Shown piece after piece: positions 1 through 64,000 of a stretch of DNA of 64,000 nucleotides (position 1 is the stretch's first letter; each line of letters begins with the position of its first letter). A program made the position numbers and the translations under genes. Source of the stretch: Streptosporangium brasiliense (GTDB lineage Bacteria > Actinomycetota > Actinomycetes > Streptosporangiales > Streptosporangiaceae); assembly GCF_030811595.1 (NCBI RefSeq), contig NZ_JAUSRB010000001.1, positions 1,860,001 to 1,924,000 on the forward strand, given 5' to 3'. The notes below the pieces were generated by a model. The model was not told where the DNA came from and searched no databases. It saw only the letters and a program-made list of their open reading frames with translations.

Positions 1-190
1 GCGCAGATCGGCGGCTGAGGCTGAGGGCTGAGGGCCCGGGGAACACGGGGAGCACGGGGCGCCCGCTCCGGCCCCGAGCCGCCCCGGCGGGAGGTCCACC
101 GGGCTGTCGTCGCCGCGCGGACGGGGCAAGGAGGCAAACTGCCGCATCGGTTAGGGTAATCGGCGCGTATCGAACCGGAGGGGGAGACCG

Positions 191-1006
191 ATGGAGCAGT
201 CCGTGCCCGGCGCGGTGGAGCTGAGCGGTGTCGGGGTGCGGGCGGTCGGACGGACTCTCCTGGCGGGCATCGACTGGCGGGTCGAGTACGGCCAGCACTG
301 GGTGGTGCTGGGTCCCAACGGGGCGGGCAAGACCACGCTGCTGTCACTGGCCGCCGCCGTACGGCATCCCACGGAGGGCGCCGCCACCGTGCTCGGCCAG
401 CGGCTGGGCAGGGTCGACCTCAGGGAGCTGCGCCGTCACATCGGTCTGGTCGCGGCCAGCCAGCGGCTCGTCGACGAGGAGCTGCTGGAGGAGGAGAACG
501 CCACCGCGCACACCGTCGTGCTGACCGGTCACACCGGGACCAGCGCGCCCCTGTGGGACCGCTACGGCCCGGCCCAGCACGAGCGGGCGCACAATCTGCT
601 GGCGGACATGGGCTGCAAGGATCTGGCCGACCGGCTCTTCCGCGTCTGCTCCCAGGGGGAGCGGGCCCGGATCCGGGTGGCCAGGGCGCTGATGGCCGAC
701 CCGGTGGTGCTGCTGCTGGACGAGCCGTTCGCCGGGCTCGACCTGCCCGCCCGCGAGGACCTGATCACCGCCGTCGAAGACCTGGCCGCGACCCGTCCGG
801 CGCTGACCACGGTCACCGTCACCCACCACCTGGAGGAGGTCCCGGCCACCACGACCCACGCCCTGCTGATGCGTGACACCCGCATCCAGGAGGCCGGGCC
901 GGTGGCGGAGATCCTGACCGGCGAGAACCTGTCGGAGTGCTTCGGGCGGACGCTGCGCATCGACAACCTCGACGGCCGCTGGTACGCCCGCGCCGTACGG
1001 CACTGA
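191..1006 (+). CDS. ABC transporter ATP-binding protein
   Basis: A 271-residue ATPase subunit of an ABC system. Seen: Walker A GPNGAGKTT at residues 41-49, Q-loop near 88-91, signature SQGERARIRVARAL at 154-167, Walker B VLLLDEP near 173-179 and the switch His at about 212. The start follows a strong purine-rich site (GGAGGGGGAG) 4 nt upstream of ATG. No permease or binding protein lies next to it, and it resembles stand-alone YlmA/ModF-like ATPases that occur without a membrane partner. The substrate cannot be told from sequence. The 190 bases before it hold only short GGCTGAGG-type repeats and the promoter region. Confidence 0.9.
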   Translation: MEQSVPGAVELSGVGVRAVGRTLLAGIDWRVEYGQHWVVLGPNGAGKTTLLSLAAAVRHPTEGAATVLGQRLGRVDLRELRRHIGLVAASQRLVDEELLEEENATAHTVVLTGHTGTSAPLWDRYGPAQHERAHNLLADMGCKDLADRLFRVCSQGERARIRVARALMADPVVLLLDEPFAGLDLPAREDLITAVEDLAATRPALTTVTVTHHLEEVPATTTHALLMRDTRIQEAGPVAEILTGENLSECFGRTLRIDNLDGRWYARAVRH

Positions 1007-1102
1007 GCGCGGGCCGCCCGCCGCCGGGGCCGGCCGCCGAAAAGCTGAAGCCGGTTGATAAAAGGGATGAGAGCGGGTGATCTTCCCGATAGCGTTACAT
1101 CC

Positions 1103-1837
1103 ATGGCGACCAAGTTGAACCAGATCCTCGCCGTGGAGAAGGGCGTCAAGTCCGACGCCCAGCGCAAGGTGACCGACGCGTACCACACGGTCCAGAAGAA
1201 CACCCTGCTGTCGGGCATCTCCCGGACCTACCAGCCGATCGACGACGAGGGCGAGCACCTGCCGGCCGAGTCCACACGCGTGCAGGTCCAGGCCGAGGAC
1301 CTGCTCAAGCAGCTCGGCACCACGCTCACCCGGCTGTTCGACGTGACCGCCACCAAGGACTGGGCGAACTGCGTCGCGCGGGCCGACGTCAGGGTGGACG
1401 GCGCCACCCTGCTGGAGAACGTGCCGGTCACCTACCTGCTCTTCCTGGAGAAGCAGCTGGTCGACCTGCACACCTTCGTCGCCAAGCTGCCCGTCCTCGA
1501 CGCGGCGGAGACGTGGACGCTGGACCAGTCGACCGACTGCTGGCGGACCGAGCCGGTCAAGACGACCCGGACCAAGAAGGTGCCCCGCAACCACGTCAAG
1601 GCGGAGGCGACCGACAAGCACCCGGCCCAGGTCGAGGTCTACCACGAGGACATCGTGGTCGGTTTCTGGACCAAGGTCACCTTCTCCGGCGCCGTCCCGC
1701 GCAAGCGGGTCAACGAGCTCCTGGAGCGGGTCACCAGGCTCCAGGACGCCGTGAAGTTCGCCCGCGAGGAGGCCAACGGCACCGAGGTGGTCGACCAGCG
1801 CATCGGCGAGAAGGTGTTCGGCTACCTCCTGGGGTAG
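1103..1837 (+). CDS. conserved protein of unknown function beside tRNA-like RNAs
   Basis: A 244-residue soluble protein without signal peptide, membrane segment or a catalytic motif I can name. I recall homologues from actinomycetes and their phages beginning MATKLNQI, so I chose the ATG at 1103; upstream in-frame starts at 1055 and 1067 exist, and none has a good ribosome binding site. From memory this may be the family listed as DUF7873; not verified. It is rich in charged and aromatic residues, with a basic stretch near residues 154-170 (TRTKKVPRNHVK) that could touch nucleic acid. The two permuted tRNA-like RNAs begin within about 50 bases of its stop codon on the same strand and before any strong terminator, so one transcript may carry both. 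That makes an RNA-binding or RNA-handling role the simplest guess, but this is inference. Confidence 0.8.
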   Translation: MATKLNQILAVEKGVKSDAQRKVTDAYHTVQKNTLLSGISRTYQPIDDEGEHLPAESTRVQVQAEDLLKQLGTTLTRLFDVTATKDWANCVARADVRVDGATLLENVPVTYLLFLEKQLVDLHTFVAKLPVLDAAETWTLDQSTDCWRTEPVKTTRTKKVPRNHVKAEATDKHPAQVEVYHEDIVVGFWTKVTFSGAVPRKRVNELLERVTRLQDAVKFAREEANGTEVVDQRIGEKVFGYLLG

Positions 1838-1846
1838 CCTTCAAGA

Positions 1847-1881
1847 CTCCCCGTGGGAGCGCGGGGACGCGCGAAAGCGCG
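1847..1881 (+). other. two hairpins leading into the tRNA-like RNAs
   Basis: Two perfect hairpins lie between the stop codon of the upstream gene and the first RNA: CTCCC-CGT-GGGAG (1847-1859) and CGCGC-GAAA-GCGCG (1868-1881), the latter a five-pair stem with a GNRA tetraloop. Neither is followed by a T-run. They could be processing signals, a 5' domain of the RNA, or an attenuator between the protein gene and the RNAs. Confidence 0.5.
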
Positions 1882-1884
1882 GAA

Positions 1885-2017
1885 GCTGAAACTGAAATGT
1901 CAGACTGACACGCGGTTCAAGTGGGGGTTCGAGTCCCTCTCCCGGCACCGTCCGCGCCGGGATGGCCCAACTGGTAGAGGCGGCCGCTCAAGCTCAGACT
2001 CTCGCTCCAGGTTCAGC
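1885..2017 (+). ncRNA. permuted tRNA-like RNA A (3' half encoded before 5' half)
   Basis: All tRNA arms except a normal anticodon loop can be drawn, but the 3' half comes first. T-arm: stem 1923-1927/1935-1939 around the canonical loop TTCGAGT. Acceptor: TCCCGGC (1940-1946) pairs perfectly over 7 bp with GCCGGGA (1956-1962) and is closed by the 9-base loop ACCGTCCGC, which contains discriminator A and CC. D-arm: GCC/GGC (1965-1967/1979-1981) with T8, A14 and G18G19 in place. Anticodon-stem equivalent: GCCGC (1983-1987) with GCGGT (1912-1916). In place of an anticodon loop, the two ends run on into an outer helix, 1885-1894 with 2008-2017 (9 of 10 pairs). A small hairpin TGTCA-GAC-TGACA (1898-1910) sits inside. 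All pairing was done by eye. This matches either a circularly permuted pre-tRNA or a YrlA-type bacterial Y RNA, which mimics tRNA in the same order. Confidence 0.75.
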
Positions 2018-2029
2018 ATTCGCCGCCGA

Positions 2030-2166
2030 GCGTCAGATCGACCGAGGGAAGGCAGTGATGGTCGGGTGTGGGTTCGAGTCCCGCTGGACGCTCCACATGC
2101 GTTCGTAGCTTAATGGCAGAGCACGACATCGTTATGAATGACCGGCCCTCTTAAACGCGCTGACGC
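2030..2166 (+). ncRNA. permuted tRNA-like RNA B (3' half encoded before 5' half)
   Basis: A second RNA with the same inverted order, 12 bases after the first. T-arm: GTGGG/CCCGC (2068-2072/2080-2084) around TTCGAGT. Acceptor: TGGACGC (2085-2091) pairs over 7 bp, two of them G-U, with GCGTTCG (2099-2105), closed by the 7-base loop TCCACAT that encodes T73-CCA. D-arm: GCT/AGC (2108-2110/2120-2122) with T8, A14, G18G19. The arm sequences and T73 are tRNA-Gly-like. The stem in the anticodon position is CGAC (2124-2127) with GTCG (2061-2064); after a bulged G2060 it continues through ATC/GAT. Outer helices GAGGG/CCCTC (2044-2048/2146-2150) and GCGTCAG/CTGACGC (2030-2036/2160-2166) join the ends. 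No anticodon loop of seven bases can be formed. RNAs A and B differ in nearly every stem base yet keep the same architecture, which argues for selection on structure. Confidence 0.72.
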
Positions 2167-2185
2167 CGCGACATGGCGGCACCCA

Positions 2186-2218
2186 GGCCCCCGGGGAGTG
2201 GACACCTCCCCGGGGGCC
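2186..2218. terminator. 13-bp hairpin terminator, probably bidirectional
   Basis: Perfect inverted repeat GGCCCCCGGGGAG / CTCCCCGGGGGCC with a 7-base loop. It lies between the plus-strand RNA array and the end of the minus-strand HU gene, so it can close both. There is no U-tract, as is usual in high-GC actinomycetes. A smaller hairpin GCCGC/GCGGC (2165-2180) precedes it. Confidence 0.75.
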
Positions 2219-2276
2219 GTCGCCGTCCGCGGCCCGTCTCCGCCCGGTGACCGGTGAGGGGACCTCCGTGGGGAGC

Positions 2277-2564
2277 TCAGTCCTTCTTGCGCTGGCGGAT
2301 GAGGCCCATGAACCCCGGGCTCGGCTTGAACTTGGCCGTCCAGGTCTCGGCGATCTCCAGAGGCTCGCCGGTCTGCGGATTACGCCCGGTCCGCGCCGAC
2401 TTGTGCACGATCTCGAAGGACCCGAAACCCGGGATGGCGACCTTGTCCTCGGATGCCACGGCCGTCTGGATGGTCCCCAGGATCGCCTCCAGAGCGGCGG
2501 CGGTCTGCCGCCGGCTGAGTCCGGCCTCAGCCGCGGCCTTCTCGATCAGCTCGCGCTTGTTCAT
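2277..2564 (-). CDS. HU-family DNA-binding protein
   Basis: A 95-residue histone-like protein that binds and bends DNA as a dimer in the nucleoid. Seen: the start MNKRELIEKAAAEAG, the turn GFGSF at residues 46-50 and the DNA-binding arm with RNPQTGE at 61-67 that carries the intercalating proline. Length is that of plain HU; it lacks the lysine/alanine-rich tail of the long actinobacterial HupB, so it is the short, HupA-like type. An in-frame ATG two codons upstream is an alternative start. It stands alone between two strong hairpins. Confidence 0.93.
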   Translation of the reverse strand: MNKRELIEKAAAEAGLSRRQTAAALEAILGTIQTAVASEDKVAIPGFGSFEIVHKSARTGRNPQTGEPLEIAETWTAKFKPSPGFMGLIRQRKKD

Positions 2565-2632
2565 GGGCATAGTTAACGCTATTGCGCCCGGATCCATCGA
2601 GTCCGCTCCGCGCCCGCGCCCTCCGGCGGCGA

Positions 2633-2671
2633 GAGAGTGCCCGCCACCTCGGTGAGGTGGCGGGCACTCTC
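2633..2671 (-). terminator. 18-bp hairpin terminator
   Basis: Perfect 18-bp stem from GAGAGTGCCCGCCACCTC and its complement around a GGT loop. It lies 10 bases after the stop of the small minus-strand ORF at 2681-2788 and upstream of the HU gene, so it separates the two transcripts. It is among the longest hairpins in the window. Confidence 0.75.
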
Positions 2672-2680
2672 CGCCGTTCA

Positions 2681-2788
2681 TCAGCGGTCGGGCTGGGCGG
2701 CCAGCCGTTCCGCCTCCTCGTACAGGGCCTCAACGAGGAGGAGCTCCAGCCGGAGGTCTTCGTCAACGAGGCCGTCCAGAACATCCAT
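2681..2788 (-). CDS. small acidic protein (35 aa)
   Basis: A short reading frame coding for 35 residues, starting MDVLDGLVDEDLRLELLLVE and ending in AAQPDR. It is very acidic in its first half, leucine-rich, and probably one amphipathic helix. Support for being a gene: a near-perfect ribosome binding site AAGGGAGG 5-6 nt upstream of ATG, an 18-bp terminator just after the stop, and an AT-rich stretch (around 2860-2880) upstream that could hold its promoter. I recognise no family; such a peptide would probably act by binding a partner protein. It is too short for most gene finders and may be unannotated. Confidence 0.6.
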   Translation of the reverse strand: MDVLDGLVDEDLRLELLLVEALYEEAERLAAQPDR

Positions 2789-2894
2789 ACGGGCCTCCCT
2801 TGACCAGTCCGACGTCCCAGGAGCCGCGGAAGTTCACACCGGTCTCGGATCGGACCAGGTTGTGATCTTTATTTGATCATTCGTGGGGCCGGCC

Positions 2895-3119
2895 CTACGC
2901 TGCGACGAGCTCGGCCAGATTCACGAGCCGGCCGACCTCGCGCACGTCCATGCAGTAAGCGAGCACCATCCGCTGTTCACCGATCCGCTGGGTCACGCGC
3001 AGGCATGGGAGGTCGCCAAGCATGATCGCCTCGACCTCGATGCCGTCCGGCCCTTGCCAGATACCCATGAGGTTGAGGCTACGAAGAGTCAGGTAAGGCC
3101 GGGGTAACTCCCTGGGCAT
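2895..3119 (-). CDS. hypothetical small protein
   Basis: A 74-residue protein with no signal peptide or membrane segment. It reads as a compact alpha/beta domain: LTLRSLNLMGIW, then EVEAIMLGDLPCLRVTQRI and a strand-rich MVLAYCMDVREV, ending in a helix. Codon use is typical for the genome. The ATG at 3119 lacks a clear ribosome binding site; a GTG at 3143 in frame would add eight residues and has a weak GTGGGAAA site. I know no function. It is divergent from mIHF and shares that intergenic region. Confidence 0.6.
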   Translation of the reverse strand: MPRELPRPYLTLRSLNLMGIWQGPDGIEVEAIMLGDLPCLRVTQRIGEQRMVLAYCMDVREVGRLVNLAELVAA

Positions 3120-3179
3120 ATCGTGATGGTCTGTGCCGAACACACGGTGTTTCCCACACTTAGGCGATGATTAGCCGAG

Positions 3180-3206
3180 TTGCTGTGGGTAACAGCACGT
3201 CATAAT
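3180..3206 (+). promoter_or_regulatory. possible mIHF promoter
   Basis: TTGCTG (3180-3185) and CATAAT (3201-3206) resemble -35 and -10 elements of a housekeeping promoter, with a short 15-base spacer. They lie 25 bases before the mIHF start codon and its GAGGAGAA ribosome binding site. Confidence 0.35.
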
Positions 3207-3230
3207 CCGAGTAATCGAGGAGAAGTCAAC

Positions 3231-3539
3231 ATGGCTCTGCCCAAGCTAACCCCCGAACAGCGTCAGGCCGCCCTCGCCAAGGCCGCTGAGACCCGTACGG
3301 CCCGAGCCAAGCTTCTGGCCGAGGTCAAGGCCGGCTCTGTGAGCCTTGAGCAGCTCCTGGGCCGCGATGACGACATCGCCAAGCGCATCAAGGTGTCGCA
3401 GGCGCTGCGCGCGCTGCCCGGCATCGGCAATGTGAAGGCCGCCCAGCTCATGGCGGAGGCCGACGTGGACGAGGCCCGCCGTCTCGGCGGGCTCGGCACG
3501 CAGCAGCGCCGCAAGCTGATCGAGGCCATCGCCGGCTGA
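3231..3539 (+). CDS. mihF: integration host factor, actinobacterial type
   Basis: A 102-residue nucleoid protein of the actinobacterial IHF family, unrelated to the alpha/beta IHF of enterobacteria; it binds and condenses DNA and is needed for viability or normal development in relatives. Seen: N-terminal MALPKLTPEQR, a long basic helix (residues 10-30), and the helix-hairpin-helix-like segment LPGIGNVKAAQLM near 62-74 that contacts DNA, then QQRRKLIEAI. The start is fixed by GAGGAGAA seven bases before ATG. Full length for the family. A hairpin follows its stop. Confidence 0.95.
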   Translation: MALPKLTPEQRQAALAKAAETRTARAKLLAEVKAGSVSLEQLLGRDDDIAKRIKVSQALRALPGIGNVKAAQLMAEADVDEARRLGGLGTQQRRKLIEAIAG

Positions 3540-3629
3540 TCGGCGGACCGGCGCCGACCCGCCCGGGCCGCGGCCGCGCAGCAGGCCGTGCCGCCCGGGC
3601 CGCTCCGGGGCCGGGCCGTCGACGGCGAA

Positions 3630-3674
3630 AGGCCCCGCCGGACGGACTCGGGGGAAATCCGTACGGCGGGGCCT
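3630..3674. terminator. 11-bp terminator between convergent genes
   Basis: AGGCCCCGCCG (3630-3640) pairs with CGGCGGGGCCT (3664-3674); inside it ACGGA/TCCGT (3642-3646/3658-3662) forms a second stem. It lies between mIHF on the plus strand and isocitrate lyase on the minus strand. Confidence 0.7.
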
Positions 3675-3756
3675 CGTTCTCGACCTGGTCACCGAGCTCG
3701 CCCGGGAAGGAGTCCCATGCCCTGGAAACGTTCCGGGCGGGCTCGGGTCCGGAGGG

Positions 3757-5049
<1,293 letters not shown>

Positions 5050-5290
5050 TTTTTCACTCCTTGTCGTCCCCTGGGTGCCTTGCTCTGAGTGTGTGCTCGG
5101 ACGAAACGGGCAAACAAGGCCGATCTTGACGAAAGAATCTCGATTTTTCTCGCTGAGCGAATACTGGCGGGTATTCAGGAGAGAAGAATTTAAGAGTTTG
5201 CGCTATGGACTAGACCAATCCCGGCGGCGTGGGCCAGGGGAGGCTGGGGGGCGTTGAAATAATTCCGGAAATTTCGTTTAGCATCGTGCT
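5050..5290. promoter_or_regulatory. shared aceA/ramB control region
   Basis: This 241-base divergent region is markedly AT-rich (for example 5140-5200 and 5255-5285) compared with its surroundings. It contains GAGTTTGCGC near 5195, a partial match to the RamB element known from Corynebacterium (core TTTGCAAA), and the palindrome ATTCCGGAAT-like stretch near 5262-5272. It should hold both promoters and the RamB operator. Confidence 0.5.
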
Positions 5291-6760
5291 ATGGCATCCC
5301 TGGTCGGTGAAGAACCGCTGTCCTTGACGCAGGAGCTCGATCTCATCGCGTTCGGCCAGCGCCTCAGACACCTGCGCAAGCAGCGCGGCCTTACCCTCTC
5401 CGACCTGGGCGAACGCGTCAGCCGTGCGCCGAGCCAGCTCTCCCTGCTGGAGAACGGCAAGCGCGAGCCGAAGCTGTCGCTGCTGAAGTCTCTCGCCGCC
5501 GCCCTGAACGTGCCGGTCGAGGAGCTGCTCCGCCGCCAGGCGCCCAACCGCCGGGCCCAGCTGGAGATGGCGCTGGAGGAGGCGCAGCGCGACCCGCTGT
5601 ACGCGGGGCTCGGCCTGGCCAGGCTGAAGGTCTCCGCGCGCGTCCCCAACGACGTGCTCGAACACATCCTCGGCCTCTACGGCGAGCTGCGCTCACGCCA
5701 GGCCAGGGGCACCGCGACCCCCGAGGAGGCACGCGTCGCCAACGCCGAGCTCCGCCGCATGCAGCGCGAGCGGGGCAACTACTTCGAGGAGATCGAGAAG
5801 GCCGCGGCCGAGGCGCTCTCCGCGGTCGGCTACCGCACCGGCGCGCTGTCGCAGAGCACCGTCCAGGCCCTGGTCACCCACTTCGGCTACACCGTTCAGA
5901 CGGTCCAGGACCTGCCCCGCACCGTCCGCTCGATCACCGACCTGCGCAACCGGCGCATCTACGTCAAGCACGAGCAGCTCGGCATGCACACCCCGCGCAC
6001 CATCCTGCTGCAGACTCTCGGCCACCTGGCCCTCGGCCACCACAAGCCCCGCGACTTCGCCGACTTCCTCCGCCAGCGGACCGAGGCCAACTACTTCGCC
6101 GCCGCCGTGCTGGTGCCCGAGGCCACCGCCGTGCCGTATCTCAGGGAGGCCAAACAGGACCGCGCGCTGAGCGTGGAGGACCTGCGGGACGTCTTCGCCG
6201 TCTCCTACGAGATGGCCGCGCACCGCTTCACCAACCTGGCCACCCACTTCCTGGACCTGACCTGCCACTTCGTCCGCAACGACGCCGGCGGGATCATCTA
6301 CAAGGCGTACGAGAACGACGGCATCGTCTTCCCCGCCGACGAGCAGGGCGCGATCGAGGGCCAGCGGATGTGCCTGCAGTGGTCGGGACGGCAGGTCTTC
6401 CGCTCCCCGGACAGGTTCTCCGTCTTCTACCAGTACTCCGACTCGCCCACCGGCACCTACTTCTGCGTCGCCCACGTCGACCCGTCCCGGGAGCGGGACT
6501 TCGCCATCACCCTCGGCGTGCCGTACCGCGAGTCACGCTGGTTCCGCGGCAGGGAGACCACCCACCGCACCAAGTCCGGCTGCCCCACCGGCGACTGCTG
6601 CCGCCGCCCGCCCGCCGAGCTCACCCAGCGCTGGGAGGGCTACGCCTGGCCCTCGGCGCGCGGCAACTCCCACATCCTGGCCGCCCTGCCCCCCGGGTCC
6701 TTCCCCGGCGTGGACGAGGCCGACGTCTACACCTTCCTGGAGCGTCACGCCCTGGAGTGA
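5291..6760 (+). CDS. ramB: RamB-type regulator (HTH-XRE, IrrE-like core)
   Basis: A 489-residue transcription factor. Seen: N-terminal XRE helix-turn-helix (about residues 20-80; LTLSDLGERVSRAPSQLSLL), a middle ImmA/IrrE-like segment with the degenerate zinc motif HLALGHH near 241-247, and a C-terminal short-chain fatty acyl sensing region with clustered cysteines (SGCPTGDCC). Family members (RamB, PrpR, ScfR) control isocitrate lyase, malate synthase or propionate genes in response to acyl-CoA. Divergence from aceA fits this directly. Its last 16 bases overlap the end of the convergent gene at 6745-8733. Confidence 0.9.
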   Translation: MASLVGEEPLSLTQELDLIAFGQRLRHLRKQRGLTLSDLGERVSRAPSQLSLLENGKREPKLSLLKSLAAALNVPVEELLRRQAPNRRAQLEMALEEAQRDPLYAGLGLARLKVSARVPNDVLEHILGLYGELRSRQARGTATPEEARVANAELRRMQRERGNYFEEIEKAAAEALSAVGYRTGALSQSTVQALVTHFGYTVQTVQDLPRTVRSITDLRNRRIYVKHEQLGMHTPRTILLQTLGHLALGHHKPRDFADFLRQRTEANYFAAAVLVPEATAVPYLREAKQDRALSVEDLRDVFAVSYEMAAHRFTNLATHFLDLTCHFVRNDAGGIIYKAYENDGIVFPADEQGAIEGQRMCLQWSGRQVFRSPDRFSVFYQYSDSPTGTYFCVAHVDPSRERDFAITLGVPYRESRWFRGRETTHRTKSGCPTGDCCRRPPAELTQRWEGYAWPSARGNSHILAALPPGSFPGVDEADVYTFLERHALE

Positions 6761-8733
6761 CCCCGCGACAGCGTGAGCGACGGGTGGCCGAAGAACTGGT
6801 AGGCGGGCCCCGTGGCGGGCACCTGGCAGCGCAGGGAGCGCAGCACCTCCGCGGGGGGCTCGCCGGCGAGACAGCGGCGGTAGAACTCCGGCGCCAGGCC
6901 GTCGCCGACGGGCCAGAGCGGGGCGACCACCCCGCTGGCCCCCGCCAGCAGGAAGGCCTGGCAGTCTCCGGGCTCCTCCAGGAAGACGAACGGGCCCTCG
7001 CCCATGTCCCGGCCCAGGGCCTCGGACGCCGTCCCCCCGGCGGTGAAGTGGATCAGGTCCGGCGGCTCGGCGAGCATGGCCAGGACGTCGCCGAGCACGG
7101 GGGTGACCCGGGCGGCGCCGTACGCGGCGACCAGCGGGTGGACCTCCGCCCCGCCGTACACGACCGCCATGCTCTCGCCCCGCGCGCGCGTCGGCGGAGG
7201 CAGCTCGGGCCGCCGGCCGCCGAGGGGCCAACGGCCGGTCACCGTCTGGCAGTTCAGCAGGGCGGGGACGGACCCGTCGAACGGCTGCTCCAGCGTGGCC
7301 AGCTCCCAGGGGATGTGCGGCTCCTGCGACAGCACCAGCACGCTCGGCCGGCGTGGGGCCACGCGCCCGGCCACCGCGTGCAGCAGCTCCCAGAAACCCC
7401 GGGGGATCTTGGAGGCGACCCGCCGGCCCATGTCCTCGACGCTGTGCGCCTGCTCCGCCACGTGCCGCCCGAACTCGGAGGTCCGCATCCCCAGCTCACA
7501 GATCTCGGCCTGGTCCGGCGTGGTGAAGTGCGGGGACTGGTAGGTCCACCACAGCCGCCCCGGCCGGTCGCCGTGGACGACGACCACCGTGACGTCCGCC
7601 GGCTCCCCGCCGCCGGCCACCCGGACCCGGGTGCCCGCGACCGGCTGCGGGACGCTCTCCCGGCCGAGCATGCCGGGAGAGTCGAGGACCGCGAGCGCGC
7701 GCACGCCGAACCCGGTCACCTGGCCGCCGACCGCGTGGATCGCCTGGATCTGCCGGGCGAGCGCCGGCTGCTCCTGCGGGAGAGCGACCAGGCGGACCGC
7801 CGCCCTCGGGTACGGCGAAGCCCCGTCGACGCGCAGCCGTACCCGCCATCCGCCGGGCGCCTCGAACCCCTCGGCGATGAGCTGGATGTCCAGATCGGCC
7901 GGCCCGTGGACGAAGGGGGCCGCGCCGGGGACCTCCCCGGCCGGGGCGACGGCGCCGGGGGCGACGGTGCCGGGCGGGGGAGCGGTCCCCGGGGAGGGGG
8001 CGGCCCCGGGTGCGGGGAGGGCCCCGGCGCCCGGTGCGGGGGCGGCTGCGGCCGGGGGGCCGCCGGGGGAGAGACCGACCTGGACCTCGACCCCCCAGCC
8101 CGCCACCACCTCGTCGGCCACCTCGATCAGCGGGAACGCCTCCCACTCCGCGCCGGCGGGCGCCGGCTGCCTGCGCCGCCTGCGGAAGGCCCCGGTCAGC
8201 CGGTCGAGCACGGAGGGGCCGCGCTCCGGCGCCGTGGGGGCGGGGGGCATCGAGGAGGCGGGGGACGGCGGGGGAAGGGGAGGCGCGGGAGGGGGCGATC
8301 CGTGCTGGGGCCCGGTCCCGTGCTCGGCGGGCGGATCGGCGGGCATCCCCGCGGCAGCCTCGCCGGGCCACGGCCGGTCCGGTCCGCCCTGGCCGTACGG
8401 GGCCGGGGCGGGGCTCGCCGAGCCCGCGGGATCGGGGGCCGCGGGCGCCGGAGCGGACGGCGGGTCCTGGCTCACGGGCCCCGGCGGCACGGCCGGCCCC
8501 TCGGCCGCGGCCTGCTCGTTCAGCCGGCGCAGTACGGTGAACCGTTCCCAGGCGGGGCCGTACTGGGCGATGAGCATCACGATGACGTCGGCCAGCGGAC
8601 CGGGCTCCTGGACACCCTCCTCCGCCAGCAGCGGGTCGAGCCGCTCCCGCAGCTCCCCGGAGGCTCCGCCCAGCAAATGGTCAAGCTCGTCACGGACGGC
8701 ACGGGCCGCCCTCATCACCGCCACCGGGTCCAT
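6745..8733 (-). CDS. CHAT-like domain protein with dead active site
   Basis: A 662-residue cytoplasmic protein. The start is ATG 8733 with a GAGGGGG site; the longer open frame has no support. Order: helical domain (1-75), proline/alanine-rich linker (75-190), basic RRRRR patch near 200, a second low-complexity stretch (about 245-290), a beta-rich middle part, and a C-terminal CHAT-like (caspase fold) domain. In active CHAT domains the signature is H-F-x-x-H-G plus a Cys after a strand. Here I read DLIHFTAGG (559-567), so the catalytic His is a Gly, and FVFLEEPGD where the Cys loop should be, while the following GASGVVAPLWPVGD is well conserved. It is thus probably a pseudo-protease scaffold of a signalling or conflict system. 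Its stop overlaps ramB by 16 bases. Confidence 0.75.
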   Translation of the reverse strand: MDPVAVMRAARAVRDELDHLLGGASGELRERLDPLLAEEGVQEPGPLADVIVMLIAQYGPAWERFTVLRRLNEQAAAEGPAVPPGPVSQDPPSAPAPAAPDPAGSASPAPAPYGQGGPDRPWPGEAAAGMPADPPAEHGTGPQHGSPPPAPPLPPPSPASSMPPAPTAPERGPSVLDRLTGAFRRRRRQPAPAGAEWEAFPLIEVADEVVAGWGVEVQVGLSPGGPPAAAAPAPGAGALPAPGAAPSPGTAPPPGTVAPGAVAPAGEVPGAAPFVHGPADLDIQLIAEGFEAPGGWRVRLRVDGASPYPRAAVRLVALPQEQPALARQIQAIHAVGGQVTGFGVRALAVLDSPGMLGRESVPQPVAGTRVRVAGGGEPADVTVVVVHGDRPGRLWWTYQSPHFTTPDQAEICELGMRTSEFGRHVAEQAHSVEDMGRRVASKIPRGFWELLHAVAGRVAPRRPSVLVLSQEPHIPWELATLEQPFDGSVPALLNCQTVTGRWPLGGRRPELPPPTRARGESMAVVYGGAEVHPLVAAYGAARVTPVLGDVLAMLAEPPDLIHFTAGGTASEALGRDMGEGPFVFLEEPGDCQAFLLAGASGVVAPLWPVGDGLAPEFYRRCLAGEPPAEVLRSLRCQVPATGPAYQFFGHPSLTLSRGHSRA

Positions 8734-8861
8734 GCCGCCCCCTCGCTCCGGTCTGCCTCGATCTTCCCATCTGTGGGAGAGATCGGGATCCGGTACCTGG
8801 TGACAATCAGTGCCGCATAGGCTGATAGCCGTCGATTCCGCGATGATGGGAAAGGTGGGCT

Positions 8862-9818
8862 GTGCTGCCTGAAGTGGAGGCATGGCTACGTGGGCGCACC
8901 TCATCATCGGCCGACTGGCCGTTGCCGTGGCTGCTGGAGGCCAAAGGCGACACGACGGTCAGCGTCGTGCTGCCCGCCCGTGACGAGGAGGAGACGGTCG
9001 GGGAGATCGTCACCGCGATCCGGCGTGATCTGATGGAGACGGTGCCCCTCGTCGACGAGCTGGTGGTCATCGACTCCCGTTCCGTCGACGAGACCGCCGC
9101 GCGCGCCGCGCGGGCGGGGGCCAGGGTGATCGCGCAGGACGAGATCCTGCCCGACCTGAAACCGATGGACGGCAAGGGCGAGGCGCTGTGGAAGTCCCTC
9201 GCGGTGACCTCCGGTGACCTGCTGGTCTTCATCGACGCCGATCTGCGCGAGTTCAGCACGTCGTTCGTGACCGGGCTGCTCGGCCCGCTGCTCGGCGACC
9301 CGGGCGTGGCCTACGTCAAGGGCTGCTACGAGCGGCCGCTGCAGAACGTGCAGAGCGGCGGCGGCCGGGTCACCGAGCTCGTCGCGCGTCCCCTGCTCAA
9401 CCTGCACTGGCCGCTGCTGGCCGGGTTCGTGCAGCCCCTGGCGGGGGAGTACGCCGGGCGCCGGTCCGTGCTGGAGCGGGTCCCGTTCGTCACCGGTTAC
9501 GGCGTGGAGCTGGGCCTGCTGATCGACCTGCTGGAGCTCGCCGGCCTCGACGGCCTCGCCCAGGTCGACCTGGGCCGCCGCGTCCACTCCCACCAGTCGA
9601 CCGAGGCGCTCGGCGGCATGGCCGCCCAGATCCTGCAGACCTCCTGGTCCCGTCTCGAACGCCAGGACAAGATGGTCTCGCTGCACACGCCGTCGCGCCG
9701 GCTGGTGCAGTTCCGCCGGGGCCCCAGCGGTCACCGCGCGACCGTCCGCGACGTGGCCGTGGCCGAGCGCCCCCCGATGATCACCGTCTCCGGATACCAC
9801 TCCCACGCCGCGGACTGA
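8862..9818 (+). CDS. gpgS: glucosyl-3-phosphoglycerate synthase
   Basis: A 318-residue GT-A fold, family GT81 glycosyltransferase. It transfers glucose from UDP-glucose to 3-phosphoglycerate, the first step to glucosylglycerate and, in mycobacteria, methylglucose lipopolysaccharide. Seen: VSVVLPARDEEETVGEIV (33-50) for nucleotide binding, DAD metal motif at 125-127, and the acceptor region ending in PLAGEYAGRR and VPFVTGYGVELGLLID. Full length. The start is GTG 8862. The phosphatase partner GpgP is not next to it. It is divergent from the CHAT-like gene. Confidence 0.95.
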   Translation: MLPEVEAWLRGRTSSSADWPLPWLLEAKGDTTVSVVLPARDEEETVGEIVTAIRRDLMETVPLVDELVVIDSRSVDETAARAARAGARVIAQDEILPDLKPMDGKGEALWKSLAVTSGDLLVFIDADLREFSTSFVTGLLGPLLGDPGVAYVKGCYERPLQNVQSGGGRVTELVARPLLNLHWPLLAGFVQPLAGEYAGRRSVLERVPFVTGYGVELGLLIDLLELAGLDGLAQVDLGRRVHSHQSTEALGGMAAQILQTSWSRLERQDKMVSLHTPSRRLVQFRRGPSGHRATVRDVAVAERPPMITVSGYHSHAAD

Positions 9819-9980
9819 CCGGCCACCCGGCCTTTCCTCCTCGGCGTGCCGGCCCTGACGGCCGCCGCGCGCGCCGGCCGTACCCCGTGCTCCGCCGGCC
9901 TCCACGGCCGGGATCGCGGACCGGAACCGTGGCCGCCGCCGTGTTGCGCGGAGCGGTCCACCCGCCAGTAAGGTAGGGGT

Positions 9981-9995
9981 GTTACCGGTGGTAAC
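9981..9995 (+). promoter_or_regulatory. inverted repeat before acyl-CoA dehydrogenase
   Basis: GTTACC-GGT-GGTAAC is a perfect six-base inverted repeat 22 bases before the ATG and overlapping the expected promoter. It looks like an operator for an unidentified regulator. Confidence 0.45.
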
Positions 9996-10016
9996 CCTTC
10001 TCGGGAGGAGTGCGCG

Positions 10017-11231
10017 ATGAGCGAGACCGGCTTCTGTCCGGAGTTGAGCGAGGACGTGCGGGAGGTGCGCGACTGGGTGCACCGGTTCGCCCGGTCCGTC
10101 GTCCGCCCGGCCGGCGCCGAATGGGACGAGCGCGAGGAGACGCCCTGGCCGGTCATCCAGGAAGCCGCCAAGATCGGGCTCTACTCGCTCGACTTCTTCG
10201 CCCAGCAGTGGTTCGAGCCGAGCGGCCTCGGCCTGACGGTCGCGTTCGAGGAGCTCTTCTGGGGAGACGCGGGCATCGGCCTGTCCATCGTCGGCACCGG
10301 TCTCGCCGCCGCGGCCCTGTCCGCGAGCGGCACCCCCGAGCAGATGGGGGAGTGGCTCCCGCAGATGTTCGGCACCCCCGACGACGTCAGGCTCGGCGCG
10401 TTCTGCGCCTCCGAGCCCGACGCCGGATCCGACGTGGGAGCCATCCGCACCCGCGCCGTCCGCTCCGGCGACGACTGGATCCTGAACGGGGTGAAGACCT
10501 GGGCGACCAACGGCGGCATCGCCGACGTCCACGTCGTCGTCGCGTCGGTGGACCCCTCGCTGGGCGCCCGGGGCCAGGCGTCCTTCGTCGTCCCGCCCGG
10601 CACGCCGGGGCTGTCGATGGGGCAGAAGTTCAGAAAGCACGGCATCCGCGCCTCCCACACCGCCGAGGTGATCCTCGACAACGTGCGCGTGCCGGCCGCG
10701 TGCCTGCTCGGCGGCGCGGAGAAGCTCGACGCCAGGCTCGAACGCGTCCGCTCCGGCGAGCGGGCCGGCGAGCAGGGCGCGATGCGGACCTTCGAGACCA
10801 CCCGCCCGTCGGTGGCGGCCATGGCCGTGGGCATCGCCCGGGCGGGATACGAGTACGCCCGTGACTACGCCCGGGAGCGCGAGCAGTTCGGCCGTAAGAT
10901 CGGCGAGAACCAGGCGGTCGCCTTCCTGCTGGCCGACATGGCCACCCGCGTCGACATCGCCCGGCTGATGACCTGGCGCGCGGCCTGGATGGCCCGTAAC
11001 AACCGCGCCTTCGACCAGGCCGAGGGTTCGATGTGCAAGCTGGTGGCGGGCGAGACCGCGGTCTGGGTCACCGAGCAGGCCATCCAGATCCTCGGCGGAG
11101 CCGGCTACACCCGCGAACACCCGGTCGAGCGCTTCCACCGCGACGCCAAGATCTACACCATCTTCGAGGGCACCAGCGAGATCCAGCGCCTGATCATTGG
11201 CCGCGCCGTCACCGGTCTGCCGGTCCGCTGA
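10017..11231 (+). CDS. acyl-CoA dehydrogenase
   Basis: A 404-residue flavoenzyme that oxidises acyl-CoA to 2-enoyl-CoA using FAD. Seen: the FAD/substrate motif CASEPDAGSDVGAIRTRAV (near 137-155), the helical C-terminal domain with REQFGRKIGENQAVAF, and the terminal signature HPVERFHRDAKIYTIFEGTSEIQR (split, near 365-390), where the Glu of FEGTSE is the usual catalytic base. Full length. A GGAGGAG site precedes ATG. It is monocistronic. Which chain length it takes is not visible. Confidence 0.93.
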   Translation: MSETGFCPELSEDVREVRDWVHRFARSVVRPAGAEWDEREETPWPVIQEAAKIGLYSLDFFAQQWFEPSGLGLTVAFEELFWGDAGIGLSIVGTGLAAAALSASGTPEQMGEWLPQMFGTPDDVRLGAFCASEPDAGSDVGAIRTRAVRSGDDWILNGVKTWATNGGIADVHVVVASVDPSLGARGQASFVVPPGTPGLSMGQKFRKHGIRASHTAEVILDNVRVPAACLLGGAEKLDARLERVRSGERAGEQGAMRTFETTRPSVAAMAVGIARAGYEYARDYAREREQFGRKIGENQAVAFLLADMATRVDIARLMTWRAAWMARNNRAFDQAEGSMCKLVAGETAVWVTEQAIQILGGAGYTREHPVERFHRDAKIYTIFEGTSEIQRLIIGRAVTGLPVR

Positions 11232-11284
11232 GAACGCCGCCCAGGAGCCTTGCCGGCGCGGCGGGTTCCTGAACGGCCGATACC

Positions 11285-11350
11285 GGCGGGGCTCCGTTGT
11301 AGGACCAGGGGCACAGGACGTCGAAGTAGACCTCGACTTGCGTGATCGCT
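11285..11350 (-). pseudogene. fragment of a DsbA-family thiol oxidoreductase
   Basis: Reading the minus strand gives VEVYFDVLCPWSYNGA, which resembles the first strand and CPW-type active site of cytoplasmic DsbA/FrnE-like proteins. The similarity stops after about 20 residues and there is no matching rest of the gene, so it looks like a remnant between the dehydrogenase and the oxidoreductase. Weak, because the match is short. Confidence 0.35.
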
Positions 11351-11468
11351 TGGTCCTTCAGTCGGACGCCGGGGTGGGTGTCGTGACCTGTCCGGGCCGG
11401 CTCGGTCGTGGCGGGGTTGCGCGCCGCAGGGTCAGGGGCGGCAGGGCGAGCGCGATGAGCGGCCGATC

Positions 11469-12452
11469 TCAGCCGCGCGCGTCGCCGGCGGGGATGAGCA
11501 GGGTCTTGCCGGTGGTGGTCCGCGACTCGATCGCTCGATGCGCGGCGGCTGCCGCGTCGAGCGGGAAGGTCTGGCCGATGACCGGCCGCAACTTCCCGTC
11601 GGCGGCCAGGTTCAGCGCATCGACGACGAGCGCGCGGGTCTGGGCGGGGCTCGGCGCGGCGGTGAGCCCGATGACGTCGATGGAGCGGGCCCGGAGCTCG
11701 CCCTCGTCGAGGTCGGCGTCGGCGCCGCTGGCCATTCCGTAGACGCTCACGCGTCCGCCTTCACGCAGCGCGCCGATCGCCTCGGTGCCGATCCGGCCGC
11801 CGACCCCGTCGAAGACGAGATCGAGCCCGGTGCCGCCGGTCGCCTCCATCACCCGATCCACCCAGTCGGGCCGGGAGTAGTCGACATAGGAGGCCGCGCC
11901 CAGCGAGGTGACCAGCCCCGCCTTGCCGGCGCCTCGGGCGGCGCCGATCACGTGGGCGTCCGCGGTGGCGGCGAGCTGCACCAGCAGGCTGCCGACACCT
12001 CCCCCCGCGGCCTCCACGAGGACCCGATCGCCCGGCTTGATCTCCGCCTGCCGGTACAGCAGCAACGCCGTACGCCCGTCGGCCAGCAGCGCGACCGCGT
12101 CCTTGAGCTCCAGGCCCGCGGGGACCGGGACCGCGTCCTGGGCCCGAGCCAGCGCCAGCTCGGCATAACCGCCCTCGCCGCCGGTGGTGGTGACCACGAC
12201 CGTCCCCACCAGGTCCGGGTCCACGTCCGGTCCGACGGCGGCGATGCGACCGCCCACGCCGTTGCCGGGTATGCGGGGCAGTGCGGGCCTGCCGAACGGC
12301 CCCTTGCCCGAGCGCACCTGCGTCTCGACGAACGTGATGCTCGCGTACGCCACCGCGACGAGCACCTGTCCCGGCCCCGGCACGGGATCTTCGACCTGCC
12401 GCGTCCGCAGTGTCTCCGGCCCGCCGAACTCTTCCATCACCACAGCCCGCAT
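11469..12452 (-). CDS. quinone oxidoreductase-like MDR family protein
   Basis: A 327-residue medium-chain dehydrogenase/reductase of the zinc-free quinone reductase branch, using NADPH. Seen: N-terminal GroES-like part beginning MRAVVMEEFGGPETL, the Rossmann motif AAGGGVGS at 148-155 and FDGVGGRIG near 220-228. No zinc-binding cysteines. It is divergent from a TetR gene with two inverted repeats between them, the common arrangement of a detoxifying reductase controlled by its own repressor. Confidence 0.92.
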   Translation of the reverse strand: MRAVVMEEFGGPETLRTRQVEDPVPGPGQVLVAVAYASITFVETQVRSGKGPFGRPALPRIPGNGVGGRIAAVGPDVDPDLVGTVVVTTTGGEGGYAELALARAQDAVPVPAGLELKDAVALLADGRTALLLYRQAEIKPGDRVLVEAAGGGVGSLLVQLAATADAHVIGAARGAGKAGLVTSLGAASYVDYSRPDWVDRVMEATGGTGLDLVFDGVGGRIGTEAIGALREGGRVSVYGMASGADADLDEGELRARSIDVIGLTAAPSPAQTRALVVDALNLAADGKLRPVIGQTFPLDAAAAAHRAIESRTTTGKTLLIPAGDARG

Positions 12453-12460
12453 GACACTCC

Positions 12461-12514
12461 CTCAAACGGATAAAAACGCTTCGTTTGAGAACATATAACG
12501 GAGCGAATCGCTCC
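12461..12514. promoter_or_regulatory. two candidate TetR operators
   Basis: CTCAAACG (12461-12468) and CGTTTGAG (12482-12489) form an eight-base inverted repeat with a 13-base spacer just upstream of the oxidoreductase start. GGAGCGA-A-TCGCTCC (12500-12514) is a perfect 15-base palindrome nearer the TetR gene. Both lie in the 84-base divergent promoter region. Confidence 0.6.
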
Positions 12515-12536
12515 GCAAGGCGGCTACAGTGAGCGC

Positions 12537-13238
12537 ATGGCACGCAAAGCCCCCCGGCACGCAGAAGCCGAACGCAACGACCACGCCCTCCTGGAGGCCG
12601 CCAAGAAGGTCCTGGCCGTGGACGGAGCCCATGCGTCGGTGGCGACGATCGCCGCACGCGCCGGAGTCGGCATCGCCAGCCTCTACCGCCGCTACCGTTC
12701 CAAGGACGAGCTCTTCCAGCACCTGTGCGCGCTCTCCCTCGACCAGTGGATTCAGGCCGCCGAACGCGGTCTGCGGCACGACGACCCCTGGGAGGGGCTC
12801 GCTCACTACATCGGCGCCTGCGTCGAGTTCAGTGGCGGCTCCCTCGGGCCGCTGGCCAGCACGATCGCCGTCACCGACGAGATGGCCGCCAAGTTCACCA
12901 GGTCGGAGGAGCTCATGCGGGACCTGGTGGCTCGCGCGCATGCCGCCGGAGTGCTCAGGCCGGACGCCACGGCCATGGACATCTCGCTACTGATCGAACA
13001 GCTCGGCAAGTCCCCCCTGATCGAACAGCTTGACCGGCAGGGGCGCACCGACCTGATCGACGCGGCCCACAACGCCCGGAAGCGTACGATCGCCATCGCT
13101 CTCGACGGTCTGCGCCCCGGTCACCCCCGACTGCCCGGGACCCCACCCCCTCCCGCGCTCCTCACCGAACGCTGGGAGTACGCCCCCGCAGATGTGTCAC
13201 CGCCCGAGGACGGTGACGAGGCGACGGCCACGGTCTGA
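12537..13238 (+). CDS. TetR family transcriptional regulator
   Basis: A 233-residue repressor. Seen: N-terminal helix-turn-helix (about 12-60) with the family signature IAARAGVGIASLYRRYRSKDELF and a long helical ligand domain whose first helices include SLDQWIQAAERGL. It probably represses itself and the divergent oxidoreductase through the palindromes between them. The ligand is unknown. Confidence 0.93.
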   Translation: MARKAPRHAEAERNDHALLEAAKKVLAVDGAHASVATIAARAGVGIASLYRRYRSKDELFQHLCALSLDQWIQAAERGLRHDDPWEGLAHYIGACVEFSGGSLGPLASTIAVTDEMAAKFTRSEELMRDLVARAHAAGVLRPDATAMDISLLIEQLGKSPLIEQLDRQGRTDLIDAAHNARKRTIAIALDGLRPGHPRLPGTPPPPALLTERWEYAPADVSPPEDGDEATATV

Positions 13239-13267
13239 GCACGCCGCTCCTGGGAGAGCGGCGTGCT
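13238..13267. terminator. 12-bp terminator hairpin
   Basis: AGCACGCCGCTC (13238-13249) pairs with GAGCGGCGTGCT (13256-13267) across a six-base loop. It begins on the last base of the TetR stop codon and lies before the end of the convergent HMA gene, so it probably serves both. Confidence 0.7.
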
Positions 13268-13280
13268 GCCGTACCCATGG

Positions 13281-13514
13281 TCAGTCGCCTCGGACCTCGC
13301 AGCCCGCCGCTTCCAGCGCGTCGATGACCAGACGCTCGGGGACGGGGCCGTCGGTGAGAATGGAAACTCGCCCGGTCTCCGGCGTCAGTTCCACTCCCAC
13401 GATGCCCGGCACCTGGATGAGCTCGACTCGAATGCTGTCCAGACAGTGCGCACAGGTCTCGGACGAGATTTCCGAGACTTGATAGGAAACGAGACTGTAG
13501 GCGACGGTGATCAT
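13281..13514 (-). CDS. heavy-metal-associated (HMA) domain protein
   Basis: A 77-residue single-domain protein like the copper chaperone CopZ. Seen: metal site CAHC at residues 21-24, the following helix CLDSIRVELIQVPGI, strand GVELTPETGRVSILTD, and C-terminal ALEAAGCEV, giving the ferredoxin-like fold. Position 23 is His rather than the usual Gly/Ala-containing M-x-C-x-x-C, so metal preference may differ. No copper ATPase or CsoR gene is nearby, although a CsoR-like operator lies 1.4 kb away. Confidence 0.8.
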   Translation of the reverse strand: MITVAYSLVSYQVSEISSETCAHCLDSIRVELIQVPGIVGVELTPETGRVSILTDGPVPERLVIDALEAAGCEVRGD

Positions 13515-13679
13515 GCCGTTCTCCTCTGGTTAACGTGGACGACAGGGTGTGGGCATCGACTCGAGTCCGCCTCCGCCACCATCGTGGCGTAGTCGCGCAG
13601 GGAAGATCGAGGGCAACCGGCTTCCGGAACCCGCCATGACGGGAACCGGAAGTGGCTTCGGTAGCATGAGCCGATCATC

Positions 13680-14645
13680 ATGACTGAGACCACAGACGAT
13701 CACGTCGCATATGAGCTGTACGCTCGCATGCACGAGCAGGGGGAGTCGCCGGCAGAGGCCGCCGGAGCGCTCGGGCTCGCGGCTGCGGATGTCGCCCGGG
13801 CCAGGCAGCGGTTGTCACGGCTGAGCCTTTTCAATTCCCAGACAGAGACGACTGTGGATTCCACGGTCGCTCTCGCACGCATCCTGGAGTCCCAGCACCG
13901 GGCGCTGGACCAGATGCTGGAGCAGCACGTGATGACGGCGTCGCTGGTCAAAGACTATTTGGGCGTCACCGCCAGGCGCGGGGACGACATCAGTGTGGAG
14001 TTCTACGAGCGGGCCCGCGTGAGCGCCCTCCATCAGCGGATCGACGAGTGCGCCGCGATGGTCAAGCATGAAGTGGTCGCGATGCATCCTCCGGCGAAAT
14101 GGACACGCGATGGTCTCGAGGCGGCCCTGGTCAACAACCGGCGCAACCTGGACCGGGGGGTGCGCATACGCTCCATCCACGCCCAGCGGATGGTCGCCGA
14201 TCCGCTGATCCGCGAATTCATTCCGGTGTGGTTGGCCGCGGGCCTTGAGGTCAGGGTCACGCCGGTGATTCCCACGAGGATGCTCATCTATGACCGGCAG
14301 GTCGCGATTGTGCAGTCGGAACCCGGCGACCTCGCCGGAGGCGCGGTGCTCATCCGTGGGACCCTCCTGGTGAGGTCTTTGACCGCACTGTTCGAAACGG
14401 TCTGGACGGCGGCTTCGGAGCCCCGTGACATCCCCCGCGCCGCCGACGGCGCTGCGCTGACAGACCAGCAGACAGCGGTGCTCCGCCTGCTGGCCACCGG
14501 GGCGAAGGACGAGGCCATCGCGCGGACGCTGGGTGTGTCGACACGCACGGTCACCCGGATCGTCGGGGAGCTCACGGCGCTGTTGGGGGCGGGCAGCCGT
14601 TTTCAGGCCGGTGTGCGTGCTGCTCGCCTGGGCTTGCTTGACTGA
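13680..14645 (+). CDS. LuxR-type HTH regulator
   Basis: A 321-residue regulator. Residues 1-60 resemble a TrmB/LuxR-associated helical sensor start, the middle is a PLD-like regulatory domain with a phospholipase-D fold look (IRSIHAQRMVADPLIREF), and 255-321 is a LuxR-type helix-turn-helix (LTDQQTAVLRLLATGAKDEAIARTLGVSTRTVTR, split). Streptomycetes have many such orphan regulators, often near secondary metabolism or stress genes. Target genes are unknown; it is divergent from the HMA gene. Confidence 0.85.
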   Translation: MTETTDDHVAYELYARMHEQGESPAEAAGALGLAAADVARARQRLSRLSLFNSQTETTVDSTVALARILESQHRALDQMLEQHVMTASLVKDYLGVTARRGDDISVEFYERARVSALHQRIDECAAMVKHEVVAMHPPAKWTRDGLEAALVNNRRNLDRGVRIRSIHAQRMVADPLIREFIPVWLAAGLEVRVTPVIPTRMLIYDRQVAIVQSEPGDLAGGAVLIRGTLLVRSLTALFETVWTAASEPRDIPRAADGAALTDQQTAVLRLLATGAKDEAIARTLGVSTRTVTRIVGELTALLGAGSRFQAGVRAARLGLLD

Positions 14646-14745
14646 CCCGGCCCCCGGTGGTGCAGGGCTGGTCCGGCTGGTGAGGTGCGACCCGCCGGCG
14701 CGCTGAGGACACCAGTACCGATCGAGGTTTTCCCCGGCCCGGTGG

Positions 14746-14931
14746 TCAGAACGGTGACGTCATCCGTTTCATGGAGCGGGAGAGATCCGGATAGCCCTGG
14801 AGCAGCGCGGGGGAGTGGGCCATGGTCGCGACCATGTCGCCGACGCCGCCGTGCCTTTCGATGATGTCGGTCAGCAGCTCGCGAGACTTGTCCGGCGCGT
14901 CGGCGGGCTGCAGGGGATTCAAACGTCGCAT
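14746..14931 (-). pseudogene. truncated carboxymuconolactone decarboxylase-like gene
   Basis: Only 61 residues remain, from MRRLNPLQPADAP to YPDLSRSMKRMTSPF. They match the N-terminal helices of AhpD/carboxymuconolactone decarboxylase-family proteins (about 150-190 aa); the catalytic C-x-x-C helix that should follow is absent. The ribosome binding site AGGAGG seven bases before ATG is intact, so a short peptide may still be made. Truncation by deletion is likely. Confidence 0.6.
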
Positions 14932-14951
14932 GTCGACCTCCTGGCGATGTA

Positions 14952-14972
14952 CTATACCCCCCTACCGTATAG
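14952..14972. promoter_or_regulatory. CsoR-like operator in divergent promoter
   Basis: CTATAC-CCCCCTACC-GTATAG: perfect six-base AT-rich arms around a nine-base C-tract. This is the layout of operators bound by the CsoR/RcnR/FrmR family (an AT inverted repeat flanking a G/C tract). It sits between the truncated decarboxylase-like gene and the GNAT gene, and ends at the latter's AGGAG ribosome binding site. Confidence 0.5.
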
Positions 14973-14983
14973 GAGTGTGCGAG

Positions 14984-15649
14984 ATGAGACCGGAGCAGCG
15001 GCTGGCGGGGCATCTGTCCCATTGGCTGGGCCGGTGGCCCGCCGGGAGTGGCCTTGATGTCGTCGGCTCCCGCGGACGCGTCCGCCCGGCCTGGGACGGC
15101 CGGATCCATCCGGCCCTCGGTGTCGCGAGCCCGACGAGCGGCGTGCTGTCGGTCCCGCCGGAGCTGGTCGAAAGCGTGGCGGAGCAGTACCGCCTCGGAG
15201 TTGACGGGATCGCCGCCCTGGTCGGCCGCCCTGGGCACGGCTGGTTCACCGCGGTCTTCCGCTGGAGCGTGACCCCGGCGCCATTCCCCGACGCGGGGGA
15301 GTGGCTGCCCGCCCGGGCGCCGGGCGTGCCCGAATGGCTGTGGCCCTTCGGCGGCGAGGTGCTGGTCGCGGTGGATCCGGACACCGGCGAGCACCTGGCC
15401 GGAGTGGGGATCAAGCGGCATGACGGGTACGGGCACGAGCTGGCCGTCGTGACCGCGCCCGCCGCGCGTGGCCGTGGCCTGGCTCGCCAGTTGGTCGCCC
15501 AGGCGGCGCGGCGGGTGCTGGACGAGGGGGCGGTACCCACGTACATGCATGATCCGGGCAACCTCGCCTCCGCGGCCGTCGCGGCGGCGGCGGGCTTCCC
15601 GGACCTGGGGTGGACCGCATTCGGCGTGACCGAGAATCCGGTCCGCTGA
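14984..15649 (+). CDS. GNAT family N-acetyltransferase
   Basis: A 221-residue acetyl-CoA-dependent transferase. Start ATG 14984 follows AGGAG by eight bases. Seen: a long N-terminal half of unknown fold and a C-terminal GNAT core with the acetyl-CoA loop ARGRGLARQLV near residues 163-173, followed by VPTYMHDPGNLASAAVAAAAGF, the typical late helix. Substrate unknown. The CsoR-like operator overlaps its promoter. Confidence 0.82.
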   Translation: MRPEQRLAGHLSHWLGRWPAGSGLDVVGSRGRVRPAWDGRIHPALGVASPTSGVLSVPPELVESVAEQYRLGVDGIAALVGRPGHGWFTAVFRWSVTPAPFPDAGEWLPARAPGVPEWLWPFGGEVLVAVDPDTGEHLAGVGIKRHDGYGHELAVVTAPAARGRGLARQLVAQAARRVLDEGAVPTYMHDPGNLASAAVAAAAGFPDLGWTAFGVTENPVR

Positions 15650-15855
15650 GGCGGCTCCACACTCGTGCCGTCCGGCCGTCGCGGTGCGTACGCTGCGGGT
15701 GCATCCGCCTGAGGGGCATACAACGGCGCCGGCTCAGGGGGCTGCCTCGGCTGAGCTCTCCCGCCGAGCCGGCTTCCCTGATCACATGCCCCACCGGACG
15801 ACTGCGGAAAGCGCCGCACGGTCCCGGCCCGGACCGGCCTCCGGCGGAGCGCCGC

Positions 15856-16548
15856 TCATCCGCGGGCCCGCTCGACGATCGCCTCCAGATGCCGCTGGTG
15901 GGCGCCCCGCCAGTACAGGTGGCCGCAGGAGCGGCAGCGGGCGAAGGTGTCGTAGGTGCGGCGGGTGGCCGGTTCGAGAAGGTGCTCCACGTCCTGCTTG
16001 GCGACCGGCGCGAGCAGCCCGTTGCAGGCCGTGCACCGTGTCCACGGGGACAAGGCGGGCGCGAACCGGTCCAGGACGTCGGCGAGCTGGTCGTCGGGCC
16101 GGACTCCGCGCACGTACGCCCCTGACCACAGCGCCCTGCGGCGCAGCAGGCCGCGGTCCCGGGTCAGCAGCACCCGGCGCTCCGCGTTCGCCTGGGCGAT
16201 CAGCTCGTCGTCGTCGCGGTCGTTGCCGTAGGCCGCGTCGACGCCCAGCAGCCGCAGCCGCCGCGCGAGCGTGCCCAGGTGGACGTCCAGCACGAACCCG
16301 GCGGAGTCGACCCGCTGCGGCCTCCGCACCGGCAGGACGTCCACGGTGTCGCCGTCATCCGGCCGGTGGGACGGCGCCCTCCGCCGCCCGCCGAGCACCA
16401 GCCCCCCGACCTCGGTGAGCGGCACGCCGGCCGACTCGACCAGGTGACCCAGCGAGGAGGTGCCGTCATGGGGCACGCGCACCTGCCCGCCCCGCCGGTC
16501 CGGGGCGAGGAACATCCGCAGCTCGTCGGCGAAACGCAGGCAGACCAC
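15856..16548 (-). CDS. Mut7-C RNase domain protein with ubiquitin-like N-terminus
   Basis: A 230-residue protein with two parts. Residues 1-75 form a ThiS/MoaD-like ubiquitin fold (RFADELRMFL, ending VDVLPVRRP). Residues 80-230 are a Mut7-C domain: a PIN-like nuclease core with FVLDVHLGTLARRLRLLGVD and LLTRDRGLL carrying acidic metal ligands, and a zinc ribbon made of CTAC and CRSC. This fusion is widespread in actinobacteria and is presumed to cut RNA, but its substrate is unknown. Start is GTG 16548. Confidence 0.9.
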   Translation of the reverse strand: MVCLRFADELRMFLAPDRRGGQVRVPHDGTSSLGHLVESAGVPLTEVGGLVLGGRRRAPSHRPDDGDTVDVLPVRRPQRVDSAGFVLDVHLGTLARRLRLLGVDAAYGNDRDDDELIAQANAERRVLLTRDRGLLRRRALWSGAYVRGVRPDDQLADVLDRFAPALSPWTRCTACNGLLAPVAKQDVEHLLEPATRRTYDTFARCRSCGHLYWRGAHQRHLEAIVERARG

Positions 16549-16674
16549 CCATCAAGCATCCCGCACGCCGCGTCGCGCCGGTGTCGGGTACCTGCGCCGG
16601 GCGGGCCCGATCCGGCGGCCAGGCACGGACGGGGCGCCGGACCACCCGGGCCGGAGCCCGCGCGGAAGGAGCGC

Positions 16675-16736
16675 GGAAGAAGGAGGAAACGGGAGGAAGA
16701 GGAAGCGGGAGGAAGAGGAAGTGAAGGGGGAAGGAG
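16675..16736 (+). repeat. purine tract with 16-bp tandem repeat
   Basis: About 62 bases almost free of pyrimidines on this strand, including two copies of GGGAGGAAGAGGAAG followed by C or T (16691-16706 and 16707-16722). It lies upstream of the stress-protein promoter. Mirror-like purine tracts can form triplex DNA, but it may simply be low-complexity spacer. Confidence 0.6.
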
Positions 16737-16757
16737 TGCGGAAGGTCCCGGGCCGGT

Positions 16758-16772
16758 GGGACCTTCCGCCCT
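16758..16772 (+). promoter_or_regulatory. DosR-like box
   Basis: GGGACCTTCCGCCCT, 14 of 15 bases the same as the copies at 18130 and 18192. It is 46 bases before the stress-protein start and forms the right arm of a ten-base inverted repeat GGAAGGTCCC / GGGACCTTCC. Confidence 0.55.
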
Positions 16773-16818
16773 GCCGCCCCGGGGCCGGGGCGCCGAGCAT
16801 GGGAGGGAGGTGAGGAAG

Positions 16819-17682
16819 ATGACCGATACCCGTGACGTCGTCGTCGGCTACGACGGTTCCGACTTCTCCATGCAGGCCCTGGAATGGGCGATGGACGAGG
16901 CCGAGCTCAGGAAGCTGCCCCTGGCGGTGACCCACACGTGGCGGTGGCCGTACGGCGAGGCCGATGACGAGGCCAAGCTTCACCTGCGCAAGGCGGCCGA
17001 GCATGTGCTGTACCACGGGGCCGACTGCGCCCGCGCGCGCAGCACGATCACCAGCGTCACCGCCGACCTGCACGAGGGGGCCGCCGGCGACCGGCTGGTG
17101 GAGCTGTCGGCCCGCGCGGAGCTGGTCGTGGTGGGCTCCCGCGGCATGGGCACCCTGGCCAGGACCGTTCTGGGGTCGGTGGCCGGCTACGTGGCGGCGC
17201 ACGCGAGCTGCCCGGTGGTCGTGGTGCGCGGCCCCGGCCCGATCCCCGTCTCTCGGCACCACGGGGCCGTGGTCCTGGGAATGGCCGGGGACACAGCCGA
17301 TGAGGTGATCGAGTTCGCCTTCCACGAGGCCGACATCCGGCGGCTGGACCTGGTGGCCGTGCAGGCCAGGCGCCTGCAGCCGGCGGCGTGGAGCGCGCCG
17401 ATGCCGCTGGTGCCCGACACGGAGGCCGTCGCGAGGGGCGCCGAGGACGACCTGACGCGGCGCCTGGAACCGTGGCAGGGCAGGTATCCCGCGGTGCCCG
17501 TCCAGGCCCGCTCCGTCGCCGAGCCCGCCAAGAGCCTCCTGCCGGACCTGTCCAGACAGGCGAGCCTCATGGTGGTCGGCGGCGCGCGCGGGCACGGCAA
17601 AGTCGGTCCGGTCGCCAGGTCGCTCCTCCAGCGGGGGATGTGCCCCGTCGCGGTCGTCCCCGCCCCGCCGCAGGCTCACTAG
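16819..17682 (+). CDS. universal stress protein (two USP domains)
   Basis: A 287-residue cytoplasmic tandem USP. Seen: domain 1 starts VVVGYDGSDFSMQALEWA and ends with the ATP-binding G-x2-G-x9-G-S/T motif (GSRGMGTLARTVLGSVAGY, split over residues 100-120); domain 2 begins VVLGMAGDTADEV and has GGARGHGKVGPVARSLL, where the motif is less perfect. Tandem USPs are hallmark members of the DosR dormancy regulon in mycobacteria. The DosR-like box upstream fits. Start ATG follows GGAGGTGAGGA. Confidence 0.93.
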   Translation: MTDTRDVVVGYDGSDFSMQALEWAMDEAELRKLPLAVTHTWRWPYGEADDEAKLHLRKAAEHVLYHGADCARARSTITSVTADLHEGAAGDRLVELSARAELVVVGSRGMGTLARTVLGSVAGYVAAHASCPVVVVRGPGPIPVSRHHGAVVLGMAGDTADEVIEFAFHEADIRRLDLVAVQARRLQPAAWSAPMPLVPDTEAVARGAEDDLTRRLEPWQGRYPAVPVQARSVAEPAKSLLPDLSRQASLMVVGGARGHGKVGPVARSLLQRGMCPVAVVPAPPQAH

Positions 17683-17686
17683 CGCC

Positions 17687-18093
17687 TCAGCGCCGGACGC
17701 GGCGGCCGGAGATCTGCTCGGTCCGCACCACGATGAAGTGGTCCCAGCCGCCGAGCGCCCAGGTCGTCAGCGGCAGTGCCGACAGCCGGGCGATCTCCGC
17801 GGGGTCGTGCACGGCTCGCGCGTGCCCCACGGCGGTGACCGACCAGCCGGTGAACGCCTGCAGGTCGAAGTCGTCGGCCTCGAAGGCCACCACGGTGTGG
17901 CGGGTGGCGGCGGCGAGTTTGGACCCCCGCCGGTGCGGATGACGATGTCCTCGCCGTCGAGGCAGAAGCCGACCGGCTGCACCGCGGGGAGTGCCCGGTC
18001 GGTGAAGACGATCCGCCCGATCGGCGTCGAGGCAAGCAGATCGATGCACTCCCCGCGGGAGAGCGCCTCCAGTCGGACCGAGTCGGCTTTCAT
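17687..18093 (-). pseudogene. PNPOx-family flavin protein with frameshift
   Basis: The N-terminal frame (MKADSVRLEALSRGECIDLL to EDIVIRTGGG) and the C-terminal frame (SKLAAATRHTVVAFEADDFD to the stop) together make one pyridoxamine 5'-phosphate oxidase-like protein of about 135 aa, which binds FMN or F420. They are joined by a one-base loss in the G-run near 17925-17935 (five Gs where six keep the frame). Start ATG 18093 has GGGGGGT upstream and a DosR-like box 37 bases away. It is either a recent pseudogene or a sequencing error in a homopolymer. The gene ends 5 bases from the convergent stress-protein gene. Confidence 0.75.
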
Positions 18094-18129
18094 ACCCCCC
18101 AAGCTTGCCGACCGCCCTCACCCGCGTTA

Positions 18130-18144
18130 AGGGCCGAAGGTCCC
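18130..18144 (-). promoter_or_regulatory. DosR-like box for the PNPOx gene
   Basis: Read on the minus strand the site is GGGACCTTCGGCCCT, identical over 15 bases to the plus-strand site at 18192-18206. It lies 37 bases upstream of the PNPOx start. Confidence 0.6.
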
Positions 18145-18191
18145 CCCATCCCGGTCGATCGGCCCTCGGCCGCCCCAAGGCAGCCGAAGTA

Positions 18192-18206
18192 GGGACCTTC
18201 GGCCCT
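18192..18206 (+). promoter_or_regulatory. DosR-like box for the membrane protein gene
   Basis: GGGACCTTCGGCCCT, the best copy of the motif. Together with the site at 18130 it forms a divergent pair, one for each neighbouring gene. Confidence 0.6.
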
Positions 18207-18254
18207 GGAAGTGTCGGCGGAAGCGGCGAATCGTAGAGCGTGGGGGTGATTCAC

Positions 18255-18956
18255 GTGAAGGAGAGTCACGAGTTCCGATGGGGTGGCCTGGCAGGCATCG
18301 GCGCACTGGTGTTCTGGATCGTCGGGAGGCTGGTGATGGGAGGGGCGCCGAGGATCACGGCCCCGGTGTCGACGATCGCCGGATACCTGGCGGAGTACCG
18401 GGCCCAGATCCTCGCCGGAGCGCTGCTGTACGCCATCGCGATCGCGCTGTTCCTGTGGTTCGGCACCGCGCTGGCCACGGCCTTCCGGCGTGCGGAGGAG
18501 AGCAGCGACGCACCCGCGCTGGTGCTCGCCGGCTACATTCTCGTCTCCGCGATCGGGTTCGTCGGCGTGGCGGTGTTCGCCGGAATGACCTACGCGATGA
18601 CCCTGCACAGGCCGCTCCTGGCGATCGCGGCCGGGCCGTACACCGCTCTGACGGTGATGGGCACGGTCACCGGGATCGCGATGGCGGTGCCGTTCGGGGC
18701 CTCGGCCGCGGCCATCATGCGTACGCGCGTGTTCCCGCTCTGGATGGCCTGGGCCGCCGTGGTGGTCGCCGTGGTCATGGTGCTGGCCGCGTTCGCGGTC
18801 GGGATCACCGGGGGCGCGCTGGCGCCTGACGGCCTGCTGGTCGGGTACCTGCCCGGTCTGCTGGCGGGACTGTGGGTACTGGCCGCGAGCGGGCTGCTCA
18901 TCCGCGAGCACCTGCCGGTCCCGGCCGCGGGGGCGAGGCCCGTGATGGGCCACTAG
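18255..18956 (+). CDS. multi-pass membrane protein
   Basis: A 233-residue membrane protein with six likely helices, for example IGALVFWIVGRLVMG, ILAGALLYAIAIALFLWFG, ALVLAGYILVSAIGFVGVAV, LLAIAAGPYTALTVMG, WMAWAAVVVAVVMVLAAFAV and YLPGLLAGLWVLAASGLL. I chose GTG 18255, eight bases after GGGGG; GTG 18240 or 18246 are possible. It resembles DUF4386-like proteins of unknown function. The DosR-like box 48 bases upstream suggests it belongs to the stress regulon. Confidence 0.8.
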   Translation: MKESHEFRWGGLAGIGALVFWIVGRLVMGGAPRITAPVSTIAGYLAEYRAQILAGALLYAIAIALFLWFGTALATAFRRAEESSDAPALVLAGYILVSAIGFVGVAVFAGMTYAMTLHRPLLAIAAGPYTALTVMGTVTGIAMAVPFGASAAAIMRTRVFPLWMAWAAVVVAVVMVLAAFAVGITGGALAPDGLLVGYLPGLLAGLWVLAASGLLIREHLPVPAAGARPVMGH

Positions 18957-18990
18957 CGCCGCCCGGCCGCGCCTGCCGTCGTGGCCGCGG

Positions 18991-19009
18991 GGTCCCTCCG
19001 GCCGGGACC
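18991..19009 (+). promoter_or_regulatory. inverted repeat upstream of stress protein
   Basis: GGTCCC-TCCGGCC-GGGACC, a six-base inverted repeat with the GGGACC half-site also seen in the DosR-like boxes, 113 bases before the universal stress protein at 19123. It is a poorer match than the other copies. Confidence 0.35.
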
Positions 19010-19023
19010 GGGAAGGAGAGGGG

Positions 19024-19056
19024 CAGGGGGCCCGCCCGTGCCGGACGGGCCCCCTG
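19024..19056 (+). terminator. 11-bp hairpin
   Basis: CAGGGGGCCCG (19024-19034) pairs with CGGGCCCCCTG (19046-19056), 68 bases after the membrane protein stop. It may end that transcript before the stress-protein gene. Confidence 0.6.
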
Positions 19057-19122
19057 GGCGGGGACCGCCCAGGTCACGCTCCGACGGAGCCCCAGCAGGC
19101 GCAGAGAACAGGAGGGCGAGCC

Positions 19123-19974
19123 ATGGCTGAACTGGTCGCCGCCGGGACGGACGGCTCGCCCACCGCCACGGCGGCCGTGAGATGGGCGGTCGACGACGCC
19201 TCCCGCAGGGGGCTGCCGCTGCGGATCGTCCATGTCGTCGACAGCTGGCCGTACGGCGTCGCGGTCTTCCCTCCGCCCGACTGGCCCGAGTTCATGACGC
19301 GCGCCGGTGAGCAGGTGCTGGCCGAGGCGGCCGGGGTGGCCGTCGAACGGCGGCCGGAGGTCGACGTGACCACCGTGCTCATCGAGGGGGCACCGGTCGA
19401 GGCCCTGCGCGACCAGGCGGGGGCGGCCACCGAGCTCGTGATCGGCAGCCACGGCGCGGGAGGTTTCGCCGGGGCGCTGCTGGGCTCGGCGGTCGTCCAC
19501 GTGGCCGGTCACACCTCGGGCGCCGTCGTGGTCGTCAGAGGGGAGGAGGGCGGGCCGCACGGTGAGGTCGTCGTGGGCATCGACGGCTCCTCCGGATCCG
19601 AGCCCGCGCTGGGCTTCGCCTTCGAGCAGGCGAGGCTGCGCGGGTGCATGCTGCGCGCCGTCTACGCCTGGCAGGTGGTGGCGCACGCGTTCACGCCGGA
19701 GAGCGCCTATGACGTCGGCGAGGTACGGCGGGCACAGCGCCTGGTGGCCGCCGGCCAGCTCGCCGCCTGGCAGGAGAGGTTCCCCGGGGTCGACGTCGTG
19801 CAGGAGGTCCCCCACGCCCACCCGGTGTCGGCTCTCGTGGACGCCTCGGCCCGGGCCGACCTGCTCGTCATGGGCTCGCACGGCCGCGGCGCCATCAGGG
19901 CGATCATCCTGGGATCGGTCAGCCGAGGCGTGCTCCACCACGCGCACTGCCCGGTGGCGGTGGTCCGGTCGTGA
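19123..19974 (+). CDS. universal stress protein (two USP domains)
   Basis: A 283-residue tandem USP. Seen: domain 1 LVAAGTDGSPTATAAVRWAVDD with nucleotide motif GSHGAGGFAGALLGSAVVHVAG (split, near 107-128), domain 2 VVVGIDGSSGSEPALGFAFEQA with GSHGRGAIRAIILGSVSRGVLHH. Both domains keep the ATP-binding glycines. Start ATG has CAGGAGGGCGAG upstream. It is followed by a terminator shared with the convergent efeO gene. Confidence 0.93.
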   Translation: MAELVAAGTDGSPTATAAVRWAVDDASRRGLPLRIVHVVDSWPYGVAVFPPPDWPEFMTRAGEQVLAEAAGVAVERRPEVDVTTVLIEGAPVEALRDQAGAATELVIGSHGAGGFAGALLGSAVVHVAGHTSGAVVVVRGEEGGPHGEVVVGIDGSSGSEPALGFAFEQARLRGCMLRAVYAWQVVAHAFTPESAYDVGEVRRAQRLVAAGQLAAWQERFPGVDVVQEVPHAHPVSALVDASARADLLVMGSHGRGAIRAIILGSVSRGVLHHAHCPVAVVRS

Positions 19975-20028
19975 ACGCCGGACGTGCCACGCGTCACGCG
20001 TCCGCGGATCGTCCCGGCCGGCGGGGCC

Positions 20029-20056
20029 GGGCCGCGCGGCTCACCCCGCGCGGCCC
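20029..20056. terminator. 11-bp hairpin between convergent genes
   Basis: GGGCCGCGCGG (20029-20039) pairs with CCGCGCGGCCC (20046-20056) over a six-base loop, between the stress-protein gene and efeO. Confidence 0.7.
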
Positions 20057-20082
20057 GGGCCATGCGCCTCACGGCGCGTGGT

Positions 20083-21222
20083 TCACGCCGTGACGGCGGC
20101 GGCCAGCTTGCTGATCGGCTCGGCCAGCGAGTTGATCGCGTCGGACAGCTCCTTCAGCTCCGCCTTCGACAGCTCGTTGTGCAGCTTCCAGCCGCTGCCC
20201 TTCTGGTGGGCGCCCAGCGCGGCCTCGGCGAGGGCGAACTTCTCGTCGAGCGTCTTGACCAGCTCGGGCGAGCGCTCCTCCAGCACCGGGCGCAGCGCCT
20301 GGACGGCGGCCTTGGAGCCCTGCAGGTTGGCGTCGAAGTCCCACAGGTCGGTGTGCGACCAGATGTCCTCCTCGCCGGTGATCTTCCCGGTGGCGACCTC
20401 GTCGAGCAGCTCCTTGGCGCCGTTGGCCAGCTGGAGGGGGGAGAGCTGGGCCTCGTTGGCCTTCTGCACGATGGTCTTGACGTCGGTCATCAGCTTGTCG
20501 GCGATCGGGCCGTCCCCGGCGACGTCCTTCTTGATCCACAGATCCTTCTCGATCCGGTGGAATCCGGTCCACTCCTGGCCTTCCTCGAGGTCGGCCTCGC
20601 GCGCGTCGATGGCCGGGTCGAGGTCGCCGAAGATCTCGGCGACCGGCTCGATGCGCTCCCAGTAGGTGCGCGCGACCGGGTAGAGGTCCTTGGCCTTGTC
20701 GATCTCGCCGGCCTTGACGGCGTCGACGAACTCCTGGGTCTTGACCAGCAGCGTGTCGCTCTGCGACTTGATGTAGCGCTTGTAGCCCGCGGTCGCCTCC
20801 GCGAGCTGGGCGTCGTCGGACAGCGGCTTGTGCTCGCCGCTGACCTTCAGCGGGTTGCGGATGCCCTTGCCGACCATGCCGGGCTTGCAGGCGGCCTCGT
20901 AGGTGCCGGGCGGCAGCTCGATGATGACCTCGCGGGTCAGGCCCGGCACGATGTTCTCCACCTCGCCCATGACCCGGTCGCCCGCCGCGTAGACGTAGAA
21001 CTCGGTCACCTTGGACCCGCCGTTGGTGATCGCGAAGGTGGAGGTGCCGGCGTTGATCTCGCTGACGGCGACCTTGCACGCGGTGTCGCTGGCCGCGACG
21101 GCGATCTTGGCGTCCTTGGCCGGGCTCGCGCCCGCCGTGGTGGCCGTCTGGGGCTCCCCGGAGCAGGCGGACAGCGTGGCCAGGGCCAGCCCGGCTGCGG
21201 CCAGGATGATGGGGTTACGCAT
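20083..21222 (-). CDS. efeO: iron uptake lipoprotein EfeO
   Basis: A 379-residue extracytoplasmic lipoprotein of the EfeUOB iron system. Seen: signal peptide with lipobox LSAC (Cys at 20), an N-terminal cupredoxin-like domain (about 40-130) and an imelysin/M75 helical domain with the metal motif H-x-x-E in GFHRIEKDLW near 238. It is thought to bind ferric or ferrous iron and pass it to EfeU. It follows efeU by 13 bases in one operon. The peroxidase EfeB, the usual third gene, is missing here. Confidence 0.95.
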   Translation of the reverse strand: MRNPIILAAAGLALATLSACSGEPQTATTAGASPAKDAKIAVAASDTACKVAVSEINAGTSTFAITNGGSKVTEFYVYAAGDRVMGEVENIVPGLTREVIIELPPGTYEAACKPGMVGKGIRNPLKVSGEHKPLSDDAQLAEATAGYKRYIKSQSDTLLVKTQEFVDAVKAGEIDKAKDLYPVARTYWERIEPVAEIFGDLDPAIDAREADLEEGQEWTGFHRIEKDLWIKKDVAGDGPIADKLMTDVKTIVQKANEAQLSPLQLANGAKELLDEVATGKITGEEDIWSHTDLWDFDANLQGSKAAVQALRPVLEERSPELVKTLDEKFALAEAALGAHQKGSGWKLHNELSKAELKELSDAINSLAEPISKLAAAVTA

Positions 21223-21235
21223 GATTCTTCTGCTT

Positions 21236-22075
21236 TCAGGCGGTGGTGGAGACAGTGGGGGTGGGCCGCCTGGACGACGGCGGGCGCAGGAACAGCACCA
21301 GCGTGGGCACCGCGTAGGCGACCCACGCGATGGTCTCCAGCACCGTCGGCTGCGGTGTGATGTTGAACATCCCCGAGACGAGCGCGCCCCACCACGAGTC
21401 GGCGGGCAGGACGGCGCTGATGTCGAACGCCTGGGTGGACAGGCCCGGCAGGATGTTGGCCTCCTGCAGGTCGTGCACGCCGTACTTGAAGATTCCGGCG
21501 GCGACCAGGATCAGCAGCAGCCCGGTCCAGGTGAAGAACGTGGTGAGGTTGATCTTCAGGGCGCTCTTGTAGAGGCCCCAGCCGATCACGATCGAGGTGA
21601 GGATGCCGAGGCTGATGCCGATCAGCGGGGTGGCGCTGGTGGTCGCGCCCTGGACGGAGGCGAAGAACAGCAGCGCGGTCTCCAGACCCTCGCGGGCCAC
21701 GGCCAGGAACGCCATGACGACCACGGCGACCGGGCCGAGCCGCAGCGCGTCGGTGAGCTTGGCGCGCAGCTCGCCGGAGAGCGAGCGGGCGGCCCGGCGC
21801 ATCCAGAAGATCATCCAGGTTACGAAGACCGTGGCGAGGAGCGAGGTGACCGCGTCGAAGAGTTCCTGCTGCCGGTGGCCGAGATGGGCGGCGGTGAAGG
21901 TGAGCAGCGCGCCGAAACCGATCGAGAGCGTCGCGGCGGCGATCACCCCCAGCCACACGAGGGGGAGCCGGTCCCTGCGGTCGCTCTTGACCAGAAACGC
22001 GACGAGGACGGAGACCACGAGCGTGGCCTCCAGCCCCTCGCGCAGGCCGATGAGGTAGCTGGCGAACACCGTCAC
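21236..22075 (-). CDS. efeU: iron permease EfeU (FTR1 family)
   Basis: A 279-residue membrane permease with about seven helices. Seen: the two R-E-x-x-E iron motifs, REGLEATLVV at residues 10-19 and REGLETALLFF near 126-136, both on membrane helices. It imports iron in the Efe system. First gene of the efeUO operon; an iron box lies just upstream. Confidence 0.95.
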   Translation of the reverse strand: MTVFASYLIGLREGLEATLVVSVLVAFLVKSDRRDRLPLVWLGVIAAATLSIGFGALLTFTAAHLGHRQQELFDAVTSLLATVFVTWMIFWMRRAARSLSGELRAKLTDALRLGPVAVVVMAFLAVAREGLETALLFFASVQGATTSATPLIGISLGILTSIVIGWGLYKSALKINLTTFFTWTGLLLILVAAGIFKYGVHDLQEANILPGLSTQAFDISAVLPADSWWGALVSGMFNITPQPTVLETIAWVAYAVPTLVLFLRPPSSRRPTPTVSTTA

Positions 22076-22103
22076 TCCAGGCGGTTGGAAAGGGTTACCT
22101 TAA

Positions 22104-22122
22104 TTAGGGCAGGTAAACCTTA
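22104..22122. promoter_or_regulatory. iron box (IdeR/DmdR operator candidate)
   Basis: TTAGGGCAGGTAAACCTTA matches 14 of 19 positions of the IdeR/DmdR consensus TTAGGTTAGGCTAACCTAA. It lies 29 bases upstream of efeU in an AT-rich island, where repression by iron-loaded IdeR/DmdR is expected. Confidence 0.6.
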
Positions 22123-22295
22123 CTCGACGTCCATCGCCGGGTCGAGGTACGGGGTGCCTCAGGAGCGGGAGAAGGCGGCGCCCCGCGCTCCCGCGAGGCC
22201 CGGCGCCGGCCCGCGCACCACCTCCCCGGCGCCGGCCGGCCGTACCCCACCATGTCGGTCCGGCCCGTATGACGGACCGGGGTGCGGTCCGCGGT

Positions 22296-22310
22296 CGGGA
22301 CGAAGGTCCC
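22296..22310 (-). promoter_or_regulatory. DosR-like box before cydA
   Basis: On the minus strand the site reads GGGACCTTCGTCCCG, 13 of 15 bases the same as the best copy at 18192. It lies 83 bases before cydA in the 317-base gap between efeU and cydA, which holds no gene. Confidence 0.5.
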
Positions 22311-22392
22311 CCCAGGCGGGGTCCGCCGACCCTACGCCGGACCCCGCCCGTCCGGCCACCCTTCAGTGACCCACTGATTACCTGGAGCACTG

Positions 22393-23781
22393 ATGGACGT
22401 CTTGGACCTGTCCCGCTGGCAGTTCGGTATAACGACCGTCTACCACTTCCTGTTCGTGCCGCTGACGATCGGCCTGTCGATCGTCGTCGCGGGACTGCAG
22501 ACCGCCTGGCACCGCACCCGGAAACCGGCCTATCTGCGGTTGACCAAGTTCTGGGGCAGGCTCTTCCTGATCAACTTCGCGATGGGCGTGGTCACCGGCA
22601 TCGTGCAGGAGTTCCAGTTCGGGATGAACTGGAGTGACTACTCCCGCTTCGTGGGTGACGTCTTCGGTGCCCCGCTGGCCATGGAGGGGCTGATGGCCTT
22701 CTTCCTGGAGTCCACCTTCCTCGGCCTGTGGATCTTCGGATGGGACAGACTGTCGCCCAGGCTCCACCTGGCGACGATCTGGGTGGCCGCGATCGGCACG
22801 AACATCTCGGCCTACTTCATCCTGGCGGCCAACTCCTGGATGCAGCACCCGGTCGGCTACCGGCTCAACCCGGTCACCGGCCGGGCCGAGCTGACCGACA
22901 TCTGGGCGGTGCTGACCAACTCCACCACGCTGGTGACGTTCCCGCACGTGATCTTCGGCGCGTTCGTCACCGCCGGCGCCTTCGTCCTCGGGGTGAGCGC
23001 CTGGCAGCTCGCCCGCGGCAGGGAGGTCGGGCTGTTCCGCACCTCCGCCCGCCTGGCGTTGACCGTCACCCTGGCCGCCTCCGTCGGGGTCGCCCTGTCG
23101 GGTCACTGGCAGGCGCAGATCATGACCGAACAGCAGCCGATGAAGATGGCCGCCGCCGAGGCGCTGTGGGAGGACGAGACCTCCGCCGGCTTCTCGCTGT
23201 TCGCCGTCGGCGACGTCGAGAACGGCCGCAACCACATCAACCTGCAGATCCCGTACGGCCTGAGCCTGCTGTCCACCAACACGCCGGACGGCCGCGTCGA
23301 GGGGATCAACGACATCCAGGCCCGCTACGAGAGCCTTTACGGCCCGGGCGACTACAGGCCCGTCGTGGGCCTCGCCTACTGGTCGTTCCGCTTGATGATC
23401 GGTTTCGGGGCGCTGGCCGCGCTGCTCGCGCTCGCCGGCCTCTGGGCCACCCGGCGCGGGCGGCTGCCGCGCGGCCCGTGGTTCCACCGGCTGGCGATCC
23501 TGGGGATCGGCCTGCCGTTCCTGGCCAACTCCCTGGGGTGGATCTTCACCGAGATGGGCCGCCAGCCGTGGACCGTCTTCGGGATCATGCGCACCGCCGC
23601 CGCGGTCTCGCCCGGCGTGGACGTCACCGAGGTCGCCGTCTCGCTGGCCGGCTTCACCCTGATCTACGCGGTGCTCGCGGTCGTCGAGATCCGGCTGCTG
23701 CTGAAGTTCATCCGGATCGGCCCGGACGACGAGGGCGAGCCCGACCGGCCCGCCGACACCGTCCCCGCCCTGTCCTACTGA
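22393..23781 (+). CDS. cydA: cytochrome bd oxidase subunit I
   Basis: A 462-residue membrane subunit of the bd-type quinol oxidase, which reduces oxygen to water with high affinity. Seen: the heme b595 ligand region YHFLFVPLTIG near 17-27, conserved GRQPW near 383, and a short Q-loop, typical of actinobacterial CydA. About nine helices. The DosR-like box and neighbouring stress proteins suggest induction at low oxygen. cydB follows 24 bases later. Confidence 0.96.
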   Translation: MDVLDLSRWQFGITTVYHFLFVPLTIGLSIVVAGLQTAWHRTRKPAYLRLTKFWGRLFLINFAMGVVTGIVQEFQFGMNWSDYSRFVGDVFGAPLAMEGLMAFFLESTFLGLWIFGWDRLSPRLHLATIWVAAIGTNISAYFILAANSWMQHPVGYRLNPVTGRAELTDIWAVLTNSTTLVTFPHVIFGAFVTAGAFVLGVSAWQLARGREVGLFRTSARLALTVTLAASVGVALSGHWQAQIMTEQQPMKMAAAEALWEDETSAGFSLFAVGDVENGRNHINLQIPYGLSLLSTNTPDGRVEGINDIQARYESLYGPGDYRPVVGLAYWSFRLMIGFGALAALLALAGLWATRRGRLPRGPWFHRLAILGIGLPFLANSLGWIFTEMGRQPWTVFGIMRTAAAVSPGVDVTEVAVSLAGFTLIYAVLAVVEIRLLLKFIRIGPDDEGEPDRPADTVPALSY

Positions 23782-23805
23782 ACCCATCCTGCCGAAGGAG
23801 CAGTC

Positions 23806-24789
23806 ATGGAGCTCACCACCGTCTGGTTCCTGCTCATCGCCGTCCTGTGGACGGGTTACTTCGTGCTGGAGGGTTTCGACTTCGGCGTCGGCATCCTGCT
23901 ACCGCTGCTGGGCCGTGACGAGGCCGACCGGCGCGTCCTCGTCCAGACCATCGGGCCGGTGTGGGACGGCAACGAGGTCTGGCTGCTCGTGGCGGGCGGC
24001 GCGACCTTCGCCGCGTTCCCCGAGTGGTACGCGACCCTGTTCTCCGGCTTCTACCTGCCGCTGTTCGTCATCCTGGTGGCCCTCATCGTGCGCGGCGTCG
24101 CCCTGGAGTTCCGTAACAAGAGCGACAGCCCCACCGGCTGGGACCGCGCGTTCTTCTGGGGGTCGCTCGGGCCGGCGTTCCTGTGGGGAGTGGCCTTCGC
24201 CAACATCGTGGTCGGCGTCCCGCTGGACGCCGACCACGAGTACACCGGCTCGCTGCTCACCCTGCTCAACCCCTACGCGCTGCTCGGCGGCCTGGCCACG
24301 CTCGTGCTCTTCACCCTGCAGGGCGCCCTGTTCGTCCGGCTGAAGACCGGCGGGGAGCTGCGCGAGCGCGCCGCGCGGCTGATCCGGGTGGCCGCTCCGG
24401 CGGCGCTGGCCGTCGGCGGTCTCTTCCTCGTGATCACCCAGTTGACGGTGGGCAGGCCCGTCACCTGGGCCACCGTGGCGCTGGCCGCCGCGGCGATCGC
24501 GGGCGCCCTGGTCGCGACGGTGCGCGGCCGCGACGGCTGGGCCTTCACCGCCAACACGGTGGCCATCGTCGCGGTCACCGTCACCCTGTTCGCCACCCTG
24601 TGGCCCGACGTGATGCCCGCGCTCGACCCCGCCAACAGCCTCACCGTGGACAACGCCGCCTCCAGCCCGTACACGCTCACGGTGATGACCTGGGTCGCGG
24701 CCGTCTTCACACCCCTGGTGCTGGCCTACCAGGGCTGGACCTACTGGGTGTTCCGCCGCCGCCTGACCCGGCCGCTCGGCGACGGCTGA
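23806..24789 (+). CDS. cydB: cytochrome bd oxidase subunit II
   Basis: A 327-residue membrane subunit partnering CydA. Seen: GYFVLEGFDFGVGILLP near 18-34 and VWDGNEVWLLVAGGATFAAFP near 50-70, both family hallmarks, with about eight helices. A site AAGGAG precedes ATG. The cydDC transporter genes needed for assembly are not in this window. Confidence 0.96.
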   Translation: MELTTVWFLLIAVLWTGYFVLEGFDFGVGILLPLLGRDEADRRVLVQTIGPVWDGNEVWLLVAGGATFAAFPEWYATLFSGFYLPLFVILVALIVRGVALEFRNKSDSPTGWDRAFFWGSLGPAFLWGVAFANIVVGVPLDADHEYTGSLLTLLNPYALLGGLATLVLFTLQGALFVRLKTGGELRERAARLIRVAAPAALAVGGLFLVITQLTVGRPVTWATVALAAAAIAGALVATVRGRDGWAFTANTVAIVAVTVTLFATLWPDVMPALDPANSLTVDNAASSPYTLTVMTWVAAVFTPLVLAYQGWTYWVFRRRLTRPLGDG

Positions 24790-24852
24790 ACGCCACGGGC
24801 CCGGCGGGCGCCGGTCCGCGCCGCCGGCCGGGAGGCCGTCGGCGGGGGACCG

Positions 24853-25827
24853 TCAGCCGGGGAAGTGGCAGGCCACCCTCCTGCCGCCGGCGCCGTGCGG
24901 TCCGAGCGGGGGCGCCTGGCTCCGGCACAGGTCCCGGGCCGAGGCGCAGCGGGGGTTGAAGGAGCAGCCCGGAGGTGGGGCCGCCGGGCTGGGCGGGTCG
25001 CCCAGCAGGACGATCCGCTCACGGGTGAGCTCCACCTCCGGGTCGGGGACCGGCACGGCCGACAGCAGGGCGCGGGTGTAGGGATGGGCCGGGTCGGTGT
25101 AGACGGACTCGCGGGGGCCGATCTCCACGACGCGGCCGAGATACATCACCGCGACCCGGTCGCACATGTGGCGCACCACCGACAGGTCGTGGGCGATGAA
25201 CAGGTACGCCAGCCCCAGCTCCCGCTGGAGGTCGGTGAGCAGGTTGACGATCTGCGCCTGGATCGACACGTCCAGCGCCGACACCGGCTCGTCGCAGACG
25301 ATCAGCCTGGGCCGGGACGCCAGCGCCCGGGCGATGCCGATGCGCTGGGCCTGGCCGCCGGAGAACTCGTGCGGATAGCGGTCGGCGTGCTCGGCGCCCA
25401 GACCGACCCGCTCCAGGAGCTCGATCACGCCGCGCCGGTCCAGCAGCCGTGACGGGCCGGAGACGATGCGCTCGACGGTCTGGCGGGGGTTCAGCGACGC
25501 GGACGGGTCCTGGAAGATCATCTGGATGTCCCGGCGGAGCGGGCGCAGGTCGCGCTGGCTGAGACGGGTGATGTCGCGGCCGTCGAAGGTGACGGTGCCG
25601 CCGGTGGGTTCCAGCAGGCGGACGATCATCCGGCCGGTGGTGGACTTGCCGCAGCCGGACTCCCCGACCAGACCGAGGGTCTCCCCGGGCCGCACGTCGA
25701 AGGTGACGCCGTCCACGGCCTTCACCCCGGCCCGCCGCCCGCCGAAGGTCATCCGTAGATCCCGTACGGCCAGCAGCGGCGCGGTCCGGCCCGCCGCCTC
25801 CGGCCCGGCGGTGGACTGTACGGTCAT
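24853..25827 (-). CDS. peptide ABC transporter ATPase (DppF/OppF-like)
   Basis: A 324-residue ATPase, the last gene of a five-gene importer operon. Seen: Walker [10 protein letters not shown] near 56-64, signature [15 protein letters not shown], Walker [13 protein letters not shown], and a C-terminal oligopeptide-transporter extension with four cysteines (CSFNPRC, DLCRSQ, VACHF) that in relatives binds an iron-sulfur cluster. Starts inside the end of the preceding gene (4-base overlap). Confidence 0.94.
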
Positions 25828-26828
25828 CGTGTGCCTCCGGGGATCTCGGCGAGGTGACAGGCCGTCCGGTGGCCCGCGCCCGGCGGCCCGGAGCCGCCGG
25901 GCGCGGCCGGGCGCGGTTCCGGGACCTCGGTGACGCAGGCGTCGTGGGGGGCGGCGGCGTAACGGGCGCAGCGCGGGTGGAACCGGCAGCCGGACGGCGG
26001 CGCGAGCAGCGACGGCGGGTTGCCGGGGATCGCCCGCAGCCGTCCTCCGTCCTGCCCGTCGGCGGCCGTCAGGCGGGGGACCGAGGCGAGCAGCCCCCGC
26101 GTGTAGGGGTGGCGGGGGGCCCGGAAGACCTCCCGGGCGGGGGCGTGCTCGGCGGTGCGCCCGCCGTACATCACCAGGACCTCGTCGGCGACCCGCGCCA
26201 CGACGCCCAGGTCGTGAGTGATCATCATGACCGCCACGCCGCGGTCCTCCTGGATCCTCTTGATCAGCTCCAGGATCTGCGCCTGCACGGTCACGTCCAG
26301 GGCGGTGGTCGGCTCGTCGGCGATGAGCAGGTCCGGCTCGCAGGACAGGGCCATCGCGATCATCACGCGCTGCCGCATGCCGCCGGAGAAGTGGTGGGGA
26401 TACTCGCCCGCGCGCCGCCTCGGCTCGGGGATGCCCACCTCCGCGAGCATCTCCACCGCGCGCTCGCGCGCCGCCCGCCGCGAGGCCCGCAGGTGCAGCC
26501 GGTAGGCCTCGGCGATCTGCTCGCCGACGGTGTAGAAGGGGTGCAGCGACGACAGCGGGTCCTGGAAGATCATCGCCATCCGGCGGCCGCGCAGCTCGCG
26601 GAGCCGGGAGGCGGGTGCGCCCACCAGCTCCTCGCCGTCGAAGACGATCGAGCCGGAGACGGCGGCCTCGCGGTGCAGGCCCATGATCGCAAGCGATGAC
26701 GCCGACTTGCCGGAGCCCGACTCGCCCACGATGCCGAGCGTGCGGCCCCGGTCCAGGGTGAAGCCGATCCCGTCCACCGCGGTCCCGGCCGGGAAGCTCA
26801 CCCGCAGGTCTCTGACTTCCAGGATCAC
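25824..26828 (-). CDS. peptide ABC transporter ATPase (DppD/OppD-like)
   Basis: A 334-residue ATPase. GTG 26828 is the start, overlapping the permease stop; the longer open frame beyond is not coding. Seen: Walker [10 protein letters not shown], where the last residue is Ala rather than Thr/Ser, followed by Ser-Ser that may still coordinate magnesium; signature [15 protein letters not shown]; Walker [13 protein letters not shown]; and the C-terminal cysteine motif [10 protein letters not shown]. It pairs with the DppF-like ATPase. Confidence 0.93.
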
Positions 26829-27814
26829 GCGTACCTCACACGGGGGTCGATCACGGCGTAGACGAGGTCCACGCCGAGGTTGGCCAGGGTGATGAAGAAG
26901 GCGGCCAGCAGGGTGACGCCGAGGACGACTGGCTGGTCGGCCTTGAAGATCGCGTCGTAGGTGAGCTGCCCGATGCCCGGCAGGCCGAAGACGTGCTCGG
27001 TGATGACCGCCCCGGCGAGCAGGCCGCCCAGGTCCATGCCGAAGATCGTGACGATCGGGGTGAGCGCCGAGCGCAGGCCGTGCTTGGTGACGACGGTCCG
27101 CTCGTACAGGCCCTTGGCGCGGGCCGTCCTGATGTACGGCTCCGCCATCGTCTCGATCATCGAGGCCCGGGTGAGCCTGGCGTACATGGCGGCGTACAGG
27201 CTGGCGAGCGTCATCCAGGGCAGCAGCAGGTTGCCCGCCCAGGCGGCCGGATCCTCGGTGATCGGCCGGTAGTCGGGGTAGGGCAGCCATTCGAGCTGCT
27301 GGACCAGGACGAGCAGCAGCATCATCGCGGTGAAGTAGACCGGCACCGAGGCGGAGGCGAGCGTGGCCGCCATGAGCGAGCGGTCGAGCGTGCTCCCCCG
27401 GCGCAGGGCCGCGACCAGCCCGACGGCCAGGCCGCCGGCGAGCCAGAGCACGGCCGAGCCGAGGGCCAGCGAGACGCTCACCGGCAGGCGGTCGGTCAGC
27501 AGGTCCCAGACGGGCAGCGCGTTCTGGTAGGAGTAGCCGAAACAGGGGACGGAGCACTCCAGCGCGGCCGGGCCGGTGCCCAGCGTGCGGCCGGCGAAGA
27601 TGCCGGCCACGTAGGTGCCGAACTGCTCGTACACCGGCCGGTCCAGGCCCATCTGCCCGCGCACCAGCTGCACCTGCTCCGGGGTGCAGGTCTTGCCGCA
27701 GGCGTGGGCGGCCGGGTCCGAGGGGAGCACGTAGAAGACGGCGAAGGTCACCGCGCAGATGACCAGCAGCACGCCCGCCACCGCGGCCAGCCGCCGCAGC
27801 GTGTAAAGGGTCAT
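26825..27814 (-). CDS. peptide ABC transporter permease (DppB-like)
   Basis: A 329-residue permease with about six helices. Seen: N-terminal [28 protein letters not shown] (split), the binding-protein-dependent inner-membrane signature around [22 protein letters not shown] near 225-246, and a periplasmic loop with three cysteines ([16 protein letters not shown]) that may form disulfides. It overlaps both neighbours by four bases. Here the DppB-like gene follows the DppC-like gene, the reverse of the usual order. Confidence 0.93.
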
Positions 27815-28764
27815 CGGCCCGCTCCCTTCGGGTCGAGGGCGTCGCGCAGCGCGTCCCCGAGGAGGGTGAAGGCCAGGACGGTCAGGAACAGGCAGATGCC
27901 GGGGATCATGAAGTAGGTCGGCACGGTCTGGTACCAGAGCAGGCCGTTGTCGATCATCTGGCCCCATGACGGGGTGGGGGGCCGCACGCCGACGCCGAGG
28001 AAGGACAGCGCGGCCTCGGTGCCGATGTTGGCCGGGATCGCCAGCGTCGTGTAGACGAGGATCGGCGCGGTGAGGTTGGGCAGGATCTCCTTCAGCAGGA
28101 TGTGCGCCCCCATGGCGCCGTTGACCCGGGCGGCGTCCACGAACTCGCGGTGCTTGACGCTCAGCGTCTGCCCGCGCACGATGCGCCCGACGTACGGCCA
28201 GCTGAACATGCTCATGATCAGCACGAGCAGCAGGACGCGGTCGGCGTCGGGCGCGACCGACAGCAGCGCCAGCATGAAGATCAGGCTGGGGAAGGACATC
28301 ACCAGGTCCATGATCCGGCTGAGCACGGTGTCCACCCTGCCGCCGAAGTATCCGGCGGTCAGGCCGACCGCGGTGCCGACGAGCACGGTGACGGCCGTGG
28401 AGGCCACCGCGATCAGCAGCGACACCCGCGCGCCGTACACGATGCGGCTGAAGACGTCGCGGCCGTTGCCCGGCTCGACGCCGAGCCAGTGCTCGGCGCC
28501 GATCCCGCCGAGATCCCCCTTGGGGATCCCGCCGAGCGCCTGGTCGATCGCGGTCTTGTCGAAGGTCTCGGGTTCCCAGCCGTTGAGGCCGGTCAGCAGC
28601 GGGGCGGCCAGGGCCATGGCGACGAAGACCGTCACGACGGCGAGGCCGGACAGCGCGGCCGGGTCGCGGCGGAGCCGCTCGTAGGCGACCCGTCCGGGGG
28701 AGCGGCCGCGGCGGGGCGGGGCCGCGGAGTCCACCGCGGCCGCCTCGCGCGCGGTGGCGGTCAC
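27811..28764 (-). CDS. peptide ABC transporter permease (DppC-like)
   Basis: A 317-residue permease. GTG 28764 overlaps the stop of the binding-protein gene. Seen: OppC-type N-terminus with RLRRDPAALSGLAVVTVFVA, then the permease core with SLIFMLALLSVAP and the cytoplasmic ATPase-contact loop AARVNGAMGAHILLKEILPN near 210-229. A second large periplasmic loop includes HWLGVEPGNGRDVFSR, characteristic of this subfamily. Confidence 0.93.
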   Translation of the reverse strand: MTATAREAAAVDSAAPPRRGRSPGRVAYERLRRDPAALSGLAVVTVFVAMALAAPLLTGLNGWEPETFDKTAIDQALGGIPKGDLGGIGAEHWLGVEPGNGRDVFSRIVYGARVSLLIAVASTAVTVLVGTAVGLTAGYFGGRVDTVLSRIMDLVMSFPSLIFMLALLSVAPDADRVLLLVLIMSMFSWPYVGRIVRGQTLSVKHREFVDAARVNGAMGAHILLKEILPNLTAPILVYTTLAIPANIGTEAALSFLGVGVRPPTPSWGQMIDNGLLWYQTVPTYFMIPGICLFLTVLAFTLLGDALRDALDPKGAGR

Positions 28765-30470
28765 TTCCTGATCCCGAGCGTGGCGTAGTCGAACTGACCG
28801 GACCAGATCAGGTGGCCGAACGCGCCGCCGATCTTGGAGCCGGTGAGCAGCGGCTTGCGGATCCAGAGCAGGGGGATCATCGGGGTCTTCTGCATGATCG
28901 CGGCGTCCAGGTCGACCCAGGCCTGGTCGGCGGCCTTCAGGTCGGTCATGGCGTAGATCGCGTCGATCTTGTCCATGGTCTCCTGGTCCTTGAACAGCGA
29001 CATGTTGCCGCTGTTGCCCTTTTCGGTGATGGTGCGGCCGTCGAACATCATCGGGATGAAGGAGGAGCCGGACGGGTAGTCCTGGCACCAGCCGTACAGC
29101 GCCATGCCGTCGAACTTGGCCGTGTCGCCGATGGTGTCGTAGTAGACCGACGGGTCGAAGGTGCTGATCTCGGTCTCGACGCCGACGCGCTTGAGCGACT
29201 CCTGGATCGCGGTGGCGGCGCCCTTGTCGCCGGTAGAGGCGTACATCTTGATCTTCACCGGCGTCGCCACGCCGGACTCGGCGATCAGTGCCTTGGCCTT
29301 CGCCACGTCGCCGGTCGGCGGGATCTTCAGGGTGTCCTGCGGGACACCGCCGGACAGCGACGGCGGCAGGTAGGCGGTGGCGACCTCGCCGAAGGCCGGG
29401 CCGCCCTTGATGGTCTGGTAGGCCTCCTTGTCGATCGCGTGCTGCAGGGCCAGCCGGAACTTCGGATTGTCGAAGGGCGCCATGGTGGTGTTCATGGCCA
29501 GGGTGTCGGTGCAGCCCCGGATCTCGTTGTGGAAGCGCGCCTTGACCTTGGGGTTGGTGAGGATCTTGGCGAAGCTCTCGCCGTTGACGTCGGCGTAGGT
29601 GACCGCGGTCTGGTCGTCGCCCTGGTCGGCGATGAGCCGGTCCACGATCACGCTCTGCCGCAGGCCCTGCTTGACGACGACCCTGTCCGGCAGCGCCTTG
29701 CGAGCCGGATCGGTGGCCGGATCCCAGTGCTCGTTGCGGCTGAGCACGAGTTCCTTGCCCCGGTCGTAGGTGTCGATCTTGTAGGGGCCCGAGGAGAAGA
29801 CGCGGCTGTCGTACTGGGCCTTGGTGTCCTTGGCCCGGGGCACCGGTGCGAAGGTCGGCAGGGTGGCGTAGTAGGGGAATTCGGCCACGGGGCGCTTGAG
29901 CCTGAAGATGATCTTTCTGTCGTCGGGGGTCTCGATCGACTTCAGGGAACCGTCCTTGTAGGGGCCCCGATACTTCTCGCCGCCGGCCAGGACCAGCCGG
30001 GCGTAGTTGGGGCCGCCGGGCAGCTCGGGGGCGAAGGACCGCTCCACGTTGTACTTGATGTCGGCGGCCACGATGGGGGAGCCGTCCTCGTACTTCAGGC
30101 CCTCCTTGAGGGTGAAGGTCCAGGTCTTGCCGCCGTCGGACATCTCGCCGGTGGTGGTGGCCAGGTCCGGGACGACCTGCAGGCTGGCCGCGCCCGGTTC
30201 GGCCTTGTAGGTGACGAGGGAGCGGTAGAGGTAGCGCAGGCCGAAGTCCATCTCCGGCATCGTCCAGTTGCGGGTCGGGTCGAGGTGGGCGAAGTCCTGG
30301 TTGGACAGGATCGTGAGCGTCCCGCCCCGGGCGGCCTCGCCGGAGGAGGGCTGCTGAGCTTCGCCGGACCGGTTCGCGGCGGGCGCTTGACCGCTCCCGC
30401 CGCAGGCCGCCGTGCCTGACAGAACCGCCGCTGCGAGCAGGCAGATGCCCGCTGTAGTCCTGGGGGACAT
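28761..30470 (-). CDS. peptide ABC transporter substrate-binding lipoprotein
   Basis: A 569-residue family 5 solute-binding protein anchored as a lipoprotein (lipobox TAAC, Cys at 23). Seen: FAHLDPTRNWTMPEMDFGLRYLY near the N-terminus and SSGPYKIDTYDRGKELVLSRN (split) in the middle, both family landmarks. It delivers peptides, or possibly sugars or nickel chelates, to the two permeases. It is the first gene of the operon and has a LysR-type gene just upstream in the same direction. Confidence 0.93.
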   Translation of the reverse strand: MSPRTTAGICLLAAAVLSGTAACGGSGQAPAANRSGEAQQPSSGEAARGGTLTILSNQDFAHLDPTRNWTMPEMDFGLRYLYRSLVTYKAEPGAASLQVVPDLATTTGEMSDGGKTWTFTLKEGLKYEDGSPIVAADIKYNVERSFAPELPGGPNYARLVLAGGEKYRGPYKDGSLKSIETPDDRKIIFRLKRPVAEFPYYATLPTFAPVPRAKDTKAQYDSRVFSSGPYKIDTYDRGKELVLSRNEHWDPATDPARKALPDRVVVKQGLRQSVIVDRLIADQGDDQTAVTYADVNGESFAKILTNPKVKARFHNEIRGCTDTLAMNTTMAPFDNPKFRLALQHAIDKEAYQTIKGGPAFGEVATAYLPPSLSGGVPQDTLKIPPTGDVAKAKALIAESGVATPVKIKMYASTGDKGAATAIQESLKRVGVETEISTFDPSVYYDTIGDTAKFDGMALYGWCQDYPSGSSFIPMMFDGRTITEKGNSGNMSLFKDQETMDKIDAIYAMTDLKAADQAWVDLDAAIMQKTPMIPLLWIRKPLLTGSKIGGAFGHLIWSGQFDYATLGIRK

Positions 30471-30522
30471 TGATCACTCCACGTCGCTGGGGGAAGATCG
30501 AGAGTGATGCGTAACATAGTAA

Positions 30523-30540
30523 TGTGAAATACCATTCACA
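30523..30540. promoter_or_regulatory. LysR-type operator candidate
   Basis: TGTGAA-ATACCA-TTCACA, a perfect six-base inverted repeat in an AT-rich stretch, 53 bases before the binding-protein start. LysR proteins bind interrupted dyads of this kind near the promoters they control. Confidence 0.55.
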
Positions 30541-30602
30541 ATAGAGCGTTATCAATCCGTAGTCATTCCCGATGGCCGGATCCGGCCAGGCCCCCCGGCC
30601 GC

Positions 30603-31559
30603 TCAGATGAGCGGATGCACCTCCGGATGCGCGTCCCACCAGCGCTTGAAGACCGGATTGTCGCCCACGTGGTCGGTGTAGGCGGTCGCGAGACCGCGGT
30701 AGAGCGCCGCCGCCTGTTCGTTGCTCAACCGGTCCCGGCGCCAGGCCACGACCAGCCGGGCGACCTGGGGCTGACCGGCCAGGGGGCGGACGACCGTGCC
30801 GGGCGGCGCCGGCCAGGAGGGATCGACCAGGCGCACCCCGTGCCCGGCCGCGACCAGCGGGCGCCCGGCGCCGCTCGGGGCGTCGTAGCGCAGGTTGGGT
30901 TCGAACCCGGCCGCGCGGCAGGAGGCCCGCAGCGCGGCGAGCGAGCCGTCGTCGGCGCCCGGCGGGCTGATCCAGGACTCGTCCTTCAGGTCGGCGAGGT
31001 GGATCTCCTCCTGTCCGGACAGCCGGTGGGCCGCCGACAGGGCGATGAATATCGGGTACCGGGGGACCAGGGTGCGGCTGACGACGGGCGCCGTCAGCGT
31101 GATGTCGAACCCCTCGATGACGCCCAGCAGCGCCGCGTCGAGCTGGCCGTGCGAGAGCGCCTCGGCCAGCAGGGTCGCGGAGGGCTCGATGCGCAGCGAG
31201 ACCTCGTGTCCGGGCAGCGTGTCGCCGACCCGGTCGACGACGCTCGCGACGCAGGCCAGGTGCACGCAGCCCAGCCGGACGACCCCGGCCGGGCCGGTGG
31301 GTCCGCGCAGGTCGCCGAAGAGCGCGTCGACCTCCGCCAGGACGATGCGGGCACGGGCGACGATCTGGCGTCCCAGGGGCGTCGCCTGCACCCCTGAGTG
31401 GCTGCGCACGAACAGCGCCCCGCCGACCAGCTCCTCGACGCGGTGCAGCTGGTTGGTCATGGCCGGCTGGGACAGGCCCAGCCGGGCCGCGGCCCCTGTG
31501 ACGCTACCTGTTTCCGCTATCGCACAGATCATGCGGAGATGCCTGATGTCGAGATCCAT
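30603..31559 (-). CDS. LysR family transcriptional regulator
   Basis: A 318-residue regulator. Seen: N-terminal helix-turn-helix in residues 4-60 (LRMICAIAETGSVTGAAARLGLSQPAMTNQ, split) and a periplasmic-binding-type effector domain from about 90 onward. ATG 31559 is preferred over TTG 31565. It lies upstream of, and codirectional with, the peptide importer operon, 132 bases away, and probably controls it. Confidence 0.92.
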   Translation of the reverse strand: MDLDIRHLRMICAIAETGSVTGAAARLGLSQPAMTNQLHRVEELVGGALFVRSHSGVQATPLGRQIVARARIVLAEVDALFGDLRGPTGPAGVVRLGCVHLACVASVVDRVGDTLPGHEVSLRIEPSATLLAEALSHGQLDAALLGVIEGFDITLTAPVVSRTLVPRYPIFIALSAAHRLSGQEEIHLADLKDESWISPPGADDGSLAALRASCRAAGFEPNLRYDAPSGAGRPLVAAGHGVRLVDPSWPAPPGTVVRPLAGQPQVARLVVAWRRDRLSNEQAAALYRGLATAYTDHVGDNPVFKRWWDAHPEVHPLI

Positions 31560-31703
31560 AGCCAAGAATTATGTTCCGGGTTATGACGGCAGGTCGCATC
31601 CGGCCATGAAACTTCGGGCAATGCGTCCCTCCGATTCTCCGGATCTGGAGCCCCGGAACCCCCCGCTCCACCCCCAGGCCCGGCGGAGCCCCCGACTTCT
31701 CCC

Positions 31704-31784
31704 CTGTCGATTCGGCAGCACACCCCCCGGCTGTCGATTCACCGGCACACCCCCCAGCTGCTGAATCACCGGCACACCCCCGCA
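31704..31784. repeat. three 27-bp tandem repeats
   Basis: Three imperfect units: CTGTCGATTC... at 31704-31730, 31731-31757 and CTGCTGAATC... at 31758-31784, each ending in CACACCCCC plus two or three bases. They sit in the 292-base gap between the LysR gene and the collagenase, which also holds C-rich spacer but no gene. Because 27 is a multiple of three, the minus strand encodes a nine-residue repeat (GGVPVxxQx), but without start or coding support. Confidence 0.75.
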
Positions 31785-31851
31785 CTTCCGTCGTCCACCG
31801 CCGGCCGAACCCAACCTCGCATCCCGTCGTGGATACCCCCCGGAGGTTTAA

Positions 31852-34425
31852 TTGAGAACCATGCCGTCCCCGCGCGAGTTCGGCAGGCGCCTGCCGGCGC
31901 TGCTCGCACCCGTCCTCGCCCTGGGGCTCGTCCTCCAGCCGCTGGCGGCCTCGCCCGCGAGCGCCGCCCCGGCCGGGACCGCCGCCGCACCCAACGGCAC
32001 CGTCACGGGTCCCCCGCCCGTCGGAGCGGACCCCGCCGGCGGCGAGACGCCGCACGTCCAGGCGTCCCCGAAGAAGGTCAAGGAGCGCCCGCCGCTGTCC
32101 GCCTCGACGGACGCCCTGCGGCACGACGAGGACGAGCCCACACCCGCACCGGAGCATCCGAGGCCCTCGGCCACCGGCCGGACGGCCAAGGCGGCGGCCG
32201 CGTGCAACATCGGTGACTTCACCAGCCGGTCCGGGAGCGCCCTCGTCCAGCAGATCAAGGCCTCGACCACCAGCTGCGTCAACACCCTGTTCAACCTGGC
32301 CGGCAGCGACGCCTACTACGCCTTCCGTGAGTCGCAGATGACCAGCGTCGCGTACGCGCTGCGCGACAACGCCGTCTCCTACCCGGGGGACAACAGCACG
32401 AGCACCGCCCAGCTCGTGCTGTACCTGCGCGCCGGCTACTACGTGCAGTGGTACGACCCCTCCACCGTGGGCGCCTACGGGCCCGCCCTGAAGACCGCCA
32501 TCCAGTCCGGCCTCGACGGCTTCTTCGGCAACTCCCGCTCCTCGACCGTCAACGACGCCAACGGCGAGATCCTCGCCGAGGCCGTCACCCTGATCGACAG
32601 CGCCCAGGAGAACGACCGCTACCTCAACGTCGTCAAGCGCCTGCTCAACGGCTACGACACCTCCTACGACGCCCACTGGTGGATGCTCAACGCGGTCAAC
32701 AACGTCTACACGATCCTCTTCCGCGGCCACCAGGTCCCGGCGTTCGTCAGCGCGGTCAAGGCGGACCCGAGCGTCATCGACACCCTCAACACCTTCGCGC
32801 TGAACCACCTCGGCCTGCTCGGCACCGAGCGCTCCTTCCTGACCGCCAACGCCGGCCGGGAGCTCGGCCGCTTCCTCCAGTACGCCACGCTGCAGGCCAA
32901 GGTCCGGCCGATGGCCAAGGACCTGCTCGGCCGCAGCAACATCACCGGCGCCACCGCCCCCCTCTGGGTCGGCGTGGCCGAGATGGCCGACTTCTACGAC
33001 AAGGCCAACTGCTCCTCCTACGGCACCTGCGACCTCCAGCAGCTCCTCGCGCGGAACGTGCTGCCCGTCAACTACGCCTGCGGCACCAGCATCAAGATCC
33101 GCGCCCAGGAGATGACGTCGGCGCAGCTGGCCGAGAGCTGCCGGAGCCTCACCGACCAGGACGCCTACTTCCACGGCGTCGCCAAGGACGGCAACCGTCC
33201 GGTCGACGGTGACAACAACACCACCATCGAGGTCTGCGTCTTCGACTCCAGCACCGACTACCAGACCTACGCCGGCGCGATGTTCGGCATCGACACCAAC
33301 AACGGCGGGATGTACCTGGAGGGCAACCCGTCCGCCGCGGGCAACCAGCCCCGTTTCATCGCCTACGAGGCCGAGTGGGTGCGGCCCGACTTCCAGATCT
33401 GGAACCTCAACCACGAGTACACCCACTACCTCGACGGCCGGTTCAACATGCACGGCGACTTCAAGGCCGGCGTCGCCACCCCCACCATCTGGTGGATCGA
33501 GGGCTTCGCCGAGTACGTCTCCTACTCCTACCGCAAGCTCGCCTACGACGCCGCGATCACCGAGGCGGCCAAGCAGACCTACGCCCTCAGCACGCTGTGG
33601 AACACCACCTACGACCACGACACGACCCGCATCTACCGCTGGGGCTACCTGGCGGTGCGCTACATGCTGGACAAGCACCCCGGTGACGTCGCCACCGTCC
33701 TCGGCCACTACCGGACCGGTGCCTGGGACTCCGCCCGGACCTTCCTGACCACGACGATCGGCAGCCGCTACGACAGTGACTGGCGGACCTGGCTGGCGGC
33801 GTGCGCGGCGGGCGGCTGCGCGGGCGGCGGCGGCAACCAGGCGCCGCAGGCGGCCTTCACCTTCACCGCCGACGGCCTCGCGGTGAACTTCACCGACGCC
33901 TCGACCGACTCCGACGGGACGATCGCCTCGCGCCGGTGGGACTTCGGCGACGGCGCCTCGTCGACCTCGGCCAACCCCTCCCACACCTACACCACCGCCG
34001 GCACCTACACGGTGAAGCTGACCGTCACCGACAACGGAGGCGCCACCGCCGCCGCCGACAAGCAGGTCACGGTCACCTCGGGCGGATCCACCACCCCCGA
34101 ATGCACCTCCAGCAGGACCGACGAGCTCGGCCGCAACTGCCAGCGCGGCAACCTGTCAGCCCCCGCCGGCGACTACCGATACCTCTACCTCTACGTCCCG
34201 GCGGGCACCACCAAGCTGACCATCACCTCGTCGGGCGGCACCGGCAACGCCGACCTCTACTACAACCCCACCACCTGGGCCAGCACGTCGGCCCACACCC
34301 ACCGCTCGACCAACTCGGGCAACAACGAGACCCTGACCATCACCAACCCCCCGACCGGCTACAACTACATCAGCCTCCACGCGGCCCAGAGCTTCTCCGG
34401 GGCCGCGGTCAAGGTCCAATACTGA
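31852..34425 (+). CDS. secreted collagenase (M9 family metalloprotease)
   Basis: An 857-residue secreted zinc protease. Start is TTG 31852, five bases after GGAGG; ATG 31861 would be 14 bases away. Order: signal peptide (ends ASPASAAPA near residue 42), proline-rich pro-region (to about 105), collagenase activator domain, M9 catalytic domain with HEYTH at 521-525 (two His zinc ligands, catalytic Glu) and the downstream Glu of WWIEGFAEY, then a PKD domain (about 663-745) and a PPC domain (about 755-857) that bind the substrate surface. Function: breakdown of collagen-like proteins outside the cell. Confidence 0.93.
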   Translation: MRTMPSPREFGRRLPALLAPVLALGLVLQPLAASPASAAPAGTAAAPNGTVTGPPPVGADPAGGETPHVQASPKKVKERPPLSASTDALRHDEDEPTPAPEHPRPSATGRTAKAAAACNIGDFTSRSGSALVQQIKASTTSCVNTLFNLAGSDAYYAFRESQMTSVAYALRDNAVSYPGDNSTSTAQLVLYLRAGYYVQWYDPSTVGAYGPALKTAIQSGLDGFFGNSRSSTVNDANGEILAEAVTLIDSAQENDRYLNVVKRLLNGYDTSYDAHWWMLNAVNNVYTILFRGHQVPAFVSAVKADPSVIDTLNTFALNHLGLLGTERSFLTANAGRELGRFLQYATLQAKVRPMAKDLLGRSNITGATAPLWVGVAEMADFYDKANCSSYGTCDLQQLLARNVLPVNYACGTSIKIRAQEMTSAQLAESCRSLTDQDAYFHGVAKDGNRPVDGDNNTTIEVCVFDSSTDYQTYAGAMFGIDTNNGGMYLEGNPSAAGNQPRFIAYEAEWVRPDFQIWNLNHEYTHYLDGRFNMHGDFKAGVATPTIWWIEGFAEYVSYSYRKLAYDAAITEAAKQTYALSTLWNTTYDHDTTRIYRWGYLAVRYMLDKHPGDVATVLGHYRTGAWDSARTFLTTTIGSRYDSDWRTWLAACAAGGCAGGGGNQAPQAAFTFTADGLAVNFTDASTDSDGTIASRRWDFGDGASSTSANPSHTYTTAGTYTVKLTVTDNGGATAAADKQVTVTSGGSTTPECTSSRTDELGRNCQRGNLSAPAGDYRYLYLYVPAGTTKLTITSSGGTGNADLYYNPTTWASTSAHTHRSTNSGNNETLTITNPPTGYNYISLHAAQSFSGAAVKVQY

Positions 34426-34440
34426 CCCCGCCGTGAACAC

Positions 34441-34490
34441 GCGCCGCGCCGCCGTACCGGATCCAGACGTCCGGTACGGCGGCGCGGCGC
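34441..34490. terminator. 21-bp terminator hairpin
   Basis: A perfect 21-base-pair stem begins GCGCCGCGCCGCCGTACCGG and its complement ends at 34490, with an eight-base loop TCCAGACG. It lies 16 bases after the collagenase stop. It is the longest perfect hairpin in the window. Confidence 0.85.
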
Positions 34491-34617
34491 TGTCGCCGTG
34501 GCACTGTCCGGCGGCCGACGGCATGCTGTCCCGGCCGGCCGGCGAGGTCACCGCCCGCGTCGCGGTGGCCGGGGCGGCGGGTCTCCTCCGCTCCGCACGA
34601 TGATCCGGACGGAACGC

Positions 34618-34809
34618 CTAGTCGCCGTCGCGGTGGTCGTCGAGCAGGCGGGGGAGGATGCCCATGGTGGCCCCGCCCGCCGCTCCGGCGCTCAGCAGGG
34701 CGGTGGGCCAGGGCGCGCCGGCCGCCAGGGTGAGCGCGCAGGCGATCGCCGCCACCAGCACGGTGACGGTGAGGAGAAGGAGCACGGGCGTCGAGAACAT
34801 CGGTTTCAC
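34618..34809 (-). CDS. small membrane protein
   Basis: A 63-residue protein with two probable membrane helices (VLLLLTVTVLVAAIACALTL and WPTALLSAGAAGGATMGILP) and a charged C-terminus RLLDDHRDGD. Its ATG overlaps the stop of the upstream gene by four bases, which suggests translational coupling. Function unknown; too small to place in a family by eye. Confidence 0.65.
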   Translation of the reverse strand: MKPMFSTPVLLLLTVTVLVAAIACALTLAAGAPWPTALLSAGAAGGATMGILPRLLDDHRDGD

Positions 34810-35054
34810 TCCTGCGGTGGCACCGGCGGGTGGCCGGTGGCGGTCTGCTCGTCTGCCCAGAACGCGATGAGCTCGGCCTCACTGAGCTGATCGGCCGGGC
34901 GGTTGGGCGGGACCCGCCCGGTGGCCAGCGCCCACGTCGTCACCAGGAGGATCAGCAACTGGTCGTCGCCGTGGACCCAGGGCGCCGGCGGGTGGCCCGG
35001 CCGATCGCCGGTGGCGCGGAGAAAGGCATGCGGACCAGCGGCGGTGCACGGCAT
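34806..35054 (-). CDS. hypothetical protein coupled to small membrane protein
   Basis: An 82-residue protein starting MPCTAAGPHAFLRATGDRP, with GGAGGCGAG upstream. The only hydrophobic stretch is QLLILLVTTWALATG, perhaps a single membrane segment or buried helix, followed by SEAELIAFWADEQTATG. The far longer open frame upstream lacks codon-usage support. Function unknown; it forms a two-gene unit with the small membrane protein. Confidence 0.55.
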   Translation of the reverse strand: MPCTAAGPHAFLRATGDRPGHPPAPWVHGDDQLLILLVTTWALATGRVPPNRPADQLSEAELIAFWADEQTATGHPPVPPQE

Positions 35055-35438
35055 GGGCTCTCGCCTCCATCGTCGGCAGTCGGGTGAGGCACCAACGATG
35101 CGGCAGCGGCCGGTCCGCCGCCACCGCTCCAAACATCTCCGGACGACTCCGGGCCGGTCGGCCGCCCGGCGGGACGGGAGCGCTTCCACGTGGCGAGGGA
35201 CCGGCCCGGCGTCCGGTGCCGCCCGCCGGGGTCCGGGATCCTCCGATCCCGTCCGGCCCCGGCCGGGCTCCTCGCCGATGTCGTCCGGACTTATCCGGAA
35301 ACATCCGGGCCGGCCCTGGCGCGTCCGGCGCCTCACCCCAGGTCGTCTGTCCGTTATTCCGGACGAAGTGGGATATGCGATCTAGCCCGCTTGACCATCC
35401 GTTAATGCGAATATGACTCCCGTTACCTCATGTAGATC

Positions 35439-36611
35439 GTGGATCACTCATTTCCGGCTGGGGCGATGGTTGAACAACATCGCGTTGCGGCGCGCTGCGC
35501 CTTCATCGAGCAGCTCAACGAGCTGTGCGAGCTGGCTGGCTCCCCAACGCTGTCTGAACTGCGCAGGCTGTCGGTGCGCGTCGATGGTGGCGGTGGCCGA
35601 CGCAGGGAACTGGCGGAGAGCACCACGAACGACATCCTGACCGGCAAGCGGAAACGGGTCCCGGGCTGGTCGTGGGTGGCCTCGTTCGTGATCGCCTGTC
35701 ATATGGCGGCCGAGCAGACCCACCTCGATGTCCGGGAGCTGGGCAGCCTCCAGGACTGGAACGCCCGGTGGCGGGCCGCCCGCACTCCTCAGCCGTCTCC
35801 CGCCGACTCGGCACCCGCCGGGGCAGAGGCGATCGCGCAGGCCAGGCCGCCCGGCGCGCCGCGGACCGTACCGCCCGCCGTGCCGCGGAGCGTGCCGCCG
35901 GTCGAGCCGTATGCGATGCCGCCCGGCGTGCCGCGGAGCGTGTCGTCAATCGAGCCGTATGCCGAGCCGCCGGTCGAGCTGTACGCGACGCCGTCCGCCA
36001 TGCCATCCGCCATGCCGTCCGCGGGCAGGAGGACGGTCCGGCCCCAGGCCACCACGGGCGCGCCGCCGCCGATGTCCGGGCCGACCCAGCGCCACCTGGA
36101 GATCTACGGCAGGACCGGTGCCCGGCTGCTGCAGCGGACCGACGCCGATGACGGCCGGGCCTGCATGCGCCTGGCGGTCATCGCCCTGCTGCGGGACTGG
36201 CCCGAGGAGGCCCATCAGTGGCTGCGCCGGGCCAACGACGCCGGTCACGCCGACGCGCCGGGCCTGTTCAACCATCCGCACCGGTGCGCGGCCGCCGCCG
36301 AGCTCGCCTACCGCTACGGCCGCGAGTACCAGAGCGCGACCCCGGCCCAGGTAAGCGTCGCGATGTTCTTCTACCGGCTGGCCGGCGAGTGCGGACATGC
36401 CGAGGCCGCCTACGAGCTCGCGGTGATCCATCAGCGCCAGGACGAGGACTGGGCGGCCGCGGCCTGGTTCAACCGCGCGGCCGGCCACGGCCATCCGCAC
36501 GCCGCCGCCAAGTTCAACGGCGTCTCCGCGCAGATCAGCCACGCGCCCTGGAACGCGGACGGAGTGCTGCCGGTCGGCCTGATCGAGGCGCCCACCGTCG
36601 GCGACCGGTGA
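35439..36611 (+). CDS. HTH protein with Sel1-like repeats
   Basis: A 390-residue protein. Start codon is GTG 35439 in an AT-rich context (ATG 35466 is an alternative). Residues about 20-105 resemble the actinobacterial XRE-type helix-turn-helix with STTNDILTGKRKRVPGWSWV. Residues about 135-205 are a proline-rich linker with a degenerate repeat (VPRSVPPVEPYAMPP, VPRSVSSIEPYAEPP, VELYATPSAMPSAMPSA). Residues 225-365 are Sel1/TPR-like helix pairs (LAVIALLRDWPEEAHQWLRRA, YELAVIHQRQDEDWAAAAWF). It looks like a DNA-binding or signalling scaffold; target unknown. Confidence 0.78.
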   Translation: MDHSFPAGAMVEQHRVAARCAFIEQLNELCELAGSPTLSELRRLSVRVDGGGGRRRELAESTTNDILTGKRKRVPGWSWVASFVIACHMAAEQTHLDVRELGSLQDWNARWRAARTPQPSPADSAPAGAEAIAQARPPGAPRTVPPAVPRSVPPVEPYAMPPGVPRSVSSIEPYAEPPVELYATPSAMPSAMPSAGRRTVRPQATTGAPPPMSGPTQRHLEIYGRTGARLLQRTDADDGRACMRLAVIALLRDWPEEAHQWLRRANDAGHADAPGLFNHPHRCAAAAELAYRYGREYQSATPAQVSVAMFFYRLAGECGHAEAAYELAVIHQRQDEDWAAAAWFNRAAGHGHPHAAAKFNGVSAQISHAPWNADGVLPVGLIEAPTVGDR

Positions 36612-36661
36612 GCCTCCCGTGGCCCTTTCCTGACCGGTGTCCGCGGCCGTCACCGCCGCCG

Positions 36662-36706
36662 GGGCCCGCCGGGCCCGGGGCGACGGCCGCCCCGGGCGGC
36701 GGGCCC
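36662..36706. terminator. 19-bp hairpin with two-base bulge
   Basis: GGGCCCGCC plus GCCCGGGGCG (36662-36682, interrupted by a GG bulge) pair with CGCCCCGGGC plus GGCGGGCCC (36688-36706). It lies between the convergent HTH-Sel1 gene and the DUF6463-like gene and can serve both. Confidence 0.75.
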
Positions 36707-36723
36707 GGGAGTCCCGCGCTCCC

Positions 36724-37116
36724 TCAGCCGGCCTCCTGCGGCGGGCGGCGGGCGGCGACCAGGGCGAGCACGCCGATGACGGGCAGCACCCAGCTGCCGG
36801 TGACCGGGAAGTAGATGACGCACAACGGCACGCCGATCACCAGCAGGTACCACCCGACCTGCGCGGGCAGCCGCCCGGTCGCCCGGACCACGGACCGGCT
36901 GAGCGTCCCCATCGCCAGGAGCGCGGCACCCCCCGTCAGGAACCACACGCTCGCCTCGCGCGGCCAGTATCCGGCGGCGCCGGTGTCGACGACGGCGCTG
37001 AGGAACCCGTCGCCGGCGATCTCGGACCAGGCGTTGGGCTGGGCGAAGGCCCAGACGAAGTGGAGCACCGCCGTCGCGATGATCAGTCGTGGCACCCAGC
37101 GGGTCAGCCCGTTCAT
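36724..37116 (-). CDS. DUF6463-like membrane protein
   Basis: A 130-residue membrane protein with four likely helices (LIIATAVLHFVWAFAQP, WFLTGGAALLAMGTL, VGWYLLVIGVPLCVIYFP, LPVIGVLALVAA). The pattern with an early HxxW and late PVTGSW matches small integral membrane proteins often encoded after TetR regulators. Its ATG overlaps the TetR stop by four bases, so the two genes are one operon. Confidence 0.75.
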   Translation of the reverse strand: MNGLTRWVPRLIIATAVLHFVWAFAQPNAWSEIAGDGFLSAVVDTGAAGYWPREASVWFLTGGAALLAMGTLSRSVVRATGRLPAQVGWYLLVIGVPLCVIYFPVTGSWVLPVIGVLALVAARRPPQEAG

Positions 37117-37667
37117 CCGTCCTTCCCGTCGTCCGGCATCAGGCGCATCGCCAGCTCGTAGACGTCGCGCAGCTCCTCGGCGGGCACCGGCGGGGCGATC
37201 TGCCCGGCCCCGATCAGTATCAGATACAGCATGCGGGCCATCGGGAGGGCGTCCGCCTCGGCGCCTCCGGCCTCGTGCCACAGCGACCGCAGGTAGTCGA
37301 TGCGCAGCCGGTCGACCAGCTCCTGCGTCGCGCGCACCTCCGTATCCTGCAGCGCCCAGGCGCGGATGGCCGGCTCCGGATCGCCCGATCCCTTCTCGTC
37401 GGCCAGGACCAGCTCCAGGAGGCGGTCCAGCCTGGCCCGGACGGAGCCGCCGGTGTGCTCCACCGCGTCGATGTAGCGGGTGGTGTGCTGGGCCGCGAAA
37501 TGCCGCAGCAGCTCGGTCTTGAACCCGGCCATGCCTTTGAAGTGGTGGTAGAAGGAACCCTTGGTCAGGCCGAGCCGCCCGCACAGCAGCTCCACGGTCA
37601 GCGCGGGCGCCCCCTCCTCGCCCAGCACGCCGAGTCCCTCCTCCAGCCAGTCGTGTCTGCTCGCCAA
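37113..37667 (-). CDS. TetR family transcriptional regulator
   Basis: A 184-residue repressor. TTG 37667 is chosen because GGAGGAG lies 8 bases upstream and the palindromic operator lies further up; a start at 37709 would fall inside the operator. Seen: helix-turn-helix with LTVELLCGRLGLTKGSFYHHFKGMAGF (split) near 18-45 and a helical ligand domain. It is expected to repress itself and the following membrane protein gene. Confidence 0.88.
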   Translation of the reverse strand: MASRHDWLEEGLGVLGEEGAPALTVELLCGRLGLTKGSFYHHFKGMAGFKTELLRHFAAQHTTRYIDAVEHTGGSVRARLDRLLELVLADEKGSGDPEPAIRAWALQDTEVRATQELVDRLRIDYLRSLWHEAGGAEADALPMARMLYLILIGAGQIAPPVPAEELRDVYELAMRLMPDDGKDG

Positions 37668-37703
37668 TGTCTCCGCTCCTCCGTCGATCAAGCATCGGAA
37701 CCG

Positions 37704-37720
37704 TACCATACGGTATGGTA
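37704..37720. promoter_or_regulatory. 17-bp palindromic operator of the TetR gene
   Basis: TACCATAC-G-GTATGGTA, a perfect palindrome with one central base, about 37 bases before the TetR start codon. It is the classic form and position of a self-acting TetR operator. Confidence 0.75.
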
Positions 37721-37815
37721 TGGCGCTGATGCCGGGGCCGGCGGCCCGCGGGCACCGCGCCGGGGCCGGCGGCATCCCGGGCCGGCCGTACCGGTCGGTC
37801 CGGAGCGGGCCCGTC

Positions 37816-38217
37816 TCAGCGCACAGGCTGGCCGATGCCCAGGAGGTTGCCCTCGCTGTCGCGGAACCAGGCGGCCCGCTCGCCGACGCCGACCGAGGGA
37901 TAGTTCCCCTCGACGTGGGCGATGCCGCCGACCGTCCGCAGGCCGGGCAGGTCGACCTCCTCGAAGACCACGCCCCTGCTCCGCAGCCGCTCGACCACGG
38001 CCTCGATGTCGTCGACCTCCCACGCCATCTGGGTGTGGTCGCCCGAGGCCGCCCCCGCCGACGCGAACAGCGCGAACCGGCCGCCGCCGCACCGGTAGAG
38101 CAGGCCGCCGGGCCGCTCCTCGACGGGTTCGAGACCGAGCTTGTCCGCGTAGAACGCCCTGGCTCGCTGGAGATCCTGGGCCGGGAGCCGGGTGGCGACG
38201 GGGCTGTCGTTGAGCAT
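37816..38217 (-). CDS. VOC family protein (glyoxalase-like)
   Basis: A 133-residue vicinal oxygen chelate protein. Seen: two beta-alpha-beta-beta-beta units, starting PVATRLPAQDLQRARAFYADKLGL and QMAWEVDDIEAVVERLRSRG, and the ending AWFRDSEGNLLGIGQP. Members bind metal and include glyoxalases, dioxygenases and antibiotic-resistance proteins; nothing here narrows it down. Monocistronic. Confidence 0.9.
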   Translation of the reverse strand: MLNDSPVATRLPAQDLQRARAFYADKLGLEPVEERPGGLLYRCGGGRFALFASAGAASGDHTQMAWEVDDIEAVVERLRSRGVVFEEVDLPGLRTVGGIAHVEGNYPSVGVGERAAWFRDSEGNLLGIGQPVR

Positions 38218-38444
38218 GTGACGACTCTGTCACGGCGGAGGGCGGATCACCACGCCAATCGCCGCCGGTGGATCAGCCGGACGCGGCGCCTGGAGGGTCA
38301 CACCGGTTCAGCCGTCCCCGGGCCGTTCCGGCATGCCGTACGGGCCCGGGGCGTCGGCCGGACCCCGCCTCGCGCGGCCCCCGCGTGTACGGCACGGCGC
38401 AGGAACCGGGCGAGGGGAGTCCGGCCGATCAGGGACCGGCCCGG

Positions 38445-39560
38445 TCAAGGACCTGCGCGGAGCCGCCACAGGGACGTGACCTCGGCGGCGCGGGCCGCGT
38501 GGAGGGGGTCGGTCCCGTCGAAGGCACGGGGGTGTCTCGGCCGCGTTTCCAGCCGGTCCACGACCCGCAGACCCGCGGCCTCGAAGGCGGACAGGAGCTC
38601 GGCGCGGGTCCGCAGGGCGAGATGTTCGGCCAGGTCCGACAGGATAAGCCAGCCCTCGCCGTCCGGTTCCAGGTGCCCGGCGAGCCCGTTCAGGAATCCG
38701 CGCAGCATGCGGCCGCCGGGATCGTAGACCGCGCGGTCGAGGGGCGAGGCGGGTTTGGCCGGGATCCACGGCGGGTTGCAGACGACGAGCGGCGCGCGGC
38801 CGGGCGGGAAGAGGTCCGCGTGCACGACGTCGACCCGGCCGGCCAGGCCCAGCCGTTCGAGGTTGTCGCGGGCGCAGGCCAGGGCGCGCGGGTCCTGGTC
38901 CGTGGCCACGAGGCGCTCGACGCCCCTGCGGGCGAGGACAGCGGCGAGCACACCTGTTCCGGTGCCGATGTCGAAGGCCCTGGAGCGCGAGGCGAGCGGC
39001 GCTCGGGCCACCAGGTCGACGTACTCGCCGCGGGTCGGTGAGAAGACGCCGTAGTGCGGATGGACGCGCCCGCCCAGCGCGGGCACCTCGACGCCCCTGC
39101 TGCGCCATTCGTGTGCCCCGGCGATGCCCAGCAGCTCGCGCAGCGAGGTCACCGACGGCCCCGCCGCCGGACCGTAGACCTCCACGCAGGCCTGTCGCAC
39201 GTCCGGGGCGCGCCGCAGGGGGACGGTGTAGTCATGATCGAGCGGCACCAGCAGCCTGCCCAGCGTGCGGGCGAGCTGGGAGCGCGCCTGGCGGTGCAGC
39301 TGGAAGGCGTGGGCAGGGGACCGGGCGGGAACGCGCGGACGGCGCCCGGCGCGCCGTGCCATGGCGCGCAGGAGCTGGCGGGCGTTGTGGAAGTCGCTGC
39401 GCCACAACAGCGCGGTGCCCTCGCGGGCCAGACGGTAGGCGGTGTCGGTGGTGAGGCGGTCATCGGCGGTCACCACGCGGGTGGGTGGCGGCGAACCGTT
39501 CTCGGAACGCCAGCGGGCGGACCGGGCTCCGCCGTCTTCGGTCCAGCAGACCTCGAGCAC
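38445..39560 (-). CDS. class I SAM-dependent methyltransferase
   Basis: A 371-residue methyltransferase. Seen: a helical N-terminal domain (1-190), then the SAM core with FDIGTGTGVLAAVLA near 193-207, VATDQDPRALACARDNLERLGL and the catalytic NPPW motif (residues near 261-264) found in enzymes that methylate amide or exocyclic amino nitrogens, such as HemK/PrmC and RsmC. The extra N-terminal domain is not that of PrmC. Substrate unknown: a release-factor, ribosomal or small-molecule amine are all possible. Confidence 0.85.
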   Translation of the reverse strand: MLEVCWTEDGGARSARWRSENGSPPPTRVVTADDRLTTDTAYRLAREGTALLWRSDFHNARQLLRAMARRAGRRPRVPARSPAHAFQLHRQARSQLARTLGRLLVPLDHDYTVPLRRAPDVRQACVEVYGPAAGPSVTSLRELLGIAGAHEWRSRGVEVPALGGRVHPHYGVFSPTRGEYVDLVARAPLASRSRAFDIGTGTGVLAAVLARRGVERLVATDQDPRALACARDNLERLGLAGRVDVVHADLFPPGRAPLVVCNPPWIPAKPASPLDRAVYDPGGRMLRGFLNGLAGHLEPDGEGWLILSDLAEHLALRTRAELLSAFEAAGLRVVDRLETRPRHPRAFDGTDPLHAARAAEVTSLWRLRAGP

Positions 39561-39986
39561 TCGGGCTCCTCATGATCGAACCAGTGATGGTCATGAAGAG
39601 CACTCCGTCGCGGTGGATCAGCCTGTGGCGGCCTCCCGCGAGGGAGTGCGCGCCGAGGCGTCGCCGAGAACCATGCCGGGCGGTGGGAACGACATGATCA
39701 ACCTCCTCGTGGGATCCGGAAGCATCTCATACTAGGGCTTGCCGGTGGCTCGCATGATCGACCGGCCTCGCCCGACCGCCGGGCCCATAGGTCGAGGTCG
39801 CGGCCCAGGAGGCCGGGATGCGCCTTGCGTGCCGGCCGGCTGGACATGGTGGAGCATCACGCCTCCTCAGAAATACCTTGACATGAAGATACTTATGTCA
39901 GGGTTCTGGACGGCGCCGCTCCGACGTGCCCCGGCGGGCGCGAGACGGCGTGGTCGCCCGGCTCCGGCAGGCGCGGCCGTGAGCGT
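39561..39986. other. gene-free region with one inverted repeat
   Basis: These 426 bases hold no supported gene. The last part is AT-richer and contains TGACAT-GAAGATACTT-ATGTCA (39879-39900), a six-base inverted repeat with a ten-base spacer preceded by TT, so that TTGACA of a -35 element overlaps the left arm. No convincing -10 follows at 17 bases and no gene starts downstream on this strand. Confidence 0.4.
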
Positions 39987-40862
39987 TCAGCTCCGGTAGG
40001 TGTGCGAGGCCGCGTGGTGGACGACGGCGACGGGCGCGCGGGCGTGCTGGACCAGGGCGTGCACGGGCGAGCCGAAGAGTCTCGCCCTGCTGGGAGGGCC
40101 GACGACGACCAGCTCGGCGCCGTCCGAGGCGTCGATGAGCGCCTTGGCAGGATGCTCGTGCACGACGTGCTCGATGAGGGGCACGTCGGGAAAGCGCTCG
40201 CGCCAGCCACTGATGGACTCGGCCAGCAGGCGGGCCTCCTCCTCGCCGACGCTCGTGATGTCGAAGACGAGCGGCTGCATGTCACCGGGTGCCCTGACGG
40301 CCGGGCGGGTCCAGGCGTGCACCGCCCGGAGCGGGACTCGCCGCCGTGCGGCCTCGCAGAAGGCGAACTCCAGGACGGGATCGCGGCCGGGGTGTCCGGT
40401 GACGCCGAGGACGACCTCCGTGCCGCGCCCGGCGCGCGGCCTGCTCACGATCACCACCGGGCAGGGGGACCGGGCGGCGAGGTCATGGCCGACCGAGCCC
40501 AGCAGCAGCCCGGTGAATCCGCCCCGGCCCCGGCCGCCGACGACGACCAGCTGCGCGGTCTCGGCCGTGGCGGCGATCGCCTCGGCGGCGGCACCGTCGA
40601 GGATCTCGGTGATGACCTCCAGGCTGGGGGCGCGGATGTGGGCCTGCTCGGCGGCCCGGCGGAGCAGCTCCCAGGAGGCGGCCTCCGCGGCCGGCCCCCA
40701 GTGGGCGGGCTGCGGGACGAGGGGGACGTCATAGGCCCAGCGGAGAGCGGCGTGCACGATGCGCAACAGCGCGCCCCTCAGCACGGCCTCCTCCGCCGCC
40801 CAGGTCACGGCCTGCATCGAGGACGCCGAGCCGTCGACGCCGACGACGACGGGGTCCGTCAT
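39987..40862 (-). CDS. universal stress protein (two USP domains)
   Basis: A 291-residue tandem USP. Seen: VVVGVDGSASSMQAVTWAAEEA at the start, nucleotide motif GGRGRGGFTGLLLGSVGHD in domain 1; domain 2 begins VVLGVTGHPGRDPVLEFAF and its motif GPPSRARLFGSPVHALVQH lacks two of the usual glycines, so domain 2 may not bind ATP. ATG 40862 follows GAGGTGA. It is preceded by two tandem 23-residue leader ORFs and a DosR-like box. Confidence 0.93.
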   Translation of the reverse strand: MTDPVVVGVDGSASSMQAVTWAAEEAVLRGALLRIVHAALRWAYDVPLVPQPAHWGPAAEAASWELLRRAAEQAHIRAPSLEVITEILDGAAAEAIAATAETAQLVVVGGRGRGGFTGLLLGSVGHDLAARSPCPVVIVSRPRAGRGTEVVLGVTGHPGRDPVLEFAFCEAARRRVPLRAVHAWTRPAVRAPGDMQPLVFDITSVGEEEARLLAESISGWRERFPDVPLIEHVVHEHPAKALIDASDGAELVVVGPPSRARLFGSPVHALVQHARAPVAVVHHAASHTYRS

Positions 40863-40867
40863 GGCTG

Positions 40868-40939
40868 TCACCTCGAGTCCCTGTCCGCCGGTACGGCGTG
40901 CCGCTCGTGGTGGCCGGGCCTGAGGCCGTGTGAGGTCAT
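40868..40939 (-). CDS. leader ORF 2 (23 aa, tandem copy)
   Basis: Encodes MTSHGLRPGHHERHAVPADR plus three residues. It is the second 77-base unit of a tandem duplication and its stop is five bases before the stress-protein ATG, with GAGGTGA overlapping its last codons as ribosome binding site for the next gene. Whether it is translated is not known; the spacing suggests coupled translation. Confidence 0.45.
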   Translation of the reverse strand: MTSHGLRPGHHERHAVPADRDSR

Positions 40940-40944
40940 GGCCG

Positions 40945-41016
40945 TCACCCCGAGTCTCTGTCCGCCGGTACGGCGTGCCGCTCGTGGTGGCCGGGTCCGA
41001 GGCCATGTGAGGTCAT
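40945..41016 (-). CDS. leader ORF 1 (23 aa, tandem copy)
   Basis: Encodes MTSHGLGPGHHERHAVPADR plus three residues, differing from copy 2 at two of 23 residues. It has the best ribosome binding site of the series (AGGAGG eight bases before ATG), and its stop is five bases before the ATG of copy 2. The true promoter, with a DosR-like box, lies upstream of this copy. Confidence 0.45.
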   Translation of the reverse strand: MTSHGLGPGHHERHAVPADRDSG

Positions 41017-41081
41017 GTCCCCGCCTCCTGTGTCCGGGTCCCCTCTTCTCCCATGCTCGCCCGCCCTCTGGCCGCCCGGGT

Positions 41082-41096
41082 AGGGGCGAAGGTCCC
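41082..41096 (-). promoter_or_regulatory. DosR-like box before leader ORFs
   Basis: On the minus strand GGGACCTTCGCCCCT, 14 of 15 bases the same as the best copy. It is 66 bases before leader ORF 1 and 220 before the stress-protein start; without the two 77-base units the distance to a start codon would match the other sites. Confidence 0.55.
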
Positions 41097-41266
41097 ATGG
41101 GCCCGGGAATCGGCCGCTCCGGGCCCCCGGATCTCCGCCGCCGAGCGGGGCCAGAAGGCGGGTGTACTCAGTCCGCCTGCCCCGCGAGGAAGCCCGCCCG
41201 GCCGCGGCCGTCGGATCCGCCCGCGCCGGCCCGGCTCAACCGGGATCCCTGTCCAGGCCGGCGGGC

Positions 41267-41537
41267 CCGGTCAACCCGTTCGGGAGATGGACCCGGAGAA
41301 CCCGTTCGGGGTCCGGAGAGCCCATTCGGGAGGCGGGCCCGGGGAACCCTGTTCGGAAGCGGATCCGGAGAGCCCCGTTGGGGGGCGGATCCAGGGAACC
41401 CCGTGGGGGGTGGGTTCGGGGAATCCCGTTCGGGGGGCCGGAGAACCCTGTTGGGGGGTGGGCTCGGGGAACCCTGTTCGGAAGCGGGCTCGGGGAGCCC
41501 CGTTCGGGGTGGGTCGGAGGAATCTGTTCAGGGGGCG
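41267..41537. repeat. about ten 24-27-bp degenerate tandem repeats
   Basis: A GC-rich minisatellite with a unit near CGGGGAACCCTGTTCGGAAG plus a few bases, for example at 41340, 41366, 41416, 41438, 41463 and 41490. Most units contain (A/G)CCC-GTT-(C/G)GGG, a small inverted repeat. The last unit spans the stop codon of the ketosynthase gene. The region 41097-41527 carries no other gene. Confidence 0.75.
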
Positions 41538-42751
41538 GAGGCGAAGACCAGGGAGGCGTTGTGGCCACCGAACCCGAAGGAGTTGGACAGCGCCGTGTCC
41601 TGCCGTCCTCGTCGCGGCCGGCCGGTGACGATGTCGAGCTTGATCTCCGGGTCGAGGTCGACCAGGTTGCGGGTGGCGGGGACGATCCCGTCGCGGATGG
41701 CGAGGATCGCGGAGATGGCCCCCATCGCCCCGGCGGCGCCGCACAGGTGGCCGGTCATCGACTTGGTCGCGGTGACCGCCGGGTGCGTCCCGATCGCCTC
41801 GGCGATCGAGCGGGCCTCGGTCACGTCGCCGGGCGGAGTGGAGGTGGCGTGGGCGTGCACGTGCCCGATGTCGAGCGCGTCCAGGCCGGCGGAGGCCAGG
41901 GCCAGCCGGATGGCGCGCACCTGCCCGTCGGAGTGGGCCGCGGTGATGTGGTGGGCGTCGGAGGTGACGCCCGCGCCGGCCAGCATCGCGTGGACGCGGG
42001 CGCCGCGGGCCGCGGCGGACTCCGCGCGCTCCAGGACCACCAGGGCGGCCCCTTCGCCGAGGACGAACCCGTCCCGCGCGGTGTCGAAGGGCCGCGATGC
42101 CTCCTGGGGGGCGTCGTTGCGCGTGGAGAGTGCCCTGGCCTGGGCGAATCCGGCGATGGTGAGGGGATGGACGCACGCCTCGCTGCCGCCCGCGACGACG
42201 ACGTCGGCGCGGCCGAGGCGGATGAGGTCCAGGCCCATCGCGATCGCCTCGGCGCCGGAGGCACAGGCGCTCACCGGGGTGTGGGCGCCGCCGCGGGCAC
42301 CGAGCTCCATGCTGACCACGGCCGCGGGCCCGTTGGGCATCATCATGGGCACGGTGTAGGGCGAGACCCGCCGCGCTCCGGAGGTCTCCAGGACGTCGGC
42401 CTGGGCGAGAGTGCTCAGCAACCCGCCGACTCCGGTGCCGATGACCACCGCCAGGCGCTCCGGCTCCGTCTCGGGGGCTCCGGCGTCGGCCCACGCCTCA
42501 CGTGCGGCGATCAGGGCGACCTGCTCGCAGCGGTCCAGCCGCCGGGCCTTGACCCGGCCGAGCACCTCCTCGGGCTCCACCCGTAGCCGGCCCGCGATCC
42601 GCACCGGCAGAGCGGCCGCCCACTCCTCCTCGATCAGGCTGATCCCGGACTGCCCGGCCAGCAGGGCGGCCCAGGTGGAGGGCACGTCACCGCCCAACGG
42701 TGTGGTGGCGCCCAGCCCCGTGACCGCCACATCAGCTCTGTCGACCGCCAT
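41528..42751 (-). CDS. beta-ketoacyl-ACP synthase II (FabF-like)
   Basis: A 407-residue condensing enzyme that extends an acyl chain with malonyl-ACP. ATG 42751 has AAGGGGG upstream. Seen: active-site Cys in VSACASGAEAIAMG near residues 161-174, first His in HAHATSTPPGD, Lys/His in KSMTGHLCGAAGA and the ending SNSFGFGGHNASLVF. All catalytic residues are kept. There is no ACP, FabD, FabH or polyketide gene next to it, so it is a lone copy that may serve a specialised acyl product. Its 3' end lies in the minisatellite. Confidence 0.92.
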   Translation of the reverse strand: MAVDRADVAVTGLGATTPLGGDVPSTWAALLAGQSGISLIEEEWAAALPVRIAGRLRVEPEEVLGRVKARRLDRCEQVALIAAREAWADAGAPETEPERLAVVIGTGVGGLLSTLAQADVLETSGARRVSPYTVPMMMPNGPAAVVSMELGARGGAHTPVSACASGAEAIAMGLDLIRLGRADVVVAGGSEACVHPLTIAGFAQARALSTRNDAPQEASRPFDTARDGFVLGEGAALVVLERAESAAARGARVHAMLAGAGVTSDAHHITAAHSDGQVRAIRLALASAGLDALDIGHVHAHATSTPPGDVTEARSIAEAIGTHPAVTATKSMTGHLCGAAGAMGAISAILAIRDGIVPATRNLVDLDPEIKLDIVTGRPRRGRQDTALSNSFGFGGHNASLVFASAP

Positions 42752-43014
42752 CGGACAACCCCCTTCTCCGTGAAGCGCCTCTCCGAGACGCCTCGCAAGC
42801 CGTTCGGTCCCGGATCCACGCTGCCAGCGCGCGGCCGTTTCCGTAGGTGCCGCGGTCAACGAAGATTGCGCGCGAGGATTTGTTGGGAATCTCTTATGGT
42901 TCCGGTGCCGGAGTTGGGCACCATCGCGCCGTCCGCGCCGTTTGCGCGGTTCTCGTCCTCCTCGGCGCCGGGACCCCGGGGCCGGTGGGCAGAGGCCGGA
43001 AGTCCCTGACGGCC
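42752..43014. other. gene-free spacer
   Basis: The gap between the divergent ketosynthase and stress-protein genes (333 bases in all) shows no supported gene. Around 42855-42905 it is AT-richer with TTGTTGGGAATCTCTTATGG, a possible promoter, and GGTGCC-GGAGTTG-GGCACC (42904-42922) is a small inverted repeat. The rest is ordinary spacer. Confidence 0.4.
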
Positions 43015-43029
43015 GGGTCTTTCGGCCAC
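43015..43029 (+). promoter_or_regulatory. DosR-like box before stress protein
   Basis: GGGTCTTTCGGCC matches 11 of the first 13 bases of the motif at 18192. It lies 56 bases before the universal stress protein start at 43085. Confidence 0.4.
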
Positions 43030-43084
43030 TGCGGGAAACGCCGGGAAAGGGTCGGATGGAAGGGGGAGAAACGAGGAGGACGCC

Positions 43085-43939
43085 ATGACAGCGCATGTAG
43101 CGGTGGGCACGGACGGCTCACCTTCCTCGCAGGTCACGGTCGGGTGGGCGGCCGCCGACGCCGCGCGGCGCGGATGTGCCCTGCGGATCGTCCACGTGTC
43201 CGGGCCGTGGACCTACGACATCCCGCTCCAGACCCCGCCCGGCTTCCGTGACTCCGTGACCGAGCACGCCCGGGGCGTGCTGGAGGCCGCGGCCACCCTG
43301 GCGCGCGAGCGGGCCCCGCGGATCGAGGTGGAGACCGCGCTCGAAACCGGCCGGACGGTCGAAGTCCTCCGGCGCGAGGCCGAGACCGCCGAGCAGATCG
43401 TGGTGGGCCACCGGGGCCGCGGCGGATTCGCCGAACTGATGCTCGGATCGGTCTCCCTGGCCCTGGCCGGGCACACGGCCGCGCCGCTCGTGGTCGTCAG
43501 AGGCGAGCCGGAGCGGACCTACGGCGAGATCGTCGTGGGCTTCGAAGGCTCGGCCCACTCGGCGGCGGCCCTGGAATACGCCTTCGAGGAGGCCACCAGG
43601 CGCGGCGCCCGGCTGCATACGGTCCACACCTGGCAGATGCCCGTCACGGGGCAGGGGGCCGCCGCCTACACGCCACTGATCGAGGAGATCTTCGACACCG
43701 AGCGGCGCGTGGCGGCGGACACGCTCACTCCCTGGCGGGACAAGTACCCGCAGGTGGAAGTCACGCAGACGGCGGTCTGCGGGCATTCCGTCGCCGTCAT
43801 CTGCGAGGCGTCGCGGAGCGCGGACCTGGCCGTCGTCGGCTCGCGCGGGCTGGGCCGGCTCGGCTCGGCCGTACTGGGCTCGGTCAGTCACGGGGTCCTG
43901 CACCACGCCCGGTGCCCCGTCGCGGTGGTCAGCGCCTGA
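43085..43939 (+). CDS. universal stress protein (two USP domains)
   Basis: A 284-residue tandem USP. Seen: VAVGTDGSPSSQVTVGWAAADA at the start, nucleotide motif GHRGRGGFAELMLGSVSLA in domain 1, then IVVGFEGSAHSAAALEYAFEEA and GSRGLGRLGSAVLGSVSHGVLHH in domain 2. Both ATP motifs are complete. GAGGAGGACGCC precedes ATG. First gene of the second stress cluster. Confidence 0.93.
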   Translation: MTAHVAVGTDGSPSSQVTVGWAAADAARRGCALRIVHVSGPWTYDIPLQTPPGFRDSVTEHARGVLEAAATLARERAPRIEVETALETGRTVEVLRREAETAEQIVVGHRGRGGFAELMLGSVSLALAGHTAAPLVVVRGEPERTYGEIVVGFEGSAHSAAALEYAFEEATRRGARLHTVHTWQMPVTGQGAAAYTPLIEEIFDTERRVAADTLTPWRDKYPQVEVTQTAVCGHSVAVICEASRSADLAVVGSRGLGRLGSAVLGSVSHGVLHHARCPVAVVSA

Positions 43940-44014
43940 AGCGGGACGTGAGGGACGCGCGGGATCTCGCCGCCCACCGGTCCGCGGACGGCGGACCGTA
44001 GGTCCTCCGCATCG

Positions 44015-44029
44015 GGGACTTTCGTCGCT
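44015..44029 (+). promoter_or_regulatory. DosR-like box before CBS-BON gene
   Basis: GGGACTTTCGTCGCT, 12 of 15 bases the same as the best copy, 47 bases before the CBS gene. Its GGGACTTT is nearer to the mycobacterial DosR consensus than the others. Confidence 0.5.
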
Positions 44030-44076
44030 GACGCGGCCGGCAGGGCTCCGGGAGGCTCGTAACGAGGAGGCCAATC

Positions 44077-44742
44077 ATGAAGGTCGTGGATGTCATGGGT
44101 GTCAGGGCCGTCGCGGTGCGGCCGGAGGCGTCCTTCTCCGAGATCGTCGACGCCATGCGGCGTTTCAAGATCGGCGCAGTCACCGTCATCGACGCCGGCG
44201 GGCGTCCCGTCGGCGTGGTCTCGGAGGATGACCTGCTGCTCAAGGAGATCGATCCCGACAGGCACGCCGGCGGCGTCTTCGGTGGCCGCGGCAGGCGCGA
44301 GGAGCGCAGGAAGGCGGCCGGTGGCACGGCCGGGGAGATCATGACCACCCCCGCGATCACCGTCACCCCGGAGACCTCCGTCCGGGAGGCGGCGCGGCTG
44401 ATGCACCGGCACCGGATCAAGCAGCTGCCCGTGGTCGACACAGCCACCGGACGCGTCACCGGGATCGTCCACCAGAGCGATCTGCTGAAGGTCTTCACCC
44501 GTCCGGCCGACGAGATCGACCGCGAGGTCACCGCGGTCTGCGAACGGCTCGGCATCGACCGGCGGGAGCTGGCCGTCGGCGTCGAGACGGGTGTGATCAC
44601 GCTGGCGGGACAGGTCGGCCGCCGCTCCCAGAGATCGCTTCTCGTCGCCGAGATCCGCCGGATCGACGGTGTTCTCGGCGTCAAGGGTGGCCTGACGTAC
44701 CGCTCCGACGACCTGGTCCCTGTCTCGACCCCCTACCTGTGA
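44077..44742 (+). CDS. CBS-domain protein with BON domain
   Basis: A 221-residue cytoplasmic protein. Seen: CBS 1 (about residues 1-60, AVRPEASFSEIVDAMRRFKIGAVTVID), CBS 2 (about 87-145, MTTPAITVTPETSVREAARLMHRHRIKQLPVVD, split), then a BON domain (about 150-215, LAVGVETGVITLAGQVGRRSQR). CBS pairs bind adenosine nucleotides and would sense energy state; the BON domain may bind membranes or phospholipids. Mycobacterial homologues such as Hrp1 are DosR-regulated. It heads an operon with the nitroreductase and a stress protein. Confidence 0.93.
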   Translation: MKVVDVMGVRAVAVRPEASFSEIVDAMRRFKIGAVTVIDAGGRPVGVVSEDDLLLKEIDPDRHAGGVFGGRGRREERRKAAGGTAGEIMTTPAITVTPETSVREAARLMHRHRIKQLPVVDTATGRVTGIVHQSDLLKVFTRPADEIDREVTAVCERLGIDRRELAVGVETGVITLAGQVGRRSQRSLLVAEIRRIDGVLGVKGGLTYRSDDLVPVSTPYL

Positions 44743-44755
44743 CGGAGGTGGGCAC

Positions 44756-45754
44756 GTGAGCGCCCGCACGAGCGAGGAGATCGCCTCGACGATCCACACG
44801 GCGGTGCAGGCCGCCGTGTGGGCGCCGTCGGTGCACAACACCCAGCCGTGGTCCTTCGCCGTCGACGGAGAGGAGATCTCCCTGCGGGCCGACAGCGACA
44901 GGAAGCTGCGGCTCGGCGACCCCGCGGGCCGGGAGCTGCTGATCAGCTGCGGCGCCGCCCTGATGAACCTGCGGCTCGCGCTGCGCGTGCTCGGCTGCGA
45001 GGCGCGGGCGCGGGTGCTGCCCGACCCCGACCGCCCCGCCCTGCTGGCGACGGTGCGGATGGGGGAGGCCGCCGTCGCCGACGAGCACACCCGGCTGCTG
45101 CACGGTGAGATCGAGCGCCGCCGCACCCACCGCGCCGGATTCACCGAGCTGCCCGTGCCGGACCGCCTCCTCGGAGCCCTCGTCTCCCAGGCCGCCGCCG
45201 AGGGGGCGCGGCTGACGCCGGTCCGCTCCGAGGCCGCGGTCCGGGTGCTCGCCGCCCTCACCTGCGCCGCCCAGGACGTGCAGTCCCAGAACCGGCTGTT
45301 CACCCTGGAGATGATCAGCTGGGCCCAGCCGCCGGGAAGCTCCCGCAAGGAGGGGGTCCCGGCCGAGGGCTATCCCCGCGAGCCCAGGCGGACCCGTCCG
45401 CACTTCGCCCAACGCGACTACGCCCACGGCCACCCGTGGGGCGACGACAGTGACCAGTTCTTCTCGGCCTCCACCGGGACCGTGGCGGTGCTGACCACGC
45501 CGGGGGACTCCCGCGAGGACTGGATCGCGGCCGGTCAGGCGCTGCAGCGCGTCCTGCTGTACGCCTCCGCCTACGACGTCGGCGCGGCCTTCCACACCCA
45601 GGCGCTGGAGATGCCCCACCTGCGGGAGTTCCTACGGCAGGAACTGCTGTCCGGCGAACACCCCCAGATGATCATGCGTCTGGGCTACACCTCCGGCGCG
45701 GGCGGGGGCATCCGGCGGCCGGTCGCCGAGGTGCTCCGGGAGCGCCGGCCGTAG
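44756..45754 (+). CDS. Acg-type nitroreductase family protein
   Basis: A 332-residue FMN-binding-fold protein starting GTG, 13 bases after the CBS gene. Seen: VWAPSVHNTQPWSFAVDGEEI near 21-41, the hallmark of the Acg (Rv2032) family, and RRRTHRAGFTELPVPDRLL. Acg-type proteins are long nitroreductase relatives with a lid that blocks the active site and are thought to sequester flavin during dormancy. DosR regulon members in mycobacteria. Confidence 0.9.
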   Translation: MSARTSEEIASTIHTAVQAAVWAPSVHNTQPWSFAVDGEEISLRADSDRKLRLGDPAGRELLISCGAALMNLRLALRVLGCEARARVLPDPDRPALLATVRMGEAAVADEHTRLLHGEIERRRTHRAGFTELPVPDRLLGALVSQAAAEGARLTPVRSEAAVRVLAALTCAAQDVQSQNRLFTLEMISWAQPPGSSRKEGVPAEGYPREPRRTRPHFAQRDYAHGHPWGDDSDQFFSASTGTVAVLTTPGDSREDWIAAGQALQRVLLYASAYDVGAAFHTQALEMPHLREFLRQELLSGEHPQMIMRLGYTSGAGGGIRRPVAEVLRERRP

Positions 45755-45773
45755 TGACCGGAAGGGGGAGGTC

Positions 45774-46640
45774 ATGATCCTGGCGGGAGTCGACGGCTCG
45801 CGGGCCGGCCTTGAGGCCGTGGGCTGGGCGGTGCGGGAGGCGGGCCTGCGCGGCGCCAGGCTGCGCATCGTGCACATCATGCCGGTCTGGGCCTATGAGA
45901 TGCCGCAGGGCGTCCCGCACGCCGCCGTGGGACAGTGGATGCGCGACGGGGCCACGTCCACGCTGGCCGAAGCACTGAGGCGGGCGCGTGAGGAAGACGG
46001 CGACGTCGAGGCGGAGACCCTGCTGCTGCCGGGCGACCCCCGCCTCGGCCTGCTCAAGGCAGCCGAGCGCGCCGAGCTCCTGGTGGTCGGCAGTCACGGG
46101 CTGGGCGGTTTCCGCGGCATGCTGCTCGGATCGGTCGCGCTGGGAGTGGCCGGGCGCGCCGCCTGCCCGGTGGCCGTCGTCCGCGACCTGCCCGCGCACA
46201 CCCGCGGCGAGGTCGTCGTCGGCATCGACGGCTCCCCGTCCGGTGCGGCCGCCATCGGTTTCGCCTTCGCCGAGGCGTCCGTGCGCGGTGCCACACTGCG
46301 GGCGATCCACGCCTGGAGACGGCCCGCGGCCGGCGGCGGTCTCTTCGCTCCGCCGGTCGCGCAGGAGATGGCCGAGGGCGAGCGGCGCCGGCCGGCCGAG
46401 GCGCTGGCGGCCTGGAGCGGGTCCTACCCGGATGTCAAGCTCGTCGAGCAGGTGGAGCACGGGCACCCGGTGGACGTGCTGAGGGACGCCTCGGCGCAGG
46501 CGGACGTGCTGGTCGTGGGATCGCGCGGGCGCGGCGAGCTGGCCGGGCTGCTGCTGGGCTCGGTGAGCCACTCGCTGCTGCACCACGCCGCCTGCCCCCT
46601 CGCGGTGGTCCCCGCCGGGACACGTCCCCGGTATGTCTGA
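45774..46640 (+). CDS. universal stress protein (two USP domains)
   Basis: A 288-residue tandem USP, third gene of the CBS/nitroreductase operon, 19 bases downstream. Seen: MILAGVDGSRAGLEAVGWAV, motif GSHGLGGFRGMLLGSVALGV, then VVVGIDGSPSGAAAIGFAFAEA and GSRGRGELAGLLLGSVSHSLLHH. Both ATP motifs are complete. Start ATG follows GGAAGGGGGAGGTC. Confidence 0.93.
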   Translation: MILAGVDGSRAGLEAVGWAVREAGLRGARLRIVHIMPVWAYEMPQGVPHAAVGQWMRDGATSTLAEALRRAREEDGDVEAETLLLPGDPRLGLLKAAERAELLVVGSHGLGGFRGMLLGSVALGVAGRAACPVAVVRDLPAHTRGEVVVGIDGSPSGAAAIGFAFAEASVRGATLRAIHAWRRPAAGGGLFAPPVAQEMAEGERRRPAEALAAWSGSYPDVKLVEQVEHGHPVDVLRDASAQADVLVVGSRGRGELAGLLLGSVSHSLLHHAACPLAVVPAGTRPRYV

Positions 46641-46651
46641 CCGGGGGCTGT

Positions 46652-46672
46652 CCTCCCGGTGGTCCCGGGAGG
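46652..46672 (+). terminator. 8-bp hairpin after stress operon
   Basis: CCTCCCGG (46652-46659) pairs with CCGGGAGG (46665-46672), 12 bases after the stress-protein stop. It probably ends the CBS-nitroreductase-USP operon. Confidence 0.6.
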
Positions 46673-46765
46673 CGGCGTGGGCGGGGAGCAGCCGGACATG
46701 CCATTTCACTGTGTCGTATATCACTTCATACTATGAAAACATGCAGAAGGTGAAAGTTTTCGCCT

Positions 46766-47419
46766 ATGCTGCATGGTGTGACCATCGTGGATACGGGTGA
46801 TCGGCCGGGCGCGGTCGATCTGGGCCGGCGGGACCGGAAGAAACAGGAGACGCGCGCGGCTCTGGAGCGGGCCGCTCTGGAGCTGGTCGCCGAGCGGGGC
46901 ATCGGCGGGGTCACCGTGGAGGACATCAGCCAGGCCGTCGACGTCTCCTCGCGCACCTTCTTCAACTACTTCTCCTGCAAGGAAGAGGCGGTCACCGGCA
47001 AGGGGCCGGGGACCGACACGCAGATCGGCGAGATGATGAGGTCGGCGCCGGCGGAGCTGCCGGTCATCGAGGTGCTGCGGCGGGCGCTGCGCGCCGAGGC
47101 GGACCAGATCCAGGCCCGGCAGGAGCAGTGGCTGCTGCGGTTGAAGGTGTTCGAGCAGAATCCGTCGCTGCTGCCCCGTCTCGTCGCCAACGGCGCCGAG
47201 GTCGAGCGGATGATCGCGGAGGCGGTCGCCGGGCGGATCGGCGTGGATCCGGTGGCGGACGGCTACCCGATCCTGGTCACGGCCGTGGCCTGGACGGCGT
47301 TCCGGGTCGCGATGATGCGCTGGAGCGCCGGAGGCGGAGACCGCGAGCTGGGGGAGCTGCTCGACGAGGCCTTCGACCATCTGACGGCGGGGCTGGCGGA
47401 CCCCTCCTCTCCCGCCTGA
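46766..47419 (+). CDS. TetR family transcriptional regulator
   Basis: A 217-residue repressor, start ATG 46766 (ATG 46772 not in frame). Seen: basic lead GRRDRKKQETRAALERAALEL, helix-turn-helix with VTVEDISQAVDVSSRTFFNYFSCKEEAV (split) near 52-79, and a C-terminal helical domain. It lies 269 bases before an MFS exporter on the same strand, with a 17-base repeat array between, and probably regulates it. The AT-rich upstream stretch (46705-46745) holds its promoter. Confidence 0.92.
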   Translation: MLHGVTIVDTGDRPGAVDLGRRDRKKQETRAALERAALELVAERGIGGVTVEDISQAVDVSSRTFFNYFSCKEEAVTGKGPGTDTQIGEMMRSAPAELPVIEVLRRALRAEADQIQARQEQWLLRLKVFEQNPSLLPRLVANGAEVERMIAEAVAGRIGVDPVADGYPILVTAVAWTAFRVAMMRWSAGGGDRELGELLDEAFDHLTAGLADPSSPA

Positions 47420-47436
47420 CCTCTCCCTCCTTCCAC

Positions 47437-47521
47437 CAGGTCCCGTGACCCAACAGATCCCGTGATCCGTCAGGTCCCGTGACCCAACAGGTTCCGTGAC
47501 CCGTCAGGTCCCGTGACGCCT
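47437..47521 (+). repeat. five 17-bp tandem repeats before MFS gene
   Basis: Units at 47437, 47454, 47471, 47488 and 47505, with consensus CAGGTCCCGTGACCCAA or ...CCGT. Units alternate in type: 1 and 3 are identical, 2 and 4 near-identical. Most contain GGTC-CCGT-GACC, a four-base inverted repeat. A related 16-base pair of CACACCACGGCCC repeats follows at about 47593-47630. They fill the promoter region of the exporter. Confidence 0.7.
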
Positions 47522-47688
47522 CTTCCCGCCCGGTCCCGTCACGTCCGTTCCCCCATCCGGCTCCGTCCCCGGCCGCACCACCCGGTGCCGGCCACACCAC
47601 GGCCCGGTCACACCACGGCCCTGTCACCCGTTCCAGGCCCGGCGCCCTTTCGTGCCGGGTCCCCTGAAGCAAGAGAACCCGAGGAAGA

Positions 47689-49266
47689 ATGACGACCACC
47701 AGTGTGCCGCCGGAGGCGGCCGCCGACGCCGCCGCGCGTCCCTCCCGCCGCAAGGTGCTGCAGGCGCTTTCCGGGCTGATGGTGGGCATGTTCGTGTCCA
47801 TCCTGGCCTCCACCGTCGTGGCCAACGCGCTGCCGCGCATCATCACCGACCTGGGCGGCAGCCAGACCGTCTACACCTGGATCGTCACCGCCGAGCTGCT
47901 GGCGATGACGGCCACCGTGCCGCTGTGGGGCAAGATGGCCGACCTCTACAGCAAGAAACTGTTGATCCAGCTCTCGCTGGGACTGTTCGTGGTGGGCTCG
48001 CTGATCGCCGGTCTCACGCCGAACGTGGAGATCCTGATCGTGAGCCGGGTGGTGCAGGGCGTCGGCGCCGGAGGCATGACCGCGCTGTCCATGATCGTGA
48101 TGGCCGCGATGATCCCGCCCCGTGAGCTGGGCCGCTACGCCGGCATCTTCGGCGCCGTGTTCGGCGTCGGCACCGTCGCCGGGCCGCTGATCGGCGGCCT
48201 GCTGGTCGACACCTCCTGGCTGGGGTGGCGCTGGTGCTTCCTGATCGGCGTGCCGTTCACGATCCTGGCGATCGTGTTGCTGCAGCGCACCCTCAAGCTG
48301 CCGGTCGTCCGGAAGCAGGTGAAGGTCGACTATCTCGGTGCCTTCCTCATCACCGCGGGCGTCTCGACGCTGCTGGTGTGGTCGTCGCTGGCGGGCAACC
48401 AGTTCGCCTGGGCCTCGGCGTGGACGGCCGGCCTGGTCGGCGCCGGAGTGCTCATCCTGGCCGTCGCGGTGTGGGTGGAGTCGCGGGCGGCCGAGCCCAT
48501 CATCCCGCTCGGCGTCTTCCGCAACCGCACGGTCGCGCTGGCCACCGTCGCCAGCGTGCTGGTCGGCGTCGCGATGTTCGGCGGGACGGTCTTCCTGTCG
48601 CAGTACTTCCAGGTGGCCCTGGGCAAGTCGCCGACCGTGGCGGGCCTGATGAGCCTGCCCATGATCTTCGGCCTGCTCGTCTCCTCCACCGTCGCCGGGC
48701 AGCTCATCACCAAGTGGGGCCGCTGGAAGGGGTTCCTGGTCGCGGGTGGCGTGATCATGCTGGCCGGCATGCTCCTGCTGTCCACGATCGGCGCCGACAC
48801 CGGCGTCCCCGTGCTCTCGCTGTACATGGCGGTGCTCGGCGTCGGCGTCGGCATGCTCATGCAGAACCTGGTGCTCGCCGCGCAGAACGACGTCCCGGCC
48901 CACGACCTGGGCGTCACCACCTCCGTGCTGACGTTCTTCCGCAGCATGGGCGGCGCGGTCGGCGTCAGCGCCCTGGGCGCCGTGCTGGCCAACCGGGTCA
49001 CCAGCCTGATGGCCGAGAAGCTCGGCCCGGTGGCGACCGCCTCCGGTGGCGAGCAGAGCCACGCCGTACCCGACATCTCCACGCTGCCCGCGCCGGTGGT
49101 GCGCGTGATCCAGGACGTCTACGCCACCGCCACCGCCGACCTGTTCCTCATCGGCGCCCCGCTGACCGCGCTCGCCCTCGTGGCGGTGCTGTTCATCAAG
49201 GAGAAGCCGCTCAACACCCTCACCGGTGACGAACGGCTCGCCCAGGAGAGCGCGGCCATGCACTGA
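47689..49266 (+). CDS. MFS drug exporter (DHA2, 14-helix type)
   Basis: A 525-residue proton-driven exporter of the EmrB/QacA branch. Seen: first helix with MVGMFVSILASTVVANALPRI, motif C-like GAVFGVGTVAGPLIGGLL near 142-159, and about 14 membrane helices. Seven to eight residues after the start are Thr/Ser/Pro-rich and cytoplasmic. GAGGAAGA precedes ATG. Paired with the upstream TetR gene, it probably exports the drug-like compound that regulator senses. Confidence 0.94.
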   Translation: MTTTSVPPEAAADAAARPSRRKVLQALSGLMVGMFVSILASTVVANALPRIITDLGGSQTVYTWIVTAELLAMTATVPLWGKMADLYSKKLLIQLSLGLFVVGSLIAGLTPNVEILIVSRVVQGVGAGGMTALSMIVMAAMIPPRELGRYAGIFGAVFGVGTVAGPLIGGLLVDTSWLGWRWCFLIGVPFTILAIVLLQRTLKLPVVRKQVKVDYLGAFLITAGVSTLLVWSSLAGNQFAWASAWTAGLVGAGVLILAVAVWVESRAAEPIIPLGVFRNRTVALATVASVLVGVAMFGGTVFLSQYFQVALGKSPTVAGLMSLPMIFGLLVSSTVAGQLITKWGRWKGFLVAGGVIMLAGMLLLSTIGADTGVPVLSLYMAVLGVGVGMLMQNLVLAAQNDVPAHDLGVTTSVLTFFRSMGGAVGVSALGAVLANRVTSLMAEKLGPVATASGGEQSHAVPDISTLPAPVVRVIQDVYATATADLFLIGAPLTALALVAVLFIKEKPLNTLTGDERLAQESAAMH

Positions 49267-49312
49267 GCGTGTGACCGCCTGAGCGTGTGACCGCCGACGT
49301 CAGGACGGACCC

Positions 49313-49343
49313 GGCCCGCCCCCCTGTGGAAGGGGGGCGGGCC
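49313..49343. terminator. 13-bp terminator hairpin
   Basis: GGCCCGCCCCCCT (49313-49325) pairs with AGGGGGGCGGGCC (49331-49343) over a five-base loop, between the convergent MFS and DUF3073 genes. Confidence 0.8.
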
Positions 49344-49364
49344 GCAGGTCAGTCGGTCACCGAC

Positions 49365-49532
49365 CTAGCCGCCGGGGGACCCGTCGGCGGGGTCTTCGGT
49401 CTCGGTCTCGGGCGCGGGATCGTCACCGCTGCCGAGCTCCCTGCGGAGCCGCTCAAGATCGATGTCGTGGGTGCCGTACTTCAGCTGGCGAGCCACCTTC
49501 GTCTGCTTCGCCTTGGCTCGACCCCGCCCCAT
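49365..49532 (-). CDS. DUF3073 protein
   Basis: A 55-residue protein starting MGRGRAKAKQTKVARQLKYG, the conserved signature of the actinobacterial DUF3073 family, with an acidic tail (ETETEDPADGSPGG). Its basic first half suggests nucleic-acid binding. The open frame extends 26 codons upstream but homologues begin at MGRGR. Function unknown; it is nearly universal in actinomycetes. Confidence 0.92.
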   Translation of the reverse strand: MGRGRAKAKQTKVARQLKYGTHDIDLERLRRELGSGDDPAPETETEDPADGSPGG

Positions 49533-49749
49533 TGGCTGCACTCCCTCTACGCACGCAGGCGTGCTCGACCTCTTGTCACAGTCGCGCTGTCGGCTGACGT
49601 AGCGTGACACCCTGGGCCGGCCCCGCCGCCGGCGGCCGTGCCCGGTGTGTCCCGCTCCGCCGCCGACCTGGTCCGGACCGGGATCCGGGCCGGCTGAGCG
49701 ACGTCCGAGAACATATCACTGCCGTCAGCTTACCTATAAACCTTACAAT

Positions 49750-49765
49750 TTGAACAATTATGCAA
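49750..49765. promoter_or_regulatory. ArsR-type operator candidate
   Basis: TTGAACAATTATGCAA has dyad symmetry (TTG-N3-AATT-N3-CAA) in a 60-base AT-rich island just before the two-gene ArsR operon. ArsR/SmtB repressors bind imperfect AT-rich palindromes like this. Confidence 0.5.
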
Positions 49766-49773
49766 CTTGGCAC

Positions 49774-50034
49774 ATGATGAGTGTCGTGTATTCGCTGTTC
49801 GGGAGCCGAAGTTCACCTGATCTACGGGAAGCGGAAGGCCGGGGCGAGTTCGCGGCGCGGCTGCGGGCACGTGTCGACGAGGTCGACGCCGAGCTGCGGA
49901 TCACGCGGCACGCCTTCGACGGCCAGGCGGTCGAGATCCTGTCCGGACGGCTGGAGAGCCTGCTGCGCATCGCCGACCGGCACGGCATCGACGTGCGGTA
50001 CGCGGGCGGCGGGCCCGCCGACGGGGCTGTGTGA
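49774..50034 (+). CDS. hypothetical protein in ArsR operon
   Basis: An 86-residue protein starting MMSVVYSLFGSRSSPDLREA. It is mostly charged helix (FAARLRARVDEVDAELRITRHAFDGQAVEILSGRLESLL, split), without a known motif. Its stop codon is next to the start region of the ArsR gene, so the two are probably translated together. Start at 49774 or 49777; no strong ribosome binding site, perhaps leaderless. Confidence 0.6.
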   Translation: MMSVVYSLFGSRSSPDLREAEGRGEFAARLRARVDEVDAELRITRHAFDGQAVEILSGRLESLLRIADRHGIDVRYAGGGPADGAV

Positions 50035-50036
50035 TC

Positions 50037-50372
50037 ATGCCGGTGCCGCTCAATCAGGCCAAGGCCGATTTCTTCCGTACCCTCGGCCATCCGGTCCGCA
50101 TCCAGGTGCTCGAACTGCTGCAGGACGGCCCACTGCCCGTCCGTGACCTTCTGGCCGCGATCGACGTCGAGGCGTCCAGTCTGTCCCAGCAGCTGGCGGT
50201 GCTGCGCCGAGCCGGGATCGTGACCGCCACCCGCGAGGGGCCCACCGTCGTCTACGCCCTGTCCACCGCCGATGTGGCCGATCTGATGGTCGCCGCCCGG
50301 CGGATCCTGACCGAGCTGCTGGCGGGTCAGGGAGAACTGCTGGCCGAGCTGCGGGCGGAGGCCCGCGGATGA
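50037..50372 (+). CDS. ArsR family transcriptional regulator
   Basis: A 111-residue winged-helix repressor. Seen: NQAKADFFRTLGHPVRIQVLELLQ at residues 5-28, recognition helix region ASSLSQQLAVLRRAGIVTATREG near 47-69 and a dimer helix at the end. It lacks the C-x-C-x2-C and C-terminal D/H-rich metal sites of arsenic and zinc sensors, so it may be redox- or protein-responsive. GTG 50031 is an alternative start. Confidence 0.9.
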   Translation: MPVPLNQAKADFFRTLGHPVRIQVLELLQDGPLPVRDLLAAIDVEASSLSQQLAVLRRAGIVTATREGPTVVYALSTADVADLMVAARRILTELLAGQGELLAELRAEARG

Positions 50373-50587
50373 GCGCTCACCCCGACCCGAGGACCGCCGT
50401 GACCAACCGGAAGAGGAAGACCCTCGAAGAGCGGATCGCCGACCGTCAGGCGCAGCGGCCCGTGCTGAAGGAGGGCAGCCAGTTCGAGCACGGGCCGGCG
50501 AAGTTCGTGTTCGTCTTCCTCATCGCGGTGGTCGTGCTGATCCACTTCGTCGGCCTGGCGGTCGTCATGGCATGGGATCTCGGCTGA
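50369..50587 (+). CDS. small membrane protein in ArsR operon
   Basis: A 72-residue protein whose ATG overlaps the ArsR stop by four bases. Residues 1-45 are charged (RKRKTLEERIADRQAQR) and cytoplasmic; KFVFVFLIAVVVLIHFVGLAVVMAW is a single membrane helix, split here across residues 45-70. No family recognised. Co-regulation with ArsR suggests the repressor controls this protein. Confidence 0.7.
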   Translation: MSAHPDPRTAVTNRKRKTLEERIADRQAQRPVLKEGSQFEHGPAKFVFVFLIAVVVLIHFVGLAVVMAWDLG

Positions 50588-50628
50588 GGCCGGCACGGGG
50601 ATTCGGCCGAAGCCGGAGCGGAAATCAG

Positions 50629-50663
50629 TAGGACGTCCTAGTATTTACTAGGACGTCCTAGTA
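50629..50663. promoter_or_regulatory. twin palindromic operators before icmF
   Basis: TAGGACGTCCTA occurs twice, at 50629-50640 and 50649-50660, exactly 20 bases apart (two helical turns). The second extends to the perfect 18-base palindrome TACTAGGACGTCCTAGTA. They sit 56-87 bases before icmF in an AT-rich promoter. The regulator is unknown; I can name no gene in this window that must bind it. Confidence 0.8.
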
Positions 50664-50715
50664 ATTTTGAGGGAAGTCCAGGTGGAGTAGTCGGCCGTCA
50701 GTCGGAGGAGCCCTC

Positions 50716-53700
50716 GTGCACGTTCCCGTCAATCCGGTCCGCGTCGTCACGGCGGCGGCGCTGTTCGACGGCCACGACGCGGCCATCAACATCATGCGGC
50801 GGATCCTGCAGTCGCAGGGCGCCGAGGTCATCCATCTGGGCCACAACCGCTCCGTCGACGAGATCGTCACCGCGGCGATCCAGGAGGACGCGCAGGGCGT
50901 GGCCGTCAGCTCCTACCAGGGCGGACACGTGGAGTTCTTCACCTACCTGGTGGACCTGCTGCGCGAGCGCGGGGCCGGGCACGTGAAGGTCTACGGCGGG
51001 GGCGGCGGGGTGATCGTGCGCGAGGAGATCGACCTCCTGCACGCCCACGGCGTCGCCGGGGTCTTCTCGCCCGAGGACGGCCAGCGGCTGGGGCTGGCCG
51101 GAATGATCAACAAGGTGGTCGAGGCGTGTGACGTGGACCTGACCGCCGGCGGGGCGCCCGCGATGGCCGAGGTGGTCGCGGGCGACCACCGGGCGCTGTC
51201 GCGCGCGATCACGATGGTGGAGTCCGGCGCCGCGGACGCCTCGTGGCTGGAGGCGCTGCGGGGTGCCGCCGCCGCCCGCACGGTCCCGGTGCTGGGCATC
51301 ACCGGCACCGGCGGTTCGGGCAAGTCCTCGCTCACCGACGAGCTGCTGCGCCGGATCAGGATCGACTTCGAGGACAAGCTCCGGGTCGCCGTCATCGCGG
51401 TCGACCCGACCCGGCGGCGCGGCGGGGGAGCGCTGCTGGGCGACCGGATCAGGATGAACAGCCTGTCCGGCGGCGGCGCCTACTTCCGGTCCCTGGCCAC
51501 CCGGGGGGCACAGGAGCTGCCCGCGCACCTCGGCGACGTGATCGCGGCCTGTCGGGCGGCGGGCCACGACCTGGTGATCGTGGAGACTCCTGGCATAGGG
51601 CAGGGCGACGCGGCGATCGTGCCGTTCGCGGACGTGTCGCTGTATGTGATGACGCCGGAGTTCGGCGCGGCCTCCCAGCTGGAGAAGATCGACATGCTCG
51701 ACTTCGCCGACGTGGTCGCGATCAACAAGTACGAGCGCCGGGGCGCCGAGGACGCGCTGCGCGACGTGCGCCGCCAGCTCGTCCGCAACCGAGAGGCGTT
51801 CGGGGTCCCGCCGGAGGAGATGCCCGTCTACGGCACGATCGCCTCCCGCTTCAACGACGCCGGCGTCACCGCGCTCTACCAGCGCCTCAGGGGCCTGCTC
51901 GGCGAGCACGGGCTGCCCGAGACCCCGGGCGTGCTCCCCGAGGTGAGCGGGAACACCTCGAAGGTCGCCGACGGCATCGTGCCACCGGCCCGGTCCCGCT
52001 ACCTGGCCGAGATCGCCGAGACCGTCCGCGGCTACCACGCCCACACCGCGGATCAGGCGGAGGCGGTGCGCGGCCTGCAGCGGCTCACCGCCGTCCGGGA
52101 GATGATCGCCGAGGAGGGCGCCGACACCGCCGCCGTGGACCTCCTGCTGGCCCGTGCGGCCGCCGGAGTCGATCCCGGCAGCCGGGCGCTCCTGGAGGGA
52201 TGGAGCGCCACGGCGGAGGAATACCGGGCCGACGAGCTGGTGGTGAAGGTCCGCGACCGGGAGCTGCGGACCCCGCTGTGGCGCCAGACGCTGTCGGGCA
52301 ACCGGATCCCGCGGGTGGCGCTGCCGCGGCTGTCCGACCACGGCGACCTGCTGCGGTTCCTGCGCGCGGAGAACCTGCCCGGCCGCTTCCCGTTCACCGC
52401 CGGCGTCTTCCCCTTCAAGCGGGACGACGAGGACCCGACCAGGATGTTCGCCGGAGAGGGCGACCCGTTCCGCACCAACCGGCGCTTCAAGCTCCTGTCG
52501 GAGGGCCAGCCGGCGACCCGGCTGTCCACCGCCTTCGACTCGGTCACGCTGTACGGCAACGACCCCGCGCTCCGCCCCGACATCTACGGCAAGGTCGGCA
52601 CGTCGGGGGTGTCGATCGCGACGCTCGGCGACATGAAGGCGCTGTATGACGGGTTCGACCTGTCGGCGCCCAACACCTCTGTCTCCATGACGATCAACGG
52701 GCCCGCGCCGACGATCCTGGCCTTCTTCCTCAACACCGCCGTCGACCAGGCGCTCGACCGCTTCGGCGACACGCACGGCCGCCCGCCCTCGCCCGAGGAG
52801 GCCGCGGAGCTGCGCGCCAGGACGCTGGCCACCGTGCGCGGCACCGTGCAGGCCGACATCCTCAAGGAGGACCAGGGGCAGAACACCTGCATCTTCTCCA
52901 CCGAGTTCAGCCTGCGGATGATGGCCGACATCCAGGAATGGTTCATCGCCAACGGGGTGCGCAACTTCTACTCGGTCTCGATCTCCGGCTACCACATCGC
53001 CGAGGCCGGGGCCAACCCGATCAGCCAGCTCGCCTTCACCCTGGCCAACGGCTTCACCTACGTCGAGGCCTACCTGGCCCGCGGCATGAAGATCGACGAC
53101 TTCGCGCCGAACCTGTCGTTCTTCTTCTCCAACGGCATGGACCCCGAATACAGCGTGCTCGGGCGGGTGGCCCGCCGCATCTGGGCGGTGGCGATGCGCG
53201 AGCGGTACGGCGCCGCCGAGCGGGCGCAGAAGCTGAAGTACCACATCCAGACCTCCGGCCGATCCCTGCACGCCCAGGAGATGGACTTCAACGACATCCG
53301 CACCACCCTGCAGGCGCTCATCGCGATCTACGACAACTGCAACAGCCTGCACACCAACGCCTTCGACGAGGCCGTCACCACCCCGTCCCCCGACTCGGTA
53401 CGGCGGGCCATGGCCATCCAGCTCATCATCAACCGCGAGTGGGGCCTGGCGATGAACGAGAACCCGCTCCAGGGCTCGTTCATCGTCGACGAGCTCACCG
53501 ACCTGGTCGAGGAGGCCGTGCTCAAGGAGTTCGAGCGCATCTCCGACCGGGGCGGCGTGCTGGGGGCGATGGAGACCGGCTACCAGCGCGGGCGCATCCA
53601 GGACGAGTCGATGCTGTACGAGACCCGCAAGCACGACGGCTCCCTGCCCATCATCGGGGTCAACACCTTCCGCAACCCCAAGGGCGAGGTCGACCACGGC

Positions 53701-53937
53701 CCGCTGGAGCTGGCGCGTGGCACCGAGGAGGAGAAGCAGTCCCAGCTACACCGCCTGCGCGACTTCCAGGAGGCGAACGCCGGACAGGCCCCGCAGGCCC
53801 TGCAGCGGCTCCGCCAGGCGGCGGCGTCGGACGAGAACGCCTTCGCCGCGCTGATGGACGCCGCCCGCGTCTGCTCCCTCGGTCAGATCACCGAGGCGCT
53901 GTTCGAGGCCGGCGGGCAGTACCGCCGTAACGTGTGA
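50716..53937 (+). CDS. icmF: fused isobutyryl-CoA mutase IcmF
   Basis: A 1073-residue natural fusion that rearranges isobutyryl-CoA to n-butyryl-CoA (and pivalyl or isovaleryl substrates) with adenosylcobalamin. Order: B12-binding domain (1-140, with DGHDAAINIMRRIL near 17-30 holding the cobalt-ligand His), MeaB/MeaI-like GTPase chaperone (about 180-420; P-loop GTGGSGKSS near 196-204), then the TIM-barrel substrate domain (about 520-1073). GTPase acts to load and protect cobalamin. Start codon is GTG 50716 after GGAGGAG. Twin palindromes control it. Confidence 0.95.
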   Translation: MHVPVNPVRVVTAAALFDGHDAAINIMRRILQSQGAEVIHLGHNRSVDEIVTAAIQEDAQGVAVSSYQGGHVEFFTYLVDLLRERGAGHVKVYGGGGGVIVREEIDLLHAHGVAGVFSPEDGQRLGLAGMINKVVEACDVDLTAGGAPAMAEVVAGDHRALSRAITMVESGAADASWLEALRGAAAARTVPVLGITGTGGSGKSSLTDELLRRIRIDFEDKLRVAVIAVDPTRRRGGGALLGDRIRMNSLSGGGAYFRSLATRGAQELPAHLGDVIAACRAAGHDLVIVETPGIGQGDAAIVPFADVSLYVMTPEFGAASQLEKIDMLDFADVVAINKYERRGAEDALRDVRRQLVRNREAFGVPPEEMPVYGTIASRFNDAGVTALYQRLRGLLGEHGLPETPGVLPEVSGNTSKVADGIVPPARSRYLAEIAETVRGYHAHTADQAEAVRGLQRLTAVREMIAEEGADTAAVDLLLARAAAGVDPGSRALLEGWSATAEEYRADELVVKVRDRELRTPLWRQTLSGNRIPRVALPRLSDHGDLLRFLRAENLPGRFPFTAGVFPFKRDDEDPTRMFAGEGDPFRTNRRFKLLSEGQPATRLSTAFDSVTLYGNDPALRPDIYGKVGTSGVSIATLGDMKALYDGFDLSAPNTSVSMTINGPAPTILAFFLNTAVDQALDRFGDTHGRPPSPEEAAELRARTLATVRGTVQADILKEDQGQNTCIFSTEFSLRMMADIQEWFIANGVRNFYSVSISGYHIAEAGANPISQLAFTLANGFTYVEAYLARGMKIDDFAPNLSFFFSNGMDPEYSVLGRVARRIWAVAMRERYGAAERAQKLKYHIQTSGRSLHAQEMDFNDIRTTLQALIAIYDNCNSLHTNAFDEAVTTPSPDSVRRAMAIQLIINREWGLAMNENPLQGSFIVDELTDLVEEAVLKEFERISDRGGVLGAMETGYQRGRIQDESMLYETRKHDGSLPIIGVNTFRNPKGEVDHGPLELARGTEEEKQSQLHRLRDFQEANAGQAPQALQRLRQAAASDENAFAALMDAARVCSLGQITEALFEAGGQYRRNV

Positions 53938-53987
53938 CAGGGGCCGGCCCGGCCGGGGAGCCGGCCACGGGCCGAGAGGACGGCGAG

Positions 53988-54755
53988 ATGAGAGACGACA
54001 CCGGCGCCACGGTCGCGGTCCCCGCGAGGGTGCGCCGGATCGTCTCCCTCGTCCCCTCCCTGACCGAGACCGTCGCGGCGACCGCGCCCCGGCTGCTCGT
54101 GGGGGCCACCGACTGGTGCAGCCACCCCGCCGGCCTCGACGTCACCCGGGTCCGGGGCACCAAGAACCCGGACCTGGAGCTGATCAGGTCGCTCCGCCCC
54201 GACGTCGTGCTGGCCAACTTCGAGGAGAACCGGGCCGCCGATCTCGACGCGCTCCGGGCGGCCGGCGTCCCGGTGTGGGTGACGGTCATCCGTACCGTCG
54301 ACGAGGCGCTGGCCTCGCTGGAGCGCGTTCTCACCCAGGCGTGCCGGCTGCCCCGCCCGGCCTGGCTGGACGGGGCGGAGGCCGCCTGGCGGCAGGAGGC
54401 CCGCGCCCCGTGGTGCCGGGCGGTCATCCCGGTGTGGCGCCGGCCGTGGATGGTCGTCGGCGGGGAGACCTTCACCGGCGACGTGCTGGCCCGGCTGGGC
54501 GTGGTGAACATCTACGCCGACCACCCCGAGCGCTACCCGAAGATCCCGATCGACCGGCTGCGGGAGGCCGGGCCCGACCTGGTGGTGCTGCCGGACGAGC
54601 CGTACCGCTTCACCGCGGACGACGGCCCCGAGAGCTTCCCCGGCGTCGCGGCGGCCCTGCTCGACGGGCGCCGCCTGACGTGGTACGGCCCCTCGCTCGT
54701 CGAGGCGCCCGCGGTGCTGTCGGCCCAGCTACGCCGTACGATCATCGGCGGCTGA
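53988..54755 (+). CDS. BtuF-like cobalamin/metal-binding protein
   Basis: A 255-residue helical-backbone metal receptor (the fold of vitamin B12 and siderophore binding proteins). Seen: RRIVSLVPSLTETVAATAPRLLVGATDWCSHP (split) near 14-46, ILE-like YPKIPIDRLREAGPDLVVLPDEPYRF (split) and a two-lobe fold joined by a long helix. It has no signal peptide, so it is cytoplasmic, unlike true BtuF. ATG 53988 lies 50 bases after icmF; a longer frame starts inside the icmF stop. Location next to a B12 enzyme suggests a role in cobalamin handling. Confidence 0.85.
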   Translation: MRDDTGATVAVPARVRRIVSLVPSLTETVAATAPRLLVGATDWCSHPAGLDVTRVRGTKNPDLELIRSLRPDVVLANFEENRAADLDALRAAGVPVWVTVIRTVDEALASLERVLTQACRLPRPAWLDGAEAAWRQEARAPWCRAVIPVWRRPWMVVGGETFTGDVLARLGVVNIYADHPERYPKIPIDRLREAGPDLVVLPDEPYRFTADDGPESFPGVAAALLDGRRLTWYGPSLVEAPAVLSAQLRRTIIGG

Positions 54756-54826
54756 ACCCCGGGTCGAAACGTCGGCGGCGCAGCCCGGCGCGGGGCACTT
54801 TCCCCGGCTCGGTGATCCCGCGTGGT

Positions 54827-56071
54827 TCACGCGGACACCGGCGGCCTTTCTCGGCTGACCGTTTCGAGCAGCAGCCTCGCGGCCACCGTCGCCCCGTCGG
54901 TGCGGACCGTACCGGCCACGGCCCTCGCCCGGGCGCCGGTCTCGGGGGCCAGCGCCGTCCTGAGCGCGGCTGACAGGGACTCGGTGGTCGGGGTCGGGCC
55001 GTCGTGTGCCGCGCCGATGCCCAGCTCGGCCACCCGGGCGGCCCAGTACGGCTGGTCCGCTATCTGGGGCACCACCACCTGGGGCGCGCCGGCCCGGGCG
55101 GCCGTCGTCGTGGTGCCCGCGCCGCCGTGGTGCACGACGGCGGCCACCCGGCCGAACAGTGCCTGCTGGTTGACCTCGCCGACGGCGAAGCAGTCGTCCC
55201 GGTCGTCGGTCAGGGCCAGGCCGGCCCAGCCGCGCGAGACGAGTGCGCGGCGGCCGTGCGCGCGGACCGCCTCGATGGCCGCCCGGGCGACGTCCTGCGC
55301 GGCGCGCATGGGCATGCTGCCGAAGCCCACGTACACCGGGGGCGCGCCGGTGTCCAGGAACGCCTCCAGATCGGCCGGGAGCGGGCGTCCGTCCGGCCGG
55401 ATCCAGGCGCCGGTCTGCACCACGTCGAGATCCGCCGGCTGCAGCCACGGGCCCAGGGCCGGGTCCGCCGCCAGCCACGGCTGGTCGGTGAAGACGTGGT
55501 CGCGGACGTTGTCCACCGGGGGCAGGCCGATCGACGCCCGGTGGCCGTTGATCGCCTCGCCGAACAGCGCGTTCATGTCCTCCGTGTTCAGGTCCCACAG
55601 CACCCGGTTGTCGGTCACCTCCGGTGGGAGCGGCCGGGTCCACGCGAGCGGCGGGTGGTGCGGCGACGGCAGGTAGGTCGGGAAGTAGGCCACGAACACG
55701 TAGGGGATGCCCAGCTTCTCGGCCACCGACCGCGCGGCGGCCGCGGCCGGGATCAAGCCGGTCGCCACCACCGCGTCACATCCCTCGGCCACCGCGGCGA
55801 CCGATCCGTACGTCGCGGCGACCATCTGGGCCGCGCGCTGGGGCAGGCCCGCCGCGGGCAGCGGCTCCTTCCCGGTCACCGCCCCGGACGCCATCTCGCG
55901 CACCGACCGGCCGAGCGGCACCAGCGGGAGGCCGGAACCGTCCAGCAGCTCCGCGAAGTCCGGCGGCGCGCACACCCGCACCTCCGCGCCGAGCTCCCGC
56001 AAACTCACCGCGAGCCCCACCATCGGTTCGACGTCCCCGCGCGACCCGTACGTCAACAACAACACACGCAT
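54827..56071 (-). CDS. GT1 family glycosyltransferase
   Basis: A 414-residue enzyme of the UGT/MGT type. Seen: MRVLLLTYGSRGDVEPMVGLA at the start (the GSRGDV(E/Q)P sterol glucosyltransferase hallmark), and VVHHGGAGTTTTAARAGAPQVVVPQIADQP (split) near 320-349 that binds UDP-sugar. Likely attaches a sugar to a lipophilic acceptor such as a sterol-like, polyketide or phenolic compound. No biosynthetic cluster is next to it. The longer open frame upstream is noncoding. Confidence 0.9.
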   Translation of the reverse strand: MRVLLLTYGSRGDVEPMVGLAVSLRELGAEVRVCAPPDFAELLDGSGLPLVPLGRSVREMASGAVTGKEPLPAAGLPQRAAQMVAATYGSVAAVAEGCDAVVATGLIPAAAAARSVAEKLGIPYVFVAYFPTYLPSPHHPPLAWTRPLPPEVTDNRVLWDLNTEDMNALFGEAINGHRASIGLPPVDNVRDHVFTDQPWLAADPALGPWLQPADLDVVQTGAWIRPDGRPLPADLEAFLDTGAPPVYVGFGSMPMRAAQDVARAAIEAVRAHGRRALVSRGWAGLALTDDRDDCFAVGEVNQQALFGRVAAVVHHGGAGTTTTAARAGAPQVVVPQIADQPYWAARVAELGIGAAHDGPTPTTESLSAALRTALAPETGARARAVAGTVRTDGATVAARLLLETVSRERPPVSA

Positions 56072-56285
56072 TCCACGACTCCCGTTTCCGCAGGTTCTGG
56101 CCTCGGCCGACGATTCTGCGGCACGACCCGGGTCTTGTGGCAAGCCCGCCGGTGCACTATAGGTTGAGAGCGGAAAGGAGCGGACGCCCCCCTTCCCCGT
56201 TACCGTCCGCTGTGAACGGACGGCCTCCTCCTCTCCTCCCCGGCCTCGGACGGCACCGCCGGGTCGCCGGACGCACCGTCTCCGT

Positions 56286-57989
56286 TCAGGTCCGCAGCTC
56301 GGGGAACTGGTCGTCGCGCCACTCCGTGGCCGAGCCGGTGCCGGCGGCCCGCTCCTCGCGGGCTCGGAGCTCGACCCGGCGGATCTTTCCGGAGATCGTC
56401 TTGGGCAGCTCGGCGAACTCCACCCGGCGCACCCGCAGGTAAGGGGCCAGCTTCTCCCGCGCGTGGCGCAGGATGGCCAGCGCGGTCTCCCGGTCCGGCG
56501 TCCAGCCCGGGGCGAGCACGACGTACGCCTTGGGCACGGCCTGCCGGACCGGGTCGGGCGCGGGCACCACCGCGACCTCGGTGACGGCCGGGTGCTCGAT
56601 GAGCACGCTCTCCAGCTCGAACGGCGAGATCTTGTAGTCGGAGGCCTTGAACACGTCGTCGGTCCGCCCGATGTAGGTGATGTAGCCCTCCGCGTCCCGG
56701 GAGGCGATGTCACCGGTGTGGTAGTAGCCGCCGGCCATCGCCTCCCGCTCCCGGCGGGGGTCGCCCTGGTAGCCGGTCATCAGGTTCATCGGCCTGCGGG
56801 CCAGGTCGACGCAGATCTCGCCCTCCTCGGCCGGCTCCCCGGTGATCGGGTCGACCAGCACCACCGGCACCCCGGGGAGCGGACGGCCCATCGAGCCGGG
56901 CTTGACCGGCGCCCCCGGGGTGTTGCCGACCTGGGCGGTGGTCTCGGTCTGCCCGAACCCGTCGCGCAGCGTCAGCCCCCAGGCGTTGCGGACCTGCTCG
57001 ATGACCTCCGGGTTCAGCGGTTCGCCGGCCGCCGTCACCTCCCGCAGCGAGCCGGGACCGCCGGACAGGTCGGACTTGATCAGCATCCGCCACACCGTCG
57101 GCGGCGCGCAGAACGTGGTCACCCCGGCCCGGCGGATCTGGGCCAGCAGCGCGCCCGCGTCGAAGCGGGCGTAGTTGTAGACGAAGATCGTCGCCTCGGC
57201 GATCCACGGGGCGAAGAAACAGCTCCACGCGTGCTTGGCCCAGCCCGGCGAACTGATGTTCAGGTGCGTGTCGCCCGGCCGCACGCCCATCCAGTACATG
57301 GTGGACAGATGTCCGGCCGGGTAGGACACCTGCGTGTGCTCCACCAGCTTCGGCCGGCTGGTCGTGCCGGAGGTGAAGTACAGCAGCAGCGGGTCGTCCG
57401 GCGCGGTGCCCGGGTGCGCCACGGGCCCGGCCGCGCCGGCGTAGGCGTCGCGATAGGCGGCCCACCCCGCCGGTGCCTCGCCGACGCAGATCCGGGTGTA
57501 GTCGCCCGCCACCCCGGCGAACTTCGCGGTGTCCGCGCTGTTGGCGATGACGTGCCGGGCGCCGCCGCGCTCGATGCGGTCGGGCAGGTCCGCCGGGCCC
57601 AGTGCCGTGGTCGTCGGCATGATCACCGCGCCGAGCTTCATCACCGCCAGCATCGACTCCCACAGCTCGACCTGGTTGCCCAGCATGACGAGCACGCGGT
57701 CACCGCGGCCCACCCCCTGCCCGGCCAGCCAGGCCGCGACCTGGTCCGAGCGGCAGGCGATCTCGTCGAAGGTGTGGCGGGTCTCAGACCCGTCCTCCTC
57801 GACCAGCCACAGGGCCGTCCGCCCGTTGCCGCGGGCGATCACGTCGAACCAGTCGTGCGCCCAGTTGAAGGCGCCCTGGAACACCGGCCACACGAACCGT
57901 CCCACCGCCCCCTCGTAGTCCCCGCCCAGGTCCAGCAGCAGGTCCCGGGCCTCCCGGTAGATCTCGGTGTTCTTCGTCGTGCCCACCAT
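56286..57989 (-). CDS. acyl-CoA synthetase (AMP-binding)
   Basis: A 567-residue ANL-superfamily ligase. Seen: adenylation motif YFTSGTTSRPKLVEHTQVS near 204-222, DGFGQTETT near 344-352, and a C-terminal domain with SGKIRRVELR carrying the catalytic Lys near residue 542. Overall layout matches medium-chain acyl-CoA or acetyl-CoA synthetases of the MACS type. It would feed acyl-CoA into the acyl-CoA enzymes of this genome. Start ATG with GGAGGGAGCC upstream. Confidence 0.93.
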   Translation of the reverse strand: MVGTTKNTEIYREARDLLLDLGGDYEGAVGRFVWPVFQGAFNWAHDWFDVIARGNGRTALWLVEEDGSETRHTFDEIACRSDQVAAWLAGQGVGRGDRVLVMLGNQVELWESMLAVMKLGAVIMPTTTALGPADLPDRIERGGARHVIANSADTAKFAGVAGDYTRICVGEAPAGWAAYRDAYAGAAGPVAHPGTAPDDPLLLYFTSGTTSRPKLVEHTQVSYPAGHLSTMYWMGVRPGDTHLNISSPGWAKHAWSCFFAPWIAEATIFVYNYARFDAGALLAQIRRAGVTTFCAPPTVWRMLIKSDLSGGPGSLREVTAAGEPLNPEVIEQVRNAWGLTLRDGFGQTETTAQVGNTPGAPVKPGSMGRPLPGVPVVLVDPITGEPAEEGEICVDLARRPMNLMTGYQGDPRREREAMAGGYYHTGDIASRDAEGYITYIGRTDDVFKASDYKISPFELESVLIEHPAVTEVAVVPAPDPVRQAVPKAYVVLAPGWTPDRETALAILRHAREKLAPYLRVRRVEFAELPKTISGKIRRVELRAREERAAGTGSATEWRDDQFPELRT

Positions 57990-58155
57990 GACGGCTCCCT
58001 CCGGCGGCGACGGGGTGTCGCGCGTGACTGTCAGGACTCACCTACCCGCTCGGCGGGCGGCCGGAATCAGGCGGACGGCCCGATTCCGGCCGCCCGCCGG
58101 CGGCCGTAGAGTGATCGGGGCCGCGTGGCCTTCTTATCCGGAGGGGTCGATATCC

Positions 58156-58971
58156 ATGGCTGACGAGCTGACACTGATGGCTGTCCACGCCCATCCCGAC
58201 GACGAGGTGATCGGGACGGGCGGCATCTTCGCCAAGTGCGTCGAGGAGGGCATCCGCACCGTCCTGGTCACCTGCACCAACGGGGAGCAGGGTGACGGTC
58301 CCGGCGGGGTGAAGCCGGGGGAGCCCGGCCACGACGAGGCGGCGGTGCGCGAGCGGCGGCTGGAGGAGCTGCGCGAATCCGTGGCCCACCTCGGGATCGA
58401 CCATGTGGAGCTGCTCGGCTACCGCGACTCCGGCATGGTGGGCTGGGCCGCCAACGAGGCGCCGGACGCCTTCGCCAACGTCCCCGTCGAGCAGGCCGCC
58501 GGGCGGCTGGCCGCGTTGATGGAGCGCTACCGGCCGCAGGTCGTCGTCACCTATGACGAGAACGGCAACTACGGCCACCCCGACCACATCCAGGCCAACC
58601 GGATCACCCTCGCCGCGGTCGAGGCATCCGGCATCCCCAGCAAGCTCTACTACACCGCGGTGCCCCGGGAACGGGTCGCCGAGCTGTTCGAATACCTCCG
58701 CTCGATCGGCGGGGCCCCCGAGGACCTGGAACTCCCCCCGGACTTCGGCACCCCGGAGGAGCAGATCACCACCGTGGTCGACGTGGAACCCTACGTGGAG
58801 CACAAGCGCAAGGCGCTGGAGGCGCACGCGAGCCAGGGCGAGAACATCTTCCTGCTGCGCATGCCCGCCGAGGCCCAGCAGCGGGCGCTCGGCCACGAGG
58901 CGTTCATCCGCCACCTCAGCCGCGTCCCCGCCGCCGACCGTGAGGACGACCTCTTCGACGGCCTGCGCTAG
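58156..58971 (+). CDS. PIG-L family deacetylase (mycothiol-type)
   Basis: A 271-residue zinc-dependent amidase/deacetylase. Seen: AHPDDE at residues 11-16 (zinc-binding and catalytic Asp), the downstream HPDH at about residues 142-145 with the third ligand, and the family's C-terminal helix region. Members include MshB and Mca of mycothiol metabolism; the size and the sequence near GYRDSGMVGWAANEAP fit the Mca/MshB branch better than LmbE antibiotic enzymes. GGAGGGG precedes ATG. Confidence 0.88.
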   Translation: MADELTLMAVHAHPDDEVIGTGGIFAKCVEEGIRTVLVTCTNGEQGDGPGGVKPGEPGHDEAAVRERRLEELRESVAHLGIDHVELLGYRDSGMVGWAANEAPDAFANVPVEQAAGRLAALMERYRPQVVVTYDENGNYGHPDHIQANRITLAAVEASGIPSKLYYTAVPRERVAELFEYLRSIGGAPEDLELPPDFGTPEEQITTVVDVEPYVEHKRKALEAHASQGENIFLLRMPAEAQQRALGHEAFIRHLSRVPAADREDDLFDGLR

Positions 58972-59071
58972 GCCCTGTCCTGTAGATCACTGTTCGCTGG
59001 AGGCGGGCCCGGGGCGATCACGCGGGTGGCGGCCGGAGGCGCCCCGCGCCGATAGTGTGCGGAGGGTGTAC

Positions 59072-59659
59072 GTGAAGATCTGCGGGCTGCGCGAGCCCGA
59101 GCATGTGACGGCCGCCGTCGAGGCGGGAGCCGACGCGATCGGCTACGTCCTCACCAGGAGTCCCCGGCGGATCACCCCGGCGCGGGCACGCGAACTGGCC
59201 TCCACGGTGCCCGCGCACGTGCTGACCGTGGCGGTGTTCGCCGGGGAGACCCCCGAGGAGATCCGGGCGGCCGCGCTGGAGGCCGGGGTGCGCGCCGTCC
59301 AGCTGCACGGCGACCACCCGCACGATGACTTCACCGCGCTGAAGGACCTCGACCTCACGCTGATCCGCGCCGGGGCCGCGGGCGCGGATCTGCGCTGCGG
59401 CGCCTTCGACGAGGACCTGCTCATCGTCGACGCGCCCAGGCCCGGTTCGGGGCAGCCGTGGGACTGGGCGGCGGTGCGCGGCCGTCCGGCGGGCCGCTGG
59501 ATGCTGGCGGGCGGTCTGGACCCGTCGAACGTGGCCGAGGCGATCGCCGCCGCCCGGCCCTGGGGCGTCGACGTGTCGAGCGGCGTGGAGGTCGCGCCCG
59601 GGGTGAAGGACGCCGGCCTGATCAGAAGCTTCGTCACCGCCGCCCGCGCCGCCGGATGA
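59072..59659 (+). CDS. trpF: phosphoribosylanthranilate isomerase
   Basis: A 195-residue TIM-barrel enzyme of tryptophan biosynthesis, converting phosphoribosylanthranilate to CdRP. Seen: KICGLREPEHV with the catalytic Cys near residue 4, DAIGYVLTRSPRRI, and the late GGLDPSNVAEAI with the catalytic Asp. GTG 59072 is preferred, six bases after GGAGG; GTG 59066 is possible. Other trp genes are not adjacent. Streptomycetes often lack trpF and use PriA, so a separate trpF is consistent with other actinomycete families. Confidence 0.92.
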   Translation: MKICGLREPEHVTAAVEAGADAIGYVLTRSPRRITPARARELASTVPAHVLTVAVFAGETPEEIRAAALEAGVRAVQLHGDHPHDDFTALKDLDLTLIRAGAAGADLRCGAFDEDLLIVDAPRPGSGQPWDWAAVRGRPAGRWMLAGGLDPSNVAEAIAAARPWGVDVSSGVEVAPGVKDAGLIRSFVTAARAAG

Positions 59660-59735
59660 TCCGGCGCACCCGCTACCAGTGGCTACAAGTCGGTGACCAG
59701 TGAGATCCAAGTGACCCTGTCTACCCTTCGGGCCC

Positions 59736-61274
59736 GTGATTTCCAATGTAAGAAAATTGATCGCGATTCTCGCGATGGGTACCGCGATCGGTGGTGTCGC
59801 GGTGGCCACCCCGGCCACCGCGGCTTCCGGTCCGGTTACGGTGTCGGCCGCCAAGGCGTCACCGGCGCGCTACAACGGTGACTGCCCGGTGAACGTCAGC
59901 TTCGCGGCGGTGGTCAAGGGCCGCCCCGGCACCAAGATCAAATATCGCTGGCTGCGGGGGGACGGCGCGGCGGGAGCCGTACGGACGGCCGTGCTGACCG
60001 GCCGGGTCACGCTCTGGGACCGGCGCACGTTCACCACCGACACCAGGAGCTGGCAGGCGCTGCAGGTTCTTGGTGCGCGGGGCAGGACGTCGAAGAAGGT
60101 CCGTTTCCAGGTGAGTTGCCAGGGATCGGTCACCGTCCAGCCGGATCCCGCCTCGACGGTCCGGCCCACTTCGTCGGCCTCGCCCTCGCCCACCCGGACG
60201 CCGAGCGTGCCGCCGGCGACCCCGGCCCCGAACGGGACTCCGCGGCCGACGGCCTCGGGGACGCCCACCGCCCCGCAGGCCACCGCGTCGGCGACGGTGA
60301 CCGGGATAAACCGAGGGGACTACGAGGGGCCCTGCTGGACCCCGTTCTACTGGAACACCACGGGCACCCTCAAGGTGTCGCGGGTCCCGGCGACCGTGAA
60401 GTACCGGTGGATCGACAGCAACGGCTGGAAGTCGCAGGAGCAGACCCGCGAGTTCACCCAGGGCGGCGCGGCCGAGGTCCCGGTCAACTACGAGGAGAGG
60501 GTGGCCTTCGACACCCGTTCGGGCTGGCGGGCCATCGAGATCCTCTCCCCGGCCGGGTCCGTGGTCTCCAACAAGTTCCCCTACGCCATCAAGTGCACCG
60601 ACGCGACCGACGCCACCGTCACGGTGACGGCGCTCCGTCCCAATTACCGAGGCCCCTGCCCGCCCGCGGACAGCGATGAGGGCGCGGCGGACCTGCCGTT
60701 CTCCGTCAGGTTCGAGGCGGAGAAGAAGCCGGCGATCGTCAAGTTCCGGCGGATCTGGAACGGGGTCCCGGGGCCGGTGGAAGAGGTCAGGCTCAACGAG
60801 ATGCACCGGAGCTTCACCGCGCACCGGCCCATCACCGAGGGAGGCGTCGTCTCCCTGGCGATCGAGGTCAACGGGGTCAGGTCGGAGGTGGCGACCTCCA
60901 CGGTGACCTGCGAGGACGGCACGCCGCCGACGGCGGACGCGCAGGTCGAGTCGGTCAAGGTGGCCAAGGAGTCGTTGTACCTCTACTACTGCGGCTGGAA
61001 CGCGGACTACCGCCAGTACCTGTCCGGTGACATCACCGCGAAGGGGCCCGGCCGGGTGCCCTACCGGTGGGTCCTCGACTTCGGCTCCTACACGCGGACG
61101 TCGGCGGTGCGCACCGCCTTCTTCCACGACCAGGGCCCCCGGACCGAGCACGCGGTGCTGGGGATGCAGCCGACCTACAACACCAGCGCGTCCGTATGGC
61201 TGGAGCTGTTCCCGGGCACCCCGAAGGCGGTCAAGTCGAACGTGGGGAACTACAAGGTCTCCTGCCGCCTCTGA
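59736..61274 (+). CDS. secreted protein with four cysteine-framed repeats
   Basis: A 512-residue exported protein. Start codon is GTG 59736; signal peptide MISNVRKLIAILAMGTAIGG ends near ATAAS (residue 31). The rest is four repeats of about 100 residues, the first separated by a Pro/Ser/Thr-rich linker (about 130-185). Each repeat has a Cys soon after its start (GDCP, GPCW, GPCP, YYCG) and one at its end (VSCQ, IKCT, VTCE, VSCR), and in the middle a KYRW-type strand. This is the pattern of disulfide-closed Ig-like beta sandwiches. I recognise no family; surface adhesion or matrix roles are possible. Confidence 0.75.
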   Translation: MISNVRKLIAILAMGTAIGGVAVATPATAASGPVTVSAAKASPARYNGDCPVNVSFAAVVKGRPGTKIKYRWLRGDGAAGAVRTAVLTGRVTLWDRRTFTTDTRSWQALQVLGARGRTSKKVRFQVSCQGSVTVQPDPASTVRPTSSASPSPTRTPSVPPATPAPNGTPRPTASGTPTAPQATASATVTGINRGDYEGPCWTPFYWNTTGTLKVSRVPATVKYRWIDSNGWKSQEQTREFTQGGAAEVPVNYEERVAFDTRSGWRAIEILSPAGSVVSNKFPYAIKCTDATDATVTVTALRPNYRGPCPPADSDEGAADLPFSVRFEAEKKPAIVKFRRIWNGVPGPVEEVRLNEMHRSFTAHRPITEGGVVSLAIEVNGVRSEVATSTVTCEDGTPPTADAQVESVKVAKESLYLYYCGWNADYRQYLSGDITAKGPGRVPYRWVLDFGSYTRTSAVRTAFFHDQGPRTEHAVLGMQPTYNTSASVWLELFPGTPKAVKSNVGNYKVSCRL

Positions 61275-61293
61275 CCGAGGATCGCGGCTGACA

Positions 61294-61323
61294 CGAGGGC
61301 CCGCGCACCGGCGCGGGCCCTCG
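61294..61323 (+). terminator. 13-bp terminator hairpin
   Basis: CGAGGGCCCGCGC (61294-61306) pairs with GCGCGGGCCCTCG (61311-61323) over a four-base loop, 20 bases after the repeat-protein stop. Confidence 0.8.
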
Positions 61324-61747
61324 CCCGGGGTGGTCATCGGCCCCGGGGCGTCAGCGGGCGCCGGGGCCGGTCCGGACCCGCTCACGCGGGATCACGGTCT
61401 CCCGGGCCGCCGGTCCGGCCCGATCCGCCGCCGGCCCGCACATCCCCGTGTTCACCGCCCGCGTTCACCGCCCCGGTGAGGACATCGACGAGAATGAAAT
61501 CTCGCCTTTCCTGAAGCCTCCTCGCCCGTTCCGTCATGCGATGGGACGGTAAGAAGAGCCCCGGGCCGCAGGGCGGAACAAGACGTCCCGTCCGGTTTGA
61601 AAGCATGGAGCCGCGGGGTCAATTATTAATCGGCCGACACGGCGGGCCGGATCTCCGTGTTCTGGGGACGGCTTCTTGCTTGACCATTCTGGAGGGCTCG
61701 GTTCATACTCCGCGCAGGACTTTATTCCAGCGTTCGAGGAGTAATTG
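61324..61747. other. gene-free, partly AT-rich region
   Basis: These 424 bases hold no supported gene. From about 61480 the composition becomes AT-richer, with TCAATTATTAATCGGCC near 61619-61635 as the most promoter-like segment upstream of the next secreted-protein gene. Short ORFs on both strands lack ribosome binding sites. Confidence 0.4.
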
Positions 61748-62617
61748 ATGGCGCTCGGGAAGCTTACCTCAATGGCGACCGTGTCCCTCATGGTTCTTGC
61801 GGTCCTGGCCTCGTCGGCGCCCACGAGTTTCGCGCACTCGAAGGCGCGGGCCGCGCCCCCTGTCGGCGGCTCCCCGTCCGAGGAGCCGGAGGAGCCGGAG
61901 GACACGCTCGCCGAACTCAGCTACGTGAACGGTGTGCGGGTCGTGTTCTCCTACAGCGCGTCCTCGCAGGACTACGGGCTGTTCCAGGAAGGACGCGGAG
62001 GGGAGAACGCGCCGATCGTGCGCCTTCCGGTGGGAAGCATGCTCGAGGCCTACCTCGACGCGACCCCGACGAGCCTGCCGGTCCCCCGGCTGCTGCTGGA
62101 GGAGTTCCGGGAGGATCCGACGCCGCCGGACCTCGAAGGGCGGACGGTCACCGCCTCTCCCGTCATCGCCCGTGCCCTCGCGGTGCCCGGCTCCGCCGCC
62201 CGCGTCTCCACCGTTTCGGGCCAGTCGTGTTACTCGGGTTACTACCCGTATGTGGACTGGCATGATTCCGCGGTGGCCGGGATGGCGCCCAAGTCGTATT
62301 ACTCATCGGACTTCGGCGGCAAGTTCCGCTACGCCAACAGCTACGTCTACAACTGCACCCCGGTGGGATCGGCCGACTACCTGTACGCGAGGCACCGGAT
62401 TTATTACCGGAACGTCCTGGGCAACTACGTCAAGCAATTCGACGGCAAGGTGCCGCCCGGGGGCTGGCAGGCGAAAACCAAGGGACTCGCCAACCATTAC
62501 CGCATGGTGGCCTACAGCGACGGCTGGGACTCGAATCCCGCATGCGGTGGCGGCGCGTGCAAATACACCAGGGAGGGCGTCTTCAGCTCCTCGCCCGCTC
62601 CCGGCCCGAATCAGTGA
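61748..62617 (+). CDS. secreted protein of unknown function
   Basis: A 289-residue exported protein. Start ATG 61748 follows GAGGAG (TTG 61745 is also open). Signal peptide ends near SSAPTSFAHS (residue 28), followed by an acidic proline-glutamate stretch (EEPEEPED). The C-terminal half has cysteine and tyrosine clusters (CYSGYYPYVDWHDS, YVYNCTPVGSADYLYARHRIYYRN). No membrane anchor or known motif. The gap after it contains remnants of two older genes on the other strand. Confidence 0.7.
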   Translation: MALGKLTSMATVSLMVLAVLASSAPTSFAHSKARAAPPVGGSPSEEPEEPEDTLAELSYVNGVRVVFSYSASSQDYGLFQEGRGGENAPIVRLPVGSMLEAYLDATPTSLPVPRLLLEEFREDPTPPDLEGRTVTASPVIARALAVPGSAARVSTVSGQSCYSGYYPYVDWHDSAVAGMAPKSYYSSDFGGKFRYANSYVYNCTPVGSADYLYARHRIYYRNVLGNYVKQFDGKVPPGGWQAKTKGLANHYRMVAYSDGWDSNPACGGGACKYTREGVFSSSPAPGPNQ

Positions 62618-62815
62618 CCGAGCCGGCGGCGGGGAGAGGGTGACGGCTTCGCGTAGCGCCGCCTTGGACGGGAAGTGCCGGTAGACGCCGGCGTGGCTGA
62701 CCCCCAGAGCCCGTGCCACGTCCAGCACCGTGGCTTTCTCCGGCCCGTGCCGGCGCGGCACGTCCTCGGTGGCGGTCAGGATGGTCTCGGCGTCGAGCGT
62801 CCCTGACGCACGCAT
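62618..62815 (-). pseudogene. 5' fragment of a TetR gene
   Basis: The first 60 or so codons, MRASGTLDAETILTATEDVP to LGVSHAGVYRHFPSKAALRE, are a good TetR helix-turn-helix domain. The frame then runs on antisense through the secreted-protein gene with no further similarity, so the ligand domain is lost. It lies beside the aldo-keto reductase remnant, as such pairs often do when intact. Confidence 0.65.
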
Positions 62816-62818
62816 CAG

Positions 62819-62953
62819 CGCTCACCGTCCTGGGCGGACCGGACCCCGTGGTCCTCGGCGACCGCGGAGGCCGGCACCGCCCGCTCGATCGCGGCCGGTT
62901 CCTCGTCGGTCAGGGCCGGTCGGTGGTTGGCGACGATCATCAGGTCGGCCGTC
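62819..62953 (-). pseudogene. 3' fragment of an aldo/keto reductase gene
   Basis: On the minus strand, reading towards the TetR fragment, one frame gives LTDEEPAAIERAVPASAVAE followed by DHGVRSAQDGER and a stop. This matches the typical C-terminus of actinobacterial aldo/keto reductases (L-T-x-E-E-L-x-x-I-E-x-x-V-P-x-x-A-V-A-G). The catalytic Tyr/Lys part is absent. A decayed oxidoreductase next to a decayed TetR gene points to one past deletion. Confidence 0.5.
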
Positions 62954-63235
62954 GCCCTTTGTAACCCCTGTCCCGAGGTCGTGCTCGACACGGCCTCCGA
63001 TCAGGTCACGAGCCTCGCGCTCCGCGTTCGCGCGGACGGCCCGTTGCCGGAGCAAGATCAAAAGCTGCGGAGAGAAGGGGGCGGGCGGTCCCCGACCCGT
63101 TCCCGGGACCTGTTCTCCCGCGCCGGCGCTCCGCCCCCGGCCGGGCCGCGCTTGGCCGGATGCGGACCTGGCCCGCCCGCTCCGCCGCTGATATACAGCC
63201 GTGGGGATCAAGGGGGATCAAGGGGGTATCACGGG

Positions 63236-64000
63236 ATGAACAGGCGGTGGCTCCTCGCGCTGGCCGTCACGATAGTGGCGATCATCGCTGTCGGGGCGTA
63301 CGGGCTGGTGACCATACCGGACGCCGTGATGGCCTCGCCGCCCCGGCGGCCCGGGCTCGCCGAAGGGAGGGCCGGGCAGCCGTCGTCCCTGACGCCCACC
63401 CCCGCCGTGCCGCTCACCTCGGCGCCCCCGCCCGCCGCCGTACCGTCCACCCCGCCGCCGGTCCCCCCTCTCGTGCCGTCGGCCCCGCCCACGTCCACTC
63501 CGGCGCCGCCTCCGCCGGACGGCCCCGAACCGGCCGCGGCGAGATACTTCGCCGCCTGGCAGGCCGGCGACTTCCCCTCGATGAGCGGCCTGGTCGCCGA
63601 TCCGCCGGCCGACTTCGCCGAGCGGCACCGGCGTTTCGACGCCGAGCTGCGGGTCGCGTCGCTGTCCATCGCCCCCGGCGAGCTGCGCCGCCAGGGCGGG
63701 GAGGCGGCCGAGGTCGCCTTCCGGGGGGTGCGGGAGGTGACAGGGCTGGGCCGGTGGGAGTTCTCCGCGGTCCTGCGCCTGGGGCTGCGCTCCGGCGCCT
63801 GGAAGGTGCTCTGGTCGTCCGAGACGCTGCACCCCTCCCTCAAGAACGGCGGGAGCCTGCGGCTCCGGGAGGGCAGGGTCCGCCGTCCGGCCGTGCTCAC
63901 CCGCGAGGGGCTGCCGTTCCCCCGCGACAGCAGGGCAGGCGACTACGTCACCGGCCTGGACGACACGGCGGCCGTCCTGGTGCTGGAGGAGGCCCCCTCG
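63236..64000 (+). CDS. penicillin-binding protein, N-terminal part (runs off the window)
   Basis: The open frame continues through the window end (255 codons seen). Start ATG 63236. Residues 1-25 are a membrane anchor (WLLALAVTIVAIIAVGAYGL); residues about 40-95 are a proline-rich linker; residues about 100-205 are an NTF2-like/MecA_N domain (AARYFAAWQAGDFPSMSGLVAD, then WKVLWSSETLHPSL), which precedes the dimerisation and transpeptidase domains in class B enzymes. Two GATCAAGGGGG repeats precede the start. The catalytic part lies outside. Confidence 0.85.
   Translation, partial: MNRRWLLALAVTIVAIIAVGAYGLVTIPDAVMASPPRRPGLAEGRAGQPSSLTPTPAVPLTSAPPPAAVPSTPPPVPPLVPSAPPTSTPAPPPPDGPEPAAARYFAAWQAGDFPSMSGLVADPPADFAERHRRFDAELRVASLSIAPGELRRQGGEAAEVAFRGVREVTGLGRWEFSAVLRLGLRSGAWKVLWSSETLHPSLKNGGSLRLREGRVRRPAVLTREGLPFPRDSRAGDYVTGLDDTAAVLVLEEAPS

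Follow-up and report, generated by a model that had tools for sequence, protein, structure and literature searches.

A conserved pair of permuted tRNA-like RNA elements beside DUF7873 genes of actinobacteria and phages

A gene for a DUF7873 protein is followed on the same strand by two tandem elements, RNA1 and RNA2, each carrying a tRNA-like head in permuted order, in the window analysed here (the whole 64-kb stretch of Streptosporangium brasiliense DNA). The permuted layout of the heads, covarying stems, a near-constant DUF7873 neighbourhood, and base stems unlike those of Ro60-linked RNAs were observed. This pair of Y-type RNAs with DUF7873 in place of Ro60 is real, conserved, and undescribed in the open-licence literature searched. 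The gene and its two downstream elements probably constitute a conserved three-part unit, likely a Ro60-independent ribonucleoprotein of the Y type, in which DUF7873 would hold two tRNA mimics by their base stems. The parts of the locus, all on the forward strand, are listed below.

1103-1837 (+): gene of the DUF7873 protein (PF25283; 244 aa), proposed as partner of RNA1 and RNA2; Pfam score 392 bits against a cut-off of 27
1846-1880 (+): two small hairpins between the DUF7873 stop codon and RNA1; from alignment A3 by eye and from folding
1885-2017 (+): RNA1; from the A3 alignment, consensus fold, and MFE
1885-1889/2013-2017 (+): outer helix of RNA1
1923-1981 (+): permuted tRNA-like head of RNA1; strict descriptor, model R1 70.1 bits
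1923-1939 (+): T arm of RNA1
1940-1946/1956-1962 (+): acceptor strands of RNA1, TCCCGGC/GCCGGGA, 7/7 Watson-Crick pairs
between 1946 and 1956 (+): acceptor loop of RNA1, ACCGTCCGC, starting with ACCG
1965-1981 (+): D arm of RNA1
2022-2180 (+): RNA2; from alignment A4
2022-2027/2175-2180, 2031-2036/2160-2165, 2044-2052/2142-2150 (+): outer helices of RNA2; compensatory changes in A4
2068-2122 (+): permuted tRNA-like head of RNA2; strict descriptor, model R1 66.8 bits
2068-2084 (+): T arm of RNA2
2085-2091/2099-2105 (+): acceptor strands of RNA2, TGGACGC/GCGTTCG, 7/7 pairs, two of them G-U
between 2091 and 2099 (+): acceptor loop of RNA2, TCCACAT
2108-2122 (+): D arm of RNA2
2150-2157 (+): conserved base-stem motif of RNA2, CUUAAACG, a candidate DUF7873 binding site
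2186-2218 (+): G+C-rich, terminator-like inverted repeat after RNA2; read from the sequence

Both elements followed the same order, namely T arm, 3' acceptor strand (7 bp), short loop, 5' acceptor strand, and D arm, and the outer parts of each closed on themselves. No anticodon arm was formed in RNA1 or RNA2. The RNA1 base strands contain ARRYUB-type repeats, recognized by eye, and in the RNA2 base stem the CUUAAACG motif stands opposite AUCGACC (2037-2043). Relatives have hairpins similar to those at 1846-1880 with other sequences, and one 3-bp part of them appeared in the consensus fold. The initial annotation of this stretch had ended the feature at 2166; both RNAs were found there, but the outer helix of RNA2 reaches 2180. 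It had also placed CC(A) in the closing loops, which is correct for RNA2 (TCCA), whereas RNA1 has ACCG, that is, CC without CCA.

The strict descriptor, which combines a T arm, 7/7 acceptor pairs, and a D-arm pattern, was run on both strands of the window and matched only the heads of RNA1 and RNA2. The two 7-bp acceptor stems proposed initially were thus both recovered in full. When the halves were exchanged between RNA1 and RNA2, only 3 of 7 acceptor pairs could be formed from the sequence in either direction, and mismatched halves fail as had been claimed. The covariance model of the permuted core, R1, found these two elements as the only strong matches in the genome of the window, with the next match at 34.7 bits; both window sequences belonged to its training set. 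ARAGORN detected no tRNA in the window, and no Rfam model matched in it at the gathering threshold. When Rfam was searched in 1800-2250 down to E ≤10, YrlA was the best match for each RNA (27.2 and 21.9 bits, gathering 69), while an ordinary-order tRNA match at 1877-1947 gave 14 bits (E 5.7). The folding energies of the single sequences were unremarkable compared to shuffles (z -0.67 and -1.13), and the T arm did not form when RNA2 was folded freely as a single sequence. Therefore, the case depends on comparison with relatives.

A coding origin was also considered for the ARRYUB repeats, as an 86-aa frame (1853-2113) overlaps the RNAs and the repeats can be read as alternating Lys/Leu codons. 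This was dropped because the second repeat strand has an in-frame stop, seen by eye, in loci L135, L137, L142, and L143.

The linkage to DUF7873 was analyzed in 80 named actinobacterial loci, which were the top-ranking 80 among 507 confirmed matches. By the descriptor, 150 heads were present within 700 bases downstream of DUF7873, with at least one in 80/80 loci and at least two in 69/80. No heads were found in the same loci upstream, on the opposite strand, or in dinucleotide shuffles. These empty controls reject a chance origin of the heads and bear out the two tandem permuted tRNA-like elements of the initial annotation. R1 gave at least one match of 55 bits or more in 80/80 of these loci and two in 71/80, where 21 of the 80 had supplied training sequences. 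In 150 genomes of the same family, 89 of the 121 R1 matches listed at 50 bits or more lay beside DUF7873, 29 beside TROVE, and 3 beside neither. The 47 DUF7873 loci of these related genomes, one of them a remnant, exhibited two R1 matches of at least 50 bits in 42 cases and one in 5. The remnant (L039, G443:C104) has internal stops in DUF7873, and its RNA2-type element is still present. Two loci of marginal DUF7873 likeness (L037 at 1952-2770 and L038; genomes G497 and G468) had no permuted RNAs near by; the L037 protein scored 27.8 bits against the DUF7873 cut-off of 27.

In a wider sample of the phylum, the Streptomyces-type genomes G023 and G193 had strong R1 matches without DUF7873, and these matches lay beside TROVE. 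The genome of Deinobacterium chartae, included as a control, matched DUF7873 as well. Matches of 44-52 bits also occurred in genomes with neither DUF7873 nor TROVE, and four of the five such loci inspected (L323, L325, L328, and L331) were junctions of tandem ordinary tRNAs (Asp-Phe, Pro-Gly). Weak R1 matches in tRNA arrays therefore prove little. At L338 (about 2029-2092; G075:C16:24428-24491), in a genome without TROVE and DUF7873, a permuted tRNA-like element with 6/7 acceptor pairs adjoins an uncharacterized 326-aa protein, which may be a third partner.

The stems covary strongly, and this includes the outer helices of RNA2. In alignment A4 (RNA2, 51 sequences), RNAalifold predicted 40 pairs, 29 of which showed double compensatory changes; among the tested outer and D pairs, such changes were present at 19/25. 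The outer helices and D stem of RNA2, which played no role in the selection of loci, were paired in 96.8% of cells, compared to 34-50% in slid controls, and contained 220 double-changed cells vs 63.8 in shuffles. The core alignment A5 (acceptor and T stems; 53 sequences from bacteria and viruses, RNA1 and RNA2 pooled) contained 208 double-changed cells vs 57.7 in shuffles, with contributions from all seven acceptor pairs; the percentage of paired cells in A5 is not independent evidence because the choice of sequences favoured paired stems. Covariation of the stems among relatives, raised at the outset as a means of checking the proposal, is thus present in both alignments. In six contigs related to the Pseudanabaena phage (L250-L255), the acceptor sequences differed and the pairing was kept. 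The consensus of RNA1 (A3) comprised 27 pairs, 11 of them with double changes, and the pairing of its base helix has little covariation support because the base strands are nearly invariant. The earlier statement that neither RNA forms an anticodon loop and that long outer helices close the ends instead agrees with these results, with covarying helices in RNA2 and little covariation in RNA1.

The layout of RNA1 and RNA2 resembles the circularly permuted tRNA genes of red algae and archaea, in which the 3' half comes first, the acceptor strands pair, and CC or CCA follows the 3' half. In contrast to those genes, the pair has long base helices in place of an anticodon arm and lies beside a protein gene. 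When the ends were joined and examined for an anticodon arm, covarying base helices were found instead in RNA2, and base helices with little covariation in RNA1. The suggestion that the RNAs are processed to circular or mature tRNAs was not supported, given the missing anticodon arm, the covarying outer helices of RNA2, and acceptor loops of 4 nt or less in 4/215 heads, among them those of L004 and L162.

The sequence following the acceptor strand exhibited a tRNA 3'-end signature. Of 236 distinct hairpins, 210 had C at position 74 and 77 had NCCA; for the ordinary tRNAs of viral loci, C74 was found in 248/250 and NCCA in 58. Furthermore, 18 loci encode CCA in less than one fifth of their ordinary tRNAs; in 14 of them, NCCA follows the acceptor in the permuted RNA listed first, and it is seldom present in the second. 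This signature would fit a mimic that displays CCA, and it would also fit an opening of the loop by tRNA-processing enzymes. On the second interpretation, the elements would be tRNA-like RNAs in two pieces: opening of the acceptor loop by RNase P and 3' processing would create a real CCA end, and the long base helix would join the halves, as in permuted tmRNA. In permuted two-piece tmRNA, a long helix replaces the anticodon arm in a tRNA-like domain of permuted order. RNA1 and RNA2 share both of these features with permuted tmRNA (RF04321). They differ from it in having two tRNA-like domains and a neighbour that matches DUF7873 only, and neither tmRNA nor permuted tmRNA matched at the gathering threshold in the window or down to E 10 in 1800-2250.

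The two-piece interpretation draws its strength from a 3'-end signature without an obvious structural need in a loop, from the similar C74 preference of ordinary viral-locus tRNAs, and from the NCCA of the first RNA in 14 of the 18 loci that encode little CCA. The loops of 4 nt or less, few but real, argue against it, as do the rarity of NCCA in the second RNA of those 18 loci and the absence of a tmRNA match. In addition, the CCA of single phages (L146, and L181 as read from the sequence) pairs with the opposite side of the loop, and pairing between a leader and RCCA hinders RNase P according to the available part of one report (PMC9433436). Such pairing is nevertheless confined to few loops, since a general extension of the acceptor stem through CCA, tried as a candidate and rejected, gave at least 4 extra pairs in 9/69 long loops (shuffle mean 3.1). 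Taken together, a two-piece RNA appears unlikely, and the closed mimic held by DUF7873 is preferred.

A further possibility is that the elements act in cis, as a 3' region of the DUF7873 message that would autoregulate or stabilize it, and that no free RNA is made. Their position immediately after the gene and in its orientation is consistent with this, and in the window a terminator-like repeat is seen only after RNA2. However, a doubled tRNA mimicry would exceed what such a role needs, and YrlA RNAs, whose head is the same, are described as individual RNAs 90-150 nt long in the portion of the source available (PMC8394870). A purely cis-acting role is considered improbable, and free RNAs bound by DUF7873 remain the favoured reading.

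The comparison with Y RNAs bears on whether the pair could be ordinary YrlA RNAs that use Ro60 encoded elsewhere in the genome, with DUF7873 as a mere neighbour. Like YrlA (RF02553), the DUF7873-linked RNAs have a head composed of a T arm, a capped acceptor stem, and a D arm, together with a closing base helix, and their genes lie beside that of the proposed protein partner; Ro60-type RNAs also occur sometimes as several in tandem (L220-L239). They are unlike YrlA in that DUF7873 replaces TROVE as the neighbour, two distinct RNAs stand in fixed order, the base-stem motifs are others, and the loop carries the tRNA 3'-end signature. For the base stems, 26 permuted RNAs were read in 20 Ro60-type loci of the same family (L220-L239); one of these loci, L233, has no TROVE near by. 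Their heads were as in the DUF7873 loci. Their base stems, read by eye, were of the CCCGGUGCG...CUCGGG type in 20 RNAs and of the GGGUCGAA...AUAUCCG type in 6. In the DUF7873 loci, the motif CTTAAAYG was present in the RNA2 base stem of 44/69 bacterial, 16/28 viral, and 3/5 named phage sequences (expected ≤0.06 per group), and it was found in none of 102 RNA1s and none of the 26 Ro60-type RNAs. As compared by eye and by this one motif count, the DUF7873-linked and Ro60-linked RNAs have a common tRNA-like head and a different conserved base stem.

The claim that no Ro60 (TROVE) gene is present here can be extended, since none was found in the window's own genome either. Among the 47 DUF7873 genomes, with the two marginal DUF7873 matches left out, 33 had a TROVE match and 14 had none, the window's genome being one of the latter. 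Where the Rfam YrlA model matched, the DUF7873 RNAs scored 21.9-38.2 bits and the Ro60-type loci tested 32.2-51.8 bits; the gathering score of 69 is a weak test for YrlA because the Ro60-type RNAs of related genomes also fall below it. The identical head layout, the TROVE matches in 33 of 47 genomes, and the adjacency of the two modules in Spongiactinospora would suit ordinary YrlA RNAs. In that genus (L059 3816-4491; G516:C53:97585-100140), DUF7873, RNA1, RNA2, two more permuted elements, and TROVE occur on the same strand. Against this, the 14 genomes without a TROVE match include that of the window, Ro60 loci have their own RNAs with other base stems, and the DUF7873 linkage reaches diverse phages. 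Ordinary YrlA RNAs are therefore judged quite improbable. The layout is Y RNA-like, and the pair was not filed as YrlA because its neighbour and its base stems both differ from those of YrlA. The sequence evidence gives good support to the proposal of Y-type RNAs that are not tied to Ro60 and have the neighbouring protein as partner, through the linkage to DUF7873, the lack of TROVE, the same head, and the different base stems.

Ordinary tRNA order in homologues, which the initial annotation had named as evidence against its proposal, was read by ARAGORN at 6/215 heads, none in the window. These readings span the T arm of RNA1 and the strand upstream of it at the bacterial loci L080, L105, L122, L123, and L125 and the viral locus L133 (Phe, Leu, Ser, or undetermined). 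They were taken as by-products of the T arm and hairpins because the permuted acceptor pairs 7/7 in each, although single loci may have the ordinary order; they are perhaps an alternative fold or an ancestral trace. An explanation by tRNA genes that are decayed, rearranged, or in ordinary order, and that lack the proposed structure, is highly improbable, since the plainly tRNA-like halves and these six readings are outweighed by the small number of such heads, the complete permuted acceptors, and the compensatory changes kept across bacterial and phage lineages.

In the preferred reading, a DUF7873 particle with two tRNA mimics, the elements would be transcribed as RNAs. The head is common and the base tracks the protein; therefore, DUF7873 is proposed to hold the base, and this is the main reason for the assignment. 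DUF7873 is predicted to grip both RNAs by their base stems, with CUUAAACG/AUCRA in RNA2 and the ARRYUB repeats in RNA1 as putative sites. The tRNA-like heads would stay free for enzymes that act on tRNA and could serve as a decoy or a tether, by analogy with the YrlA head and PNPase. In the accessible text on YrlA, the base stem tethers Rsr (Ro60); the tRNA-like head is a substrate for modification by DusA and TruB and a binding partner of PNPase (PMC8394870). A possible inhibition of an anticodon nuclease by the YrlA head has been suggested by the authors of work on the Salmonella RNA repair operon (PMC7790460, available section).

DUF7873 was present in 73 phage records, of phages named after Vibrio (29), Gordonia (12), Rhizobium (12), Klebsiella (7), Serratia (6), Arthrobacter (3), Pseudanabaena (2), Rhodococcus (1), and Microcoleus (1). 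The descriptor detected 65 heads in 44 viral contigs, with heads in 39/44 loci and at least two in 26, and the controls were empty. In 11 phage loci that were read, at least one permuted head followed DUF7873 in 10, and the linkage of the protein to the RNAs extends to phages named after Klebsiella, Rhizobium, Vibrio, and Pseudanabaena. The feature tables of these 11 records annotate no RNA feature over the heads, and small hypothetical ORFs overlap some of them. In 4/11 (Arthrobacter Mimi, Gordonia GodonK, Rhodococcus NiceHouse, and Rhizobium RHph_TM21B), a cluster of tRNA genes surrounds the module or stops immediately ahead of it.

Among viral loci fetched after R1 had been built, R1 matched 11/11 and the descriptor found 7/7 acceptor pairs in 10/11, where 8 of the 11 were close kin of training loci. 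In a second later set, R1 matched 20/20; the descriptor gave 7/7 pairs in 16/20 and 6/7 in one more. L272, L273, and L290 of this set had R1 matches only and no descriptor head. L290, the weakest of the 20 (33.4 bits), is suspect as a possible junction of ordinary tRNAs, because such junctions reach 44-52 bits elsewhere. Two Vibrio phages each had a single head with an R1 score of 26 bits. Heads were absent at L138, L139, L169 (partial DUF7873), and the Microcoleus phage L178. After position 3723 in L138 and L139, a terminator-like hairpin and another gene come after the phage DUF7873 gene, and the RNA pair is missing. Two tmRNA matches were noted in phage loci. In Gordonia phage GodonK (L179 1387-1915), a tmRNA match reached 90 bits where the record annotates tRNA-His only, and in Pseudanabaena phage PA-SR01 (L174 6763-6942), a weak permuted-tmRNA match of 31.9 bits (gathering 47) lies about 2 kb after DUF7873.

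The module is carried by bacteria of the soil and by many phages. Defence systems that target tRNA can be evaded by means of phage tRNAs (PMC10264068 and PMC11555353, as far as the available text goes), and one CRISPR effector cuts the CCA tails of tRNA (PMC12851939, in the portion available). The module resembles such phage tRNAs in being phage-borne and tRNA-like, with tRNA genes clustered around it in 4/11 records. Unlike them, RNA1 and RNA2 are without an anticodon arm and would act as a mimic, not as a replacement tRNA. In phages, where some copies lie in tRNA arrays, the likeliest use would be to weaken or divert the action of host nucleases directed against tRNA. TROVE proteins are themselves carried by some jumbo phages (PMC7824862, available part). 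A broader and more tentative scenario, doubtful at present, is a class of Ro60-independent Y-type particles that crosses phyla and combines DUF7873 with a fixed pair of closed tRNA mimics having a built-in 3'-end sequence. It might have travelled with phages of Actinobacteria, Proteobacteria, and Cyanobacteria, serving as a protection against tRNA-cutting immune nucleases, and been domesticated in actinobacterial chromosomes.

Bacterial Y RNAs are described with Ro60 as their protein partner in the literature accessible here. As far as the accessible text of the open-licence literature searched goes, no non-Ro60 partner of Y-type RNAs was named, and no paper in open-licence literature was found to use the word DUF7873. 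If the present reading is true, a second, unrelated-looking partner with a matched pair of tRNA mimics would mean that different proteins have taken up tRNA mimicry on a base stem as a scaffold. DUF7873, with more than 7000 sequence clusters and no known function, would gain a first testable role. Furthermore, the presence in phages, in some within tRNA arrays, would tie the module to the question of how phages answer tRNA-destroying defence.

The DUF7873 family comprised 7245 homologues among 7999 scored candidates. The 244-aa protein has 20 invariant positions over 49 diverse members. Its AF2 model (pLDDT 92.1, pTM 0.77) consists of long helices and a long beta hairpin. The sequence gave no convincing match to PDB chains and no match to TROVE (PF05731), DUF7873 being the only family at E ≤1. 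A TROVE-like fold was considered; the model had no confident fold match in PDB or BFVD, and none that marked RNA-binding. The best BFVD row by probability was a crAss-like phage protein (BFVD A0A7M1RW91; Foldseek 0.99, TM 0.44, E 0.055), a possible distant relative.
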